Translations under genes and position numbers: made by a program
Source of the DNA: Bdellovibrionales bacterium RIFCSPHIGHO2_01_FULL_40_29
Lineage (GTDB): Bacteria > Bdellovibrionota > Bdellovibrionia > Bdellovibrionales > Bdellovibrionaceae
Direction of reading: 5' to 3'
DNA length: 64,000 bases
Assembly (NCBI GenBank): GCA_001771815.1
Contig: MEPU01000013.1
Span: forward strand, 248,001-312,000
Part shown: positions 1-64,000 of the stretch, one piece after another
How positions within the stretch are numbered: position 1 is the first letter of the stretch
Layout of the letters: the number at the start of each line of letters is the position of its first letter
The notes under the pieces: generated by a model
Told to the model about the DNA's origin: nothing
The model's database searches: none
Seen by the model: the letters and a program-made list of their open reading frames with translations, nothing else

Positions 1-311
1 ACGCGTGGAAAAAGATCTTTTCCAGTCGAAGACGACGAGGCCAAAACAGTTGAGGCACCAGATTTTTGAATGGCTTCAACTAATGCGGTTGTAAAAACTT
101 CGGGGTTGTAAGATTCAAAGTCAGCATCTTTAGAAAACAGAACTTCTGTCGCCCCATGGTGTGCAGCCTCAAGGCCAAGGGCCTCCGCAGCAGGATCCAA
201 AATCAAAGAAACGACAGGGCTTCCCGACTTTGCAGCAAACTGTAAAAGCTCTTGTGAGCTGCGTTTAATTTTACCGTTGTGTGACTCTGTAAAGACTAAA
301 AATTTAGACAT
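1..311 (-). CDS. etfA: Electron transfer flavoprotein alpha subunit, N-terminal part
   Basis: The reading frame starts at an ATG whose first base is position 311 and runs off the left edge, so only about 103 N-terminal residues are present. The visible part begins MSKFLVFTESHNG and continues through a segment ending ASSSSTGKDLFPR, which fits the N-terminal alpha/beta domain of EtfA. EtfA binds FAD and, with EtfB, carries electrons from acyl-CoA and other dehydrogenases to the quinone pool. The etfB stop codon lies one base upstream of this start, so the two genes are translationally close and certainly one operon in the order etfB-etfA. The C-terminal FAD-binding domain lies outside the window and cannot be checked. 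The identity rests on the sequence style and the etfB partner. Confidence 0.9.
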   Translation of the reverse strand, partial: MSKFLVFTESHNGKIKRSSQELLQFAAKSGSPVVSLILDPAAEALGLEAAHHGATEVLFSKDADFESYNPEVFTTALVEAIQKSGASTVLASSSSTGKDLFPR

Positions 312-312
312 A

Positions 313-1089
313 TTAAATTACCTTTGCTTCGTTTCTAAGTGCTTCGACCAATTGACTGACTTGTGACGCCACATCTCCAGACAAAAGCTTAACGGGTGGT
401 TTTTCTGGGGGTAGCGCAAATCCAGAATAGCGAACTTTTTGTTCTGTGGTTGTGATGCCAAGAGATGAAAACTCAACCTCTTTGATGATTTTTTTCTTGG
501 CCTTCATAATTCCGGGAAGACTTGCATAGCGGGGCATATTTAAGCCCTTGTTTGCCGCAACCAGGGCTGGCGACATGAGCTGTATAACCTCTTTTGTGCC
601 GCCATCAGCATCGCGCTCGACCAAAAAAGATTCGGCCGTAGCTTCAAATTTAGAAACAACGGTGGTGTGTGGAATGCCTAAAAACTCAGCAACCATTTGT
701 GGGACGGAGGATTGAGAATTATCAATAGCCATCTTACCAGTAAGAACCAAGTGCGCGCCACCCTCTTGCTGGATTGTCTTTGCCAAGGCCTGGGCTGTCG
801 AAAGAGCATCTAGTCCGTCAGGAGAATTAATAACAATTGCTTCATCTGCACCCATAGCCAAAGCCGTTCGAAGGGACTCTATGGCGCGGGCTTTTGGTCC
901 TGAGGTTATGGCCCAAACCTGAGCTGTTGGATTTTTTTCTTTAAACTTAACAGCCTCTTCAATTGCAAACTCATCATAGGGATTAACGACCCATTTGATT
1001 CCGGCAGTATCAATACCTGACTGGTCTGGCAAAATTTTAATTTTAGTTTCCGTATCGGGAACTTGTTTTAGGCAGACAAAAACCTTCAT
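313..1089 (-). CDS. etfB: Electron transfer flavoprotein beta subunit
   Basis: The 258-residue product begins MKVFVCLKQVPDTETKIKI, the usual opening of EtfB, and is a normal length for the family (about 250-260). Further family features are the segment WVVNPYDEFAIEEA near residue 33 and the AMP-binding-loop region around VLTGKMAIDNSQSSVPQM near residue 116. EtfB pairs with EtfA as a soluble electron carrier feeding the respiratory chain. The gene is first in an etfB-etfA operon with a one-base gap. It is divergent from sdhC across 171 bases, so promoters for both electron-input systems share that gap. Confidence 0.96.
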   Translation of the reverse strand: MKVFVCLKQVPDTETKIKILPDQSGIDTAGIKWVVNPYDEFAIEEAVKFKEKNPTAQVWAITSGPKARAIESLRTALAMGADEAIVINSPDGLDALSTAQALAKTIQQEGGAHLVLTGKMAIDNSQSSVPQMVAEFLGIPHTTVVSKFEATAESFLVERDADGGTKEVIQLMSPALVAANKGLNMPRYASLPGIMKAKKKIIKEVEFSSLGITTTEQKVRYSGFALPPEKPPVKLLSGDVASQVSQLVEALRNEAKVI

Positions 1090-1194
1090 AAAATCACCTC
1101 GTGTTAGCCAGTAAGTTCTAGCCTAAGTGCCTGAAAACAGAAATATATTTTCAACATAACGTGATGCAAAAAACGAGTGTGAAAATGACAATTG

Positions 1195-1223
1195 TTGTTT
1201 GGGTGAGGTAGATTCGTTAATGA
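1195..1223 (+). promoter_or_regulatory. Possible sigma-70-type promoter for sdhCAB
   Basis: TTGTTT at 1195-1200 and TAATGA at 1218-1223 are separated by 17 bases, 38 bases ahead of the sdhC start. Both hexamers match the consensus only partly (about four of six), so this is a suggestion based on spacing and location. No inverted repeat that would point to an operator was seen in the etfB/sdhC gap. Confidence 0.3.
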
Positions 1224-1260
1224 AAATTAAAAGAGAATACTTAAATCTAAGGAATTCAAT

Positions 1261-1923
1261 ATGAAAGATTTTCTGAAGTCGAGCGTCGGGCGAAAATACA
1301 TTATGGGGCTGACGGGCCTAGTTTGGGTGGGCTTTTTATTTGCTCACATGGCTCCCAACATGCTGATACTTTTTAGTGCGGAGCTGTATAACGCGTACAC
1401 CTATTCGGTAACGGCAAACAAAATTTTGCTTTACGCGGTAGAGGCAATTCTTCTTTCGTCTTTGGTTATTCATGTTTTGATGGCCATTTTGCTGACGCGA
1501 CAAAATCGCGTTGCTCGCGGAGCTCAGTATGCCGTTTCTGCAAATGGCGAGAAAGCTGTCAGCTGGGGCTCAAGATATATGGCTGCACAAGGATCAGCTA
1601 TTTTAGCTTTTATTATTCTTCATTTAATAACATTTAAATATGGAACATATTATGAAACGACAGTTAATGGTGTCGTGATGCGAGACATGCACCGCTTGGT
1701 TGTTGAAGTGTTTCAAAGCCCCGCCTATGTGGCGTGGTATTTTATTTGCTTGGGCTTGATGGTTTTTCACGTGAGCCATGGCGCCGCATCTGTATTTCAA
1801 TCTTTTGGAATTTTAGAAAGAAAGCTTCAGGGCGGAATTAAAAAGTTTGCCTGGGTGTACGCGATTGTCATTGTGACAGGATTTTTATCACAACCCGTTT
1901 ACGTTTTCTTATTTCATAAATAA
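1261..1923 (+). CDS. sdhC: Succinate dehydrogenase cytochrome b subunit (b558 type)
   Basis: The 220-residue membrane protein begins [19 protein letters not shown] and carries five hydrophobic segments at roughly residues 12-35, 50-75, 105-125, 155-180 and 195-217. This layout is the single-subunit, di-heme cytochrome b558 type of succinate dehydrogenase or fumarate reductase anchor, as opposed to the two-protein SdhC/SdhD anchor. Histidines in the helices (HMAPN, HLITF, HVSHG) are candidate heme ligands. It anchors SdhA and SdhB to the inner membrane and exchanges electrons with quinone. The gap to sdhA is 13 bases and holds a Shine-Dalgarno-like GAGGAAAAG. No sdhD gene is present, which agrees with the five-helix type. 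Confidence 0.93.
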
Positions 1924-1936
1924 AGGCGAGGAAAAG

Positions 1937-3850
1937 ATGTCAGTTAAATTAGAAAGTAAAATTCCAAGCGGCCCCATTGAGTCCAAGTGGGAAAATCATA
2001 AATTTGATATGAAGCTGGTGAATCCAGCAAACAAGCGAAAACACTCGGTTATCGTTGTGGGAACCGGTCTTGCTGGCGCCTCTGCGGCGGCCTCGTTGGG
2101 CGAGCTTGGTTATCGTGTAAAAGCATTTTGTGTTCACGAGTCTCCTCGGCGAGCTCACTCGGTTGCGGCACAGGGCGGAATCAATGCTGCAAAAAATTAT
2201 CAAAACGATGGTGACTCTGTTCACCGTCTTTTTTATGACACGGTTAAGGGCGGAGATTTTCGCGCTCGCGAGGCCAATGTTCACCGACTTGCTGAGGTGT
2301 CTGTAAATATTATCGATCAAGCTGTTGCGCAAGGCGTGCCGTTGGCACGTGAGTATGGTGGATTGTTGGCGAATCGATCATTTGGTGGCGCTCAGGTTTC
2401 GCGGACGTTTTATGCCCGCGGACAAACGGGCCAACAATTGTTGTACGGAGCTTATCAATCAATGATGAGACAGGTTGATCTGGGAAATGTTCAACTCAAT
2501 ACTCGTCGCGAAATGTTGGACTTGGTTGTTATTGATGGAAAAGCGCGCGGAATTATTGTTCGAAATTTACTGACTGGTGAAATTGAGTCTCACGAGGCAG
2601 ACGCGGTTGTTTTAGCGACTGGCGGATACGCAAATGTATTTTACCTATCAACAAATGCAATGGCCTGCGCGGTCACTGCGGCATGGAAGGCTCACAAGCG
2701 CGGATCCTACATGGCCAATCCGTGCTACACTCAAATTCATCCAACATGTATTCCTGTTCATGGAGAGAATCAATCGAAGTTAACACTGATGTCAGAATCA
2801 TTGCGCAATGACGGCCGAGTTTGGGTTTCAAAAAAGAAGGGCGACTTAAGGGCGCCAAGCGAAATTCCTGATTCCGAGCGCGACTATTATTTGGAGCGCG
2901 TTTATCCAAGTTTTGGAAATTTGGCTCCCCGAGATGTGGCATCACGACAGGCAAAGTACCGCGTTGATGAGGGTCACGGGGCCCGGGGAGAACAAGCAGT
3001 GTATTTAGATTTTCGCGATAGCATTAAACGCCTTGGCGAAGACAAGATCGCTGAGCGGTATGGAAATCTTTTTCAAATGTATGATAAAATCACAGGGGAA
3101 AATCCCTATAAATCTCCAATGAGAATTTATCCAGCGCCCCATTATACAATGGGTGGCTTGTGGGTTGATTATAATTTGATGAGCACAATTCCGGGACTTT
3201 TTGTTGCTGGCGAGGCCAACTTTTCAGATCACGGGGCGAATCGCCTTGGGGCCTCGGCATTGATGCAAGGGCTTGCCGATGGGTATTTTGTTTTGCCATA
3301 CACAATTGGTGACTACATTGCCAATACCAAATTGCCGACAGTGGCCGTAAGTGACGACGCCTTTAAGCACGGCGAAAATGGCGTCAAAGAAGAAATTCAA
3401 AAACTAATGAGCACAAAAGGAACCCGCACGGTCGAGAGCCTTCACAAAGAGCTTGGTCGCATTATGTGGGAAAACTGTGGCATGGCCCGAAATAAACAGG
3501 GCCTGATAGAAGCCATCACGAAGATTCAAAATCTTAAAGAAGAGTTTCATCATAATGTGTTGGTTCCTGGCGAAGCTGTTGGCGTCAATACAGAGCTTGA
3601 AAAAGCTGGGCGCGTTTCAGATTTTATCGAGCTTGGAGAACTGATGTGTCGCGATGCTTTGACACGCGAAGAGTCCTGTGGAGGACATTTTCGGGAAGAG
3701 TTTCAAATGGATGGCGAAGCAAAGCGAGATGACGATAAGTTTTGTCATGTGGCTGCGTGGGAGTGGACTGGCGAAGGCAAACCACAGTCAAGACACACGG
3801 AAGAGCTTAAGTTTGAAAATGTGAAATTAGCAACACGCTCGTATAAATAG
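1937..3850 (+). CDS. sdhA: Succinate dehydrogenase flavoprotein subunit
   Basis: This 637-residue protein is the catalytic subunit that oxidises succinate to fumarate with covalently bound FAD. The FAD dinucleotide-binding motif [16 protein letters not shown] lies at about residues 40-55. The motif HSVAAQGG starts at His74, the expected site of covalent FAD attachment. The active-site regions [10 protein letters not shown] and [18 protein letters not shown] are intact. The C-terminal part contains the usual [10 protein letters not shown]-type segment. Length fits the long, b558-associated SdhA group. It is the middle gene of sdhCAB, with 9 bases separating it from sdhB. Reverse operation as a fumarate reductase cannot be excluded from sequence alone. 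Confidence 0.97.
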
Positions 3851-3859
3851 AGGAAACAG

Positions 3860-4651
3860 ATGGAAAAAAAGCAGAATATAAATTTAAAGCTTAAAGTGTG
3901 GCGACAAAAAAACGCACAGGCAAAAGGTGAGTTTAAAGAGTATGATGCGAAAGAGGTGTCTCCTGACGCTTCTTTTCTTGAGATGCTGGATGCTGTTAAT
4001 GAAGATTTGATTAAGAGCGGTGATCAACCAATTACATTTGATCATGACTGTCGCGAAGGAATTTGTGGAAGTTGTGGATTTATGATTAATGGTGAAGCTC
4101 ATGGCCCGCAAAAAGGAACAACAGTTTGCCAGCTGCACATGCGCCACTTTAAAAACGGAGAGCATTTAACAATTGAACCATGGCGCGCGGCCGCAATGCC
4201 AATTACAAAAGATTTGATGTGTGATCGCTCGGCGCTAGATCGAATTATTACATCGGGCGGCTATGTTTCTGTAAATACGGGAAATGCCCGAGATGCGAAT
4301 AATATTCCCATTCCAAAACCAGATGCTGACGAGGCCTTTTTGTCAGCGGCATGTATTGGCTGCGGAGCTTGTGTCGCTTCTTGTAAAAATGCTTCTGCAG
4401 CGCTATTCACGAGTGCAAAAATTTCTCATTTAGCGCTTTTGCCACAAGGCCAAGTCGAGCGTAAACAGCGTGCCCTAGACATGGTAGCGCAAATGGATGC
4501 AGAGGGTTTCGGATCTTGTACAAGCACGGGTGCGTGCGAGGCTGCTTGTCCGAAAGAAATTTCTTTGATTAATATTGCAAAAATGAATCGCGAATTTCTG
4601 AGAGCCTCTGTTCTTAAAAAAGAAGAAGTTGGCGGCGGGGATATGGCTTAG
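3860..4651 (+). CDS. sdhB: Succinate dehydrogenase iron-sulfur subunit
   Basis: The 263-residue protein transfers electrons from the SdhA flavin to the SdhC hemes. The N-terminal ferredoxin domain has the [2Fe-2S] ligand set in [10 protein letters not shown] followed by a later cysteine in TTVCQLHM. The C-terminal domain has [11 protein letters not shown] for the [4Fe-4S] cluster and [12 protein letters not shown] for the [3Fe-4S] cluster. All expected ligands are visible, so the gene should be functional. Its stop codon shares one base with the GTG start of the next gene, which suggests that the unknown protein downstream is co-translated with the operon. Confidence 0.96.
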
Positions 4652-5436
4652 TGAAGGAATTTTTAACGATTTTTCTAGCGTTATGTCTTGGCGCGGGCGG
4701 GTTTATGACCGGACGCAATTATGGAGAAAAGACATTTCGCGAAACGGATGAGTATAAAAATTTAATTAGTGCCCAAGAAGAGCTAAAGTTTACTCGTGCC
4801 GAGCTTGAAACGGTAAAAACAGAAGCTCAAAATATTGCAGAGCGAGCCATTGCCAACCATGTTAAGCTGGAGCCCGCAGTTATAAAAGTACCTGTTGAAA
4901 AAACAGTGCCGAGCCCGAAGAAAGTTTTTGATGCTAATAAGCTCAGGTCATATGAGTGGATTTTAACGAACTCGCAAAATCGCGAGGATGTTCAAAAAAA
5001 CCTTAAGAATGTTGAAATTAAAGATCTTAATCTTTTTTTAGCGTCAGCGAAAGAAACGCCTGTTGAAAGCTTTGAACCTATTTTTGGAACCTATCGCGGG
5101 CGCATGTTTGATATTGATAAAAAAGAATACGCATCTATGCTTATGAAAATAAACGCAGTGCCAAAGGGCGACGGTAATACGTTTGCCAAGGGTGAGGTTC
5201 GGCTTTTTAACAACGGAAACGAAACGCTGGGTAGCGATTTTGAAACAGAAACGCTGGGGTATATTGTTTCTGGAACGCACGGGTTTTTAATTAACCCTGC
5301 GGGCGAAAATAAATTCTGGCAATTGTACAAGGTCAAAGACACGCAGCAGTTGACGGGATATATGTACGAGAAGTCGGCTCTAGGAAAAACAAGAACAATA
5401 GGCTCGTTTGTTTTGAACCGCACAGACAAATTCTAG
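4651..5436 (+). CDS. Unknown membrane-anchored protein encoded with sdhCAB
   Basis: I do not recognise this 261-residue protein. It starts with GTG overlapping the last base of the sdhB stop codon, so it belongs to the same transcript. The N-terminus (FLTIFLALCLGAGGFMTG) is a hydrophobic helix that would act as a membrane anchor or uncleaved signal. It is followed at about residues 33-65 by a charged heptad-like stretch likely to be a short coiled coil, and then by a beta-rich C-terminal region (about residues 140-255) with repeated patterns such as FGTYRGRMF and VSGTHGFLINP. The topology suggests a periplasmic domain. Whether it helps the dehydrogenase or is a passenger in the operon cannot be told from sequence. 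Confidence 0.75.
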   Translation: MKEFLTIFLALCLGAGGFMTGRNYGEKTFRETDEYKNLISAQEELKFTRAELETVKTEAQNIAERAIANHVKLEPAVIKVPVEKTVPSPKKVFDANKLRSYEWILTNSQNREDVQKNLKNVEIKDLNLFLASAKETPVESFEPIFGTYRGRMFDIDKKEYASMLMKINAVPKGDGNTFAKGEVRLFNNGNETLGSDFETETLGYIVSGTHGFLINPAGENKFWQLYKVKDTQQLTGYMYEKSALGKTRTIGSFVLNRTDKF

Positions 5437-5653
5437 CTTACGGCGCAGGGCCACATTAAATTCTGTTATGTATTCTATTTCAAAAAATATTTTACGAGCA
5501 CAATGTCATATCTAACCTCAAAAAGCGTAGTCCATGTCTCATAATTGGACGGCATCATATTTTGATTCATCCCGAGCCCGCACAACCTAGACTTTCATCT
5601 CAATAAGCCGAACGAAACTGACGACAAGTAATAATACTTATTGGAGTGTTTTT

Positions 5654-5914
5654 ATGAAAAAAATAGGCGATTTGATGAAAGAAATTGGCTTCAATCCAAA
5701 AGGAAGCGACGCCGTCAAAGAGGCATTTGTTAAGAATTTAATTAAGCAAGCGTATGGAGTGAACGTTCCAACGCCGACGGAAAAAGGAATTGTTTTAAAA
5801 AACCCGGGGAAATTCATCTCGCTTCAACAGTCCGAAAAATACTCAATGCCAGCTCAAATGACTTTCGATTTTGAAAACTCAAATCAAACGCCGGAGAAAA
5901 AGACAGCCGTTTAG
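5654..5914 (+). CDS. Small conserved-looking protein of unknown function
   Basis: The 86-residue product starts at an ATG preceded by GGAGTG with suitable spacing. It begins MKKIGDLMKEIGFNPKGSDAV, a helical and basic stretch, and ends in a polar tail with several lysines. There is no signal peptide, membrane segment or cysteine. The N-terminal pattern resembles small cytoplasmic proteins of the DUF721 style only loosely, so I assign no family. It stands alone between two gaps of about 200 bases, 5437-5653 and 5915-6094. In those gaps I see no further gene and no clear terminator. Confidence 0.7.
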   Translation: MKKIGDLMKEIGFNPKGSDAVKEAFVKNLIKQAYGVNVPTPTEKGIVLKNPGKFISLQQSEKYSMPAQMTFDFENSNQTPEKKTAV

Positions 5915-6094
5915 AGTAGAATTTTTAAGTAAAATGAAGGCTCTCGATGACGGGTAAGTCTTCTATTGATTTTAAAATTTTACATCCCGATAAAGGTCTA
6001 GTTTCAGATTGGAACTAAAAAAGCTTGTGCTACCCCACACTGGACTTGGTACGATTTTCCCACCTATACAAGTTCTCGAGGAAGGGGAATCTTT

Positions 6095-7723
6095 ATGCAT
6101 CTCAAGGAAAGAGTTACACAAGTCGCCATCATCTTAACATTTATTTTACCCAGCTTGTCTTTTGCCAAGCCTGTTGAGTCTGTTCCGGGTGAGTATGTTG
6201 TTCGCTTAAAGCCTGGCATCTCGATGTCATCAAACAAAATACTCTCACAAGCTCTTGGGGCTTATGTGAAGTCGACAATTCCGAGTCAGAACATTGTCGT
6301 TGTTAAGCGTCCAGTATTTGAAATTGAAAAATCGGCAGTAAAAGCTTTGGCAGTAAATGATATAGTTGAAGTTGTTGAGCCGAACTATATTTACCGCGCA
6401 AGCAAAACACCAAATGATCCATTGTACGGACAACTTTGGGGCCTGAGCAATAAAGGGCAAGCAGACTCAGAAGGAACTCTTGGAACGGCCGGTGTTGATA
6501 TCGATGTGGAAAAAGCCTGGGACATTGAAACGGGAAATAAGAAAAAAATCATCGCAGTTATTGATACTGGCGTCGATTTCACACATCCAGATCTTATTGA
6601 AAACTTATGGACAAATGAAGTTGAAGCCGCAGGCGTTGAAGGAGTTGATGACGACAACAATGGAGTTATCGACGACATTCATGGTTACAATGCGATAACA
6701 AATAGTGGAAACGCATCTGATGATCATGGACATGGATCGCATTGTGCGGGAACAATTGGTGCCAAAGGCGATGATGCCAAAGGTATAGTTGGTGTAAATT
6801 GGGACACGCAAATAATGGCTGTTAAGTTTTTAGATGGCGCGGGTTCAGGATCGTTGGAAGACGCGATCAAGGCGATCGACTATGCAACTAAAATGGGAGC
6901 TCATGTCTTGAGTAACTCTTGGGGTGGCGGAGGACTGTCGCAAACACTTCTTGAAGCTATTCAACGTTCTCATGCGGCCGGCACTATTTTTATTGCAGCA
7001 GCGGGTAACGATTCAAACAATAATGATACAACAGATACATTTCCGGCGAATTATGCGGTTGAAAATATTATATCTGTTGCCGCCATTAATAATGTTGGTG
7101 GTAAAGCAAGTTTTTCAAATTATGGAAAACGCACAGTTCATATGGGCGCCCCGGGAGTTAATATTTATTCGTCAACTGGCGGAAACTATGATTCTTGGTC
7201 GGGAACATCAATGGCAACGCCGCATGTGTCGGGAGTTGCGGGATTGGTTTGGGCTCACGAACCAGAGCTGACCGCGCTAGAATTAAAAGCACGTTTAATT
7301 GCAACGGTTACTCCTGTTGCTGGACTTCGCGGTAAAACACGAACTGGTGGAATCGTAAATGCTTATAATGCATTAACAAACACAGTAGCACCACCAGATC
7401 CAAATGATCCACTGAACTGGGCAACACAACCCTATGAGTTGGCATCTGCATCTCCTTATGCAAAAGACACAAATGAAACTTTTGAAGTAAAAGTGAATGG
7501 CGCGGCAGAGGTTGCGGTGTATTTTGAAAAATTTGATACAGAGTCAAACTATGATACTGTCCAAATTATTGATGCGGCCGGAAATGTTGTTCAAACATTA
7601 AGTGGAACAAATGATGATGTGTTTTCAGCAAGCGTTGCTGGCGACACATTAAAAATCATTTTTAAATCTGACGGATCAGTTGAAAAATCAGGTTGGAAAA
7701 TCACAAAGGTAGCATTTCGCTAA
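6095..7723 (+). CDS. Secreted subtilisin-like serine protease (S8 family)
   Basis: The 542-residue protein is an exported S8 peptidase. A signal peptide covers residues 1-24 (cleavage near SFA-KPV). Residues 30-103 look like an I9-type inhibitory propeptide as in fervidolysin-like proteases. The catalytic domain spans about 135-430 with Asp157 in VIDTGVD, His213 in HGHGSHCAGT, oxyanion Asn305 in AAAGND and Ser372 in GTSMATPHVSG, so the triad is complete. Residues 440-542 form a beta-rich C-terminal domain, possibly a pre-peptidase or CUB-like domain for substrate or surface binding. The start is supported by GAGGAAGGGG upstream. Predatory bacteria carry many such proteases for prey digestion; that role is inference. 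A strong terminator follows. Confidence 0.95.
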   Translation: MHLKERVTQVAIILTFILPSLSFAKPVESVPGEYVVRLKPGISMSSNKILSQALGAYVKSTIPSQNIVVVKRPVFEIEKSAVKALAVNDIVEVVEPNYIYRASKTPNDPLYGQLWGLSNKGQADSEGTLGTAGVDIDVEKAWDIETGNKKKIIAVIDTGVDFTHPDLIENLWTNEVEAAGVEGVDDDNNGVIDDIHGYNAITNSGNASDDHGHGSHCAGTIGAKGDDAKGIVGVNWDTQIMAVKFLDGAGSGSLEDAIKAIDYATKMGAHVLSNSWGGGGLSQTLLEAIQRSHAAGTIFIAAAGNDSNNNDTTDTFPANYAVENIISVAAINNVGGKASFSNYGKRTVHMGAPGVNIYSSTGGNYDSWSGTSMATPHVSGVAGLVWAHEPELTALELKARLIATVTPVAGLRGKTRTGGIVNAYNALTNTVAPPDPNDPLNWATQPYELASASPYAKDTNETFEVKVNGAAEVAVYFEKFDTESNYDTVQIIDAAGNVVQTLSGTNDDVFSASVAGDTLKIIFKSDGSVEKSGWKITKVAFR

Positions 7724-7748
7724 TCGGATTACACCAAAACAGCGCACA

Positions 7749-7777
7749 AAATGGCCCAGCAAGGGCCATTTGTTTTT
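7749..7777 (+). terminator. Intrinsic terminator after the subtilisin gene
   Basis: AAATGGCCC (7749-7757) pairs perfectly with GGGCCATTT (7763-7771) around a five-base loop, followed by GTTTTT. It ends the protease transcript. The A-run on the left arm also gives a U-tract in the other direction, so it may serve the hydrolase gene transcribed from the right as well. Confidence 0.88.
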
Positions 7778-7800
7778 AAAGTCGACGAAAAGTGAGCAGG

Positions 7801-8691
7801 TTACTTTTCGATTGCACGCCGTAAAAATTCTGAAATTTTTAAATTAACAAATTCGGGAAAGTCCAACTGGCTGCAGTGAGAGCCATAGGGAATTTTCATC
7901 AACTCAGAACCATGAATAAGGTGATTCATTTCGACCTGGTAAGACGGTGGAGTTAAAAGATCTCGCTCCCCGGCCAAAATCAGCGCAGGACAAGACACCG
8001 TCGATAGTGTATCTCGACCGTCGTATTCTAATAACTGTTCAAAAAGTTCAAAAAATATTGGTAACTCTAGACGAGAAACGCCCCGACCATACATTTCAAT
8101 ATCTTTAAACTGAGTCAGGCGAATATTGAAACCACCTGCAAGTGCAGCAATTTGAAAGGCGATGGGGTTATCAATCAATCCCCGCCACAAGGTGTTCCAC
8201 AGATCAGGAGATTTTCGGTGTTGCTCGCGCACAAAATTAAAAAGCGGTTCGACGAACTCTAAACCAAAAAGTTTTTTTAATGGATTTCTGCTGAAAGCGT
8301 TTATCAAAATCATTGAAGAAAAAATTTCTGGAAATTGTTCATAGGTTTTCAAAATGTAGGGTCCGCCAAAGCTATGCCCAACAAAGTGGGCTTTTTTATG
8401 GCCAAGGTGGTTCAGCAATCCTTTAAGATCAAAAGCCAAATGCTCTAGTTTTAAGTTGGCCATATTTACTACGGGTGTGCTTTTGTGGTGACCGCGAATA
8501 TCAAATAAAATGACTTGATGGGTTTTTGCAAAATGCTCAACCTGATGGTGCCAATGGTTCATGAGGCAGGCGATGCCATAGATAAAAACAATGGGTTCGC
8601 CATGACCACGAACTTCATAATAAATTGGAGTCCCATCAAAGGCTTTGTACGTTCCAGTTTTTTTTTCGATAAAAATGTTTTGATCCGTCAT
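7801..8691 (-). CDS. Alpha/beta hydrolase
   Basis: The 296-residue protein has the alpha/beta hydrolase fold. Visible features are the segment VFIYGIACLMNHW replacing the usual HG oxyanion-hole motif, the DIRGHHKS strand-loop, the nucleophile elbow GHSFGG with Ser107, an acid in GERDLLTP and the catalytic histidine in PYGSHCSQ. There is no signal peptide, so it should act in the cytoplasm on a small ester, lactone or similar substrate that cannot be named. Its start overlaps the FHA gene stop by four bases, so the two are co-translated. The oxyanion-hole motif reads YGIA rather than HGxP, a mild departure from the family. Confidence 0.88.
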   Translation of the reverse strand: MTDQNIFIEKKTGTYKAFDGTPIYYEVRGHGEPIVFIYGIACLMNHWHHQVEHFAKTHQVILFDIRGHHKSTPVVNMANLKLEHLAFDLKGLLNHLGHKKAHFVGHSFGGPYILKTYEQFPEIFSSMILINAFSRNPLKKLFGLEFVEPLFNFVREQHRKSPDLWNTLWRGLIDNPIAFQIAALAGGFNIRLTQFKDIEMYGRGVSRLELPIFFELFEQLLEYDGRDTLSTVSCPALILAGERDLLTPPSYQVEMNHLIHGSELMKIPYGSHCSQLDFPEFVNLKISEFLRRAIEK

Positions 8692-9353
8692 TTTTGCACA
8701 CTCAGTTCGATAATGGTGGAGCCAATTTTCAACAGATCGCCATCTTGAATGGGATGTTGATCAAAAGGTTTTAAGTTTATCAAAGCTTTTTCACGACACA
8801 AGTTTTCAATATAGCATTGATCCGCAATTTGAAAAAAGCGAGCGACCTCTTTCGGAAGGCTGGGGTCTATTAGATTAATATCCAAGCTGTCGTGACCAAG
8901 CAATCTTGGCCCATAGCTTAAGACAAGGAATTCTTCGTATTGGGGGCCTTGAGTAAAATTTAAGCTGACCGGTCGTAGAAAAAAAAAGAACTCTTTTGAT
9001 CTTGCCTCTCCATGGTGGTGCCTAAGCCAATCGACAACTCCCTCATCCCAGGACTCATATAAGAGAGCTTCTTTTTCAACAACCTTAAAACCTGTCTGCC
9101 CTAAGTGAAAAACCAAGCCAGGAAGCAACGATATTCTGGCCTGTTCACTAGAACCAAGCCTGGCCTTGTATGGGGATAAGCACTCAATATTCCAAGTTTT
9201 TTTGTGATCAAAAACCAAAACTCCATGACTTTCAGCCATCAATCGATCTGGAAATGTGATATCCCCGGTTTGGCGTCCAATAACAAGCCCCCGCCTCAAC
9301 GCAATTCGCCGACCTTTTTGCGTCCCATCGAGGACCTCTAATTCGAATCTCAT
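8688..9353 (-). CDS. FHA-domain protein, probably two FHA domains
   Basis: The 221-residue protein has an N-terminal FHA-like domain (about residues 1-95) with VIGRQTGDITFPD and a following SHGVLVFD, the pattern of the phosphothreonine-binding loops. A second, weaker FHA-like unit at about 145-221 contains LGHDSLDINLID and IQDGDLLKIGSTIIEL. FHA domains bind phosphothreonine peptides and typically recruit partners to Ser/Thr kinase signalling. In the first domain the usual Ser after GR is Gln, so phosphopeptide binding should be tested before it is assumed. It is the first gene of a two-gene unit with the hydrolase and is divergent from rpsF. Confidence 0.85.
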   Translation of the reverse strand: MRFELEVLDGTQKGRRIALRRGLVIGRQTGDITFPDRLMAESHGVLVFDHKKTWNIECLSPYKARLGSSEQARISLLPGLVFHLGQTGFKVVEKEALLYESWDEGVVDWLRHHHGEARSKEFFFFLRPVSLNFTQGPQYEEFLVLSYGPRLLGHDSLDINLIDPSLPKEVARFFQIADQCYIENLCREKALINLKPFDQHPIQDGDLLKIGSTIIELSVQK

Positions 9354-9432
9354 ATAAATATAATATGGCTGTTAAACAGGCCTTGTCCACCTCTAGAGGA
9401 AATGTTAGACCTACTACACATTTTAAAGTCAT

Positions 9433-9471
9433 CCTTGCTCCACCAATTGAGGTTGGGGCTTTAACCGAAGG
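9433..9471 (+). promoter_or_regulatory. Possible S6:S18-binding leader of rpsF mRNA
   Basis: CCTT (9433-9436) can pair with AAGG (9468-9471). GCTCCACC (9437-9444) can pair with GGTTGGGGC (9451-9459) with one bulged T. This leaves an unpaired stretch on the 3' side that ends in CCG at 9465-9467. The arrangement of hairpin, one-sided bulge with a CCG triplet and closing stem resembles the published S6:S18 leader motif. AAGG is also part of the rpsF Shine-Dalgarno site, so folding would hide it. This was folded by eye only; a covariance-model search would decide. Confidence 0.45.
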
Positions 9472-9479
9472 GAAAATTT

Positions 9480-9935
9480 ATGGAACTTAAGTCCGAACTT
9501 AAGCGCCCGTATGAGGCCATTATTTTGGTTCATCCGGACACAACTCTTGAAGAACAAAAAGAATTATTCAAGAAAAACAAAACAACAATCACTAGTTTTA
9601 ATGGAGCTGTTCACTCTTTGGAAACATGGGGAAAACGCACTTTAGCTACACCAATTGGTAAGCTTAAGAAAGCTGTTTACTTTCACACTGTTTTCGAAGC
9701 GGGCACACAAGCCGTAGCTGAATTAGAGCGTACAATGCGCATTAACGATAAAGTTTTACGCTTTATGCACACGAAGCTTGATGAGCGCGTTTCTCCTGCA
9801 AAACATATTGAAGCTTTCAAAAAAGGCTTACAAGATTCAGCAGCTCGAGAAAAAGAACGTGAAGCAAAATCAGCTCTTCGTAAGCAAGCAGCAATGCAAG
9901 CCCGTTCTGAGCGATACGAAAAAGACGACAACTAA
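9480..9935 (+). CDS. rpsF: 30S ribosomal protein S6
   Basis: The 151-residue protein contains the S6 pattern: RPYEAIILVHPD near the N-terminus, LETWGKRTLATPIGK around residue 46 and the fragment VLRFMHTKLDE around residue 91. It binds 16S rRNA together with S18 in the small-subunit platform. The C-terminal 40 residues are a charged, basic and glutamate-rich tail, longer than in Escherichia coli before modification. The start is preceded by GAAGGGAAAATTT. Unusually, rpsR does not follow; the next gene, 18 bases on, encodes a membrane protein. Confidence 0.97.
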   Translation: MELKSELKRPYEAIILVHPDTTLEEQKELFKKNKTTITSFNGAVHSLETWGKRTLATPIGKLKKAVYFHTVFEAGTQAVAELERTMRINDKVLRFMHTKLDERVSPAKHIEAFKKGLQDSAAREKEREAKSALRKQAAMQARSERYEKDDN

Positions 9936-9953
9936 GCCAGAAAGATAATTTTT

Positions 9954-10841
9954 GTGAGCTTCGCTGAAAAAAACCAAAACAAAAATGTCCTGATGCTCAC
10001 GCTGACAAGCGTGGTGATGTCCGTGCTATTTTCGTTTATGGGCGCTCCTTTTTTGCGCGCACTTTCAGTCACGGCAAAACCAAAAATATTTTGGTCAGCA
10101 GGAATCTTATTAATAGCAGTGCTTTTGTTATCTGGTTTAACTCTTGCTTCAGTTTATATAGGCGCCATTTGGATGACTTTAGGGCTTTATAATGAACTTG
10201 AAAAAAGAGGAACAAGCTGGAGAATTGCGGGACTTGTTTCATTAGTTGCGGGAATTGCATTTGCAGCCATTGCGTATAGTCTAACGATACGCTTTTTAGG
10301 TGCGCAAAATATACTTTCTGAACTTTTACTGCCCCTGCAACAAACAATGAATAAAGCATTCCCAGAGTCACCAGTCGAGATTTCAACTCTTAAGGCCTAT
10401 GTGCCGGGCATTTTTTCTGCCATGTTGTTTAGCTCGCTGGCGATCGGATTTATTCTAGAGGCAAAAGTAATTCGGCTGTTTCAGATTCAGCAAAATCGAG
10501 TGGCTTCGGGCCTTCGATGGTTAGAGTTTAGATTGCCGGACGTGGTTATTTGGATTTCTCTTTTTGCAGCACTGTTTAGCATGATCTCTTTTGATTTTGC
10601 TGTGCTTCAAAAAATCAGTCTAAATATCGTTATCGTTTCTGTTGTCGCATTCTTTTTTCAAGGAGTTGTGGTTACAGAATTTTTAACAAGAGCGTTTCGG
10701 TTTGGCCCTGTTTCAAAGATGATATTGTATATCTTAATCGTGCTACAGTTGGCTCCCGCGCTGGTTCTTTTAGGACTGGTGGACTATTGGGTGGATTTTA
10801 GAAAACGGATAAGAAAAAAATTAAAAGCGAATTCCAATTAA
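9954..10841 (+). CDS. DUF2232-like (YybS-type) membrane protein
   Basis: The 295-residue protein has about eight hydrophobic segments and starts with GTG. It lies between rpsF and rplI, the place where the poorly understood YybS/DUF2232 integral membrane proteins are found in many bacteria. Family membership is inferred from position, size and topology, because these proteins have few sequence landmarks. There are no visible catalytic motifs. The C-terminus ends in a basic cytoplasmic tail (RKRIRKKLK). Expression should follow the ribosomal genes on the same transcript. Confidence 0.75.
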   Translation: MSFAEKNQNKNVLMLTLTSVVMSVLFSFMGAPFLRALSVTAKPKIFWSAGILLIAVLLLSGLTLASVYIGAIWMTLGLYNELEKRGTSWRIAGLVSLVAGIAFAAIAYSLTIRFLGAQNILSELLLPLQQTMNKAFPESPVEISTLKAYVPGIFSAMLFSSLAIGFILEAKVIRLFQIQQNRVASGLRWLEFRLPDVVIWISLFAALFSMISFDFAVLQKISLNIVIVSVVAFFFQGVVVTEFLTRAFRFGPVSKMILYILIVLQLAPALVLLGLVDYWVDFRKRIRKKLKANSN

Positions 10842-10863
10842 GCTCAATTAAAGCGAGGATTTT

Positions 10864-11307
10864 ATGAAAGTAATATTACAAAAAGACGTTAAAGACTTAG
10901 GAAAAGTCGGCGATCTAGTGAATGTATCAATGGGCTTTGCTCGGAATTTATTATTCCCACGCAAATTGGCTGTTGAGGCGACTGAGAAAAAAGTAAATGA
11001 GTACAATCATTTAAAGCGCGTTGCTGAATCTAAAAAGAAAAAAGCATTAGCAGAGCGCCAAGAATTCTTAGGTAAGATCAAAGGCACAACTGTGACATTT
11101 AAATTGAATGCCGGCGAAGGCGACAAGCTATTCGGTACAGTGACAACAAACGATATTTCTAAGCAATTAGAAAAAGCGGGTTTCTCTGTAGACCGTCGCG
11201 ACATTCACTTAGAAGAGCCAATTAAAGTATTAGGAACACATAAGGCGATTATTCGCTATGCGGACCAACTTGAAGCGGCAATTCAAATTGCTGTAGAGCG
11301 CGCTTAA
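10864..11307 (+). CDS. rplI: 50S ribosomal protein L9
   Basis: The 147-residue protein starts [22 protein letters not shown] and continues with [13 protein letters not shown], the hallmark of the L9 N-terminal RNA-binding domain. A long charged connecting helix (about residues 42-75) leads to the C-terminal domain containing [11 protein letters not shown]. Length is normal for L9 (about 148). GCGAGG precedes the start. A clear terminator lies downstream, ending the rpsF-DUF2232-rplI unit. Confidence 0.97.
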
Positions 11308-11356
11308 TCTAAAAAAGCCCGCCCGATTGTTCGGCAAATTGACAAGATCTTCTGAA

Positions 11357-11398
11357 TAAAGGACTCTACCGTTCAAGGTAAGAGTCCTTTATCTTTTT
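11357..11398 (+). terminator. Intrinsic terminator after rplI
   Basis: TAAAGGACTCTACC (11357-11370) pairs with GGTAAGAGTCCTTTA (11377-11391) with one bulged A and a six-base loop. A TCTTTTT tract follows. The T-tract ends only about ten bases before the next start codon, so it sits where the leader of the next gene must be (see findings). Confidence 0.85.
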
Positions 11399-11407
11399 GG
11401 GGGTGCT

Positions 11408-12994
11408 ATGAAAATAAAAATTCTTTTGGGTATGACGCTTTTTTCAATGGTTGTGGCCGCTCGAGTAACGGATAATCAAGTAAATTATAAAATCGATCAA
11501 GACAAAATTGGAGTAACAACAAATGCTGGATTTCATTTGAATGCGGAGGCCCCCGCAAGTGCCAAGTTTGACGATTTAAAGGCTATTTTTAAACCAGATC
11601 CTAAAACAGAAAAACTTTTTGTATTTGCGGTGCCAACAAATACCAAGAAGGCAAAACTAAGCTTTTATGTTTGTGACGACAAAAAAACAGTCTGTGAACA
11701 GCACCAAAAAGAAATCGTCCTGGATGGAAAAGCAACAAAGACTTCTTTCGTAGAAGCTCCTCTGCTCACCCTAGCAGATTTAAAGTCCAACAAAATGACT
11801 CTTTTGATTTTTACAGCACCATGGTGCCCCGCCTGTTTGCGTATGCAAACTGAGACATATCCTCAGAAGTCGGTTGCTTCTCAATTAAAACGATTGAATG
11901 TAAAAAAAATAAATATCGATTTGGCTGAAAATGTTGAGTTGTCCGAAAAGTTTCATGTGAAAGCAATTCCAACCCTGGTGTTGCTAAACAAAGAGGGCGA
12001 AGAATTGACTCGCTGGCTTGATTTTCAACCGGCAAAAAAATTCGCAACAGATTTAAAAACAACAATGAAAATGACAACAACGATTTCAGAGTTAGAAAAA
12101 AAAGCACGTGCTGGTGATAAAAAAGCAATTTCACAACGAGGGATGTTGGCTTTTCTTGCGTACAATTGCGAAGAAACTATCAAGTGGCTTTCGATGTCAA
12201 ATACATCACACGATTTGAATTATAAGCTTGCTGCTGAGATTCAGTGCGCCGAGGGCGAGGGTTCTGAAAAACAAATACAAGCTCTTGAAAAAGCAATTTC
12301 TTTAACGACATCTAAGCTTGATAAAATACGTTGGAGTGCCGATCTTTTCGAGTTAAAAAAAGAAGGTAAGCAAAAGATAGAAACCTTTGCGTCTGAGGTT
12401 GACGCCACACTCGTCGAACTTAAAGACATCAGTAAAAATGAATCGACGCTAAAGAAAGCTTTCACAGCAAGCACGTATGGCGATCCCGCAGGTTTTGCAA
12501 ATGAAGAGGCCTTGTTATTAAAAGCACGTCTTTTTGGTGTGTTAGAAAAAGGGCCGGAAAAACAAATTGCTCTTGATGCGATTAAGATAAATGCAGACAA
12601 GCACAATATTTCTGTCGATCGCCCAGGCGAAATGCTATTGGCAATTGCTTATCTTCGCGAGGCCGGAGAAAAAGTGCGAGTACAAGAGATGTATCAACAG
12701 CTACTGAATGCGTATCCGAACACTTACGTGTATCATGAAAAATATTCTCGATATCAGCACAAGAACAAAAACTATGATCAGGCTCTGAATAGTGTGAATA
12801 GCGCGCTTCAATTTTCAGAAGGAAATGAGCCCCAGTTGCATTTGCTCAAAGCAAACATATTAAATGATATGAAAAATAAAGAGCAGGCATTAGTCGTTGT
12901 GAACGAAGCGCTTCAGTTGGAGAACATATCTCATAAAAAGTTTAAAAAAACTTTGGCTTTGATTCAAAGTCTGAAAATGAATTTGCAGAAATAA
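11408..12994 (+). CDS. Exported thioredoxin-fold protein with TPR-like C-terminus
   Basis: The 528-residue protein has a signal peptide (about residues 1-18). An N-terminal beta domain at about 25-108 carries a cysteine pair in YVCDDKKTVCEQ that recalls the DsbD N-terminal domain. A thioredoxin domain at about 115-225 has the redox motif WCPAC (Cys140 and Cys143) and the conserved cis-proline region KAIPTLVLL. The rest is helical with TPR-like repeats, clearest at about 415-520. It should act in the periplasm in thiol-disulfide exchange or cytochrome or prey-protein redox work; no substrate can be named. GGGGGTGCT just before the ATG acts as the ribosome site. Confidence 0.85.
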   Translation: MKIKILLGMTLFSMVVAARVTDNQVNYKIDQDKIGVTTNAGFHLNAEAPASAKFDDLKAIFKPDPKTEKLFVFAVPTNTKKAKLSFYVCDDKKTVCEQHQKEIVLDGKATKTSFVEAPLLTLADLKSNKMTLLIFTAPWCPACLRMQTETYPQKSVASQLKRLNVKKINIDLAENVELSEKFHVKAIPTLVLLNKEGEELTRWLDFQPAKKFATDLKTTMKMTTTISELEKKARAGDKKAISQRGMLAFLAYNCEETIKWLSMSNTSHDLNYKLAAEIQCAEGEGSEKQIQALEKAISLTTSKLDKIRWSADLFELKKEGKQKIETFASEVDATLVELKDISKNESTLKKAFTASTYGDPAGFANEEALLLKARLFGVLEKGPEKQIALDAIKINADKHNISVDRPGEMLLAIAYLREAGEKVRVQEMYQQLLNAYPNTYVYHEKYSRYQHKNKNYDQALNSVNSALQFSEGNEPQLHLLKANILNDMKNKEQALVVVNEALQLENISHKKFKKTLALIQSLKMNLQK

Positions 12995-12995
12995 G

Positions 12996-13187
12996 TTATT
13001 GTCCGCGTTCTGGACTGATTCCGTAGAACACCTCATCTAGGTAGATCAGCAGGCACTCGCGTAGATCTTCAACAGTCATTTCTTTGGGATCAACCTCTAG
13101 CGCGCGAAGCGCGGCAAAGAGCTCCGTTTCCATGGTGTTTGCATCAATCTGGGTTCGCTCTGCAAATTGTTCTAAAACTGTTGCCAT
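12996..13187 (-). CDS. Small acidic protein of unknown function
   Basis: The 63-residue product is preceded by a perfect AGGAGG Shine-Dalgarno site seven bases before the ATG, strong support that it is real. It is acidic and helical, with the segment ALEVDPKEMTVEDLREC, and has neither signal peptide nor membrane helix. It is transcribed convergently with the thioredoxin-TPR gene, one base separating the stop codons. No family is recognised. The gap 13188-13365 upstream serves both this gene and the divergent one; I see no clear promoter there. Confidence 0.7.
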   Translation of the reverse strand: MATVLEQFAERTQIDANTMETELFAALRALEVDPKEMTVEDLRECLLIYLDEVFYGISPERGQ

Positions 13188-13365
13188 GTTCGCCTCCTGC
13201 TCGCATGTTCACGTGTTTTGTGACACCACTAATTAATCAAAGGGTTAAACATCGGACAATCAGAATTAAGTCGGGTTGTTAAGTTTAGGCATTATGTCTA
13301 GTCTGTCTCGTAAAATGGGGGCGGATACTGTACTTTGTGCATTCAGCAAAGGTTTGAGAGATTAA

Positions 13366-14037
13366 ATGACGTCCAGGCGTATTTTACAGATCATAAGTGT
13401 CATCTTCGTTATAAGCCTTGTTGGGGTTCTTTTTGTCAAAACGAATAAGCCAGGACCGCATACAAGCGTCCATCATAAAAACTTGGATTTTAGCGAGGGA
13501 GTGGTTCGGCTAGATTCATTGCCAGAAACAATTGTCAGGTCACGGAAGGGTTCAATAAAAAAAATTCAGGAAGTCGACATTTCTAAGTGCACCGGATTTA
13601 TTGATCCACAAAAAAATTATGAGACCATATTAAATCAAATCAAAAGGAATACCTCGCTTCAAGAACAAAAGTTGGAGATGATTGAGTATCAATTATTAAA
13701 CCAGGACTCTAAAGAAGTGATTATACAAAAAAATATAAACAAAGCACCAGCAGATCAGGTGCGGGTTTTTATTCTTTCAGAAGATGGCTTTCCAACACGA
13801 GTAAAAACATTTCCCAATTCAAGGCGTTCACTAGAAAAAAAATTAGCCGGAGCACTGTCCCTTGGCGTAGTGACGAAAAAAATCGAAAAATATCAAGCGC
13901 TTGGACAAAGTGGTGAACAGCTGTTCATAGAGATTGAAAACAGAAAAATCACGCGGATCAATTATATTCAGAATCAAATACAGCTGCTATGCGAAGAAAA
14001 CACATGCAGCTGCAATCAACGTGATACTAAGAATTAG
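13366..14037 (+). CDS. Unknown protein with N-terminal membrane anchor
   Basis: The 223-residue protein has one hydrophobic helix at residues 5-24 followed by a polar region of mixed helix and strand that ends in a cysteine cluster (LLCEENTCSCNQR). I recognise no domain. The helix is preceded by SRR and would place the rest in the periplasm. The last 11 bases overlap the 3' end of dnaB on the other strand. Cysteines near residue 60 and at the tail could pair as disulfides outside the cytoplasm. Confidence 0.72.
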   Translation: MTSRRILQIISVIFVISLVGVLFVKTNKPGPHTSVHHKNLDFSEGVVRLDSLPETIVRSRKGSIKKIQEVDISKCTGFIDPQKNYETILNQIKRNTSLQEQKLEMIEYQLLNQDSKEVIIQKNINKAPADQVRVFILSEDGFPTRVKTFPNSRRSLEKKLAGALSLGVVTKKIEKYQALGQSGEQLFIEIENRKITRINYIQNQIQLLCEENTCSCNQRDTKN

Positions 14038-15433
14038 CGCCAGGAGCAAAGTTTCTTGGTTTGCCAGGCATTGGGGGCGGAGCTTGTGGTGGTGGTAGCG
14101 GAGATACTGATGTCGGATCAGCGTCACGAAATTTATTGTATTTCGCATCGAACTGCAACTTCACAGTTCCTGTAGGTCCGTTACGTTGCTTGCCAATAAT
14201 AATTTCTGCATGGCCAGCCTTATCAGCATCATCTTTATCATAATAGTCATCACGATAAAGCATCATGATCACATCGGCATCTTGCTCGATGGATCCGGAC
14301 TCGCGCAGATCAGATAGCATTGGTCGACGATCTGAACGACCCTCGACGCCACGATTTAGCTGAGCCAGGGCTATGACAGGAATTTGCATTTCTTTTGCAA
14401 TGGCTTTAAGACCTTTTGAAATTTCAGAAACAGCGCGCTCGCGGGATTCAACTTTTTGTTTGAGGTCCATCAGCTGAAGGTAATCAATCATGATGCAGTC
14501 TAATCCATGAGTTGCTTTGAGGCGTCGACAGCGGGCTCTAATTTCGAAGGGCGAAATTCCAGACGTATCATCAATAAAAAGAGGAGCCTCGCTGATGGCT
14601 CCCGCAGATTGAATCAGTTTGGGCCACGATGAATCTTGGATGCGACCATTTCGAATTTCACCCATCGAGATTTTTGCCTCGGAAGCCAAAAGACGCATCA
14701 TAACGGATTCTTTACCCATCTCGACAGAGAAATAGGCGACTGTTTTTTTAGCTCGCATCGCCATATGAGAGGCAATATTTAACGAAAGAGCGGTCTTACC
14801 CATTGATGGTCGAGCTGCAATGATAATTAGCTCGCCAGCGTGTAAGCCCGATGTCATGCGATCGAGTTCGGTAAAACCAGTCGGGCAACCAGTGACGTCA
14901 GCTTTTCGTTTGTAGAGATCTTCGATTTTTTCTACGGCATGTTTAACGATATCCATAGATCCAACAAGGCCTGTGGATGTGTTCTGCTCCCCGACTTTTA
15001 AAATTTCGCTTTCCGCAAAATCAATCAACGACTGAACATCGGCATAATCCGTACCATAGGACTTATCGATTAAATTTGAAGAAGTATGTATAAGACGACG
15101 GAGTAAAGACTTTTCACGAATGATTTTCGCATGTGAATCAATATTAGCTGCAGAAACGACTTTATCCACCAGGGTCAGTAGATACTCAGGCCCACCAATA
15201 ACATCCAATTCATTGCGAGACTGTAAAAGATTTGTCACGGTAACTAAGTCTACAGGTTGAGCCTTCAAATGAAGGTCAGAAATAGCTTTATAAATGGATT
15301 GATGGGCGGGTTTGTAAAAATCCGAGTCATTGATCAGATCGGCGATTTGATCATAGGCCTCGCGCTCGAGCATAAGACCGCCGAGTACGGAGTACTCGGC
15401 CTCAAGACTTTGAGGAGGAAGTTTTTGGCTCAT
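14027..15433 (-). CDS. dnaB: Replicative DNA helicase
   Basis: The 468-residue protein is the ring helicase that unwinds DNA at the replication fork. The N-terminal primase-interacting domain covers about residues 1-120, with the opening PPQSLEAEYSVLGGLM typical of the family. The RecA-like domain has Walker A ARPSMGKT at 207-214, Walker B-like LDCIMIDYLQLM and the arginine-rich stretch EGRSDRRPMLSDLRESGSIEQDADV of DnaB. Length fits the family (about 450-480). The C-terminus ends in a proline-rich tail. A Fis-like gene and queE lie upstream on the same strand. No intein or insertion is seen. Confidence 0.97.
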   Translation of the reverse strand: MSQKLPPQSLEAEYSVLGGLMLEREAYDQIADLINDSDFYKPAHQSIYKAISDLHLKAQPVDLVTVTNLLQSRNELDVIGGPEYLLTLVDKVVSAANIDSHAKIIREKSLLRRLIHTSSNLIDKSYGTDYADVQSLIDFAESEILKVGEQNTSTGLVGSMDIVKHAVEKIEDLYKRKADVTGCPTGFTELDRMTSGLHAGELIIIAARPSMGKTALSLNIASHMAMRAKKTVAYFSVEMGKESVMMRLLASEAKISMGEIRNGRIQDSSWPKLIQSAGAISEAPLFIDDTSGISPFEIRARCRRLKATHGLDCIMIDYLQLMDLKQKVESRERAVSEISKGLKAIAKEMQIPVIALAQLNRGVEGRSDRRPMLSDLRESGSIEQDADVIMMLYRDDYYDKDDADKAGHAEIIIGKQRNGPTGTVKLQFDAKYNKFRDADPTSVSPLPPPQAPPPMPGKPRNFAPGANS

Positions 15434-15472
15434 CTTGTCCCCTCGAATAGATGAAAGAGTTTTTATCTCAGA

Positions 15473-15823
15473 TTATTGAGTTAAAGTAGTCGTTGGCGCA
15501 GTCATAGTCTCAGAAATTTGAGCTTGAGCACCCTTTTTTGGCTTCAATTTGTAGTTGTCGATTTTTTTCTTAAGAGTGTTACGGTTAATACCTAACATAA
15601 TAGCGGTCTTAACTTGATTTCCATTGTAAGCCTTAAGAGCCAACTCGATTAATGGACGTTCAACTTGTTCAAGAACGATATTATAAAGACCGTTTAACTC
15701 AACTTGCGCTTCTTTTTGTTGTTGGAAAAGAACTTCTAATTTGCTCTTTACTAATTTCTCTAAGCTGACCTGTTGAAGGTTAGCAACAAAAAGATTTTCT
15801 GAGTTATTCAGATTCGGTGTCAT
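15473..15823 (-). CDS. Fis-like DNA-binding protein
   Basis: The 116-residue protein ends with an HTH of the Fis/NtrC C-terminal type (HTH_8): [27 protein letters not shown] followed by KKKI at about residues 56-87. The N-terminal 50 residues are helical and could form the dimer interface, as in Fis. The tail (about residues 95-116) is threonine-rich and disordered. It likely binds DNA as a dimer and acts as a nucleoid protein or local regulator. It sits between queE and dnaB on the same strand with short gaps. Because the receiver and AAA+ domains of NtrC are absent, Fis-like is the better label. Confidence 0.82.
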
Positions 15824-15858
15824 GGGTATCCCTCTCGTATATTATGTTTGTTTGCGGA

Positions 15859-16497
15859 TCAGACTCCGCGAGTTGTGGATAACCAAATATACTTATGTAG
15901 CTGCAAATGCAACCTCGCTTTTGATTTTTTTTGCAAAATATTTTCAGCCAACCAGCGTTCGGGTACTTGGCCGTGTGATGGGCTGTATAAAATTGTAAAT
16001 TTTTTTGATAATTCATGTTGACGACAAAAATTTTCTGACCAGTCGAAGTCTTTTTCAGAACAAATAACAAATTTATATTCCGTATTTTCCCTCGAGAAAC
16101 CGATGTTTTCTAAAAGAAAGCTGTCGGCGGCACCACTGTCAGGAGTTTTTACATCAAGAATTATTTTTACGCGCGGGTCGACATTTTTTATTGTTAAAGA
16201 ACCGCTGGTTTCCAAAGAAACGATGTGTCCTAAATCGCATAAAATGTTGATAAGGGTGTGGATTTCTTTTTGCAGCAGCGGTTCTCCACCTGTAATACAA
16301 ATATACTGAGCTTCGTAGTCTTTAACTGTCTGTAAAATTTTTTCAATCTCCCAAAACTCACCTTCATTATATGAGTACTTGGTATCGCAATAGGTACAGC
16401 GCAGGTTGCATGCGGTTGTGCGAATAAACACCGTTGGGTTTCCGGCGTAGGAGCTTTCACCCTGAATTGAATAAAAAATCTCATTGATTTTGATCAT
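15859..16497 (-). CDS. queE: 7-carboxy-7-deazaguanine synthase
   Basis: The 212-residue radical SAM enzyme rearranges 6-carboxytetrahydropterin to 7-carboxy-7-deazaguanine on the route to queuosine. The opening INEIFYSIQGESSYAGNP, the cluster motif CX3CX2C with Cys30, Cys34 and Cys37 in CNLRCTYCDTKY, the SAM-binding ITGGEPLLQ and the C-terminal LQLQLHKYIW-like end are all hallmarks of QueE. No other queuosine genes occur in the window. It lies upstream of the Fis-like gene with a 35-base gap and is divergent from ftsK. Confidence 0.95.
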   Translation of the reverse strand: MIKINEIFYSIQGESSYAGNPTVFIRTTACNLRCTYCDTKYSYNEGEFWEIEKILQTVKDYEAQYICITGGEPLLQKEIHTLINILCDLGHIVSLETSGSLTIKNVDPRVKIILDVKTPDSGAADSFLLENIGFSRENTEYKFVICSEKDFDWSENFCRQHELSKKFTILYSPSHGQVPERWLAENILQKKSKARLHLQLHKYIWLSTTRGV

Positions 16498-16633
16498 GAA
16501 GAAAGGGTTTTGTGCCCTTGGCTCGGACCAATGTCAAGACTGGGGCGGGTTTACTGTCTTTATTCTTTAATCTGGACGTGACTCGACCTTGGGGTTTTTG
16601 CACGTCGGCATAACCCCTATTACATTTAAAGGG

Positions 16634-19033
16634 ATGAGCCCCTTTTTTAAAAAATTCAAACATGATGTTAAAGCTATTGGATTCTTAGGTGCCGGACTTT
16701 TCCTTGCCTTGGCCCTTGCCAGCTATCACCCCCGTGACCCGTCGTTTAATTCAATGGGACAAGGGCTTAATACTCTTAACTATTGTGGGCTTATTGGAAG
16801 CTTTTTGGCCGACCTTGCCTACCAAACACTGGGTTTGCCAGCCTGGCTTGCTGTGGCAGGATTATTCCAGGCAGCATATATGAGTTTTAGGGGTGAGAAT
16901 ATCGAACTCAAGAACATTCGCCTTGTGTGGATGGTACTTTTGATGGCGGCCCTGTCTGGTTTAGTTAGTATTTATTGGGCCGATACCAAGATCTTTGGGA
17001 ATCAGGTCTATCCTGGAGGGCTTTTAGGATTAGGGTTAGCAACAGGATTGATTAAAATTCTAAATTCTGTTGGGACTCAAATTTTGCTTTGGACCACATC
17101 GGCTGTCCTCACCGTTTTTTGTTTCGAGATCAGCATACAGGAAATTCTTGTTCATCCCCTGGTCGCCGCAGCGGAGCATCTACAGGCGTTCTTTCAATCC
17201 CATTTATTCAAGGACTGGAAATGGCCCAAGGTTCAAGATCTGAAAAATAAATTAAAAACGAAAAAATCAGACACAGTAGAGATGTCCATTAAAAAGGTGG
17301 ATTCGCCAAAAACTCCGTTACTGATTCCAACACAGCTGAAATTAAGAACCAACGAAGAAATGATTGAGTCCGATCAAGATGTCGAAGCTGAAGACATTGG
17401 TGAGGCCAAGGACTCTGGGGCGGAGGATGAAAAAGTTTCAGTTTCAGCCTATGAACCAGCAGCTCGACGCAAAGTCGTTATGCCGACGAAGACTCCTCGC
17501 AAAGTTGCTAATTGGAGTATGCCAAAGCTGTCTTTGCTCGAGGACCCACCCCTGACTCGTGTAAAAATTGATGAAAAAGAAATTCGCCGTAAAGCAGACA
17601 TCACATTAGAAAAATTGAAACAATTTGATGTTAATGGCCAAATCGTTGCGGCTAAACCCGGCCCCGCAGTGACGATGTTTGAATTCAAACCAAATGTGGA
17701 TGTTCGGGTTAATAAAGTCACTGAGCTTGCGGATGATCTTGCGCTGGCGCTATCGGCAGAATCGCTTCGAATTATTGCCCCGATACCTGGTCGAGATGTG
17801 ATCGGAATTGAAACTTCAAATACGATTCGAGAAACCGTCTACCTGAAAGATCTTTTGGCGGACGAGATGTTCTGGTCCGAAGATGTTAAGTTGCCAATTG
17901 CACTTGGTAAGCAATCCAATGGAGAGCCTCGAATTGTGGATCTTCGAAAAATGCCGCATTTGTTGATTGCTGGAACAACGGGTTCGGGAAAGTCTGTATT
18001 TACGGTAGCCACCATCACTGGCTTTTTATTTCGCCACTCTCCGAAGACATTGCGGCTTATCCTTGTTGATCCAAAACAAGTTGATTTGGCAGCTTTTGAA
18101 AACATACCCCATTTGATTATGCCACCAATTCGCGACCCCAAGAAGGCTGTTTTTGCGCTTCGATGGGCTGTTCGAGAGATGGAAAAACGCTACAAATCCA
18201 TGAGCAAGTTTGGAGCTCGCAATATTGAACAATTTAACGAGGCCGTTGAAAAATTGTCGGCTGAAAAATTAGCTGAGCATGAAAAAATAAATGCTGAATT
18301 CGAAACTCAAGGTGTCATGAAGCTCGAGCAGTACTACTACACATCACAACCGTATATCGTTATTGCCGTTGAAGAGTTTGGTGATTTAATGGCGGTGGAT
18401 AAACAGAACGTTGAACAAAGTGTTGTGCGTTTGGCTCAAATGGCGCGAGCGTGTGGGATTCATTTGATGCTGGCCATGCAGTCTCCGCGAAAAGAAGTTG
18501 TTACAGGTCTTATTAAAACAAATATTCCAGGCCGCATTAGCTTTAAAGTGGCATCGAAAATGGATTCAAGAATTATTTTAGATGAACAAGGTGCAGAGCG
18601 CTTACTGGCTCAAGGGGATATGCTGGTGCTTTCAGCGGGAACATCAAAAGCGATTCGGCATCATGGTCCATTTTTAAAAGAATCTGAAATCAATGCAGTC
18701 GCAAAGTTTTGGAGCGATCAGGCTGAACCTGAATATGATCCTATTGCGATGCGCGCTCTTGAGGGCAATACTGCCGCAGGGGCCACGGCTGGTGGCGGAG
18801 ATTTTGATGGCGACGCCGGGTTTTCAGATGATGAATATGATGAACGTTACGATGAAATATTAGCTTGGGCTTCCGAGCAAAAAGCGATTTCAGCATCACT
18901 TATTCAAAGACGATTTAAGCTGGGCTATCCACGAGCCGCGCGCCTGATCGAACTTTTTGAAAAAGAAGGTGTTGTCGGACCAGCAAATGGCAGCAAGCCA
19001 CGCGCAGTTTTAGTGAATAGCCATGCCGGTTAA
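16634..19033 (+). CDS. ftsK: DNA translocase FtsK
   Basis: I start at the ATG at 16634 (799 residues). A TTG at 16589 in the same frame would add 15 residues that are not typical of the family. Four to five membrane helices occupy about residues 10-190, followed by a linker of about 120 residues that is acidic then basic. The motor has an alpha/beta region from about 310, Walker A AGTTGSGKS near 446-454 and Walker B LILVDPKQVD. The C-terminal winged-helix gamma domain (EQKAISASLIQRRFKLGYPRAARLI) recognises KOPS-like sites. FtsK anchors at the septum and pumps chromosome dimers toward dif for XerCD resolution. All key motifs are intact. Confidence 0.95.
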   Translation: MSPFFKKFKHDVKAIGFLGAGLFLALALASYHPRDPSFNSMGQGLNTLNYCGLIGSFLADLAYQTLGLPAWLAVAGLFQAAYMSFRGENIELKNIRLVWMVLLMAALSGLVSIYWADTKIFGNQVYPGGLLGLGLATGLIKILNSVGTQILLWTTSAVLTVFCFEISIQEILVHPLVAAAEHLQAFFQSHLFKDWKWPKVQDLKNKLKTKKSDTVEMSIKKVDSPKTPLLIPTQLKLRTNEEMIESDQDVEAEDIGEAKDSGAEDEKVSVSAYEPAARRKVVMPTKTPRKVANWSMPKLSLLEDPPLTRVKIDEKEIRRKADITLEKLKQFDVNGQIVAAKPGPAVTMFEFKPNVDVRVNKVTELADDLALALSAESLRIIAPIPGRDVIGIETSNTIRETVYLKDLLADEMFWSEDVKLPIALGKQSNGEPRIVDLRKMPHLLIAGTTGSGKSVFTVATITGFLFRHSPKTLRLILVDPKQVDLAAFENIPHLIMPPIRDPKKAVFALRWAVREMEKRYKSMSKFGARNIEQFNEAVEKLSAEKLAEHEKINAEFETQGVMKLEQYYYTSQPYIVIAVEEFGDLMAVDKQNVEQSVVRLAQMARACGIHLMLAMQSPRKEVVTGLIKTNIPGRISFKVASKMDSRIILDEQGAERLLAQGDMLVLSAGTSKAIRHHGPFLKESEINAVAKFWSDQAEPEYDPIAMRALEGNTAAGATAGGGDFDGDAGFSDDEYDERYDEILAWASEQKAISASLIQRRFKLGYPRAARLIELFEKEGVVGPANGSKPRAVLVNSHAG

Positions 19034-19077
19034 TACGCAGACAGCGTAATTATAAGAATATTAAACACTCCTAGAGC

Positions 19078-19119
19078 GATTTGCTGCATAACCACATGTG
19101 TTATGTCGCAAATCTTTTT
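19078..19119 (+). terminator. Intrinsic terminator after ftsK
   Basis: GATTTGCTGCATAAC (19078-19092) and GTTATGTCGCAAATC (19100-19114) form a long stem with two adjacent mismatches and a seven-base loop, directly followed by TTTTT. Confidence 0.82.
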
Positions 19120-19185
19120 GCAGCCTTGCGGTCCGCATGGTGTGATTTGAACACTAATAAATAACAAAAAACCAAGGGAGGATTT

Positions 19186-19758
19186 ATGTTGAAATCATTA
19201 GTTTTAGCCGCGTCTTTAATGATCGCTGTATCTGCAAACGCATACAACACCGTTTCTGAGAGCATTTTTGCTAGTCAGCAAGCGCATATTCAAGAATCTG
19301 TTGTTACAATGGGTTTGGATTGGAAAGTTGGTCAAGAGACAAACTACAAGTTGAATATGGGCGGATTTTTAAATGGCTCTATGAAAATGTACGTTCGTGA
19401 AGTGTCAGCAGATGGTATTTGGATGGTTCAAGATGTTGATTTGATGATTCAAAAACAAAAAATTGAAATTTTGATTGATCCAAACACAGGCGCGATCAAA
19501 AAAATGTTAGTTGATGGCAAAGAACAAGCTATTCCAAAATCGGACTATGAAATTGTTGATCAAAAAGAAGATCGCGTGACTGTTCCAGCTGGAACTTTTG
19601 ATGTTATTTACATCAAAATTAAGGATAAAGCGAACAAAGATCAAATTTCTGAGCAATGGGTAAATCCGCGTGATATTCCATTATCGGGAATGGCAAAATC
19701 TTTAGCAGATTCTCAACTTGGAAAAGTGACAATCGAGTTAACTTCGTTTAAAAAGTAA
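19186..19758 (+). CDS. Exported protein of unknown function
   Basis: The 190-residue protein has a clear signal peptide (residues 1-19, cleavage near ANA-YN) and a strong GGGAGGA ribosome site. The mature part is beta-rich, with the pattern VPAGTFDVIYIKIKDKA and EQWVNPRDIPLSGM near the end. This recalls periplasmic lipid- or polymer-related proteins of the DUF3108 and LolA-like style, but I cannot assign a family. It is followed after two bases by another exported protein. A hairpin with a T-run inside that next gene could terminate this gene's transcript. Confidence 0.78.
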   Translation: MLKSLVLAASLMIAVSANAYNTVSESIFASQQAHIQESVVTMGLDWKVGQETNYKLNMGGFLNGSMKMYVREVSADGIWMVQDVDLMIQKQKIEILIDPNTGAIKKMLVDGKEQAIPKSDYEIVDQKEDRVTVPAGTFDVIYIKIKDKANKDQISEQWVNPRDIPLSGMAKSLADSQLGKVTIELTSFKK

Positions 19759-19760
19759 GA

Positions 19761-20609
19761 ATGAATTTAAAATTTAAAACATTTAAAAAAACCGCGGCCA
19801 TGGCTGCGGTTTTTTGTTTAATAGGCTCTATCGCTTATGCGGCAAAAATAAAGGGAGCGCCAGCAGAAAGCTCGCTTGAAATTGTTAAAAGAAAAGCTAT
19901 TAACCTGTTGATGCAATCACAAAAGCGTCAAGCCATTGGAATATTAACAGATTATATTTCTACAGAAACACATCGAGGCCTGCTTAAGGATGCTCGAGAA
20001 TATCGATTAAAAATTGCAAAAAAATTTTTAACAAAAGAGGCCCAAGAGGCCTATGAAATGTCATTGAATTTGACAATTGAAAATCCAAAACAGGCTGCAA
20101 AACTAAGTACAGAATGCTTAAGTCTAGATCCAGAGAATTTGGATTGTTTGATTCAAAGATTGCGCTTGTTGTATCGCAATCAAAAAGCACCACTTAAGCC
20201 GTCTGATCTTGAGGGTTTAAATAAATATTTTGAATCTCCGGAAATGAACTGGGTTAAAATAAGCAGCGAAAAAGGACTGCCAGATTTTAAAAGCCAAACT
20301 TTTTTTAAAAAAGAATCAGGAAAGCTGTCTGAGGATCGGTTAGTTTTGTATATTCTTGAAATAGATCGGTCTTTGGTTGCAAAAAATTTTTCAAAAGCAA
20401 AAGAAATGCTCGCGGCATTGGAAAAAGATCATTCTGACTGGCCAGAGCTAAGCTACATTAAGAATCGAATTGATTTTGAGTCGGCAGAGAAGGAAGTCCA
20501 TGGCTCATCCGAGTTTCTTAATCAGTATCAAACTAAATGTAAAAATTTAAATAAATCCATTGCGCGAAAGTATCGATATGATTTTGATTTGTGTTTAAGG
20601 GGTTCATAA
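19761..20609 (+). CDS. Exported helical-repeat protein of unknown function
   Basis: The 282-residue protein starts at the ATG at 19761, two bases after the previous stop. A second ATG at 19800 would remove the lysine-rich n-region of the signal peptide, so the first start is preferred. The signal peptide ends near residue 28 (AYA-AKI). The mature part is helical with weak TPR character, for example AYEMSLNLTIENPKQAAKLSTECLSLDP. An intrinsic-terminator-like hairpin lies within codons 9-19. The stop overlaps the ATG of the lptM-like gene by one base. No family can be named. Confidence 0.75.
   Translation: MNLKFKTFKKTAAMAAVFCLIGSIAYAAKIKGAPAESSLEIVKRKAINLLMQSQKRQAIGILTDYISTETHRGLLKDAREYRLKIAKKFLTKEAQEAYEMSLNLTIENPKQAAKLSTECLSLDPENLDCLIQRLRLLYRNQKAPLKPSDLEGLNKYFESPEMNWVKISSEKGLPDFKSQTFFKKESGKLSEDRLVLYILEIDRSLVAKNFSKAKEMLAALEKDHSDWPELSYIKNRIDFESAEKEVHGSSEFLNQYQTKCKNLNKSIARKYRYDFDLCLRGS
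19785..19815 (+). terminator. Terminator-like hairpin inside the start of an open frame
   Basis: AAAAAACCGC (19786-19795) pairs perfectly with GCGGTTTTTT (19806-19815). One or two inner pairs leave a loop centred on CCATGG, and the right arm provides the T-run. It lies 27 bases after the stop of the 19186 gene and inside the signal-peptide codons of the 19761 gene. It can end the first transcript, attenuate the second, or both. Confidence 0.7.
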
Positions 20610-20776
20610 TGAGAATTATTTTTTTGTTTGGCATTCTAGGAGTTGTTTTGGGCTGCGGGATCAAGGGTGACCCACTGCCGCCAGCAGAACAAGAAACAAT
20701 CCAAGCGGCTCAAGATATTCCCGCACCCGCGCCCATTCCGTCCGAAGCCGATTTAAAGAAGAAAAAGAAAAAATGA
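20609..20776 (+). CDS. lptM: Small LptM-like (YifL-type) lipoprotein
   Basis: The start at 20609 overlaps the preceding stop by one base and has AAGGGG six bases upstream; an earlier GTG at 20591 lacks such a site. The 55-residue product has a signal peptide ending in lipobox VLGC, then CGIKGDPLPPAEQ, a proline- and alanine-rich stretch and a lysine tail. Escherichia coli LptM (YifL) begins its mature part CGLKGPLYFPPADK and is encoded just before dapF, as here. LptM helps LptD mature at the outer membrane. Both sequence and synteny agree, but the protein is short, so homology should be confirmed. It overlaps dapF by four bases. Confidence 0.75.
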   Translation: MRIIFLFGILGVVLGCGIKGDPLPPAEQETIQAAQDIPAPAPIPSEADLKKKKKK

Positions 20777-21531
20777 CTATAACGACGACTCTTATTTCTG
20801 GCGCAGGAAACACCTTTCATCTTGTGGATGATCAGGGATTAATCCTTGGCGAAGAAAGTCGTCAAAAGTTGGCCAAAAACATTTGTAGCAAGTATCCTGC
20901 GGATGGGTTGATTTTTTTGAAACGCGATCAGAATGATTTTGCATGGGATTTTTATAATAATGATGGTTCGGTTGCCGAAATGTGCGGAAATGCCACTCGG
21001 TGTGTTGGATTATTTATTCATACGATGATAGATCCCGCTCAAAGCACGTGGCGGCTAATAACTAAAGCCGGAGTGATTCATATTCATTGTCTTTCAGAGA
21101 TCACCTTTGAAGTTACCATGACTCCGATCTCAGAAACTAAAAGCACGCTTGGATTTTTTTGCAACACAGGGGTTCCGCACCTCGTTGTTCCACTTCAAAA
21201 TTTTTCAGACTACAAGGACCATTTCGAAAGAGCAAAAACGTTGCGATTCCATGAAGAGTTTCAACCACAAGGTACAAACGTAACTTATATTGAAAAAGAA
21301 TCAGCGACCCGTATGAGAGCCGTTTCGTATGAGCGCGGAGTTGAAAATTTCACGCAGGCTTGTGGAACGGGCGCGATGGCAGCGGCATTTTATAATTTGA
21401 AAATGCATGGTGAAAACGAAACAAATGTTGAAATGCCCGGGGGAACACTTATAATGAACCTCCAGGATCTACAGAAACCCCGAATGACCGGGCCAGCAAT
21501 TATTTTAGGAAAGTACAGCTATGAGTTTTAA
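20773..21531 (+). CDS. dapF: Diaminopimelate epimerase
   Basis: The 252-residue enzyme interconverts LL- and meso-diaminopimelate for peptidoglycan and lysine. The catalytic cysteine pair is present: Cys71 in NDGSVAEMCGNATRC and Cys197 in QACGTGAMAAA. The segment SYERGVENFTQACGTG is the family signature. Length is slightly short compared with the usual 270-280. The gene overlaps lptM by 4 bases and dapA by 11, a translationally coupled string for DAP synthesis. Confidence 0.94.
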   Translation: MTITTTLISGAGNTFHLVDDQGLILGEESRQKLAKNICSKYPADGLIFLKRDQNDFAWDFYNNDGSVAEMCGNATRCVGLFIHTMIDPAQSTWRLITKAGVIHIHCLSEITFEVTMTPISETKSTLGFFCNTGVPHLVVPLQNFSDYKDHFERAKTLRFHEEFQPQGTNVTYIEKESATRMRAVSYERGVENFTQACGTGAMAAAFYNLKMHGENETNVEMPGGTLIMNLQDLQKPRMTGPAIILGKYSYEF

Positions 21532-22390
21532 TTTAAAAGGTGCTTTTTCAGCACTTCTTACTCCATTTTATAATCAGCGCGTGGATTTTGAATCGCTTCA
21601 AAAGCATGTAGAATTTCAAATTAAAAATGGGATCACAGGTTTTGTTGTTAATGGAACAACAGCAGAAAGCCCAACATTATCTTGGACTGAGGTTGAAGAA
21701 ATTTTCGCATGTGTCAAAAAAGTTGCGGGACCCAAATTTCCAATTATCCTTGGCACGGGCTCAAATTCAACTCAGGCAACAGTCGAGACCACTCGCAAAG
21801 CTTGTCAGCTTGGAGCAGACGCCGTTTTGGTTGTTGTGCCTTATTATAACAAACCCCCACAGCGCGGTTTGGTTCAGCACTTTGTGGCTGTTGCCGCAGC
21901 AAGTACTGCTCCGGTGATTTTATATAATGTTCCTGGACGAACCATCACAGCACTATCAGTTGAAAGCATTTCTGAATTGGCAAAACAAAAAAATATTGTC
22001 GGAATTAAAGAGGCTTCTGGTGATCTTGCGTTTGTTAAAGATGTTTTTTCCGCAGTACCGAATTCATTTATAAAACTATCCGGTGATGATATAACCTATT
22101 TGCCTTTTTTAAAACTTGGTGGCCAGGGGATTATTTCAGTGATGTCTAACATTATTCCGAAAGAATGCATGAATTGGACGAATCATCCACAAGAGTCTGA
22201 AGTTGAGTTCAATCGGTATTTGAAGCTTATACAGGGTATGTATGTCGAGGCGAATCCGATTGTGCCAAAATGGATGCTTTATAAAATGGGAATTTTTCGT
22301 TCGCCCGAAATGCGTCTTCCACTTGTTGAGTTGGAGTTATCATTGCAAAGTTCAACTGAAAAATTATTGAAAGAGTTTTCTTTAGTATGA
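21521..22390 (+). CDS. dapA: 4-hydroxy-tetrahydrodipicolinate synthase
   Basis: The 289-residue protein condenses pyruvate with aspartate semialdehyde, the first committed step toward DAP and lysine. It has the class I aldolase fold. The Schiff-base lysine is in GIKEASGDL, the catalytic tyrosine in ILYNVPGRT, and the threonine pair in NGTTAESPTL. Length matches the family (about 290). Four-base overlap with dapB (ATGA) and 11-base overlap with dapF show tight coupling. Confidence 0.96.
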   Translation: MSFNLKGAFSALLTPFYNQRVDFESLQKHVEFQIKNGITGFVVNGTTAESPTLSWTEVEEIFACVKKVAGPKFPIILGTGSNSTQATVETTRKACQLGADAVLVVVPYYNKPPQRGLVQHFVAVAAASTAPVILYNVPGRTITALSVESISELAKQKNIVGIKEASGDLAFVKDVFSAVPNSFIKLSGDDITYLPFLKLGGQGIISVMSNIIPKECMNWTNHPQESEVEFNRYLKLIQGMYVEANPIVPKWMLYKMGIFRSPEMRLPLVELELSLQSSTEKLLKEFSLV

Positions 22391-23103
22391 AAAAAATAAA
22401 TATTGGACTTTTCGGCGGATCTGGGAAAATGGGTCAACAGGTGGAAGCAGTTTTAGCAACAGGTGTGTGTATACCCTATTTATTTGTGGGTAAAAAAAAA
22501 TCATCCTGTTTTGCAATCAGTGTCACAAGCTTGAAGGACGTTGAATCTGAAATCCTTGAAGACATTGATGTATGGATTGATTTTAGTTCCCCTGACGGTC
22601 TGATGAATCTTCTTCAATTCACAAAGAAAACGCCTGTTGTGTCGGGCTCAACAGGATTGAGCGATCGTCAGTTTTCAGTTCTTAAAAAGGCATCACAAAA
22701 AAGACCTATTTTTTGGGCGTCTAATTTGAGCATTGGCCTTTGGGCTTTTCGACAGGCTTTAAAGAGTTTTTCTGATATCGCAGATTTTGATTTTTCAATT
22801 GATGAGATTCATCACAATCAAAAGAAGGATATGCCAAGTGGCACGGCGCTGACGATTCAAAAAGATTTACAAAAGATATTAAATAGAAAAATTGATACGC
22901 CACGAGGACATCGATTGGGTGGAGTCTACGGCATACATACTGTTTATGCGGCTTCCGGTGATGAAATTTTAACCTTTCAGCATCAAGCCATAAATCGAAA
23001 AGTTTTTGCTTCGGGAGCAGTTCGCGCGGCAGAATGGATTTTGAAGCAAAAAAATGGCTTTTATTCCATGGATGATATGTTTTTAAAACGAGGTAAAAAA
23101 TGA
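22387..23103 (+). CDS. dapB: 4-hydroxy-tetrahydrodipicolinate reductase
   Basis: The 238-residue enzyme reduces the DapA product with NAD(P)H. The nucleotide-binding loop is [13 protein letters not shown] at residues 7-19. The catalytic region [16 protein letters not shown] carries the His-His and the Lys of the family. The segment [12 protein letters not shown] is also typical. It is a little shorter than Escherichia coli DapB (273), mainly in the N-terminal domain. It overlaps dapA and the transaldolase-like gene by four bases each. Confidence 0.94.
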
Positions 23104-23744
23104 AGTTCTTTATCGATTCTGCAGATATCAATGAAATTAAACTGGCAAATGAGCGCGGGTGGGTTGATGGCGTTACAACAAACCCAACTCTGATTGCAAA
23201 ATCAGGCCGAAACTTTGAAGAGGTCATTAAAGAAATTTGCAAAATGACTAGAGGCCCTGTTTCTGCAGAAGTCATTTCTTTAAAAGCTGACGAAATGGTT
23301 TCTGAAGGAAAGAATTTAGCAAAATGGGCCGACAATGTGGTTGTTAAAATTCCAATGTGCGAAGATGGTATGATCGCTGTAAAAAAATTAACGGCTGAGG
23401 GAATTCGCACGAATGTGACATTGGTCTTTTCAACGATGCAGGCCCTATTGGCTGCAAAGGCTGGAGCCAGCATGGTGTCACCCTTTGTTGGGCGTATGGA
23501 TGATATTGGATCTGACGGAATGGCAATGGTTCATGAGGTCATCCAAATGTATCAAAACTATGATTTTGCAACGGAGGTGCTTGTTGCCTCTGTGCGTAGT
23601 CCGATGCATATCCAGCATGCCGCTCTGATGGGGGCCGATATTGCCACGATCCCATTTAAAGTCATGCAGCAAATGACAGGACATCCGTTGACAACAAAAG
23701 GAATTGAAATGTTTCTATCGGACTGGAAGAATGCTCAAAAATAA
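23100..23744 (+). CDS. Transaldolase / fructose-6-phosphate aldolase-like protein
   Basis: The 214-residue protein belongs to the short TalC/FSA type of transaldolase. It starts [16 protein letters not shown], has [13 protein letters not shown] near residue 25, the Schiff-base lysine in NVVVKIP and the typical [11 protein letters not shown]. It either moves dihydroxyacetone units in the pentose phosphate route or acts as an aldolase; short members do both and sequence inspection does not separate them. It is coupled to dapB by a four-base overlap. The adjacent lipoprotein starts inside its last codons. Confidence 0.92.
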
Positions 23745-24177
23745 GATTTCAAGTTTATTTTTTTGTATTTATCTTGTTTTAACGGGCTGTCAATCCAGCG
23801 ATTTCGTCATTTCTGAAACACTTTTGTCAGCACGAGAGCATCGACGAATTATTTTATCTGTGATTGGCGACGCCCGCTTGGTAAGTCAGAATGGCCGCGA
23901 GATGTATTCTCATTATCATGATTCTAAGTTTAAATTTCTAGATGATCCGACTAAGGTCAAGACCAGGTATTACAGCAAAGTGGTTATTCTTGGGGCTCGC
24001 AGACCCTACGATATTTCCGTTGAAGTTCGTCGAGAAAGTAAGGATCCGGATTCAAAACAGTTTATCGATCAAGGGCTAGACGAAGGTCTTAGTCGAAAGC
24101 GGCTAGACGAGCTAAAGGTGCTGCTTAACCAAAGTCGCGAGAGCTCTCAGGAGTTTGACGTGGAGAACCCTTTCTAA
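23731..24177 (+). CDS. Lipoprotein of unknown function
   Basis: I start at the ATG at 23731, which gives a clean lipoprotein signal ([20 protein letters not shown]) with lipobox LTGC. The longer frame from 23704 adds nine residues ahead of it. The product is 148 residues. The mature part is charged with mixed strands and ends in a helical segment ([15 protein letters not shown]). It overlaps the end of the transaldolase-like gene by 14 bases, so it closes the dap operon. No family is recognised. A weak hairpin at about 24204-24222 may terminate the operon. Confidence 0.78.
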
Positions 24178-24245
24178 GTATTCTATAGCCTAAGACATAG
24201 ACAAAAACCTAATGTGGGTTTTAGTTGAATATTCAAGGAGTGAAT

Positions 24246-26099
24246 TTGTCGTCTTTTTTTGCGGCTGTGATAATGGCTATTCCGATTCTTTTTTTCTATT
24301 CTGCCCGATTAGAAAAAAGTCGTATTGTGACTATCACAACTCCGTTGGTGATTACTCAAGCTCGAAAAACACCAGCCTTCTATTTATATCAACATGCTCA
24401 GAAACAAATTTTGAAAACGCAATCCGACGAAGTTATGGCCTCTACATTCATGAGCACGGAAAGCCTCTCCTCTATAGTTGAGCCTATTGTCATAGCAGAA
24501 ATGAATCTGAGTCGCCATGAGTTGGGATCTGAATCAGATTTTGGATTTCGTATTGCGGCTATAACAACGGCAGCGCCGGAAGCTAGAGTGGAACAGGCAA
24601 TCACAGAGCTGTCTCATAAGTCTCAGACATTTAACAGTTCTCCGATAAAAAAATGGGGAACTGTACGTGGAAAATTTGAAGTTAAAGACGGCGTAGGCAT
24701 TGTTGATCATATTGTTGAAATTAAAAGAATTGAAGAGGGCCAAGTTCGCGAGCTTGGTAAAGTTGATTTGCACGCCGGGTATTATTCAATTGATATTGAA
24801 ACGCCCCAGGGATACCTGATTGCTCAAATCAAAGATCGTAACGGTCAACTTATCGGTGAAGACCAACAGAAGATGATTAATTTACAAAGCCAAGGTCAGT
24901 ACTTTGAGGGTCCTTTTATCCGAGTGGGACGACCACAGGTTATGGCATTTAATCCATCTCGTCCACCACCACGGTATGCCGCGAAGGGCCCGGGCGCGAA
25001 ACAAAAACCGGCCTCAACAATTGTGGCATCGTTATTTTCGAAACAGCATCAATTGGATCAACCGGACAGTGAGGTTCTTAATATTTCAAAGCACTCGTCA
25101 ACAGTATTAACAGTGGAAGATCTTTCTCAGACAAATGCCTCGATGATATCAATTCGTCAAACTGGCGATGTGATTGAAAATCCATTATTTACAAAAAAAT
25201 GGATTGCTGGTGCGCTTGAGTTTATTTCTGATCAAATGAAAATTGAATTTCGATCTAAAACAGCTCCGCTGTTGATTGGACGTATTCTTGTAGACAATAA
25301 ACCAATGGCAGGAGCAAGGGCTCAGATCGAGAATCTGCCGGGCGTCACCGCAGTATATTTGGATCAGTTCATGATTCCAAATATAAAGCAAGAGTCGACT
25401 TCAGAAAATGGGTATTTTGTTTTTGTTGGACTTGAGGCGGAGAACTATTCGGTTGTGGCATTGCAAGACAATAAAATTATTGGTCAGCAAGTTTTTTTAG
25501 CGGAAGACGGATATGTTTCCTACCAACACATTCTGTCTACCTCAGCACCGCGATCCATTTTAATTCGATCTTTTGATGCCTTTACAGGCCAACCTCAAGA
25601 TGCCGATATCATGGCGCCAGATTTTGATGAAATTATTGAATCAGAAAATGGAATTGCTGCCTACCGATCTAAAACAGCACTTGGAATTTCTAATTACATA
25701 ATCCGACCAAAGCAAGACTACATGCCGATTAATTATATTCAGGATGGCAGAAAAGACCATGTCCATATTCCATTACTCAAAGAGGCCTGGCTGAGTCATT
25801 TGCAAACGACACTTCAAATTAATGATCAGCCCAATACCGGAACAATTGTTGGTTTTGTTCCGAATATGGATTTCGAAATGTATATTATTTCCGAGAATTA
25901 CGATTCAAAACAAATAGTCTATTTTGATCCTCAGGGAAATCACACGCCAGAGCCCGTTTCCGGTGGCGGGTTTGTTTTGTTTAATGTTCCAACAGGAGCG
26001 CGTGAAATCGTTGTTCAAGAGAAAAAAACCGAGCGCATTTTTTCGCAGGTTCATCAGATTCGCTTAAATCAAACGTCTGTATCGCATTTTACTGAATAA
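24246..26099 (+). CDS. Large exported or membrane-anchored protein of unknown function
   Basis: I prefer a TTG start at 24246, five bases after AAGGAG; an in-frame TTG at 24225 has no good ribosome site. The product is then 617 residues. One hydrophobic helix at about residues 5-20 is a signal or anchor. The rest is beta-rich, with two or three units like GYFVFVGLEAENYSVVALQDNKI that resemble carboxypeptidase-regulatory or other immunoglobulin-like surface domains. A proline-rich linker lies near residue 235 (NPSRPPPRYAAKGP). It probably faces the periplasm or cell surface. The final 11 bases overlap murD on the other strand. No family assigned. Confidence 0.75.
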   Translation: MSSFFAAVIMAIPILFFYSARLEKSRIVTITTPLVITQARKTPAFYLYQHAQKQILKTQSDEVMASTFMSTESLSSIVEPIVIAEMNLSRHELGSESDFGFRIAAITTAAPEARVEQAITELSHKSQTFNSSPIKKWGTVRGKFEVKDGVGIVDHIVEIKRIEEGQVRELGKVDLHAGYYSIDIETPQGYLIAQIKDRNGQLIGEDQQKMINLQSQGQYFEGPFIRVGRPQVMAFNPSRPPPRYAAKGPGAKQKPASTIVASLFSKQHQLDQPDSEVLNISKHSSTVLTVEDLSQTNASMISIRQTGDVIENPLFTKKWIAGALEFISDQMKIEFRSKTAPLLIGRILVDNKPMAGARAQIENLPGVTAVYLDQFMIPNIKQESTSENGYFVFVGLEAENYSVVALQDNKIIGQQVFLAEDGYVSYQHILSTSAPRSILIRSFDAFTGQPQDADIMAPDFDEIIESENGIAAYRSKTALGISNYIIRPKQDYMPINYIQDGRKDHVHIPLLKEAWLSHLQTTLQINDQPNTGTIVGFVPNMDFEMYIISENYDSKQIVYFDPQGNHTPEPVSGGGFVLFNVPTGAREIVVQEKKTERIFSQVHQIRLNQTSVSHFTE

Positions 26100-27384
26100 A
26101 AAAACTCTGAATTTTCTTTTTAAAAAATTCACCCCGGTCTTCAAAGTTTTTAAACTCATCTAAACTGGTGCCCCCGGGACTGAGTAAAACAACATCGCCT
26201 GACTTGGCAGATTTGAAACAAAATTCAAGCGCTTCATGCAATCCTGGAAAAGAAGGCCCTTTTAAGCCGGAGCCAGTTTGAGCAATTGTTCGTACAGATC
26301 CAAAAAAAACAAAATCAATTTTGGGATTGTTTCCCAAGGTTGAAAGATCATGCCAGGGCAAATTTTTATCTTTACCGCCCAACAGGAGTAAAAGACGATT
26401 GGAAGAAGAGACTTTATCAAGACAAGCATTGGTTGCTACATGAACAGAATCCATTGCAGTGGCTTTACTATCGTTAACAAAAAAAATACCATTGTAGTAT
26501 CCAACGGTTTCAAGTCGATGTGGCAAGCCCTTGAAGGAATACATTTTGTCTATAGCGGCCGTGGACCATTGTGCAAGCATTGCCAACTTGTGAGCAACGG
26601 CAAAATTATCGTGATTGTGTTTTCCCAGTAAAGAGACTTTTTCAATCTCGTCGCTTGAAAGATCAGTGGCCGCGCGAGCAAGGAGCACTGGGCAATCTGA
26701 ATTCTTTGCCGCGATAACAGCATCAACAGATGTGCTGTTAAAAACACAGACTGATTTCGTACGAGCAGTAATTTTCATTTTTGTTGAATAGTAGTCAGAT
26801 ATTCCAGAGTAGCGCTCTAAATGGTTTGCAGATAAAAAAGTGATGGCTGAGAAATCAAGATGAAGTTTTTCACAGTTTTCTAATTGGTAACTTGAAAGCT
26901 CTAAAATAATCCATTTAGCTCGAGGAGCCCCTGAAAGAACGTTAAGGGCATAAATGCAAAATGGAGTTCCAAGATTTCCTCCGACAAAGCCATTTTCATC
27001 CTCGTGCTTTGCTCCGGCTCCGAGAATTGAAACAACAGTGCTTTTTCCAACAGAGCCAGTGACACCAATTAATTTTTCATTTTCGAGGACGGAGGACGCC
27101 AGTGAAATTTCGGAAGTCAGCATGGCGCCATTTTGAAGAAGGGTTTGAATCCAGGGAAGGCTTAAGGGAACCCCGGGCGAGACAACGAGTGTTTTTGGGT
27201 TCATGCGCAGAAGAGCAGAGCTATCAGAGAATGTTGCTGAGGAATCTTTTTCATCATAAGAGAGCAAATCAGAATCATGATAACCTACAAACTTTAGCAA
27301 AGTCATCGCGGCAGAACCGCTTTTTCCCAGACCTATAACAGCAATTGGTTTCTTTAAATTTTTAATCCAGGTCAGGTCAGCCAT
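26089..27384 (-). CDS. murD: UDP-N-acetylmuramoyl-alanine--D-glutamate ligase
   Basis: The 431-residue Mur ligase adds D-glutamate to UDP-MurNAc-L-Ala in the cytoplasm. The N-terminal nucleotide-sugar domain begins IAVIGLGKSGSAAM, the ATP loop is GVTGSVGKSTV, and the C-terminal domain has the typical FVNDSKATAMDS. The order and length fit MurD (about 430-450). The gene stands apart from murC, murG and the ftsW cluster, which in many bacteria lie together. It is divergent from the phosphoesterase gene with only 33 bases between the starts. Confidence 0.93.
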   Translation of the reverse strand: MADLTWIKNLKKPIAVIGLGKSGSAAMTLLKFVGYHDSDLLSYDEKDSSATFSDSSALLRMNPKTLVVSPGVPLSLPWIQTLLQNGAMLTSEISLASSVLENEKLIGVTGSVGKSTVVSILGAGAKHEDENGFVGGNLGTPFCIYALNVLSGAPRAKWIILELSSYQLENCEKLHLDFSAITFLSANHLERYSGISDYYSTKMKITARTKSVCVFNSTSVDAVIAAKNSDCPVLLARAATDLSSDEIEKVSLLGKHNHDNFAVAHKLAMLAQWSTAAIDKMYSFKGLPHRLETVGYYNGIFFVNDSKATAMDSVHVATNACLDKVSSSNRLLLLLGGKDKNLPWHDLSTLGNNPKIDFVFFGSVRTIAQTGSGLKGPSFPGLHEALEFCFKSAKSGDVVLLSPGGTSLDEFKNFEDRGEFFKKKIQSFFIQ

Positions 27385-27417
27385 GATGACATTAAAACAG
27401 AAACATGAAACGATGTC

Positions 27418-28845
27418 ATGGTGAGTTTAGTTTATACGGCCATAATTAGTGATTTGCATTTGACTGATGCTGAGCCTCCGCGCCACAGAAGGGCGTCGCG
27501 CCATCCACTATGGAAAAAATTTAAAACCAAAGAATTTTTTATTGATTCTGCTCTTGTCCAATTTATAGAGCATATTCAAGAAAAAGCTCTGGGCAACAAG
27601 GTTGAACTGATTCTTAATGGGGATATTTTTGATTTTGATAGTGTGATGAGTCTACCAGACGATCCCATTTATGATGTGAACTGGTTTGAAACACGTCGAG
27701 GCCTTTTTCCAAAGGAAGAAAAATCACTTTTCAAAATGCAGGTGATTATTGAAGAGCACATTACTGTGTTTGAAGCTCTGCGAGACTTTATCCGCAAGGG
27801 TCATGAGGTCGTTATTATTCCGGGCAATCACGATGTTGAATTATTGTTTCCGAAGGTTCAAAAGCTGATCGTGGATTCGTTAGATCTTACAGATGACGAG
27901 CGGTTAAAAATTCGTTTTGTAGATTGGTTCTATATCAGCGGAAAAGACACTTTAATTGAACACGGCCACCAACAAGATCCTTATTGCATGTGTGAAGATC
28001 CAATTAATCCATTTTTGCTTGATTACAATGAATTATCAATTCGTCTGCCATTCGGAAATGTGGCCTGTCGCTACATGATGAATGGGCTTGGATTATTTAA
28101 TCCCCATGTTGAAAAAAATTATATAATGAGTTTGTCAGATTATTTAAAATTTTTCTTTAAGTATTTATTGCGCGCGCAGCCGCTCATAGTTTGGACATGG
28201 CTTTGGGGAGCCGTAGCAACTCTTTGGCATGTCACGGCTGAGCGTTTTTCCGAGCCCTATAAATTTTCTTCAAGTATCGAAAAAAGAATTAATGATACAG
28301 CAGAAAGATCAAGAACAAACGCGAGTACCGTTCGCGAATTGAAGGAGCTTTTTGTTCGGCCAGCGACCCAAAGTCCCTTGTTGATTGCCAAAGAGCTGTG
28401 GTTGGATCGATTGTTTTTAATTTTGTTTATTTTTGTGAGTGCTTATTTTTTTGTTTCAACTTTAAAAGCGTACTTTGCAATTTCGTTATTTTGGATTTTT
28501 GTTCCACTTTTATTATTGGTTCCATTTTTTTTATTCTATGCTCGCTCTGTAACATCTCTTGTTTCACAGTATAAAGAACCAGATGAGCAGCTTTTAGCAA
28601 AACAGTCTGTTATTGCGGGCGTGAGGCGCATTGTGTATGGACACACTCACTTGGCAACTCATGCGCATTTTGGTGGGGTGGAGCATTTGAATTCGGGCAC
28701 ATGGTCTCCGGCATTTACAAATGTCGAGTGCACCGAGACAACCGAGAGAAATACTTATGTTTGGATTGCTCCAACAACTGAGGAGCCTTCGGTTCGCAGA
28801 GCCGAGCTTGTTTCATTCACGAGTAAGCGCCCTGATGAAAAATAA
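27418..28845 (+). CDS. Membrane-associated metallophosphoesterase
   Basis: The 475-residue protein has the calcineurin-like metal motifs DLH (Asp12, His14), LNGDIFDF near 67, GNHDVEL near 138 and YGHTH near 406. The stretch between GNHD and GHTH is unusually long and contains hydrophobic segments at about 245-275 and 331-378, so the phosphoesterase domain is interrupted by a membrane-embedded insert. The substrate is unknown; related enzymes act on lipid A precursors (LpxH-type), nucleotides or phospholipids. The predicted N-terminal catalytic part is in the cytoplasm. It lies next to the histone gene, after 86 bases. Confidence 0.85.
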   Translation: MVSLVYTAIISDLHLTDAEPPRHRRASRHPLWKKFKTKEFFIDSALVQFIEHIQEKALGNKVELILNGDIFDFDSVMSLPDDPIYDVNWFETRRGLFPKEEKSLFKMQVIIEEHITVFEALRDFIRKGHEVVIIPGNHDVELLFPKVQKLIVDSLDLTDDERLKIRFVDWFYISGKDTLIEHGHQQDPYCMCEDPINPFLLDYNELSIRLPFGNVACRYMMNGLGLFNPHVEKNYIMSLSDYLKFFFKYLLRAQPLIVWTWLWGAVATLWHVTAERFSEPYKFSSSIEKRINDTAERSRTNASTVRELKELFVRPATQSPLLIAKELWLDRLFLILFIFVSAYFFVSTLKAYFAISLFWIFVPLLLLVPFFLFYARSVTSLVSQYKEPDEQLLAKQSVIAGVRRIVYGHTHLATHAHFGGVEHLNSGTWSPAFTNVECTETTERNTYVWIAPTTEEPSVRRAELVSFTSKRPDEK

Positions 28846-28931
28846 CTAACTGCATCATTAAGGTTGGTTGTGTTTGTCATCCGCCAGCTCTCATGTAACG
28901 CTTTTTAAGTCATAATAACATTGGAGGCATC

Positions 28932-29126
28932 ATGGCTGACGTTTTAGTGGTAACGAGCAAAGTTAAAAAATTCATCAAAGAAAAAAGCGAAATGAACACA
29001 TCAGCAGAAACTGTAGACGTGTTATCAAAAGCAATTGAGCGCTTATGCCAAAAAGGTATTGAGTCTGCTAAAGCTGATGGTCGTAAGACAGTTATGGCTC
29101 GTGATATTATCATCGACCATATCTAA
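28932..29126 (+). CDS. Bacterial histone-fold protein (Bd0055 type)
   Basis: The 64-residue protein is a single histone fold: helix 1 (TSKVKKFIKEK), loop, long helix 2 (SAETVDVLSKAIERLCQKGIESAKADG), loop with the conserved RKTVMARD, and a short helix 3. The RKTVMARDI segment matches the R-T pair and Asp of archaeal and bacterial histones. Bdellovibrio bacteriovorus Bd0055 is the established relative; it is an abundant chromatin protein reported to bind DNA in an unusual end-on way. The ATG follows GGAGG at seven-base spacing, and a strong terminator follows, so it is an independent single-gene unit. Neighbours are a metallophosphoesterase and ligA. Confidence 0.93.
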   Translation: MADVLVVTSKVKKFIKEKSEMNTSAETVDVLSKAIERLCQKGIESAKADGRKTVMARDIIIDHI

Positions 29127-29148
29127 ACTATAAAAATTCAAAATTTTA

Positions 29149-29179
29149 AAAAAACCCAATAAAAACTATTGGGTTTTTT
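29149..29179 (+). terminator. Intrinsic terminator after the histone gene
   Basis: AAAAAACCCAATA (29149-29161) pairs with TATTGGGTTTTTT (29167-29179) around a five-base loop. The stem is rich in A and T runs at both ends, so it should work for both the histone gene and the convergent ligA. Confidence 0.9.
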
Positions 29180-29202
29180 ATTATCCAGAGCTTTAAAGGG
29201 TT

Positions 29203-31242
<2,040 letters not shown>

Positions 31243-31349
31243 TTACACAAATCCCGGTTCTACGGCTAGCGCCTTTCCGGGGATTTAGCGTCGCAGCTTG
31301 AAGTCGGCAGTAAATTTGACTAGTGTCAAAGACCTACCCAAGGATACAA

Positions 31350-31631
31350 ATGATTGATCAAAAAACAATCGAACACATAGCTAAATTAGCGAAACTAAAG
31401 ATTAACCCGTCAGAAACTGAGGAGTATGGACGGCAGCTTTCAAAAGTTCTAAATCATTTTGAACAGATTGCTAAAATTGATACAACAGGCATAGAGCCTT
31501 TGGTGACGCCAACGGACATCGATTTTTTTGCCCGCGAGGATTTGGTCGCTAATGATTACACAGCAGAACAAATGGTTTCAAATGCTCCGGAAAAAGCGGG
31601 TCAGTTATTTAAAGTTCCCCCTGTTGTTTAG
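31350..31631 (+). CDS. gatC: Asp-tRNA(Asn)/Glu-tRNA(Gln) amidotransferase subunit C
   Basis: The 93-residue protein starts at the ATG at 31350, five bases after AAGGA. It begins MIDQKTIEHIAKLAKLKI and ends LFKVPPVV, both typical of GatC. GatC is a small helical belt that stabilises GatA with GatB. An extended frame begins at 31323 but lacks a site. It is the first gene of gatCAB, 11 bases before gatA. Confidence 0.94.
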   Translation: MIDQKTIEHIAKLAKLKINPSETEEYGRQLSKVLNHFEQIAKIDTTGIEPLVTPTDIDFFAREDLVANDYTAEQMVSNAPEKAGQLFKVPPVV

Positions 31632-31642
31632 GAAAAAATAAA

Positions 31643-33115
31643 ATGGATTTATTAAAAGCTTCTTTTGTGGAAGTTGCCGATGCTGTTAAGTCTAAAAAAA
31701 TTTCAGCGGTTGAGGTGACTCAATTTTTTTTAAGCCGTATAGAAAAGCTTAACCCGCAACTAAATGCTTTTATCACGGTCAGTGAAAAAGCAATCGCTGA
31801 TGCCCAAGAGGTGGACTTAAAAATTTCAAAAAGTGACTGCATTGGACCGCTGGCGGGAATTCCTTTTGGCATAAAAGATATGCTTTGTACAAAGGGGTTA
31901 CGCACAACGGCTGGATCAAAGATGTTGGAAAATTTTATTCCTCCGTATGATGCAACGGTTGTCGCGCGATTAAAATCGGCTGGCGCCATTATTTTAGGAA
32001 AACTAAATCAAGATGAATTTGCAATGGGCTCTAGCAATGAAACAAGTTATTTTGGAAACTGTTTAAACCCCTGGAATACAGAGTATGTTCCAGGTGGCTC
32101 AAGCGGCGGTTCTGCTGCGGCTCAGGCCGCAAGAATGGTCATGGGAACAATTGGTACAGATACTGGGGGCTCTATTCGTCAGCCGTCTAGTTTTTGTGGA
32201 ATTGTTGGAATCAAGCCTACATATGGACGAGTCAGTCGCTATGGTATTGTTGCGTTTGCTTCCTCGCTAGATCAGGCTGGACCGATGGTGACATCGGTTC
32301 AAGATGCGGCGTTAACTCTTGAAAGTATTTGCGGTCACGATTCGATGGATTCGACAACATCTCAAAAGGCAGTGCCGTCTTTTTCAAAAAATTTGAATTC
32401 AAATATTAAGGGAATGAAGATTGGATTACTCAAAGAATATTCACTTGGAAAAATTCATCCAGATGTCGAGCAGACGTATCAAAAAGCACTCGAGCAATTG
32501 AAATTACTTGGAGCAGAATTCGTTGAGATCAGTGTTGGCTTAACAGAGTTTGCAGTGCCGATGTATTATTTGATTTCAGCCAGTGAAGCCTCGTCGAACT
32601 TAGCTCGCTATGATGGTGTAAAATATGGATTTCGCGCACAGTTTAATGATCTCTCTTCAATGACTCTTGATGATTTTTATGCGGAGACTCGCGGCCAAGG
32701 TTTCGGCACAGAGGTTAAGCGTCGAATTATGTTGGGCACCCACTGTTTGTCCTCAGGATACTATGATGCTTACTACAACAAAGCGGGACAAGTTCGTCGG
32801 ATGCTTCGCGATCAATATGCGCAGGCCTTTGAACAGTGTGATGCCATCATTAGCCCCGTCACCACATCGGCGGCCTTTAAAATTAAAGAACGATCTTCTG
32901 ACCCGCTCACTATGTATATGAATGATATTTTTACAACGTCTGCTAATTTAGCGGGACTTGCAGGAATGAGTGTTCCGTTCGGATTTTCATCGTTGGGTTT
33001 ACCAATTGGAATTCATCTTGTGGGATCACATTTTGATGAGCAAAAAATACTAAATATCGGAGCTGCCCTAGAGTCTGTGTCAGGCACACGGGAGAAAACA
33101 CCTCATGTCTATTAA
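31643..33115 (+). CDS. gatA: Asp-tRNA(Asn)/Glu-tRNA(Gln) amidotransferase subunit A
   Basis: The 490-residue amidase releases ammonia from glutamine for conversion of misacylated Glu-tRNA(Gln) or Asp-tRNA(Asn). The Ser-cisSer-Lys triad is visible as the lysine in FGIKDMLCTKG and the serines in PGGSSGGSAAAQAA and TDTGGSIRQPS. Length is normal (about 485). The gene overlaps gatB by 11 bases. The presence of gatCAB suggests that at least one of GlnRS or AsnRS is missing or supplemented in this organism. Confidence 0.97.
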   Translation: MDLLKASFVEVADAVKSKKISAVEVTQFFLSRIEKLNPQLNAFITVSEKAIADAQEVDLKISKSDCIGPLAGIPFGIKDMLCTKGLRTTAGSKMLENFIPPYDATVVARLKSAGAIILGKLNQDEFAMGSSNETSYFGNCLNPWNTEYVPGGSSGGSAAAQAARMVMGTIGTDTGGSIRQPSSFCGIVGIKPTYGRVSRYGIVAFASSLDQAGPMVTSVQDAALTLESICGHDSMDSTTSQKAVPSFSKNLNSNIKGMKIGLLKEYSLGKIHPDVEQTYQKALEQLKLLGAEFVEISVGLTEFAVPMYYLISASEASSNLARYDGVKYGFRAQFNDLSSMTLDDFYAETRGQGFGTEVKRRIMLGTHCLSSGYYDAYYNKAGQVRRMLRDQYAQAFEQCDAIISPVTTSAAFKIKERSSDPLTMYMNDIFTTSANLAGLAGMSVPFGFSSLGLPIGIHLVGSHFDEQKILNIGAALESVSGTREKTPHVY

Positions 33116-34547
33116 TTATCGAGGATACGAACCGGTCATTGGAATAGAAGTTCATGTTCAACTGAAGACAAAGACTAAAATTTTTTGCTCTGATGCAACA
33201 AATTTTAATGCGGGCGACAACGAGAACACATCGCCAATTAGCGTGGGTATGCCGGGCACGCTTCCCGTTATTAATAAAAAAGCAATTGAATATGCCATCA
33301 AGACAGGTCTTGCACTGGATTGCAAAATTCAAAAAAAATCAGTATTCTCTCGAAAAAATTATTTTTATCCAGACTTGCCAAAAGGCTATCAAATTTCTCA
33401 ATACGATTTGCCAATTTGTGAAAACGGCAACATAAAGTTTTTTGTCGATGGAGTTGAAAAGCAGGTCTCAATCACCCGTGCTCACTTGGAAGAGGACGCT
33501 GGAAAATCTATTCATACCGGCGAATTTACTTTTTTGAATTACAACCGTGCCGGAATCCCATTATTAGAGATTGTCTCGGGACCCGATATTCGCTCTGCTC
33601 GAGAAGCTGCCGAGTACGGACGCACCATTCGTCAAATTGTGCGTTATTTGGATGTTTGCGATGGAAATCTAGAAGAAGGGTCTTTGCGCTGTGATTGCAA
33701 TGTATCTGTTCGTAAGGTTGGTGCAGAAAAATTGGGAACCAAAGTCGAACTGAAAAATATCAACTCATTTCGTTTTGTTGAAAAAGCAATTGATTACGAA
33801 ATTGATCGACAGATCGATCAATTAGAATCCGGAAAGACAATTTCTCAAGAAACGCGCTTGTATGATCCAGATAAAAATCGCACGTTTACCATGAGAACAA
33901 AAGAAAACGCCGAAGACTACCGTTATTTTCCAGATCCAGATTTGTTGCCACTTGTTCTCAGTGCGGATGATATAGAACGAATTCGTAAAACATTGCCAGA
34001 GCTTCCCATTAAAAAAACAGAACGATTTCAGAAAAGTCTTGGGCTTTCGAAGCAGGATGCAGACATGTTAACCTCTGAAAAAGAATTGGCCGAGTTTTTT
34101 GAGCTCACGGGGCAGAGTTGCGGAAATTACAAGGCCTCTGCAAATTGGGTTATGGTCGAGCTCTTGCGTGAATTGAATAATGAAAAAATTGAAATTAAAG
34201 ATTCTCCGATAACAGCGACCCACCTTGCTCAACTTATTTCACTTATTGATGGTGGCAAGATTTCAGGAAAAATTGCTAAAACTGTTTTTGCTGAGATGTG
34301 GAAAAGTAAAAATAGCCCCCAGAGTATCATTGAAAAGCAGGGTTTAGGACAAGTGAGCGATGCGGGTGCTCTTGAAAAAGTTATTGAGTCGGTACTTTCG
34401 GAAAATCCGTCCCAAGTCGCTGAATATCGATCAGGTAAGACAAAGGTATTCGGATTTTTCGTAGGAGCTGTGATGAAGGCGTCTAAGGGTCAAGCTAATC
34501 CCGATATGGTAAATGGAATTTTAAAGAAAAAATTGGATCAAGGATAG
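33105..34547 (+). CDS. gatB: Asp-tRNA(Asn)/Glu-tRNA(Gln) amidotransferase subunit B
   Basis: The 480-residue protein activates the misacylated tRNA with ATP and transfers ammonia delivered from GatA. It begins with YEPVIGIEVHVQLKTKTKIFC, the GatB signature, contains NYNRAGIPLLEIVSGPD near residue 144 and LEEGSLRCDCNVSVR near 188, and ends with the helical YqeY-like tRNA-binding domain. Length is normal. It overlaps gatA by 11 bases and is followed by ppx after one base. Confidence 0.97.
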   Translation: MSINYRGYEPVIGIEVHVQLKTKTKIFCSDATNFNAGDNENTSPISVGMPGTLPVINKKAIEYAIKTGLALDCKIQKKSVFSRKNYFYPDLPKGYQISQYDLPICENGNIKFFVDGVEKQVSITRAHLEEDAGKSIHTGEFTFLNYNRAGIPLLEIVSGPDIRSAREAAEYGRTIRQIVRYLDVCDGNLEEGSLRCDCNVSVRKVGAEKLGTKVELKNINSFRFVEKAIDYEIDRQIDQLESGKTISQETRLYDPDKNRTFTMRTKENAEDYRYFPDPDLLPLVLSADDIERIRKTLPELPIKKTERFQKSLGLSKQDADMLTSEKELAEFFELTGQSCGNYKASANWVMVELLRELNNEKIEIKDSPITATHLAQLISLIDGGKISGKIAKTVFAEMWKSKNSPQSIIEKQGLGQVSDAGALEKVIESVLSENPSQVAEYRSGKTKVFGFFVGAVMKASKGQANPDMVNGILKKKLDQG

Positions 34548-34548
34548 T

Positions 34549-35460
34549 ATGAAAATTGCGGCGCTCGATTTGGGCTCAAATACATTTTTATGTCTTATTG
34601 CAGAGATTACAAAAAATGGCCTTGGTGAAATCATTTCAGACTCTGTCGAGATCGTACGCCTTGGACAAGATGTTGATAAAACCAAGCGACTGCATCCTGA
34701 CGCCCTACTTCGTGCCGAGGCGTGCTTGTCGCGATTTAAAAAAATTATCGAACGGCATCAGCCCGAAAAAATTTTAGCAATGGCAACTTCGGCAGCCCGA
34801 GATTCCGTTAATCAAAACGAACTGTTTGAAATTGGTCGAAAGCTAAATATTCCAATTGAAATTATTCCGGGCGATCAAGAGGCGTCAATAACATATCAGG
34901 GATCAGTTTCGGGCCTTTCTGACAACAAGGTGCGTTTGGTGGTGGATATTGGTGGCGGATCAACAGAATTTATTTGCGGTGATGGCATGGGAATTCGAAA
35001 AGCTCAAAGCCTTGATATTGGCTGCGTGCGCTTAACTGAAAAAATAATTTCAAAACAGCCAACGTCAGACGTTGAAATGCAAACACTTGAAACAGTGATT
35101 ATAGATAAGCTTTCTACATTGAATGAATTTCCAATCAATCAAATTGAAGAAATTTTGGCAGTTGCTGGGACTCCCACAGCATTAGTGGCGGCCATGCTGG
35201 GGGGATTTGATGCTAAAAAAATCGATGGCTTTAAACTCACGCGGTCAGATCTTTTAAAATGGAAAGATAAATTTCAAGGTGCCACCATTGAGGAAAAAAT
35301 TAGAATCGGGATTCCTGCCGGCAGAGCCGATGTGATTCTTGTGGGGGTCATTATTTTACTAAAAACTCTAGAAAAATTTAATAAATTAGAAATAACGGTT
35401 TCAACCCGGGGAGTTCGACATGGTATTGCATTGGAAATGGCTCGTCGCTATTTGTCTTAG
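34549..35460 (+). CDS. ppx: Exopolyphosphatase / pppGpp phosphohydrolase family protein
   Basis: The 303-residue protein has the actin-like ATPase-fold of the Ppx/GppA family: phosphate-binding loop AALDLGSNTFLCLIAE at the N-terminus and LVVDIGGGSTEFICG near residue 130. It is the short form without the C-terminal HD-like domains of Escherichia coli Ppx (513 residues). Such proteins remove phosphate from polyphosphate or the pentaphosphate alarmone; sequence does not decide which. It follows gatB after one base and overlaps the DUF192 gene by 41 bases. Confidence 0.88.
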   Translation: MKIAALDLGSNTFLCLIAEITKNGLGEIISDSVEIVRLGQDVDKTKRLHPDALLRAEACLSRFKKIIERHQPEKILAMATSAARDSVNQNELFEIGRKLNIPIEIIPGDQEASITYQGSVSGLSDNKVRLVVDIGGGSTEFICGDGMGIRKAQSLDIGCVRLTEKIISKQPTSDVEMQTLETVIIDKLSTLNEFPINQIEEILAVAGTPTALVAAMLGGFDAKKIDGFKLTRSDLLKWKDKFQGATIEEKIRIGIPAGRADVILVGVIILLKTLEKFNKLEITVSTRGVRHGIALEMARRYLS

Positions 35461-35875
35461 TCTGAGTTTCACGATTTGTTTAGCTGCAGAACCTCAAGTG
35501 ATTTTTAGTAAAAAAAAGATTCGTCTTGCTGGAAAAATTTTAACAGTTGAAATTGCTGAAACCGAGGAACAGCATGAGCGGGGCTTGATGTTTCGTGAAA
35601 AACTTCATCCGAACGAAGGTATGCTTTTTGTTTTTGCTGATCAACAAACACGTAGCTTTTGGATGAAGAATACGATCATCAACCTCAGTATTGGGTATTT
35701 CGATAAAGATCGAAAACTCGTAGACATTCAAGAGATGAAGGCTGTGACATCCATTATTCAACAAGACCTTCCCGCTTATCCCAGTAAAGCCCCTGCGATG
35801 TACGCCCTTGAAATGTCTGAAGGCTGGTTTCAAAAAAACAAAGTGAAGCTTGGAACAAGCTTTCAACTTCTTTAG
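35420..35875 (+). CDS. Exported DUF192 protein
   Basis: The 151-residue protein has a signal peptide ending near residue 22 (LAA-EPQ) and then a DUF192 domain with the typical RGLMFREKL, GMLFVF and SFWMKNTIINLSIGY motifs. DUF192 proteins are small exported beta proteins of unknown role found in bacteria and archaea. The start lies within the last 41 bases of ppx, so translation is coupled to that gene. Nothing in the sequence suggests a catalytic activity. Confidence 0.88.
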   Translation: MVLHWKWLVAICLSLSFTICLAAEPQVIFSKKKIRLAGKILTVEIAETEEQHERGLMFREKLHPNEGMLFVFADQQTRSFWMKNTIINLSIGYFDKDRKLVDIQEMKAVTSIIQQDLPAYPSKAPAMYALEMSEGWFQKNKVKLGTSFQLL

Positions 35876-35946
35876 ACTCGACGTTTGTCGCGAAATAACT
35901 GATGACTTCAGTCTAGTCTTCAGCAAAGCGCTTTGCGTTGCATTTC

Positions 35947-35955
35947 TGGTATGAT
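35947..35955 (+). promoter_or_regulatory. Possible extended -10 promoter of the LysM lipoprotein gene
   Basis: TGGTATGAT at 35947-35955 fits an extended -10 element (TGnTATAAT with one mismatch), 57 bases ahead of the LysM lipoprotein start. A matching -35 element is not evident, as is common for extended -10 promoters. Confidence 0.35.
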
Positions 35956-36012
35956 TAACTATTCAAGAGTATTTAAGGACTGGACGTTCTTTATTTTATC
36001 AAGGATGAGGAC

Positions 36013-37500
36013 ATGAGAAAAAAATTGTTAGTTTTTTTAGCCATCGCCACTGTGAGTTTTCAAATCACAAGCTGTACATCAAACAAAGCGCAAGATGATA
36101 GCGAAGTTATTGAAAATGCAGATGTTGATAAAATCGAAGCTGAGGACTCCTTTGCTGAAGGAACGGATTCATCACTTCTTGAAGAAGATCCATCAATGCA
36201 AGCCGCCTTGGGTGAAGAATCAACCCCTGGTGCTGAGGGTGTAGATGGAGCTTTGGCAGAATCCACTTCCATTGAAGACTCTGTTGAGCCGGAACTTCCA
36301 ACAGATGTTGCCGCGGCACCAACATTGGACGAATCCAGCTTAAGTGATGTTCCACCGCCCGCGACGGATGAAGTTCCAACAGATCTTGCGGCTTTAGACA
36401 GTAGCTCAGAGCTCCCGCCTCCAATTACAAATGACGTCGTTGCTGAAGCCGAAGCACCTGTTGCTGAACCAGAAATTCCTGTCGCTCAAACTGAGACTCC
36501 GTCATTTGAGAATTCAGACACAAATACGGCGGCTCTCGAACCAGCTCCTGAGAGACCAGCTAAAGTTTCTAAGCCTGCTGATTCTTTGAAAAAAGTTGCG
36601 CTCACAGCTCCCTATCAGGCTAATGGTGGATGGGTGAACACCGTTTACGTTGCTCGACCAGGTGAAACTCTCAAAGAGATTAGCCAAAAAGTTTTTGCAT
36701 CAGACAAAACGAAAGAACTTAAAAAAATTGCTGAAAATAATTACTTAAAATGGCGCTCTGTGCGACCAGGAGACAAGATTTATTATATTTCTCCAAATCG
36801 ACCAGAAGACTCGGCAACAACACTTTTGTATTACGAAGATATGGGAATGGTTCCTGAAACTTACGTTGCAAAAAAAGGTGATAATCTTAAAAAAGTTGCG
36901 AAAGAAATTCTTGGGTATGAAAAAGCTTACGTTGAAATGTGGACTTCGAATCCAGTTGAATCAAAGGGCAAGCTTAACGAGGGCGAAACCTTGCGTTACT
37001 GGAGATCTGCCTCTGGTGTAACTGGTCAAGTTGCAGCAAATACAAACTCTGGAAATGCTCAGTTAATCGATTCAACTCAAGCGCCACAAATGATGCCTCC
37101 TCCCCCAATGCCAGAGGCCCAGAACACGCCACCTCCAGCAGACATGATGCCACCACCACCAGATGATCAGGCCCTTTTACCGCCGCCTCCAGATCAATCG
37201 ATGCCAGCGATGGATCAACCACCGGCAGAGACAGCCTCATTGCCTCCTCCACCTCCGCCACCTCCGATGGAAACAGCTCCTCCTCCATCAATTGATGAAG
37301 TGGCAGCAGCTCCAACAGCACCAATGGAAGATGGTTCCGTTGATGAGGAAGTTGTCGAAGGTCTAGATAATGATACAATGATGTCATTGGGCGCCGTGGG
37401 TGTATTAACAGCGGCATTAGCATTTGCATTGATTCGTCGTAAGAAAAAGAAAGCTGCTGAAATGGCAGCAGCCATGAATGAGACGCACGTTGGATCGTAA
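36013..37500 (+). CDS. LysM lipoprotein with proline-rich stalk and C-terminal membrane helix
   Basis: The 495-residue protein has a lipoprotein signal with lipobox ITSC (Cys21). A long acidic, low-complexity region follows (about 25-195). Two LysM domains lie at about 212-258 (VYVARPGETLKEISQ) and 284-329 (TYVAKKGDNLKKVAK); LysM binds peptidoglycan glycan chains. A proline-rich stretch covers about 355-440 with runs of up to eight prolines. It ends with a hydrophobic helix at about 459-474 followed by RRKKKK. A lipid at one end, peptidoglycan binding in the middle and a membrane helix at the other end suggest an envelope tether. No exact relative is recognised. Confidence 0.85.
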   Translation: MRKKLLVFLAIATVSFQITSCTSNKAQDDSEVIENADVDKIEAEDSFAEGTDSSLLEEDPSMQAALGEESTPGAEGVDGALAESTSIEDSVEPELPTDVAAAPTLDESSLSDVPPPATDEVPTDLAALDSSSELPPPITNDVVAEAEAPVAEPEIPVAQTETPSFENSDTNTAALEPAPERPAKVSKPADSLKKVALTAPYQANGGWVNTVYVARPGETLKEISQKVFASDKTKELKKIAENNYLKWRSVRPGDKIYYISPNRPEDSATTLLYYEDMGMVPETYVAKKGDNLKKVAKEILGYEKAYVEMWTSNPVESKGKLNEGETLRYWRSASGVTGQVAANTNSGNAQLIDSTQAPQMMPPPPMPEAQNTPPPADMMPPPPDDQALLPPPPDQSMPAMDQPPAETASLPPPPPPPPMETAPPPSIDEVAAAPTAPMEDGSVDEEVVEGLDNDTMMSLGAVGVLTAALAFALIRRKKKKAAEMAAAMNETHVGS

Positions 37501-37526
37501 AGATAAGAGAGTGATATTTAAAGCAT

Positions 37527-37558
37527 AAAAAGGGAGCCTTAAGCTCCCTTTTTATTTT
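37527..37558 (+). terminator. Intrinsic terminator after the LysM gene
   Basis: AAAAAGGGAGC (37527-37537) pairs perfectly with GCTCCCTTTTT (37543-37553) around CTTAA, and ATTTT follows. It lies between convergent genes and may serve both directions. Confidence 0.9.
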
Positions 37559-37574
37559 AGACAGCAAGAGTCTT

Positions 37575-37940
37575 TTATGAAACTTTTTTTAAGATGCCAT
37601 CTAAAATTCCACGATGACCCAGGCGTTTCGATTCTACATAATAAATTAAATCATCGACAATTTGCACATCACGATTGTTCAGCGGCATAAACTTTATTCC
37701 AGCTCCGAGGGAGTTTTTCCAAATAATTTGCGCACAGATTTTTCGTTCGCGTGAGCCAACGATAAAAGTGAGATTTACCTTTTCTTCAACTCGCAAGTCG
37801 TGGCTGCTGACCTCTAAAAAAGCACCAGAAAGGCTGATGTTTTTTAAGATGCCAACAATATCTTGTCGAGCATAATTGCGGCGAAATGAAACATCCAAAT
37901 TTAATGGCGTTCGAGGGGCCGGAGCTTTCATAGTATCCAT
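37575..37940 (-). CDS. PilZ-domain protein
   Basis: I start at the ATG at 37940, eight bases after GGAGG; a TTG at 37955 is in frame but overlaps that ribosome site. The product has 121 residues. The PilZ signature is visible as RRNYARQD followed by NISLSGAFLEV, that is RxxxR and (D/N)xSxxG, the two parts that bind cyclic di-GMP. It is a single-domain PilZ protein, which usually works by changing partner proteins in motility or envelope functions. It is convergent with the LysM lipoprotein gene. Confidence 0.87.
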   Translation of the reverse strand: MDTMKAPAPRTPLNLDVSFRRNYARQDIVGILKNISLSGAFLEVSSHDLRVEEKVNLTFIVGSRERKICAQIIWKNSLGAGIKFMPLNNRDVQIVDDLIYYVESKRLGHRGILDGILKKVS

Positions 37941-38043
37941 AGGAATAACCTCCAATTGTCTTTCTTTGGTGTTTTGAAATGTATCGGCTAAGTACCGAGA
38001 AAAGTTAAAGAATTATCATTTTGAGACGTTTTTTTTGGAAATG

Positions 38044-38073
38044 TTGACTTTGGTCTAACTTTCAAGAGATATT
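38044..38073 (+). promoter_or_regulatory. Possible promoter ahead of rho
   Basis: TTGACT (38044-38049) matches the -35 consensus in five of six bases, and GATATT (38068-38073) with an 18-base spacer is a fair -10. The result is a leader of roughly 110 bases before the TTG start of rho. Long leaders are common for rho, which often controls its own transcription. No stem-loop with a T-run was found in the leader by eye. Confidence 0.4.
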
Positions 38074-38190
38074 ATCTAAGTCGCCATCGACAGTTCTCAT
38101 CAAACAAATTCTTAAGGATTTTAGTCACTACACAAAATGAACCCAGTTTCACATTTATAATTCGAAATTGATCTTAATAAGGAGCCCATC

Positions 38191-39984
38191 TTGGCAAAAA
38201 AAGAAGTAATCGTTGAGGCCACAAAAAAAAGACCTCGCAAAACCACGGCATCTGAATCACCGGACATCTCTGAAGCAATCGAGACACCCAAGGCATCAGA
38301 ACCCGCGCCTCAAGTTACCGCACCAGCACCAATCGTGGCAGAAAATATAGCCGAAGCAAAACCCCAACAACCAAATCCAACGCCAGCTCCAAGGGCGATA
38401 CCGCAAGCGCCTCAACAACCGCATCAACCCCAGCAGTCGCAGCAATCTCAAGAGCAACCGCGCCGGGAATTTCGAAAATATGGCGGCAGCGGCGGTGGAG
38501 ACCGAGACCGTCAAAATCATAGTGGTGGCGGGCATCGACAACAAAGTGGCGGTGGTGGACACCGGTATCAAAATAATAATCAACGAGACAATCAACCTCG
38601 ACGTGATTTCCGAGAGCGTTTTGATCGAAATCGCGATGACAATGAACAGCAGCCACAAAGCAATTCACAACATTCACAAAATACGGAACCTGAAATTGAT
38701 TTGGCAGAAATTAATTTAACGGATGAGGAAAAAAGCTGGCTCAATTCAAAAGATCTGAAATCAAAAAATATTCAGGTCTTAACGGATTTGGCTACAAAAT
38801 TAAAAATTGAAAATGCTGCTGGTATGCGCCGCCAAGATATGGTCTTTGAAATTTTAAAACGGGCCGCCAAGCTCGGCGACATTTTTGGCGCGGGTGTTTT
38901 AGAAATTTTACCAGACGGCTACGGATTTTTGCGTTCACCAGATTACAACTACCTTCCAGGACCAGATGATATTTATGTGTCTCCATCGCAGATGCGAAAA
39001 TTTGGTTTACGGACCGGTGATTTTGTTACAGGAACTGTTCGTCCACCAAAAGAAGGCGAGCGGTATTTTGCATTAATCAAAGTGGACTCTTTGAATTATC
39101 AATCTCCAGAATCCAGTAAAGATAAAATTTTATTTGATAACTTAACACCATTATATCCCAATAAAATGCTTCGCTTGGAACACAATCCTGGCGAGATGAC
39201 CACACGAATCGTTGATTTGATGTCACCCCTTGGAAAAGGTCAGCGTGCATTGATTGTTGCCCCGCCACGAACGGGTAAAACAGTCCTTATGCAGAATATT
39301 GCAAATGCGATTTCAACAAACCATCCTGAAGTAAAACTGATTGTGCTTTTAATTGATGAGCGTCCGGAAGAAGTAACAGACATGCAAAGAACCGTTAAGG
39401 GCGAAGTTGTCAGCTCAACATTTGATGAGCCACCAACTCGTCACGTTCAAGTTGCGGAAATGGTTTTAGAAAAAGCCAAGCGCTTGGTTGAGCACAAGCA
39501 TGATGTTGTGATTTTGTTGGATTCTATTACGCGGCTTGCTCGTGCCTACAATACAGTGGTTCCACCATCAGGTAAGATCTTGTCAGGCGGTGTGGATTCA
39601 AACGCACTTCACAAACCAAAACGATTTTTTGGAGCGGCTCGAAATATTGAAGAAGGTGGATCATTAACGATTATTGCCACAGCATTAATTGATACCGGTT
39701 CACGAATGGATGAGGTTATTTTCGAGGAATTCAAAGGAACGGGTAATGCCGAAATTCATTTGGATCGAAAATTAATGGAAAAGCGAATTTTTCCTTGTCT
39801 TGATATTAATAAATCAGGAACTCGAAAAGAGGATCTTTTGATCGACAAAGCGGATTTAAATCGTCTTTGGATTATTCGAAAAGTTTTAGCTCCAATGAAT
39901 GTTGTTGATGCAATGGAATTCTTGATGGATAAAATTGAAAAATCAAAAACAAACAGTGACTTCTTAAAGAGTATGAATGGATAA
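38191..39984 (+). CDS. rho: Transcription termination factor Rho with a long disordered N-terminus
   Basis: The 597-residue protein starts with TTG, six bases after AAGGAG. Residues 1-170 are low complexity, rich in proline, glutamine, glycine, arginine and asparagine. The normal Rho core then follows: N-terminal helix bundle (about 173-225), cold-shock RNA-binding domain ([20 protein letters not shown]), Walker A APPRTGKT near 356-363, and [15 protein letters not shown] with the R-loop and Q-loop regions. The core is a hexameric RNA-dependent ATPase that ends transcription. The usual length is about 420, so about 180 residues are extra. It overlaps the next gene by eight bases. Confidence 0.96.
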
Positions 39985-40849
39985 GCAACAACAACCACAG
40001 CAATCTAGGAAAAAAAACATAATTTTCGCGATCGCGGCGGTCGTGGCAGTTATTGTTGTTGGATTGATTGCTTATCCGATACTTAGCAAAATTAAAAATG
40101 AGCAAGCTTTAGGAGACGGAGCATCTCAGGATCAATTTCAGACGACACCTGAGCTTTCGTCAGCTCTGCAGGCGGAGTGTCAGCAATCGGCATTAAAAAT
40201 TTCAAAAATGTCAGATATTGATGAGCTTGAAAATGAATACCGGGCCTTTGCAGAAAGTTGTCGCGAAGTTTACTTTGCTATTGATGGAGAATCGTCCTTC
40301 CGAAAAGAAGGTATGTATGGGGATTTGGTTGTTGATATTGCTCATGCGATTGCAAAATCGGACAAACAAAAAGCTTTGGAACTTTTTAAGTTTGCAAAAT
40401 CGCTGCAGCCTTGGGAGTTTTATCTTGGGCCTGTGAGTTGCGACTCTCATCACGTGATTGACGCCTATGTTGAATCACTGGAGCTGCCGACGGAAAGACA
40501 GTGCATCAAGATTTCTGAATACAAAGAAAAATTATCAACACCACTTGTAAATAAACGTTATGATGTCTTGAAGGCCCTTGTCTCCAGCGAAGAAGTTGTT
40601 TGGATGGGTCAGCCTGAGTCTGATGTGGGTTGTCCGGAAAAAATATCTGAAGTTATTCAGGTTATGCAAAAATTAACTCCGGGTCCTATTACTATAGAAG
40701 AACCTCCACAAGAGGGCGGCGAAATAACCGATCTTATTTTGGCGATTAAAAGCAATGGTGAGGACAGGGTTGCGTTGATTTTACGACCGGTTAACGACTG
40801 TTTACAGTTGCGCTCGCTATTGGTTTCAAACTTGGAAGTCAGCGAATAG
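39977..40849 (+). CDS. Unknown protein with N-terminal membrane anchor, overlapping rho
   Basis: The 290-residue protein starts inside the last codons of rho. A polar, glutamine-rich head is followed by a membrane helix at about residues 14-36. The remainder is a mixed domain that should lie in the periplasm, with six or so cysteines (for example ECQQS, ESCRE, VSCDS), probably in disulfides. It has no recognised family. The strict coupling to rho may only reflect position. The gap 40850-41027 holds no gene I can support. Confidence 0.75.
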
Positions 40850-41027
40850 TCCGTTTTCTTGACCAAGACCACACAGAGTTGATGTTGAAATCCCGCAACT
40901 GATTGAAATTATTGCAGTAATGTTAAAACATGCACATAAATACTTCCTGAGCTTTGCTTTTTCCTTGAGCCAAAGCCAGAGTTTATGCTATCACCGTAGT
41001 CTTTGAAATCAAAAAAAGGAACCGATT

Positions 41028-41282
41028 ATGAAGCCGAATTTGCACCCCAAAATTAAAACAGTCGTATTTAAAGACATGTCATGTGATTTCCAATTTTTAG
41101 GAACAACAACTTTAGATTCAAAAGAAATGGTTAAATGGGAAGACGGAAAAGAATATCCACTTATCAAAGTTGAGATTTCTTCTGCATCTCATCCATTTTA
41201 CACAGGCAAGCAGCGTATTATGGATACTGAAGGTCGTATTGATCGTTTCAAAAAACGTTATTCAAAGCCTGCGGCAAAGTAA
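41028..41282 (+). CDS. rpmE: 50S ribosomal protein L31, type B
   Basis: The 84-residue protein begins [19 protein letters not shown] and ends with [11 protein letters not shown], the L31 signature. It lacks the CxxC zinc-binding cysteines of type A; only one cysteine occurs. It is therefore the zinc-independent (type B, C-minus) form, which in some bacteria replaces the zinc form when zinc is scarce. Whether a second L31 exists cannot be seen here. A strong terminator follows. Confidence 0.95.
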
Positions 41283-41325
41283 CTTTCATTTTCTAACGCT
41301 CTTCCTCGGCGAAGAGCTTCTATTC

Positions 41326-41357
41326 AAAGCGGCCATCAAAAGCCGCTTTTGTTTTTT
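41326..41357 (+). terminator. Intrinsic terminator after rpmE
   Basis: AAAGCGGC (41326-41333) pairs with GCCGCTTT (41342-41349) around an eight-base loop and is followed by TGTTTTTT. A second small hairpin, GCTCTTC with GAAGAGC at 41299-41317, lies just upstream. Confidence 0.85.
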
Positions 41358-41396
41358 CAACACATCGAATGTTTTTTAGATTTAAGGATAGAAGAT

Positions 41397-42470
41397 ATGT
41401 TTTCGAAGTTAGATCAAGTCGAGTCACGGTATGAAGAAGTCAATATGTCGCTTCAGCGGCCGGATGTTGCTTCAGATCAAAAACAGTATCGCTCGCTCAT
41501 GAAGGAGCTTTCTGACTTAGAAAAAATTGTTTTGCTCTATCGAGATTTTAAAAAGAAAAGTGAAAACTTAAAATCAAGTAAACTTTTGCTGACATCAGAG
41601 TCTGATGCTGACATGAAAGAAATGATTCGCGAAGAAATTCGAGAACTAGAAGCAGAATTGCCTGGCATCGAGGAACAACTCAAAATTGCATTGATTCCAA
41701 AAGATCCAAATGATGATAAAAATATTCTTTTAGAAATCCGCGCCGGAGCGGGAGGAGATGAGGCATCTCTTTTTGCTGACGAATTATTTCGAGCCTATGC
41801 AAGCTATGCGTCCACTCAGGGCTGGAAAGCTGAATTGATGTCTTATACAGACGGTAATGTAGGTGGCGCAAAGGAAGTTATTGCGATGATTTCCGGTGAG
41901 TCTGTGTATTCAAAAATGAAATACGAATCTGGTGTTCACCGCGTTCAGCGAGTACCAAAAACCGAAGCCGCAGGTCGTATTCACACATCCACAATTACGG
42001 TGGCCATTATCCCAGAAGCTGAAGTAAACGATGTTAAAATTGATATGAAAGATATCAAAATTGATGTGATGCGCGCCAGTGGAGCTGGCGGTCAATCTGT
42101 TAATCGGACCGAGTCAGCTGTTCGATTGCACCACATACCAACGGGTATTTTGGTGCATTGCCAAGAGGGTAAATCTCAGCACTCAAACAAAGAGCGTGCT
42201 TTTCAGATTCTACAAATGAAATTGCAGCGCCTTGAAGATGATAAAGTTTTAAAAGAGGCTTCCGATGCGCGACTTGATCAAATCGGAACTGGTGATCGGT
42301 CCGAGCGAATTCGAACATATAATTTTCCGCAAACGCGAATTACGGATCATCGTATTGGATTGACTATCCATCAGTTAGATCAAGTGATGAGTGGTCAATT
42401 AGAGTATCTAGTTGATCCGTTAATTGCTCACTTCCAGGCGGAAGCATTAAAAAAGCAAACGTCAAATTAA
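41397..42470 (+). CDS. prfA: Peptide chain release factor 1
   Basis: The start at 41397 lies eight bases after AAGGA; a longer frame from 41349 runs through the upstream terminator. The 357-residue protein has the GGQ motif in [18 protein letters not shown], which triggers peptide release. The stop-codon-reading PxT tripeptide appears as PKT in [13 protein letters not shown], where Escherichia coli has PAT. It should recognise UAA and UAG. It is followed by prmC, whose product methylates the GGQ glutamine, the classic pairing. Confidence 0.97.
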
Positions 42471-42482
42471 GTTGTTTAAAAA

Positions 42483-43337
42483 ATGAAACTCAAAGAAGTT
42501 CTTGATAAATCGATTCAATTTTTTAAAGACAAAAAACTAGAAACTCCAAGGCTTGATGCCGAGATGTTGTTAGCTCATGCGCTTAAATTAGAGCGTCTTC
42601 AGCTTTATATGAAGTATGAAGCTCCGCTGAGTGATGCTGAAGTTTCCTTATGTCGGGAAGTTGTTCGACGGCGCAGTCAGGGCGAGCCTGTGGCTTATAT
42701 TACTGGCGAGCGTGGCTTTTATGGATTGGTTTTTAAAGTGGGCCCGGGCGTTTTAATCCCGCGACCAGAAACAGAACACTTGGTTGAGTTGGCTTTGGAT
42801 TTTATTAAAACCCGTCAGGTTGAAAATCCCAAAATTTTAGATCTTGGAGCCGGAACTGGATGTATTGGCTTTTCAATTTTAAAAAACTCACCTCAAGCAA
42901 CACTGGTGAGTATCGAAAAATCTGATGCGACCTTTGAATACCTTAAGAGCAACTGTCAACTTTTGGGTCTCGAAGAGCGGTCTCGTTTAATTCATGCGGA
43001 CATCGACCAGATTAAGTCAGAGGAACTTGGTCAATTTGATATTATTGTTTCCAACCCGCCGTACATTGCAAATGACGACCCGGCGGTGGAGTCTATGGTA
43101 AAATGCTTCGAACCTCATGAGGCTCTTTTTGCAGAATCAAATGGTCTTGGACTTTTGCAGTCATGGTCAAAAAGGTTTGTCCCAAATTTAAAACCGTTCG
43201 GATTTATGGGTTTTGAAATGGGATATCAACAAGGATTGGAAATGAAGACTCATTTTGAAAAATTAGAAATTTTTAATAAAGTCGATATTATTAAAGACTT
43301 ATCAGGACTTGATCGAATCATTAAAGGTGTTCGATAA
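42483..43337 (+). CDS. prmC: Release factor glutamine methyltransferase
   Basis: The 284-residue protein methylates the glutamine of GGQ in the release factors using S-adenosylmethionine. The catalytic NPPY lies in IIVSNPPYIAND, the SAM-binding loop in ILDLGAGTGCIGFS, and the N-terminal helical domain contains PRLDAEMLLAHAL. GVLIPRPETEHLVELAL is also family-typical. It follows prfA by 12 bases and precedes murA. Confidence 0.95.
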   Translation: MKLKEVLDKSIQFFKDKKLETPRLDAEMLLAHALKLERLQLYMKYEAPLSDAEVSLCREVVRRRSQGEPVAYITGERGFYGLVFKVGPGVLIPRPETEHLVELALDFIKTRQVENPKILDLGAGTGCIGFSILKNSPQATLVSIEKSDATFEYLKSNCQLLGLEERSRLIHADIDQIKSEELGQFDIIVSNPPYIANDDPAVESMVKCFEPHEALFAESNGLGLLQSWSKRFVPNLKPFGFMGFEMGYQQGLEMKTHFEKLEIFNKVDIIKDLSGLDRIIKGVR

Positions 43338-43373
43338 TTAAAGGCGATCAATATTTTAGAAAGGCCAACGTCT

Positions 43374-44627
43374 ATGGATAGAATGCTCATTCAAAGTGGC
43401 ACACAGCTAAATGGTACCGTAGCAACCAGCGGAGCTAAAAACGCGGCATTACCTATTTTGTTTTCAACACTTCTTGCAGAAGGTGAACACACGTTTACAA
43501 ACGTTCCGATGCTTAAAGATATTGAGTCCACGGCCGACTTGCTAGCAAGCTTGGGTTGTACTACTCAGCGCGATGGTCATACGTTTTCAGTTCATGTGGA
43601 AAAATTAAAATCTGTTGAAGCCAGCTATGAATTAGTTCGAAAAATGCGAGCCAGTATTCTTTGTTTGGGACCTATTTTAGCCAAATACGGTGAAGCTATT
43701 GTTTCGTTGCCTGGTGGATGCGCTATTGGAACTCGTCCTATTGATCTTCATCTTGATGCGATGAAAGCGCTTGGTGCAACAATAGAATTAAAAGAGGGGT
43801 ATGTTTTAGCCAAGGCCAAAAAACTAAAAGGTGCGACAATTCTATTTGAAAAAACAACTGTGGGCGGAACAGAAAATTTAATGATGGCTGCAACCTTGGC
43901 TGAAGGCACAACAATTATTGAAAATGCTGCGAAAGAACCAGAGATTGTAAATCTTGGGAATTATTTAAATAAAATGGGAGCCAAAGTTTCCGGGCACGGA
44001 ACCGGTGTCATGCGAATTGAAGGTGTGGAAAAGTTAACTGCTGCAAGCCATGAAATTATGGCTGATCGTATCGAGGCTGGAACTTTATTGATTGCCGGAG
44101 CAATCACCGGTGGTGATGTGACTGTGACTCACTGTCGTCCTCAAGATTTAGAGGCACTTATTAATAAACTCAAAGAGTGTGGGTTTAAAATCGACACGAC
44201 CGCAAATAGTATGCGTGTTCATCCATTGGAAAAATGGAATGCTACAGATATTTCTACAGCTCCCCACCCCTTGTTTCCTACAGATCTACAGGCGCAGTTT
44301 ATGGCGTTGATGACTGTTGCAAATGGGACCAGCATTATTGCCGAGACTGTTTTCGAAAATCGTTTTATGCATGTGACAGAATTGATGCGACTAGGGGCAG
44401 ACATCACTCCGAAAACTCAAGTCGCTGTTGTCCGTGGAAAACCTGGTGGATTAACGGCAGCACCCGTGATGGCAACAGATCTCCGAGCCAGCGCATCGCT
44501 TGTACTTGCGGGATTGGTTGCAAAAGGCGAAACATTAGTAAATCGCATTTATCATTTAGATCGTGGATATGAAAACTTAGAAGGTAAATTGACTCAGCTG
44601 GGAGCTAAAGTTCGTCGAGTAGAATAA
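43374..44627 (+). CDS. murA: UDP-N-acetylglucosamine 1-carboxyvinyltransferase
   Basis: The 417-residue enzyme catalyses the first committed step of peptidoglycan synthesis, adding enolpyruvate to UDP-GlcNAc. It has SGAKNAALPILFSTLLA at the N-terminus and Cys116 in LPGGCAIGTRPIDLH, the residue attacked by fosfomycin in sensitive bacteria. RASASLVLAGLVAKG near the C-terminus is also typical. Length is normal (about 418). It follows prmC by 36 bases. An inverted repeat lies 20 bases past its stop. Confidence 0.97.
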   Translation: MDRMLIQSGTQLNGTVATSGAKNAALPILFSTLLAEGEHTFTNVPMLKDIESTADLLASLGCTTQRDGHTFSVHVEKLKSVEASYELVRKMRASILCLGPILAKYGEAIVSLPGGCAIGTRPIDLHLDAMKALGATIELKEGYVLAKAKKLKGATILFEKTTVGGTENLMMAATLAEGTTIIENAAKEPEIVNLGNYLNKMGAKVSGHGTGVMRIEGVEKLTAASHEIMADRIEAGTLLIAGAITGGDVTVTHCRPQDLEALINKLKECGFKIDTTANSMRVHPLEKWNATDISTAPHPLFPTDLQAQFMALMTVANGTSIIAETVFENRFMHVTELMRLGADITPKTQVAVVRGKPGGLTAAPVMATDLRASASLVLAGLVAKGETLVNRIYHLDRGYENLEGKLTQLGAKVRRVE

Positions 44628-44646
44628 GCTTAAGTATTAAACTTGA

Positions 44647-44677
44647 GCCTCAGCCAAGGAGGGGCCAAGGCTGAGGC
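44647..44677. terminator. Hairpin between murA and the small exported peptide gene
   Basis: GCCTCAGCC (44647-44655) pairs perfectly with GGCTGAGGC (44669-44677), loop of 13 bases. Neither side has a proper T-run, so termination strength is uncertain. It lies where two convergent genes need an end. Confidence 0.55.
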
Positions 44678-44695
44678 ACTAAAACGGAGAGTTGG

Positions 44696-44905
44696 TTACC
44701 CAACAAAGTTTTCTGAAAACTTCACCTGGTGAAGACTCTCGAAGTTAGAGTCTGGGAGGGGATCCTGGACATCTAACAAATGAGACTCTGTCACCGGATG
44801 ATTAAAAATCATCAAAGCAGGATTCGAATCTAGGCTAAGGGCTTGTGCTTTTGCGGAAAAAACTAAAACTAAAATAATATACGAAGCAATCAACCACTTA
44901 ATCAT
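44696..44905 (-). CDS. Small exported peptide of unknown function
   Basis: The 69-residue product starts six bases after AGAGG and has a clean signal peptide (residues 1-22, cleavage near AQA-LSL). That leaves a mature peptide of about 47 residues, mildly acidic and without cysteines. No relative is recognised. It is divergent from the large TPR protein gene across about 200 bases, which carry an operator-like repeat, so the two genes may share control. Confidence 0.65.
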   Translation of the reverse strand: MIKWLIASYIILVLVFSAKAQALSLDSNPALMIFNHPVTESHLLDVQDPLPDSNFESLHQVKFSENFVG

Positions 44906-44990
44906 GTGAACCTCTAGAGCAACAGCCGTGCCAAAAAAATAAAGCTTAATAAGAAAACAAAAGTGGTTTTAGATAGTTACAAGTACAGCT

Positions 44991-45021
44991 CGGTTCCACA
45001 TTGGAACCGCGGGTGGTTCCA
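44991..45021. promoter_or_regulatory. Operator-like inverted repeat with an extra half-site
   Basis: CGGTTCCA (44991-44998) and TGGAACCG (45002-45009) form a perfect eight-base inverted repeat with a three-base spacer. A third copy of the half-site, GGTTCCA, lies at 45015-45021. The group sits about midway between two divergent genes. It looks like a binding site for a dimeric regulator; the regulator is unknown. Confidence 0.55.
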
Positions 45022-45103
45022 AGCGTGGACTTTAGTCATGAGTTGGACCCACTTGTTTCTATACACTGCCATAGTGAAACAGATCTTTTATACTAACGAT
45101 TGA

Positions 45104-47959
45104 ATGAAAAGCTCTGAAGAAAAATGGGTAGTAAAATTCGAAACCGATCAGGTTCGGGGTCCTTATACGACGGATGCCATTTGCAAAATGATTGCAACAG
45201 GTGCTTTTTCTGGAAACGAACTTATTTGCGCTTACCCTGAAGGCGAGTGGAAATCTTTAAATAAGCAACCCGAATTTTATGAGGCCCTTCTTGAATCTTT
45301 GGAAAACCCTGTGGAAGTCGATTCAAAGAAAGCACAGCGAATGGATGCTGAAACAGTCGTTCGTTCACGAGAAGAGCTAGATACCAATTCGATATCAGAT
45401 AAAGAGCGCAGTTTAGAAAAATTTAAAAAAATAGATCAAGTTGTCATTCACTCCGCTCAAAAGTCAGATGCCGGAGTTGTCGATCAAGACGCGCCCCAAG
45501 ATGGCGATATTGCGATGAATAATTTCAAAGAAATTCAACGGCGAGAGCTCAAAAAGTTATTGCCCTTTTTAGTTGGGTGTCTGTTGGTTGTTTTCGTCGC
45601 AGGATACTATTTTTTGGATTTAGATGAGCAGGAAAAAACAGGTTGGGTTCTGATTGCACCGAAGCAAAATTCTTCTGGTGATCCCGATGAAAACATCAAG
45701 GATCTGAAACGAAAAGCAGTGCTTCAATTTCAACAGGGACAGCTTGAAGGTGTGTTGATTGCCCAACGGAGTTTAGTTAGAGCTGTTGAAGCCGCGCCAA
45801 AAGATCTTGAAGCGATGGGGTTGCTATGTATGGCATACCATCAACTTTGGCCTTATACCAAGCAGACGATTCAAGATTTAAAAAGTATTTTGATAGTCAC
45901 ACAGATGGTTCGAAGCACAAATCCTATTTCAAGTTACTCAGAAGCTTGCCAGGCGGTTTATTTAACGGCAAAGGGTCAGATAAAAGAGGCCCGCAGTCTT
46001 GTTGAAAAAACATTGGATAATATTGTGGATAATCGCTTTAGTTTAGGTCCTTTTTTATACTTAATAAAAGCGGAACTTCTAGAGTATGATCAGAATTATA
46101 TTAATTCAGCGGCCTACTATGATCAAACATCTCAGCTTTGGCCTCAGTGGATTTGGCCCCGTATTGGTCTGGCACGTATGAGTCTGAAGCAGAATAAATT
46201 TAGCGAAGCCAGAACACAATTCTCTCAAATTTTTAAACTAGATAAAGAATCTAAAGCAGCACTTTATGGACTGGGAATTGTCGAATACAAAGGATTTCAT
46301 AATGCAGACAAAGCCAATCAATATTTTTCGATTGGCTATTCATTAAAACAGACATTACCGAAAAGTTTTCATGTTGAAGCGCTTTGGTCCTATGCACAGC
46401 TGTTGGTAGATCGTCATGATCGCTCGAAGGCACTCGAGGTTGCTCAGCAGGGATTTCAATTGAATCCGAGCCATCGTGGTTTAAAAGAACTAGTGATCAC
46501 ACTGGGTGGAAGTGATCAGGTTGAAAATGCACACTCAGAAATTATTTTACTCGGGGATCAGTTTGCTAGGACTTCAGATCATTTGGCTGCGGTGGCTCAG
46601 TATAAGGCGGCATTTGAATTGGACCCAAAGAATGCAACAGCAGCCATTAAAGCTGCCAAAAGCTTATGGGTTTTGAATCAGTCTCGAGAAGCCATTAACT
46701 GGTTAAATAAAGCAATAGCGGCAGATCCAAAACAACTTTCAGCCTATGTTCTTAAGGCGGATTACGAATCGCAGTTGTATAATTTTGTAGAAGCAGCCAA
46801 AACGCTCTTATCGGCCTCGCGAAAATCTCCACAAAATTATGAGATTTTAAAGGGTCAAGCGCTATTAGAATTTCGAAAGAATAATATGCTGGGGGCAATA
46901 CAGTATGGTGAACGCGCTTTAAAAGGCTATGATGCAGATGTTGAGCTTTTAACGTTATTGGCTCAGGCTCATATTGCAATTTATTTGAATGCACCTGGAA
47001 CTAAGAAAGAAGAAAACGACAGTAAGAACCGTCAAGAAGCCCAACGTTTTTCCGGAAAAGCAATTGATCTTGAACCCTCTTGGCCAGAGTCTCAAATCAC
47101 CTATGCAAAATATTTATCTGCAGTGGATGGTCCCTTGCGTGGGGCAACCTATTTAAAAAACTTAATCAAGAGTTTCCCCTATACGGCAGAATACCGGATT
47201 GCACTTGCTGAACTTTATACACAAGAAGAAAAATACTCATCTGCGGCAGATGAGTATTTGCAAATTGTAGAGCTTGAGCCAAAAAATAAAAAAGCAAACT
47301 TTGGTTTGGCCGAAAGTTATCGACTGATGAACAAGCCGGATCTGGCCCAACGTTACTACAATGCCACATCAGCCCTGGATCCAAGTGATGTGGAACCACT
47401 TTTTTCAAATGCAAAACTTTTATTCGAAACGGCCTCGGGACGTGAAGCCAAGGCTAAAATAATTCAAGCCTTGGCAAAGTTTAATGTGGTTAAAGAAATC
47501 AATCCCAACTTTCCACGTGTGTCCTACTATTTAGCGAAGTGCTACCTCGAGCTGGGTGATTTTCAAAAAGCGATTCAACTGGTCAAAGAAGAAAAGACAA
47601 AGAACCCAAACTTAGCAGATCCATTTTTACTGGCCGCGGAAATATTTTATCGCAAAGAACAGTTTGCGGAATGTGCTGCGGAATATTCGATGGCCATTAA
47701 GTTGCGCCCTCAGGGTGCAGATCTTTATGTTAAAAGCTCTATTTGTTATCGTAAAAGTGAGGCTATTGATATTGCCGAAGATATGTTGATTATTGCAGAA
47801 CAGAAAGAGTCTGGTTTTCCGGATATTTATCGTGAGCAAGGTTATATTTATGAGAAAAAAGGTTATATAAGAGAAGCCAATGCTGCTTTTGAGCGGTATT
47901 TAGAGCTCTCGCCGAATGCTCCGGACAGAAGCATCATTGAGCAGCATCTTCGGAAATGA
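45104..47959 (+). CDS. GYF-like domain / membrane helix / TPR-repeat protein
   Basis: The 951-residue protein has an N-terminal domain (about 5-62) with WVVKFETDQVRGPYTTDAICKMI and EGEWKSL, the pattern of bacterial GYF_2-like domains. A charged linker and a single membrane helix (about 152-172) follow. The rest is an array of TPR-type repeats of 34-residue spacing, clearest at about 295-420, 500-620 and 730-945, with PASALDPSD-like turns. The TPR part should be periplasmic and act as a protein-binding scaffold. No partner can be named. It is followed by a small membrane protein 12 bases later. Confidence 0.85.
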   Translation: MKSSEEKWVVKFETDQVRGPYTTDAICKMIATGAFSGNELICAYPEGEWKSLNKQPEFYEALLESLENPVEVDSKKAQRMDAETVVRSREELDTNSISDKERSLEKFKKIDQVVIHSAQKSDAGVVDQDAPQDGDIAMNNFKEIQRRELKKLLPFLVGCLLVVFVAGYYFLDLDEQEKTGWVLIAPKQNSSGDPDENIKDLKRKAVLQFQQGQLEGVLIAQRSLVRAVEAAPKDLEAMGLLCMAYHQLWPYTKQTIQDLKSILIVTQMVRSTNPISSYSEACQAVYLTAKGQIKEARSLVEKTLDNIVDNRFSLGPFLYLIKAELLEYDQNYINSAAYYDQTSQLWPQWIWPRIGLARMSLKQNKFSEARTQFSQIFKLDKESKAALYGLGIVEYKGFHNADKANQYFSIGYSLKQTLPKSFHVEALWSYAQLLVDRHDRSKALEVAQQGFQLNPSHRGLKELVITLGGSDQVENAHSEIILLGDQFARTSDHLAAVAQYKAAFELDPKNATAAIKAAKSLWVLNQSREAINWLNKAIAADPKQLSAYVLKADYESQLYNFVEAAKTLLSASRKSPQNYEILKGQALLEFRKNNMLGAIQYGERALKGYDADVELLTLLAQAHIAIYLNAPGTKKEENDSKNRQEAQRFSGKAIDLEPSWPESQITYAKYLSAVDGPLRGATYLKNLIKSFPYTAEYRIALAELYTQEEKYSSAADEYLQIVELEPKNKKANFGLAESYRLMNKPDLAQRYYNATSALDPSDVEPLFSNAKLLFETASGREAKAKIIQALAKFNVVKEINPNFPRVSYYLAKCYLELGDFQKAIQLVKEEKTKNPNLADPFLLAAEIFYRKEQFAECAAEYSMAIKLRPQGADLYVKSSICYRKSEAIDIAEDMLIIAEQKESGFPDIYREQGYIYEKKGYIREANAAFERYLELSPNAPDRSIIEQHLRK

Positions 47960-47971
47960 AAGGACAAATAG

Positions 47972-48280
47972 ATGGGAATCTCAGATAACATCAAAAACAT
48001 GGCGTCCAACCTTCAGCAGGGCGCAAAGAACACCACGGTTACGCTCACGCAGAAAATATTAAGAGTGATTTCAGGATTGTTTTTGGCTCTGATTGCGTCG
48101 CTCATCATCCAAGAAATGATGCAGAGTGGAACGCTGATGTTAATATTTTTTATCGTTCTTTTTACCGCAGTCATTTACATTTTTCTGGGGCGTCTGACAG
48201 TTCTTCAGATTTTGATTTTTGATTTAATCTGTGTTCTTATCGTATCCTTAATGAGGCTCTATATCATGGTGGCGCCCTAA
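47972..48280 (+). CDS. Small membrane protein of unknown function
   Basis: The 102-residue protein has an amphipathic N-terminal segment (about 1-28) and three hydrophobic helices at about 30-46, 51-71 and 77-98. It lacks catalytic motifs. It sits between the TPR protein gene and serS with short gaps, preceded by AAAGGA. It could be a membrane partner of the TPR protein, which is only suggested by location. Confidence 0.72.
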   Translation: MGISDNIKNMASNLQQGAKNTTVTLTQKILRVISGLFLALIASLIIQEMMQSGTLMLIFFIVLFTAVIYIFLGRLTVLQILIFDLICVLIVSLMRLYIMVAP

Positions 48281-48301
48281 GGGCCGAGAATTGAGGATTT
48301 T

Positions 48302-49597
48302 GTGATTGATATTAAACTTTTAGAAAAAAAAGCCGAAGATGGAAAAAATTATTTTGAAGACTATAAAGCGGGTCTTATAAATCGTGGCGCAAACACAGCG
48401 GTTTTGGATCAAATTATGTCGCTCAATATTCGTCGTAAAGAAATGATGACCGAGTCCGAATCTGCAAAAGCTCATCAAAACAAACTCAGTGGCGAGGTCG
48501 GTAAATTAAAACGCGAAGGCAAAGATGCGACAGCTGTGCTTTCAGAATTAGAAATATTAAAATCAAAAGTCAAAGAGCTCGAAGCAAAATCATCAGAAGT
48601 GGACGCTGAAGTTCAGGGGCTGTTGATGACAATTCCCAATAAACCACACGAAAGCGTTCCAGTAGGTGCGTCAGAAAAAGACAATAAAATTGTTAAAGTT
48701 GTTGGTGAAATAAAAAAGTTTTCATTCAAAGCAAAAGAGCATTTTGAAATTGGAGAAAAGCTAAATATTATTGATTTTGATCGGGCGGGTAAAACAACCG
48801 GAGCGCGGTTCGCCTTTCTTAAGGGTGCAGCAGCTCAGCTCGAGCGTGCATTGATTCAATTTATGATGGATTTGCATTCCTCTCAGCATGGATATACAGA
48901 AATGATTCCGCCATTTATTGTAAATAGCAAAAGTTTGACGGGAACGGGTCAATTTCCAAAATTTAAAGAAGATGTTTTTCATCTAGAAGGCACAGACTAT
49001 TTCTTGATTCCAACCGCTGAAGTTCCGGTCACGAACTATTACTATGATGAAATTCTCAGTGAAGATCAGCTCCCAAGATCATTTTGTGCTTATTCGCCAT
49101 GCTTCCGATCTGAAGCAGGAAGCTACGGAAAAGACACGAAGGGCTTAATTCGCCAGCATCAGTTTAACAAAGTGGAGCTCATGACTTTTTCGCATCCAAC
49201 AAAATCATACGAAGCTCATGAACAATTAACTGGGCACGCTGAGCGCGTGTTGCAGGAGCTCGAGCTTCCGTATCGAAAGATGTTACTTTGTACGGCTGAT
49301 ATGGGTTTTGGATCATCAAAGACCTATGATCTTGAAGTTTGGTTACCAGGTCAAAATGCCTACCGAGAGATCAGTTCATGTTCTAATTTTGAAGATTTTC
49401 AAGCTCGTCGTGCGAACATTCGTTTTAAGCCCAAAGACGGAGGCAAACCTCAGTTTGTTCACACCCTGAACGGAAGTGGTCTAGCTGTTGGCAGAACGGC
49501 AGTCGCCATTTTAGAAAATTATCAGCAAGAAGACGGCACCGTCCAAATTCCAAAGGTGCTGCAAAATTACATGGGTCAAAAAACTGTGATTAAATAG
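48302..49597 (+). CDS. serS: Seryl-tRNA synthetase
   Basis: The 431-residue class II synthetase charges tRNA-Ser. The N-terminal coiled-coil arm (about 30-110) contacts the long variable arm of tRNA-Ser. Motif 2 is seen in [25 protein letters not shown] and motif 3 in [19 protein letters not shown]. Length fits the family. The start is GTG with GAGGA upstream. A tRNA-Ser(UGA) gene lies 71 bases downstream, a pleasing but probably accidental neighbour. Confidence 0.97.
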
Positions 49598-49668
49598 TTA
49601 TAAATGAAGCTGTGCAACAAGCCGCTAAACCCTTGTAACTAAGTCAAATTTTCTCTAAAACAGACGGT

Positions 49669-49758
49669 GGAAAGCTGGTAGAGCGGTTGAATACACCAGT
49701 CTTGAAAACTGGCAGCCCTTCGCGGGGCTCGAGGGTTCGAATCCCTCGCTTTCCGCCA
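49669..49758 (+). tRNA. tRNA-Ser (anticodon UGA)
   Basis: A full class II tRNA can be folded by eye. The acceptor stem GGAAAGC pairs with GCTTTCC, followed by G and an encoded CCA. The anticodon stem CCAGT/ACTGG encloses loop CTTGAAA, so the anticodon is TGA at 49703-49705. A long variable arm (CAGCCCTTCGCGGGGCTC) and T-arm GAGGG-TTCGAAT-CCCTC follow. The long variable arm is a serine identity element. It reads UCA and, by wobble, other UCN codons. Confidence 0.96.
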
Positions 49759-50150
49759 TTTGATTTTTCTTCAAATGGGTTCCAACCGCAAAGTTTCTCT
49801 AAGCACCCAGAAATTCAAAGATAAATAAATTCATACGGTTACGCCGTGTGAATTCTTCGGTGTTCAGTACCTTCTTGATGAAAGAAAAAGAAAAACTACC
49901 TCACCGAGAACAGAGGTGAGGCAATAAAAATCTCCGCTCTTACGTTAGTACATACCTTAAAGAAGAAATTCAAGCCGAAGCCGTATCGCGAAATTTTTCA
50001 GTGGCGGGCTTGAAATTGATTTTATTTGCAAACCAGAATCCGTCGTCTAATCAACGACGCAACTCAAACTAAACAAATTTATTGAAACTTCAATCTAAAG
50101 CTGGCGGAATCTAATTCCAGGATAGCGCCCCCCATGCCTTGGAGTTCAGT
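49759..50150. other. Gene-free stretch with several hairpins
   Basis: No coding frame is supported here. By eye there are at least four inverted repeats. CCATTTGA/TCAAATGG (49756-49778) starts on the tRNA CCA. AATTCATACGG/CCGTGTGAATT (49828-49854) has one G-U pair. CCTCACC/GGTGAGG (49899-49921) and CGTCGT/ACGACG (50041-50059) are perfect. None has a clear T-run right after the stem. The region may hold a structured RNA, the leader of the ABC operon, or degraded sequence. Confidence 0.5.
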
Positions 50151-50831
50151 ATGCAGCCAATCATTCTTGAAAATGTAATTAAAAATTATTTGCTTGATAA
50201 AATTCAAGTCCCAGCTCTAAAAGGCATTGATTTAAAAATTGATGCCGGCGAATTTACAGTGATCGCTGGGCCCAGCGGATCTGGTAAAACCACAATACTG
50301 AATCTGATCGGATGCGTTGATACAGCCAGCGCCGGAAAGGTTGTTGTTGGGGGCAAAGAAACCGGAACCCTTTCTGAAAAACAGTTAACCGATCTCAGGC
50401 TTCATACGATTGGCTTTATATTCCAATCTTTTAACTTAATTCCCGTCCTGAATGTTATTGATAATGTTGAGTTTCCTTTATTATTGCAAAATACACTCAG
50501 CCCAAAAGAACGGCGTGAGCGTGTTTTAAAATTTGTCGATCGTGTTGGATTAACTCAGTACGCCCATCATCGTCCTAGCGAACTATCAGGTGGACAGCGT
50601 CAGCGTGTCGCGATTGCTCGCGCCTTAGTAACCCGACCACAAATTGTTTTAGCAGACGAGCCCACGGCCAATCTTGATTCCGTCACCGGACAAAATATTA
50701 TCGACTTGATGAAAGAAATCAATCAAACCGAAAAAACAACTTTTTTATTTTCGACTCATGATCATTCAATTATGAACCAAGCCCGCCGTGTGATTCGGCT
50801 GCATGATGGCAAAATCCAGGCGAACGCATGA
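50151..50831 (+). CDS. ABC transporter ATPase, LolD/MacB type
   Basis: The start at 50151 lies six bases after GGAG; a TTG at 50139 is in frame but overlaps that site. The 226-residue ATPase has Walker A GPSGSGKTT, signature LSGGQRQRVAIARAL, Walker B IVLADEPTANLD and the H-loop in STHDHS. It belongs to the LolD/FtsE/MacB group that powers FtsX-type permeases by mechanotransmission and not by moving cargo across the inner membrane. It overlaps the first permease by four bases and begins a five-gene operon. Confidence 0.93.
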   Translation: MQPIILENVIKNYLLDKIQVPALKGIDLKIDAGEFTVIAGPSGSGKTTILNLIGCVDTASAGKVVVGGKETGTLSEKQLTDLRLHTIGFIFQSFNLIPVLNVIDNVEFPLLLQNTLSPKERRERVLKFVDRVGLTQYAHHRPSELSGGQRQRVAIARALVTRPQIVLADEPTANLDSVTGQNIIDLMKEINQTEKTTFLFSTHDHSIMNQARRVIRLHDGKIQANA

Positions 50832-52894
50832 ATCACTTGATGGTCTTAAAAATTGCTGCGCGAAATGTGCTGTTGCACCGGATGCGCACAACCGTTGTTG
50901 GAATTATTCTGGCCTTTGGCGCACTTTTAGCTGTTCTGGGAAATTCATTCGTGGATGGTATTGCCGGTGGAATGAAAAATAGCACCACACAAAGCATTAC
51001 CGGTGACATTCAAATTTATAATGCTGATGCGAAAGAAAACCTTTCCGTTTTTGGTAATATGGATGGTTCACCCTCTGACGTGGGTCATGTCGATAGTTTT
51101 GAAAAAACGGCCGCAGCTTTAGCGAAAATTCCGGAAATTGTTTCGATTGTTCCAATGGGAACAAGCTTTGCCCAGGTCAGCCCTGGAAATATCTTAGATC
51201 ATTTTTTAGAAACATTAAGAAAATCATTTAAAGATAAATCAATGACAACCGAAGTTTTACAATCGCAAAAGCGACGATTGCGTTTTCTCATTCAAGAAAT
51301 TCAAAAAAACCTTGAAGGCAAGTTTGAAGAAATCGGCATGCTTACAGAAAAAGACGCTGAACAGGCCAAACGGAATTTACAGTTCACAACCAGTGATGCT
51401 TTTTGGAACGATTTCGATGTCAACTTTGAAGAAAAAATTGAATTCTTGTCCAATAAAATTGCGCCCCTAATTTTTGACGACAACATGCTGTTCTTTAATT
51501 ACGTCGGTACAGACCCACAGCAGTTTAAAGAAAAATTTCCTCAATTTGAAATTGTTAAAGGTGAAATGATCCCCGAAGGATCGCGCGGCTTTTTGTTTCA
51601 TGATTATTTTTATGAAACTATGGTAAAGCATCGTATTGCGCGCAGGCTGGATCAGATCAAAAAGAAAATGACTGCAGACAAGCTAACACTCGCTGACAGC
51701 AAAGAACTACAAGATCAAATTAAAGCCAACATCGAACAATCTGCAGAAATCTATTTACAGCTGGGTCCATTAGAAACGGAAAAGCTTCAAAAAAAATTGA
51801 ACGACCTTTTAAAATCTGATGAAAAGGATTTTAGAACTTTGGTTAAAACATTTCTAGATATGAAAGATGATAACTTTCAGACGCGCTATGATTTTTTCTA
51901 TAAAGAAATTGCCCCGCACGTTATTTTATATCGTGTGCAAATTGGCGATGTGTTGCCGCTCAATGCTTTTACAAAATCCGGGTCTTCAACATCGATCAAT
52001 GTAAAAGTATATGGCACATTCAAATTTAAAAGTTTTGAGAATTCTCCGTTGGCGGGAAATTTCAGTTTAATGGATTTGATCTCGTTTCGGGAATTGTATG
52101 GCTTTCTAACCGATGAGCGCCGTGCTCAGAATAAAGAAATTGAATCTGAAATGGGCTTAGTCGATGTGGGGCGCGACAGCATTGAAAATTTATTTTCGGG
52201 AAGCACTCAGACAACAACTAACGAAAACACCACGATTAAACCCGTTGAGCTTAATTTTAAAAAGAAGGTTGTGGGTTCAAATTACACACAAGACGAATTA
52301 AACAAAGGCGTCTTTCTGCATGCAGCGATTTTTCTGAAAGACTCTTCGAATACAAATGCCACTATTAAAAAAATAAATGAACTCTCCAAAACAGAAAATT
52401 TAGGCATCAAAGCTGTTTCTTGGCAAGACGCCGCTGGCTTCATTGGCCAGATGACTTTTATTATGAAAACACTGCTGAATCTGTTTATCGGGATTTCGCT
52501 ATTACTTGCAGGGCTTATGATCACCAATTCTCTGCTGATGGCAGCCATGAATCGAAAGCAAGAAATCGGCACGATGCGCGCAATTGGAGCCCACGCCCGA
52601 TTTATTTATCGTTTATTCTTTTACGAAACATTGTTTATCAGTTTGGTTTTCGGTGGTATCGGTGCGTTGTTAGGATCACTTATCGTGCTTGTGATTGGCC
52701 AAGTGGGCATACCCGCTTCGGGTGATGTGGCGACGTTTTTCTTTTCTGGACCAAGATTATTTTTACATCTTAATCCCGGACTTATTTTTATCGTGATGTT
52801 CGTAATGGTTTTTATCGCGATCATTGCGACCCAATATCCGGCCTGGAAAGCCATGAAGATTTCCCCCTTACAGGCCATGCAGAAACGAGATTAG
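50828..52894 (+). CDS. FtsX/LolC-type ABC permease with a long periplasmic insert
   Basis: The 688-residue permease has one helix at about 18-42, a very long periplasmic region (about 45-535) and three helices at about 540-570, 595-620 and 655-680. That is the FtsX/MacB-PCD topology. EIGTMRAIGAHARFIYRLFF at about 578-597 is the typical coupling segment contacting the ATPase. The periplasmic part is much larger than in LolC/LolE (about 200 residues). It contains two helix-rich, charged segments at about 118-225 and 275-350, likely coiled coils. It pairs with the shorter permease next to it. Confidence 0.88.
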   Translation: MNHLMVLKIAARNVLLHRMRTTVVGIILAFGALLAVLGNSFVDGIAGGMKNSTTQSITGDIQIYNADAKENLSVFGNMDGSPSDVGHVDSFEKTAAALAKIPEIVSIVPMGTSFAQVSPGNILDHFLETLRKSFKDKSMTTEVLQSQKRRLRFLIQEIQKNLEGKFEEIGMLTEKDAEQAKRNLQFTTSDAFWNDFDVNFEEKIEFLSNKIAPLIFDDNMLFFNYVGTDPQQFKEKFPQFEIVKGEMIPEGSRGFLFHDYFYETMVKHRIARRLDQIKKKMTADKLTLADSKELQDQIKANIEQSAEIYLQLGPLETEKLQKKLNDLLKSDEKDFRTLVKTFLDMKDDNFQTRYDFFYKEIAPHVILYRVQIGDVLPLNAFTKSGSSTSINVKVYGTFKFKSFENSPLAGNFSLMDLISFRELYGFLTDERRAQNKEIESEMGLVDVGRDSIENLFSGSTQTTTNENTTIKPVELNFKKKVVGSNYTQDELNKGVFLHAAIFLKDSSNTNATIKKINELSKTENLGIKAVSWQDAAGFIGQMTFIMKTLLNLFIGISLLLAGLMITNSLLMAAMNRKQEIGTMRAIGAHARFIYRLFFYETLFISLVFGGIGALLGSLIVLVIGQVGIPASGDVATFFFSGPRLFLHLNPGLIFIVMFVMVFIAIIATQYPAWKAMKISPLQAMQKRD

Positions 52895-52895
52895 C

Positions 52896-54218
52896 ATGAA
52901 CGTTTATTTTATTATTGCGTATCGAAATATTTTACAACGCCGAATGCGAAGCCTTGTGTTAGCCGTAGCTATCGTGGTCGTTTCATTGGTTTTTTCATTG
53001 CTACTGGCTTTAGTACAAGGTGTAAAAAACACCATGATTGGCAATGGCACAGCATTAATGACGGGCCATTTAAATATTGCTGGCTTTTTTAAATTAAGTC
53101 AAAGCTCAGCCAATCCGATGGTGACCAAATACGAACCACTACTTGAATATGCTAAAACTCAAATACCTGAAGCTGATATTATTGTCGATCGCATCAAGGC
53201 TTATGGAAAAGTTATTTCTGAAACAGATTCCGTTATCATCCCTATGTGGGGAGTAAACATGGATCAAGAGTCTAATGTTTTAGGTCGACTTGAAATAGAT
53301 AAAGATGCCAACGGGAAAGTTCTTGGGGATCTTTTTCAATTAAAAGATCGGGGCACGATGGCTTTGTTTGCAGTTCATGCGAAAAAATTAAAAGTCAGTA
53401 TTGGTGATATGGTGACTGTTTCTATACCCACTCAACGAAACATCAATAACACCAAAGACTTAAAAATTGTCGCTATCTTAAAAGATGTTGGCATGATGTC
53501 ACAGTTTAATGCCTACATGCATTCGGCGGATGCTCGCGAAATTTATCAAAGTAAGGCCGATTCAACGGGACAAGTGATGATTTACTTAAAAGATATTTCA
53601 ACACTAAAAACTGTCGAAGCACGCCTGCGAAATGATTTAAGCTCTAAGGGCTATCGTCTGATGGATAAAGACTCGGCCCCCTTCTGGATGAAGTTTGACC
53701 GGGTTGCTGGAGAATCTTGGACCGGTCAAAAAATCGATATCACTACCTGGGAAGATGAAACTTCTTTTTTAAAATGGATTATCAGCCTTCTGAGTGCGCT
53801 GACATTTATTTTAACAATTGTTTTATCAATTATCATCGCCATGGGCTTAATTAATGCCTTGTGGATGTCCGTCAAAGAAAGAACCACCGAAATTGGAACT
53901 TTACGTGCGATTGGTATGCAGAAATCGAAAGTGCTTTGGATGTTTATGCTCGAGTCTTTAATTCTATCTGTTTCTTCAACTGCTGTAGGATTAATTTTAG
54001 CAGCCATTATTTGCCAGACTTTAAATGCCATTGCATTGCCAATTCAAAACGAAGCTTTTAAACTATTTTTAATGACGAATACACTGCACTTTGCGTTTGG
54101 TTTGCCACAAGCTCTCATCACGTTCATGTCTTTGGTGACATTTTTCACTTTAGGATCACTAATTCCGGCACGACAAGCGGCAAAGCTGAGTCCGATCATT
54201 GCTATTAACCAATCTTGA
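52896..54218 (+). CDS. FtsX/LolC-type ABC permease, second subunit
   Basis: The 440-residue permease has the same topology: first helix at about 18-40, periplasmic MacB-like domain (about 42-285) and three further helices at about 290-318, 345-370 and 395-430. The coupling segment reads TEIGTLRAIGMQKSKVLWMFMLE. Its length is close to LolC/LolE (about 400-415). It starts one base after the previous permease and overlaps the next frame slightly. The two unequal permeases probably form a heterodimer with a dimer of the ATPase. Confidence 0.9.
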   Translation: MNVYFIIAYRNILQRRMRSLVLAVAIVVVSLVFSLLLALVQGVKNTMIGNGTALMTGHLNIAGFFKLSQSSANPMVTKYEPLLEYAKTQIPEADIIVDRIKAYGKVISETDSVIIPMWGVNMDQESNVLGRLEIDKDANGKVLGDLFQLKDRGTMALFAVHAKKLKVSIGDMVTVSIPTQRNINNTKDLKIVAILKDVGMMSQFNAYMHSADAREIYQSKADSTGQVMIYLKDISTLKTVEARLRNDLSSKGYRLMDKDSAPFWMKFDRVAGESWTGQKIDITTWEDETSFLKWIISLLSALTFILTIVLSIIIAMGLINALWMSVKERTTEIGTLRAIGMQKSKVLWMFMLESLILSVSSTAVGLILAAIICQTLNAIALPIQNEAFKLFLMTNTLHFAFGLPQALITFMSLVTFFTLGSLIPARQAAKLSPIIAINQS

Positions 54219-54235
54219 TATTTGAGGAGTTTTTT

Positions 54236-55015
54236 ATGAAATCCATTTTTATTTTCTTGGTTCTTTTAAGCAAAGTGTCCTTTGCAGAAACAGCAAAAGA
54301 CACTTTAACACAAGCGCAGGCTGATGAAATTATCAAAATCGTTGATGATCGTCAGCGCAATTCAGGTGATTATAAATCTTTGGTGTTTGTAAAAGAAACA
54401 GAAACAAAAAAAGAACCTCGCCTATTTCAAGCTTTGGTTTACCGTCGTGATAGCGATGATAAATTTATGATCCTTTTTACCAAACCCAAAGAAGAGGCCG
54501 GAAAAGCGTATTTAAAAATCGATAAAAACCTGTGGAACTTCGACCCAGGAACTGGCAAATGGGAACGTCGCACAGAACGTGAAAAGTTAGCCGGAACAAA
54601 CTCTAGACGAAGCGATTTCGATGAATCACGATTAACTGAAGAATTTACGACAAAATATGAAGGCTCAGATAAATTAGGCACTTACAAAGTTCACAAATTT
54701 AAACTCACAGCCAAAGAGGGAATCGACGTTGCCTACCCAGTTTTGAATCTTTGGGTTGATCAAGCAGATAAAAATATTCTAAAGCGTGAAGAGTTTTCCT
54801 TAAGCGGAAAATTAATGCGGTCTTCGTATTACCCGAAATGGCAAAAAAAATACAGCGCTTCAAAAAAGGGTGACGTCTGGATCCCCGAAGAAATTCGTAT
54901 TTTCGATGAACTTGAAAAGGGCAATTCAACAATTGTTTTAATCAAAGAATCTGACTTAAGCAAATTAGAAGTAAACCTATTCACAAAAGCCTGGATTGAA
55001 AGCAAGAGCAAATAA
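54236..55015 (+). CDS. LolA-like periplasmic carrier protein
   Basis: I start at the ATG at 54236, seven bases after GAGGA, giving MKSIFIFLVLLSKVSFAETA, a clean signal peptide (cleavage near SFA-ETA). The 259-residue protein resembles the outer-membrane-lipoprotein-sorting group of COG2834: MILFTKPKEEAGKAYLKIDKN, NFDPGTGKWERR and NLWVDQADKNILKREEF give the open half-barrel pattern of LolA-type carriers of lipid-modified cargo. It is made with an ABC transporter of the LolCDE group, which fits. It overlaps the next start by one base. Confidence 0.85.
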   Translation: MKSIFIFLVLLSKVSFAETAKDTLTQAQADEIIKIVDDRQRNSGDYKSLVFVKETETKKEPRLFQALVYRRDSDDKFMILFTKPKEEAGKAYLKIDKNLWNFDPGTGKWERRTEREKLAGTNSRRSDFDESRLTEEFTTKYEGSDKLGTYKVHKFKLTAKEGIDVAYPVLNLWVDQADKNILKREEFSLSGKLMRSSYYPKWQKKYSASKKGDVWIPEEIRIFDELEKGNSTIVLIKESDLSKLEVNLFTKAWIESKSK

Positions 55016-56214
55016 TGAAGCTTTTTATTTTTTCACTTTTTATGGCAACCTTTGTTTTTGCGGAAGACTTTCCAGCCTCAACATCAAGCGAAGCTGAATT
55101 TACTAAAGGCTTTGCTTCTGACAAAGGAATGCAAGATATCGATCACAAAGCGGTTGAAGCCGATCGGTTAAAATTTGGCGGTAGCCTTCAGGCAGAATGG
55201 CAGTTGTACACTTTAAAAAATGCCCCGATCAAAGACGTTCTTTATAGTCCAATGACTTTAGAACTTTATTTAGATTCACAACTGAAAGACGATGTTCGTG
55301 CTTTTTTTAAAGGGCGCATGGTTCATGATGCTTCGATTGATGAAACAATTCCATCACCCTTAACGGGGCTTCCGCAGCGAAAAACCACCAGCTTCATTGA
55401 TGAAATGAATCTTCGCTTTCAGACCGACCATAAAATTTTTTGGACCATCGGAACTCAGAAAATAAAATGGGGTGCAGCCAAATTTTGGAATCCGACCGAT
55501 TTTATCAATTTACAAAAACGTGATTCCTTAAGACAAGATGACTTACGGGCTGGTATTTCTATGCTGAAAGCCCATATCCCCTGGGGAGATTCAAATTTAT
55601 ATGTGATTGGCGTTAATGAAAATGCCAATGAATCTCAACAAACCGGGGCCGCCGCACGATTTGAAATTCCATTTTCAAAAGGTGAAGTCAGTTTATCTAG
55701 CTATTCTAGACGTGGTCAGAATACCAAAATAGGATCTGATATTTCTTTTGCGCTGGGCGAGTTTGATCTTTATGTCGAAGCTGCTGAAAGCGATACGGGA
55801 CATGATAAAAATATCAGCGGTGGCTTAACTTATGAAATTATGTACAGCGACGACGATTCTGTTATTTTTGGATTCGAATCTTTTTGGCAAGAAAATGGCA
55901 CCGACGATAAAACCACATACTTAGCAACAACTCTTGCCGGAAATTATATTCCATTTTACATAGGAAAAAAGTACGACATGGCTTCTGTCTTTTTAACTAA
56001 GCCTTTAAGCTGGAATGATTCGACATTTATTTTAAATATGGTTCAAAACTCAAGTGATTTCAGTCAGTATTACCGTTTGAATTGGGTTTACACGGGTATG
56101 TCGGATGCGACATGGACTACTGCTGTTGGCGGAAGATCAGGATCTGACGATTCAGAAATGAAATTCTTAGGTCAAGATCTCGATGCGATGATTCAAGTTA
56201 AAGTCGCATTTTAG
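55015..56214 (+). CDS. Predicted outer-membrane beta-barrel protein
   Basis: The 399-residue protein has a signal peptide (about 1-16, FVFA-EDF). It then shows alternating amphipathic strands throughout, for example LRFQTDHKIFWTIGTQKIKWGAAKFWNP and GGLTYEIMYSDDD, and ends with phenylalanine in QVKVAF, the C-terminal signature recognised by the BAM complex. The style is that of DUF1302 or alginate-export-like barrels with about 16-18 strands. In this operon it may receive cargo from the LolA-like protein. It is the last gene; the following 217 bases are the hipBA control region. Confidence 0.82.
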   Translation: MKLFIFSLFMATFVFAEDFPASTSSEAEFTKGFASDKGMQDIDHKAVEADRLKFGGSLQAEWQLYTLKNAPIKDVLYSPMTLELYLDSQLKDDVRAFFKGRMVHDASIDETIPSPLTGLPQRKTTSFIDEMNLRFQTDHKIFWTIGTQKIKWGAAKFWNPTDFINLQKRDSLRQDDLRAGISMLKAHIPWGDSNLYVIGVNENANESQQTGAAARFEIPFSKGEVSLSSYSRRGQNTKIGSDISFALGEFDLYVEAAESDTGHDKNISGGLTYEIMYSDDDSVIFGFESFWQENGTDDKTTYLATTLAGNYIPFYIGKKYDMASVFLTKPLSWNDSTFILNMVQNSSDFSQYYRLNWVYTGMSDATWTTAVGGRSGSDDSEMKFLGQDLDAMIQVKVAF

Positions 56215-56319
56215 CATCGATGACCAATGAAGAGTCGAGGTTTCTCAACTTGAGACATGTTGTGGGACATGGTTACTGATATTTATAAATTTATACTTTA
56301 CGCGATATAATTGATAATA

Positions 56320-56365
56320 TATATTGAACTCAATATAAAATAGTAATTATACTGCACTCGATATA
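56320..56365. promoter_or_regulatory. Operator-like repeats ahead of hipBA
   Basis: TATATTGA (56320-56327) and TCAATATA (56330-56337) form a perfect inverted repeat with a two-base spacer. ACTCGATATA at 56356-56365 repeats the ACTCAATATA half (56328-56337) with one change, and a related AGATATATTA lies at 56388-56397. HipB proteins bind such paired sites to repress their own operon. The whole 56270-56430 stretch is markedly AT-rich. Confidence 0.6.
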
Positions 56366-56431
56366 TTTATTCTTATATGCTGAGTAAGATATATTAACTG
56401 CAGAGTTATTTGCTTAAAGTATGGGGCGACA

Positions 56432-56719
56432 ATGAAGAAAAAAGACAATGCTAAAAATTTATTCAACCCTATCACAATAAGATCGCATGAGCATTTTGCT
56501 CAAGCAATTAAAAGAATTCGAAAACTAAGTGGAATTTCACAAAGCGATTTAGCTAAGAAAACGGGTTTGACCCAAGCAACAATCTCGAGAGTTGAAAAAG
56601 GCAGTAAAAAAATAGAGGTCGGAACAATAATATTAATTTTTGCAGCCTTAAATGCAGATCTCATCATTATTCCCCGACCATCGAACGAAGCTAAGCCATC
56701 TCTTGAAGGATTGTTTTAG
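56432..56719 (+). CDS. hipB: HipB-type HTH antitoxin
   Basis: The 95-residue protein has a Cro/CI-type helix-turn-helix at about 25-78: FAQAIKRIRKLSGISQSDLAKKTGLTQATISRVEKG. HipB binds the operator and HipA together and keeps the kinase inactive. The start has GGGGCGAC upstream, a modest site. The stop shares one base with the GTG start of hipA, the usual tight coupling for toxin-antitoxin pairs. The tail after residue 80 would contact HipA. Confidence 0.88.
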   Translation: MKKKDNAKNLFNPITIRSHEHFAQAIKRIRKLSGISQSDLAKKTGLTQATISRVEKGSKKIEVGTIILIFAALNADLIIIPRPSNEAKPSLEGLF

Positions 56720-58023
56720 TGGCGAAAAGAAGTGGGACCAAGAGATTAAATATATATCTAAATAGTCTTCCACTTGGATATTTAGAATATAAAGCAAAAC
56801 AGAATCTAACATTTGCATATCACAATGAATGGTTAGCTCGAGAAAAAAGTTTTCCAATATCAAGAAGTCTACCCCTAAGAGAAGAGCCTTATGAAGGTGG
56901 AGTAGTATATGCATATTTTGATAATTTGCTTCCGGATGGTATTTCAATACGTCAACGGATAGCAGCCAGAATGCACGCTGCGAGTGACCAAGTATTTGAT
57001 TTACTTGCGGTAGTTGGACGCGATTGCGTTGGGGCATTGCAGTTTATTTCTGAAGGAAATCCTCCGCCAACGTTAGTGAATGCTGGTGGCCACCCTCTTA
57101 CGGATAGTGAAATTGCAAATAAGCTAAAAAACCTTCGCTCAGTTCCGCTTGCAGCATCAGTTGAAGAAGATTTTCGACTATCAATTGCAGGAGCACAGGA
57201 GAAAACAGCCTTGCTTTATGCGAATGCCAGATGGAATGTTCCAGTAGGAGCTACTCCGACTACGCATATATTTAAACCTGAAATCGGAGAGCTGAAGCCG
57301 GGATTAAGCTTTTCTGACTCGGTAGAAAACGAATGGTTATGTGCTGAAATTGCCCGTGAGTTCGGACTTCCTGTTACTAAGTGCGAAATTGCGAATTTTG
57401 AAGATGTGAAAGTATTGGTTGTTGAACGATTTGATCGTGAATGGTTCGGCAAAAAATTAATTAGAATTCCCCAAGAGGATATGTGTCAGGCTCTGGGAGT
57501 ACCGAACTATCAGAAATATGAAGTGGATGGCGGACCCGGAATCAATGCAATTATGCAGCTGTTATTTGAATCTAAATCCTTTGAGTCAGATAGAGTCACA
57601 TTCATAAAAGCACAATTAGTATTTTACCTGTTGGCGGCAATAGACGGCCATGCAAAGAATTTCAGTATTCGTTGGGGTCCGGATGGTTTTAATATGACAC
57701 CATTATACGACATTCTTTCAGCTCACTACATGGTTTCTTCTGGAAAATTTCAACTGGAAAAAATAAAGATGACAATGGCAGTAGGGGAACGCAGACATTA
57801 TAAAGTGGTTGAAATACTTAGGCGCCATTTCATACAAACAGCAAAGCTTTGCAGATTTAATAATGAACTTTTAGAGCTCATGATTGATGAAATTATTGTC
57901 GAAACATCGATGGTCATTCACAATGTCGCCAGCCGGTTGCCAACAAATTTTCCACGGGAAATCGCTGAATCAATTTTTTCGGGTATGCTCAATAGGCTTA
58001 AGTCACTGCGAGAAGTTGATTAA
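56719..58023 (+). CDS. hipA: HipA-type serine/threonine kinase toxin
   Basis: The 434-residue protein has the HipA N-terminal subdomain (LPLREEPYEGGVVYAYFDNLLPDG) and the kinase core. SIAGAQEKTALL matches the Ser150 autophosphorylation and ATP-loop segment of Escherichia coli HipA, VVERFDRE the middle motif, and AIDGHAKNFSI the catalytic Asp and metal-binding Asn. HipA inactivates glutamyl-tRNA synthetase in E. coli by phosphorylation; related HipAs hit other synthetases, so the target here is open. Length is normal (about 440). The GTG start overlaps hipB. Its end overlaps the convergent GNAT-like gene by 21 bases. Confidence 0.92.
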   Translation: MAKRSGTKRLNIYLNSLPLGYLEYKAKQNLTFAYHNEWLAREKSFPISRSLPLREEPYEGGVVYAYFDNLLPDGISIRQRIAARMHAASDQVFDLLAVVGRDCVGALQFISEGNPPPTLVNAGGHPLTDSEIANKLKNLRSVPLAASVEEDFRLSIAGAQEKTALLYANARWNVPVGATPTTHIFKPEIGELKPGLSFSDSVENEWLCAEIAREFGLPVTKCEIANFEDVKVLVVERFDREWFGKKLIRIPQEDMCQALGVPNYQKYEVDGGPGINAIMQLLFESKSFESDRVTFIKAQLVFYLLAAIDGHAKNFSIRWGPDGFNMTPLYDILSAHYMVSSGKFQLEKIKMTMAVGERRHYKVVEILRRHFIQTAKLCRFNNELLELMIDEIIVETSMVIHNVASRLPTNFPREIAESIFSGMLNRLKSLREVD

Positions 58024-58836
58024 AAATTTAACAAACCCTTGCGTGATTGATGCAGGTTTATACAAAAATCTAACTATCCAAGAATTAACAATCATTAAAT
58101 CAAGACGTTTGATATTTGCACATTTCTTACAAACATGATCATCATTCCCAGTTTTTTTTGATAACTCGATCAAACTATCAATTGAATTCTGCACATCTAC
58201 TAACGCAAGCAATTCTGATTTTATTTTAATATGCCTATGTTGGGATTTTAATTCAAAATTTTTATGATTAAAATCATTAAGCCAAGCCGAAAGTTTTTTG
58301 AAATTAATAAATTTAAAAGTATAAAGATTTCCCACAAGCAGGCCTTTTTTGCCCATGTCCATTTTTAATTTTCTTGCTATGTGGTAGGGAACTATTTCGA
58401 AACCTATTTTTAAAAAATGCAAACTTTTGGTAAATAACTTTAATGGTTTTTTATTATTTTCATGAATATGAGAAATCAATCTTCCTTGAGTTTGGTCAAA
58501 GGCAAAACTATGAATTAATGCCACCGAGCACAATGCTTGCGCCACCCCTGTGCCTTGATATTCTTTAATGACAAATAAGCCACCGAACTCTCGCCTATCA
58601 AAAGCGTTACATTGCTCTTTTGCATCATCGACATAACAGACTCCAACAATCCTTTTAGATAGCTCTTCTCTCAATTCATATACTTTATTTTTTTTAATTA
58701 AATCATCAAAAAATTTAAAATCTCGAGGAAATAAATGACTTGTCCAATTATCATGATGAAATTGAGTAAGATCTTGAGCTGATTTTTCAGAAACTAAATT
58801 TAAATTGAGTGTGTCTATGCTAAGTTGAAAGCTCAC
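58003..58836 (-). CDS. GNAT-like acetyltransferase
   Basis: The 277-residue protein has a GNAT core with GGLFVIKEYQGTGVAQALCSVALI at about 86-109, where QGTGVA matches the acetyl-CoA loop (Q/R)xxGx(G/A). The C-terminal half (about 170-277) is unknown, lysine-rich, and contains a CKKC pair near 236-239. The only usable start is GTG at 58836; an in-frame stop lies five codons upstream. This GTG has no ribosome site and lies inside a perfect inverted repeat. Codon use is AT-rich like the hip region. Substrate unknown; the call depends mainly on one motif. Confidence 0.72.
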   Translation of the reverse strand: MSFQLSIDTLNLNLVSEKSAQDLTQFHHDNWTSHLFPRDFKFFDDLIKKNKVYELREELSKRIVGVCYVDDAKEQCNAFDRREFGGLFVIKEYQGTGVAQALCSVALIHSFAFDQTQGRLISHIHENNKKPLKLFTKSLHFLKIGFEIVPYHIARKLKMDMGKKGLLVGNLYTFKFINFKKLSAWLNDFNHKNFELKSQHRHIKIKSELLALVDVQNSIDSLIELSKKTGNDDHVCKKCANIKRLDLMIVNSWIVRFLYKPASITQGFVKFLINFSQ

Positions 58837-58869
58837 AACGACTATTAATTAATAATTAATAGTCGTTGT
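58835..58869. repeat. Perfect 17-base inverted repeat
   Basis: Two 17-base arms starting ACAACGACTATTAATTA are exact reverse complements around a single base. The site lies between the stop of the HTH gene (8 bases away) and the GTG of the GNAT-like gene, which it overlaps by two bases. It has no following T-run on either strand, which argues against a plain terminator. Confidence 0.85.
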
Positions 58870-58876
58870 CAATGTT

Positions 58877-59209
58877 CTATGTTTCGACCTGACTTGCAGA
58901 TAGTTTGTTGGAAATAGCCGAAGTGTTTTGGTTTGATTTCTCAAACTTTTTAATTAATGAACTCGTTCTTTTCTTTAACCAAGTATATACACTTCTTCTC
59001 ATCAAGACCATTGGAGTTGTTGTACCTGATCTCCAGCGATTCACAGTAGTTCTGCTCATCTGCATTTCAGTAGCTAAGTTGGAATCAGTTAGCATTAAAA
59101 CTGTCTCTGACCGCTGTAGTATTTGATGAAATAGCTCATCACTAGACGGATTATTAACACCTTCTTCAATTAGATTTAGATATGATTTTAAAAGTTCTTC
59201 ATTGCCCAT
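58877..59209 (-). CDS. HTH DNA-binding protein
   Basis: I start at the ATG at 59209 with GAGG seven bases upstream; a longer frame from 59257 lacks a good site. The 110-residue protein has a helix-turn-helix at about 42-70: LTDSNLATEMQMSRTTVNRWRSGTTTP, of the phage-repressor/Cro type. The C-terminal tail is polar and serine-rich. It probably regulates neighbouring genes, with the perfect inverted repeat just past its stop being the obvious candidate site. Confidence 0.78.
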   Translation of the reverse strand: MGNEELLKSYLNLIEEGVNNPSSDELFHQILQRSETVLMLTDSNLATEMQMSRTTVNRWRSGTTTPMVLMRRSVYTWLKKRTSSLIKKFEKSNQNTSAISNKLSASQVET

Positions 59210-59669
59210 AAGTCCGCCTCTTATTAAATAGTACAGCAAATTGAGCACCATGCACACTATAAATGCACAAAATATTAATAATATTCAGCAAATTCAAATA
59301 CTTAATAAATCAAAACGTCTCAGAATGCACTAGTAATTGTGTCAAATAATTGAACACCTATGACAATTTTACGCGAACTATGGTGCTTTGTTGAATCAAT
59401 TTCACAGTCCTATCTATTTCTTCGAGCCTAATCCAATCCTAGCTTTGATAAATCAAAAAATGGAAAAATTCATATCTTGAGATTTTTTTGACTGCATTAC
59501 TAAAAACTTAAACGGGTAAACGCTTCACGGCTCATTTGATACGATTAGCAGATGGGGGTTTTTTCAAGTGAACTGAAAAGTAAATTAATTGTCGGAGAGT
59601 AAATAAGTGATTATTATAAATAAATTAACCGAAAATTATTCGAGATCGATCACTAGGATTTGGAGTTCT
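59210..59669. other. Gene-poor AT-rich gap
   Basis: Apart from a possible 21-codon N-terminal extension of the transglycosylase gene from a GTG at 59607, I see no coding frame here. The sequence is AT-rich, with runs such as AATATTAATAATATT near 59268-59282, and presumably holds the promoters of the two divergent genes. No tRNA, strong hairpin or repeat array was found. Confidence 0.5.
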
Positions 59670-60485
59670 ATGGAAAAAAGAAAAACCAAGACGCCGGCGC
59701 GTAAAATAAAAGCTCGAAAATCTCCAGCAGTTAAGAAAAGTACAAAAATAGATCTGAAGCCCACTTTGCCACCAGTTCATTCTTGGCGGGTGTGTCCCTA
59801 TGGCGAGCATTGGGTCAGAACTCATCCGATGCAAGTTCCTCCAAGCAAAGCTCATCCTGAGGGTTCGGAGACAACTCGTCATGAACATTGTGCACGAAAT
59901 CCCTCGGGCAAAGACCACCTTTATCCAGATGAGATGCAAGAGATTGCTCGTCAGAATTTTACTAATTTAAAAAATAAGCCATGTTCTAGGCCTTTAATCT
60001 ATGGAGTAGATGGTAATAAATATGATGATCTCATTGCGGGTTGGACGCAATATTGGAACGAAGTCTTAAAGCCAACTGAGTCTTTAGACTCTAATCTTGT
60101 TAAAGCACTTATTGCATCTGAATCTGGATTTGATCCAAATGCTCTGGCTAATAAAAAGAATTCGAATAGCGCACGTGGTTTAATGCAAATTACAAATGAA
60201 TCACGAAAGCTTTTAGGTGGGGATCATGGGGATTTGAAGGATCATCTCATCACAGTTACTAAGACAGAATTAAATGATCCTAATCTAAATATTTGCGCTG
60301 GTATAAGATGGCTTTTTGAAAAAAGACGTTTACTTTCTTCTCGTTTGGAAAAACCAGCTACTTGGGCTGAGACCATCTGGGATTACAAAGCGGTTAAGCT
60401 TGCCAAAACGAAGAAAAAAGTTGAAGAAATAAAAACGAAATTTAACAACTTTTATGAGGAGCTTCAAAAATGTGGAAAACTATGA
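59670..60485 (+). CDS. Lytic transglycosylase (SLT domain) with a Cys/His-rich N-terminus
   Basis: I start at the ATG at 59670 with GGAG upstream; a GTG at 59607 in the same frame adds 21 residues. The 271-residue protein has a basic head (about 1-25). A region with CPYGEHWVRTHP and RHEHC follows (about 40-90), whose Cys and His residues could bind zinc. The SLT domain begins near 140, with catalytic glutamate in ASESGFDPNA (near 151) and GLMQITNES. Such enzymes cut the glycan strands of peptidoglycan. No signal peptide is visible, so export would need another route. It overlaps the next gene by 16 bases. Confidence 0.85.
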   Translation: MEKRKTKTPARKIKARKSPAVKKSTKIDLKPTLPPVHSWRVCPYGEHWVRTHPMQVPPSKAHPEGSETTRHEHCARNPSGKDHLYPDEMQEIARQNFTNLKNKPCSRPLIYGVDGNKYDDLIAGWTQYWNEVLKPTESLDSNLVKALIASESGFDPNALANKKNSNSARGLMQITNESRKLLGGDHGDLKDHLITVTKTELNDPNLNICAGIRWLFEKRRLLSSRLEKPATWAETIWDYKAVKLAKTKKKVEEIKTKFNNFYEELQKCGKL

Positions 60486-61066
60486 GGTGGCTTCAGATTT
60501 TACTTTTCATTCTCTTAAGTTCAGCTTTAACCAATGGAGCAGAGAATGCTCATTTGGCGAAATTAAAATTAAAATTTCCAAATGGATTGTTAAGTGATGA
60601 CTATAGAGTTTTGAATATTAAAGACTTAGCTCTTAATGCCTGTCGTCTCAAGCCGCCACCATTTATTCCAGGAGCTACTCATTCCTATCAGTACTGGATC
60701 TGTTTTGAGATAAAAAATATTCTACCAACCTGTGATGATGAAGGTATTGATGAGACAGAGGGGCATATAGGACGTGTGAATATTCAAGCTAGCAATCAAG
60801 AAATGGTCTATCAATTTTTCGAATCTCGGCCCTGGCCCATTCGAGATTGTAGGAGTTTTGTAAAGGATCTGAAAAAGATAATGAAGGGAACATCGCACGG
60901 CTGTGTATCAGCCTCGAGTATTACTAAAGAAGAAAAGAACGAACGGGGACAAATGGAGCGCATCGGATTTCTTCACCGATTTAAAACGCGCAAAGGCTGT
61001 GAAGGCGAGGAGTGTGAATTAACTAAAAAATTTAAGAATGAATATTGCCCCGAGCTTAAATTATGA
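60470..61066 (+). CDS. Exported cysteine-rich protein of unknown function
   Basis: The 198-residue protein starts eight bases after GAGGAG, within the end of the transglycosylase gene. Its signal peptide ends near residue 23 (TNG-AEN). The mature part has about nine cysteines (for example in NACRLKPP, YWICFE, LPTCDDE, HGCVS, KGCEGEEC), likely in disulfides. No family is recognised. The tight coupling suggests a partner of the transglycosylase, for instance a regulator or protector in the periplasm. This is inferred from the arrangement only. Confidence 0.75.
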   Translation: MWKTMRWLQILLFILLSSALTNGAENAHLAKLKLKFPNGLLSDDYRVLNIKDLALNACRLKPPPFIPGATHSYQYWICFEIKNILPTCDDEGIDETEGHIGRVNIQASNQEMVYQFFESRPWPIRDCRSFVKDLKKIMKGTSHGCVSASSITKEEKNERGQMERIGFLHRFKTRKGCEGEECELTKKFKNEYCPELKL

Positions 61067-61226
61067 TTTCTTTAGCCCCGCGGGGAGCGTGAGTTTAGAG
61101 GGCATCATGCACTATCATCGAGGACCTCATCACCAACTTTATAAACTGGATATTTCAAATCTTCTTTTGAAAAAATAAATAACTTATTTCCTGATCCTAT
61201 GGTTACTTTATTTTTTGTAGCTAAAG

Positions 61227-61856
61227 CTAATCGTATTTGCAAATATTTACGGTATCGCAGTCGCCCTCAGCGCAGACAGTCTCTAAAGAGCAGCGACCCT
61301 CAATTTCGCAATCAGAATCGAATGAACATTTGGCACCACTTTTCTTGCATTTACCTAAAGAGCAATTGTCATCAATGGTGCAATCAGAACTCAAATTACA
61401 TTGTTTTGTCTTGAGGCTGGAGAGGATTGCCTGTCGTGATCTCAATTTGGCTTCTTGCTCTTCCAGATCCTGTTTCCGAAGTTCAAGTTCTCTCTCTTTT
61501 TGCTCAAGTTCATAGTTTCTTTTGCCAAGCTGGTAGCCTTTAAGGAACTCAGGTTCCCACTGTTGAGGGCAGACGCTACGATAGGTTTCTCCTTTATGAG
61601 CAAACTGTTCACCGTTCTTATAGGTGCAAAAATTTTTTAGCCCTTCCACTCGCCCCTTTATGTAGTTATCTTTGTCTAAGGCAATCCCATGCTTGCTACA
61701 TGTTTTAGTGTAGTCTGTAAAAACCATTGATGTTTTGCCTTTTAGAGCGTCAGACTTACCCCACTCATACCAGTTTATTGTTTGACAGTCTTTTTTCGAT
61801 AAAGTCGTACAAGAAGAAACGATAACAACGGCTAAAATAAAAAAGATACTTTTCAT
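61227..61856 (-). CDS. DUF2799-like lipoprotein with a Cys-rich tail
   Basis: I start at the ATG at 61856, which begins a clean lipoprotein signal with lipobox VSSC. The 209-residue protein has a DUF2799-like region (about 22-115): NWYEWGKSDALKGKT, CSKHGIALDKDNYIKGRVEGL and FLKGYQLG. A charged coiled coil follows at about 115-145 (ELEQKERELELRKQDLEEQEAK). The tail (about 150-209) has repeated C-x-x-D-S-D-C units and 12 or so cysteines. It should sit at the outer membrane facing the periplasm or surface. Function unknown. It is convergent with the exported cysteine-rich gene; 61067-61226 between them holds no gene. Confidence 0.8.
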   Translation of the reverse strand: MKSIFFILAVVIVSSCTTLSKKDCQTINWYEWGKSDALKGKTSMVFTDYTKTCSKHGIALDKDNYIKGRVEGLKNFCTYKNGEQFAHKGETYRSVCPQQWEPEFLKGYQLGKRNYELEQKERELELRKQDLEEQEAKLRSRQAILSSLKTKQCNLSSDCTIDDNCSLGKCKKSGAKCSFDSDCEIEGRCSLETVCAEGDCDTVNICKYD

Positions 61857-61953
61857 CTTAAAAATCCCCATTTGAAGCACTATGTATACCAGAGACTATA
61901 ATCAGTCTCAATAGAGCTATTCAAATAAAAAATCTGACCATCAATATTAATTT

Positions 61954-63618
61954 CTAGCCTGCTGCTTTGATTTTGGAAGAATCAATTTTTCCAGAGGCGC
62001 TATTGATATCACTAATCATCTTTTCTAGTGCGGAACCGTCGGTTTTAACAAGGGCAGACATCATCTGATTTTGGAAAAGTTCAGGAGAGATGCGGCCCAT
62101 ATGAGAAATCATATAGGACGCATCATCAAGGTCAGTCAGAATTCCACTTTTTTTAATATCATTTAAAAACAATGAGCATTGATCGAGAAGTTCCGGGAAT
62201 GGTTTTCCATTGAGGGTATATCCAAGATCTGCGCAGAGTGTTCGTGGCAATAGATAGTTCATATCCCAGGTCAGTAGCTTTCGTAAGTAGTCGGCTCTTG
62301 AAAATCCCGGAGCCCATTCAAAGCCAAAGTTTTTCATTTGCTCCAGCCACTGACTTCCATTAACTAAAATTCCAGGCAACGCAAGTGCTGACCCCAAATT
62401 GCTCTTGGAGAATATTTCTTGTACGAGTGAAAGCGAATGAGATCGTGTTTCAGAGTTTTCAAAAGGTCCAGGAAAAATCATAGACGTGCAAATAAATATT
62501 TTATTCGACATTGCCGCCTGGCAAGTTTCAACAATATGATTCCGTGTCTTATTATTTTTACCAAAGATTTTTTTTAAGAAAAAAGGATCGCCAGTTTCAA
62601 GTCCAAAAAAAAGCGAACGCAATCCTGATGCGGCAAGCATCGGCATGTCCTTGCTATCAATATTGTTCAATGACGAAAAAGCACTGTAGTTGATATCTAA
62701 GCGGCGACGAAGAATTTCTTGGGCAATCTGTACAAGATATTTCCATGGTGGGTTGGAGCCAGCAAATCTAAAATACTTGATTCCAAGCTGAGTCGAAGCC
62801 AACTCCAGTTCATCGACAACTTTTTTTGGATCCTTTTTTCGAGTTGTAAAATTAAAGTGAGTGTGTGAGCAAAAATGGCACTTATTAAAACATCCACGAG
62901 ACTCATCGACAACTAAGGTTTTAAAAAAACCATTAATTCCGGGATAGATAGTTGGATCATGTATGGCCATCGGAAGAGTCTGGATATCCTTGGTGTAAGA
63001 GTTTGGCCCTTTGATTGGATTTCCTGAGGATGATTTGTAGATGGTGCCGTCATGGTTTGACTCTTTCTTAAGAAAATTAAGTAAGGGAAGCTCGCCCTCT
63101 CCGTAAACCACAAGATCGAAAAAATCCGCAACAGATAAAAAGACTTCTTCAGCATGGCGAACGGCAGGACCGCCGGCGATGACTTTAACCCATGGGCAGT
63201 GGGATTTTAGTTCTTTGGCCATATTTAAGAGCGGTGTGAATCCATTTCCTGCCCAGAACTTGAATCCAACGAATTCAATTTTTTCATCTTCGACTTTTTT
63301 TATGAGCTCTTGAGTTTGCTGGGCGATCATTCTTTGGATTCCAGAATGGCGAACGTCATCATATTTTTTAAATAAATCAGTGGTAATTTGCTGTTTCTTT
63401 GAGAGGGTTTCTAAAATTTGGTTGGGCAGATTTAGTTGGTCTTTAGGAATAATTTGATCAATACAGTTTGGAGTTTGAAGGTCTATAATTTCGCAGTCAA
63501 AGCCATGCTGAATGACCAAGGCCGCCAGCCCTGTTAGTGAGTTATCCGGAAGAAAGGTATTACAGGTTAAGACATGTCCGGCAAAGTTTATAAAGAGTAT
63601 TTTAGAATTTACAGCCAT
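61954..63618 (-). CDS. B12-binding-domain radical SAM protein
   Basis: The 554-residue protein has an N-terminal cobalamin-binding-like domain (about 1-190; EFVGFKFWAGNG and VKVIAGGPAVRHAEEVF). A radical SAM domain with CX3CX2C in RGCFNKCHFCSH near residues 238-247 follows. The C-terminal 150 residues are helical and unassigned. Class B radical SAM enzymes methylate unreactive carbons or rearrange substrates in antibiotic, lipid and chlorophyll pathways. No partner gene such as a peptide precursor was found nearby, so the substrate is unknown. The start has no strong ribosome site. Confidence 0.88.
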   Translation of the reverse strand: MAVNSKILFINFAGHVLTCNTFLPDNSLTGLAALVIQHGFDCEIIDLQTPNCIDQIIPKDQLNLPNQILETLSKKQQITTDLFKKYDDVRHSGIQRMIAQQTQELIKKVEDEKIEFVGFKFWAGNGFTPLLNMAKELKSHCPWVKVIAGGPAVRHAEEVFLSVADFFDLVVYGEGELPLLNFLKKESNHDGTIYKSSSGNPIKGPNSYTKDIQTLPMAIHDPTIYPGINGFFKTLVVDESRGCFNKCHFCSHTHFNFTTRKKDPKKVVDELELASTQLGIKYFRFAGSNPPWKYLVQIAQEILRRRLDINYSAFSSLNNIDSKDMPMLAASGLRSLFFGLETGDPFFLKKIFGKNNKTRNHIVETCQAAMSNKIFICTSMIFPGPFENSETRSHSLSLVQEIFSKSNLGSALALPGILVNGSQWLEQMKNFGFEWAPGFSRADYLRKLLTWDMNYLLPRTLCADLGYTLNGKPFPELLDQCSLFLNDIKKSGILTDLDDASYMISHMGRISPELFQNQMMSALVKTDGSALEKMISDINSASGKIDSSKIKAAG

Positions 63619-63725
63619 GAGTTTTTATCGGAAAGTGCTAAATGAAAGTTAACATGATAAAAGTCATGAACTTGAATTATTGTTAATTGTATATGATTTG
63701 GATCATATTGCGGGCTTAAAATAAC

Positions 63726-64000
63726 CTAATGACAAACCGATCTGATATTTTTTGCAGCCTCCAGATGGCGAGCAATTTCACACATTTCCATGGCGTTGAC
63801 ACTTTTGCTTTGGCAGGCAAATTCTAAACTGAACTGAGTCTTTCGGGAGTCTTGAGAAATAAAGGGCTGGCGAATTTTATCAAAAAAATGTTGCTGTAAA
63901 TTTCCATTATCAGAGGTGATCATTTCAAATTGCCACTCGCCGACGGACTTCAGCGGAATCCGCACAAGGCTGCCTTTGCTTGTTTGAATTTGTAATTCAT
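63726..64000 (-). CDS. Unknown protein, C-terminal part
   Basis: The frame is open from the right edge of the window to its stop at 63726, about 91 residues. A GTG at 63965 is the first in-window start candidate but is not needed, since the frame stays open beyond it. The fragment is mixed in charge, ends with CEIARHLEAAKNIRSVCH and shows no motif I recognise. The upstream sequence is required. Confidence 0.6.
   Translation of the reverse strand, partial: ELQIQTSKGSLVRIPLKSVGEWQFEMITSDNGNLQQHFFDKIRQPFISQDSRKTQFSLEFACQSKSVNAMEMCEIARHLEAAKNIRSVCH

Follow-up and report, generated by a model that had tools for sequence, protein, structure and literature searches.

The closest described relative of the protein analysed here is the histone Bd0055 (HBb) of Bdellovibrio bacteriovorus, for which crystal structures have been published both free and bound to DNA (PDB 8FVX, 8FW7, 8CMP, 9EZZ, 9F0E). 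Bd0055 is an abundant and probably essential nucleoid protein: its abundance, its location in the nucleoid, failed deletions and complexes with DNA have been reported, and it forms a dimer in solution that binds DNA non-specifically and does not wrap it (PMC10627809, PMC11317129). The architecture of the complexes is disputed, with straight DNA being coated in one study (PMC10627809) and DNA being bent in the other (PMC11317129). The published DNA contacts are T8, S9, K10, K12, T23, S24, A25, K52, T53 and R57, the clamp is formed by D49, R51 and D58, and the named dimer residues are V11, L31, I35, L38 and I59 (PMC11317129). When A48, S45 and I61 are swapped for the archaeal residues, the FRET signal becomes archaeal-like (PMC10627809). 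Homologues of Bd0055 were found in 67% of Bdellovibrionota genomes in a published survey (PMC10627809). Two other types of bacterial histone are relevant for the comparison: HLp of Leptospira, a face-to-face tetrameric histone whose tetramers wrap about 60 bp (PMC12701072), and the ZZ histones (PMC11390915).

The window, i.e., the whole stretch of 64,000 nucleotides that was analysed, carries an ATG...TAA frame at positions 28932 to 29126 of the + strand, which encodes the 64-residue protein MADVLVVTSKVKKFIKEKSEMNTSAETVDVLSKAIERLCQKGIESAKADGRKTVMARDIIIDHI. An earlier note on this DNA had described it as a histone fold of the Bd0055 type with the motif RKTVMARD, and both the exact frame and the motif (residues 51–58) are as described. 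The profile search that the note had named as able to refute it gave a match to Pfam PF00808, the archaeal-histone/NF-Y family (E 3.4e-5, 24.5 bits, above the curated cut-off of 21.4 bits). The NCBIfam archaeal histone model also matched (E 1.7e-6), with a score under the cut-off of the model, as expected for a histone of the bacterial type. Among solved structures, the closest are the B. bacteriovorus chains 8fvx/8cmp (E ~4e-31), aligned without gaps over all 64 residues, which confirms the assignment to the Bd0055 type.

Bd0055 and the window histone are of the same length and identical at 54 of 64 residues (84%). The ten differences (residues 3, 14, 19, 20, 28, 37, 40, 43, 60 and 64) spare the published contacts with DNA, the clamp and the dimer residues, so that the two proteins are identical at every one of these positions. 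To place this in the diversity of the family, conservation was scored over 75 distinct orthologue sequences. T8, S9, K10, K12, T23, K52, T53 and R57 are invariant among them, as are D49, R51, D58, L31, L38 and I59, and K13, which is also present in the window histone. Variation at the published positions is restricted to S24 (99%), A25 (68%, with A, S or G), I35, which alternates with V, and V11, which alternates with I. The conservation of the lysines and of the RxT pair that the note had asked about is thus borne out by this alignment. As the comparison sequence that the note had seen in it, the protein adds little: dozens of distinct orthologues are already public, and the window histone adds no change at a contact residue.

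Judged by its sequence, the window protein is a straightforward orthologue of Bd0055/HBb in the "bacterial dimer" class of alpha3 histones. It clusters with HBb, it has the RKTxxxD motif and the RD clamp (R51-D58, plus D49), it has the N-terminal S9-K10 motif and the alpha1 lysines (T8, S9, K10, K12, K13), and its ungapped alignment to the crystallised protein implies the same shortened alpha2, truncated alpha3 and lack of any extra domain. It shares with the archaeal HMf/HTk histones the histone fold, the RKT motif and the RD clamp, but its sequence similarity to them is weak, its alpha2 is shorter, its alpha3 is a single turn and the tetramer-forming residues are missing. In particular, the histidine of the HMf-type tetramer interface is replaced by A48, as in Bd0055 (the mapping of this interface onto position 48 is from PMC10627809). 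Since A48, S45 and I61 are all retained, the window histone is predicted to be a dimer and not a tetramer. This distinguishes it from the tetrameric HLp, with which it shares the alpha3 histone family and the short alpha2.

A close orthologue (E below 1e-23) was recovered from 58 of the 60 genomes that represent the order here; the remaining two are assemblies that are 90% and 72% complete. The genome carrying the window (2.93 Mb in 13 contigs, 99.99% complete) has a single match to the Bd0055-type histone and four genes of the HU/IHF family. Many relatives (L115-L126) also encode a protein of 158-195 amino acids in which an N-terminal cysteine-rich domain (WRKCSSCKK...YYECSVSTC...FCS..CWE.HLPGAKHR) precedes a C-terminal histone fold, as published for ZZ histones (PMC11390915). 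The fold of these Bd3044-type proteins of Bdellovibrionales resembles that of the bacterial dimers and is 47-61% identical to the window protein, which differs from them in having neither the N-terminal C4/C2H2 zinc-finger domain nor the linker. Among the ZZ histones L115-L126 the linker varies more than the cysteine/histidine domain, and a Pfam scan of one member gave no match above the threshold of E 0.001, the histone fold included. The ZZ profile matched the window's own genome only at the present gene, and only by its histone part (profile positions 105-164); ZZ histones were also not found in G002, G004 and G009, from the same genus. The genome thus appears to be without a second histone of the Bd3044 type, and the present gene looks like its only histone. 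Such a genome could suit genetics free of a second-histone background. The leader and start of the histone occur at two places in one relative, G005 (G005:C105:6052-6240 and G005:C33:8-248). One of these places holds only a fragment (residues 1-23), which may have been duplicated in the assembly or may be a second copy that is broken.

The likeness to B. bacteriovorus extends to the genes around the histone. Upstream, on the same strand and at a distance of 86 nt, lies a gene for a calcineurin-like phosphoesterase with membrane-like segments (27418..28845, PF00149), and downstream lies the convergent ligA, encoding the NAD-dependent DNA ligase (29203..31233 on the - strand, PF01653 and others). 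The earlier note had presented this as a second gene context for the Bd0055 family. The arrangement is instead widespread, and identical in strain kdesi of B. bacteriovorus (L052), which encodes exactly the Bd0055 sequence that was crystallised: the phosphoesterase is upstream on the same strand, and ligA is convergent at 263 nt past the histone start, followed by gatC, gatA and gatB. Counted over loci with enough flanking sequence, the phosphoesterase is directly upstream of the histone at 46 of 74. A convergent ligA lies within 5 kb at 69 of 72 loci, and at 48 of these 72 it is within 400 nt; 30 of 66 loci have the two neighbours immediately adjacent. Together with the residue comparison, this confirms the DNA-contact residues and the neighbourhood of HBb-type histones as conserved across the order. 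A usual Bdellovibrionales histone locus, neighbours included, was also present in a record titled as a Streptomyces griseus MAG (L061, CALQIT020000112.1), whose name is probably wrong.

The window histone is therefore ordinary, both as the orthologue of a protein already characterised and in its conserved gene context, and what is new to look at is only its unusually conserved control region. The 60 bases 5' of the gene (28872..28931, + strand) contain TTGTCA (at 28874), a spacer, (C/T)ATGyAAnnnTTTT and then the ribosome site, and most likely hold a promoter with an operator. Compared with the nearest relative, the leader is identical at 59 of 60 positions by global alignment (60 of 60 in the BLAST alignment), against a mean identity of 70% over the 32.7 kb aligned with the contig of the relative. 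Only six stretches of this alignment contain 60-base windows with at least 56 matches, and the only other one with 60 of 60 lies over tRNA-Ser, which puts the conservation of the leader, for these two genomes, on a par with that of a tRNA. More distant relatives, B. bacteriovorus kdesi included, have in common the core TTGTCA, 12-13 nt and (C/T)ATGyAAnnnTTTT. The remainder of the leader diverges from that of Bd0055; the whole leader matches B. bacteriovorus at 39 of 60 positions, which is inside the range of shuffled sequences, so that only the core is shared at this distance.

The leader does not resemble a structured RNA, as its fold is no better than those of shuffles (z +1.17), and an Rfam search of the window returned nothing at the histone locus. 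A sigma-70 promoter scan gave no + strand site in the leader, and the attack-phase FliA consensus TTAAG-N16-CCGATA (PMC3627812) was not seen in it by eye. Matches to the leader element elsewhere in the genome were no more frequent than for the reversed control (4 versus 6). The Bdellovibrio transcriptome study did not map growth-phase promoters or starts (PMC3627812). We tentatively propose, as a guess less probable than not, that the leader is an unrecognised type of Bdellovibrionales growth-phase promoter/operator under a constraint close to that of a tRNA, and that the histone's own regulator may bind to it. Alternatively, the two lineages may recently have recombined at the leader, which would also explain the identity. 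As a conserved control region, the leader is a candidate for studying the control of growth-phase histone expression.

The gene is framed by its own expression signals, as the earlier note had suggested: a ribosome site ATTGGAGG (28920-28927) precedes the ATG, and a bidirectional intrinsic terminator, AAAAAACCCAATA-AAAAC-TATTGGGTTTTTT (29149..29179), separates the histone from ligA. Its 13-bp inverted repeat is perfect and flanked on both sides by A and T runs. It folds much better than shuffles on the + strand (-14 kcal/mol, z -4.8) and moderately better on the - strand (-13.5 kcal/mol, z -3.2), which fits a use shared with the convergent ligA. A scanner for terminator patterns did not list the element at 29149-29179, probably because the stem continues into the T tract. 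The further claim of a one-gene unit is plausible, given the 86-nt gap, the highly conserved leader and the absence of the upstream gene in many relatives. The histone might instead be co-transcribed with the phosphoesterase and belong to the pathway of the latter, since the two genes are on the same strand, are separated by a gap without a terminator and so often stay adjacent. We regard this as unlikely. In many loci the phosphoesterase is missing or inverted and the histone is still there, which argues for a promoter of its own, and no coding DNA nearby, at the phosphoesterase end, is as conserved as the leader just 5' of the histone. We thus infer that the histone has its own promoter; the phosphoesterase is a conserved neighbour outside the histone mechanism.

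The best explanation overall, which we hold with high confidence, is that the gene encodes the orthologue of Bd0055/HBb, a DNA-binding dimer and probable major nucleoid protein, presumably expressed from its own promoter and with a terminator shared with ligA. By analogy with the published data on Bd0055, the dimeric state, the bending or coating of DNA, the abundance and the near-essentiality would extend to the window histone. The histone-fold dimer would arise from two 64-residue chains that pair through the central alpha2 helix of each. Loop l1 (T23, S24, A25) and K12 of one chain would grip phosphates across the DNA minor groove, loop l2 (K52, T53) and R57 of the other chain would provide the opposite half of this grip, and T8-S9-K10, where alpha1 starts, would form a second contact face. 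Separate dimers would then coat or bend the DNA with no sequence preference and without wrapping it, as expected from the absence of the residues that allow archaeal tetramers; the window sequence does not choose between straight coating and bending. The protein would probably be a major nucleoid protein alongside the four HU/IHF-type proteins, with its expression driven by the conserved promoter and ended at the element shared with ligA. That the fold has diverged towards another job, as a sequence-specific regulator or in a role unrelated to DNA, is very improbable: histone folds do act elsewhere as subunits of transcription factors, and PF00808 includes CBF/NF-Y, but all the DNA-backbone contacts and the clamp are those of Bd0055, whose binding was reported to be genome-wide and non-specific (PMC11317129).

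The histone reading frame is under purifying selection, with dN/dS of 0.02-0.07 where measurable and synonymous sites near saturation (pS 0.71 against the nearest relative). A 67-aa frame does exist on the - strand (28910-29113), and the notion that it is the real feature, or that the + frame arose by chance, can be dismissed with near certainty, as both the strong homology and the dN/dS favour the + frame.
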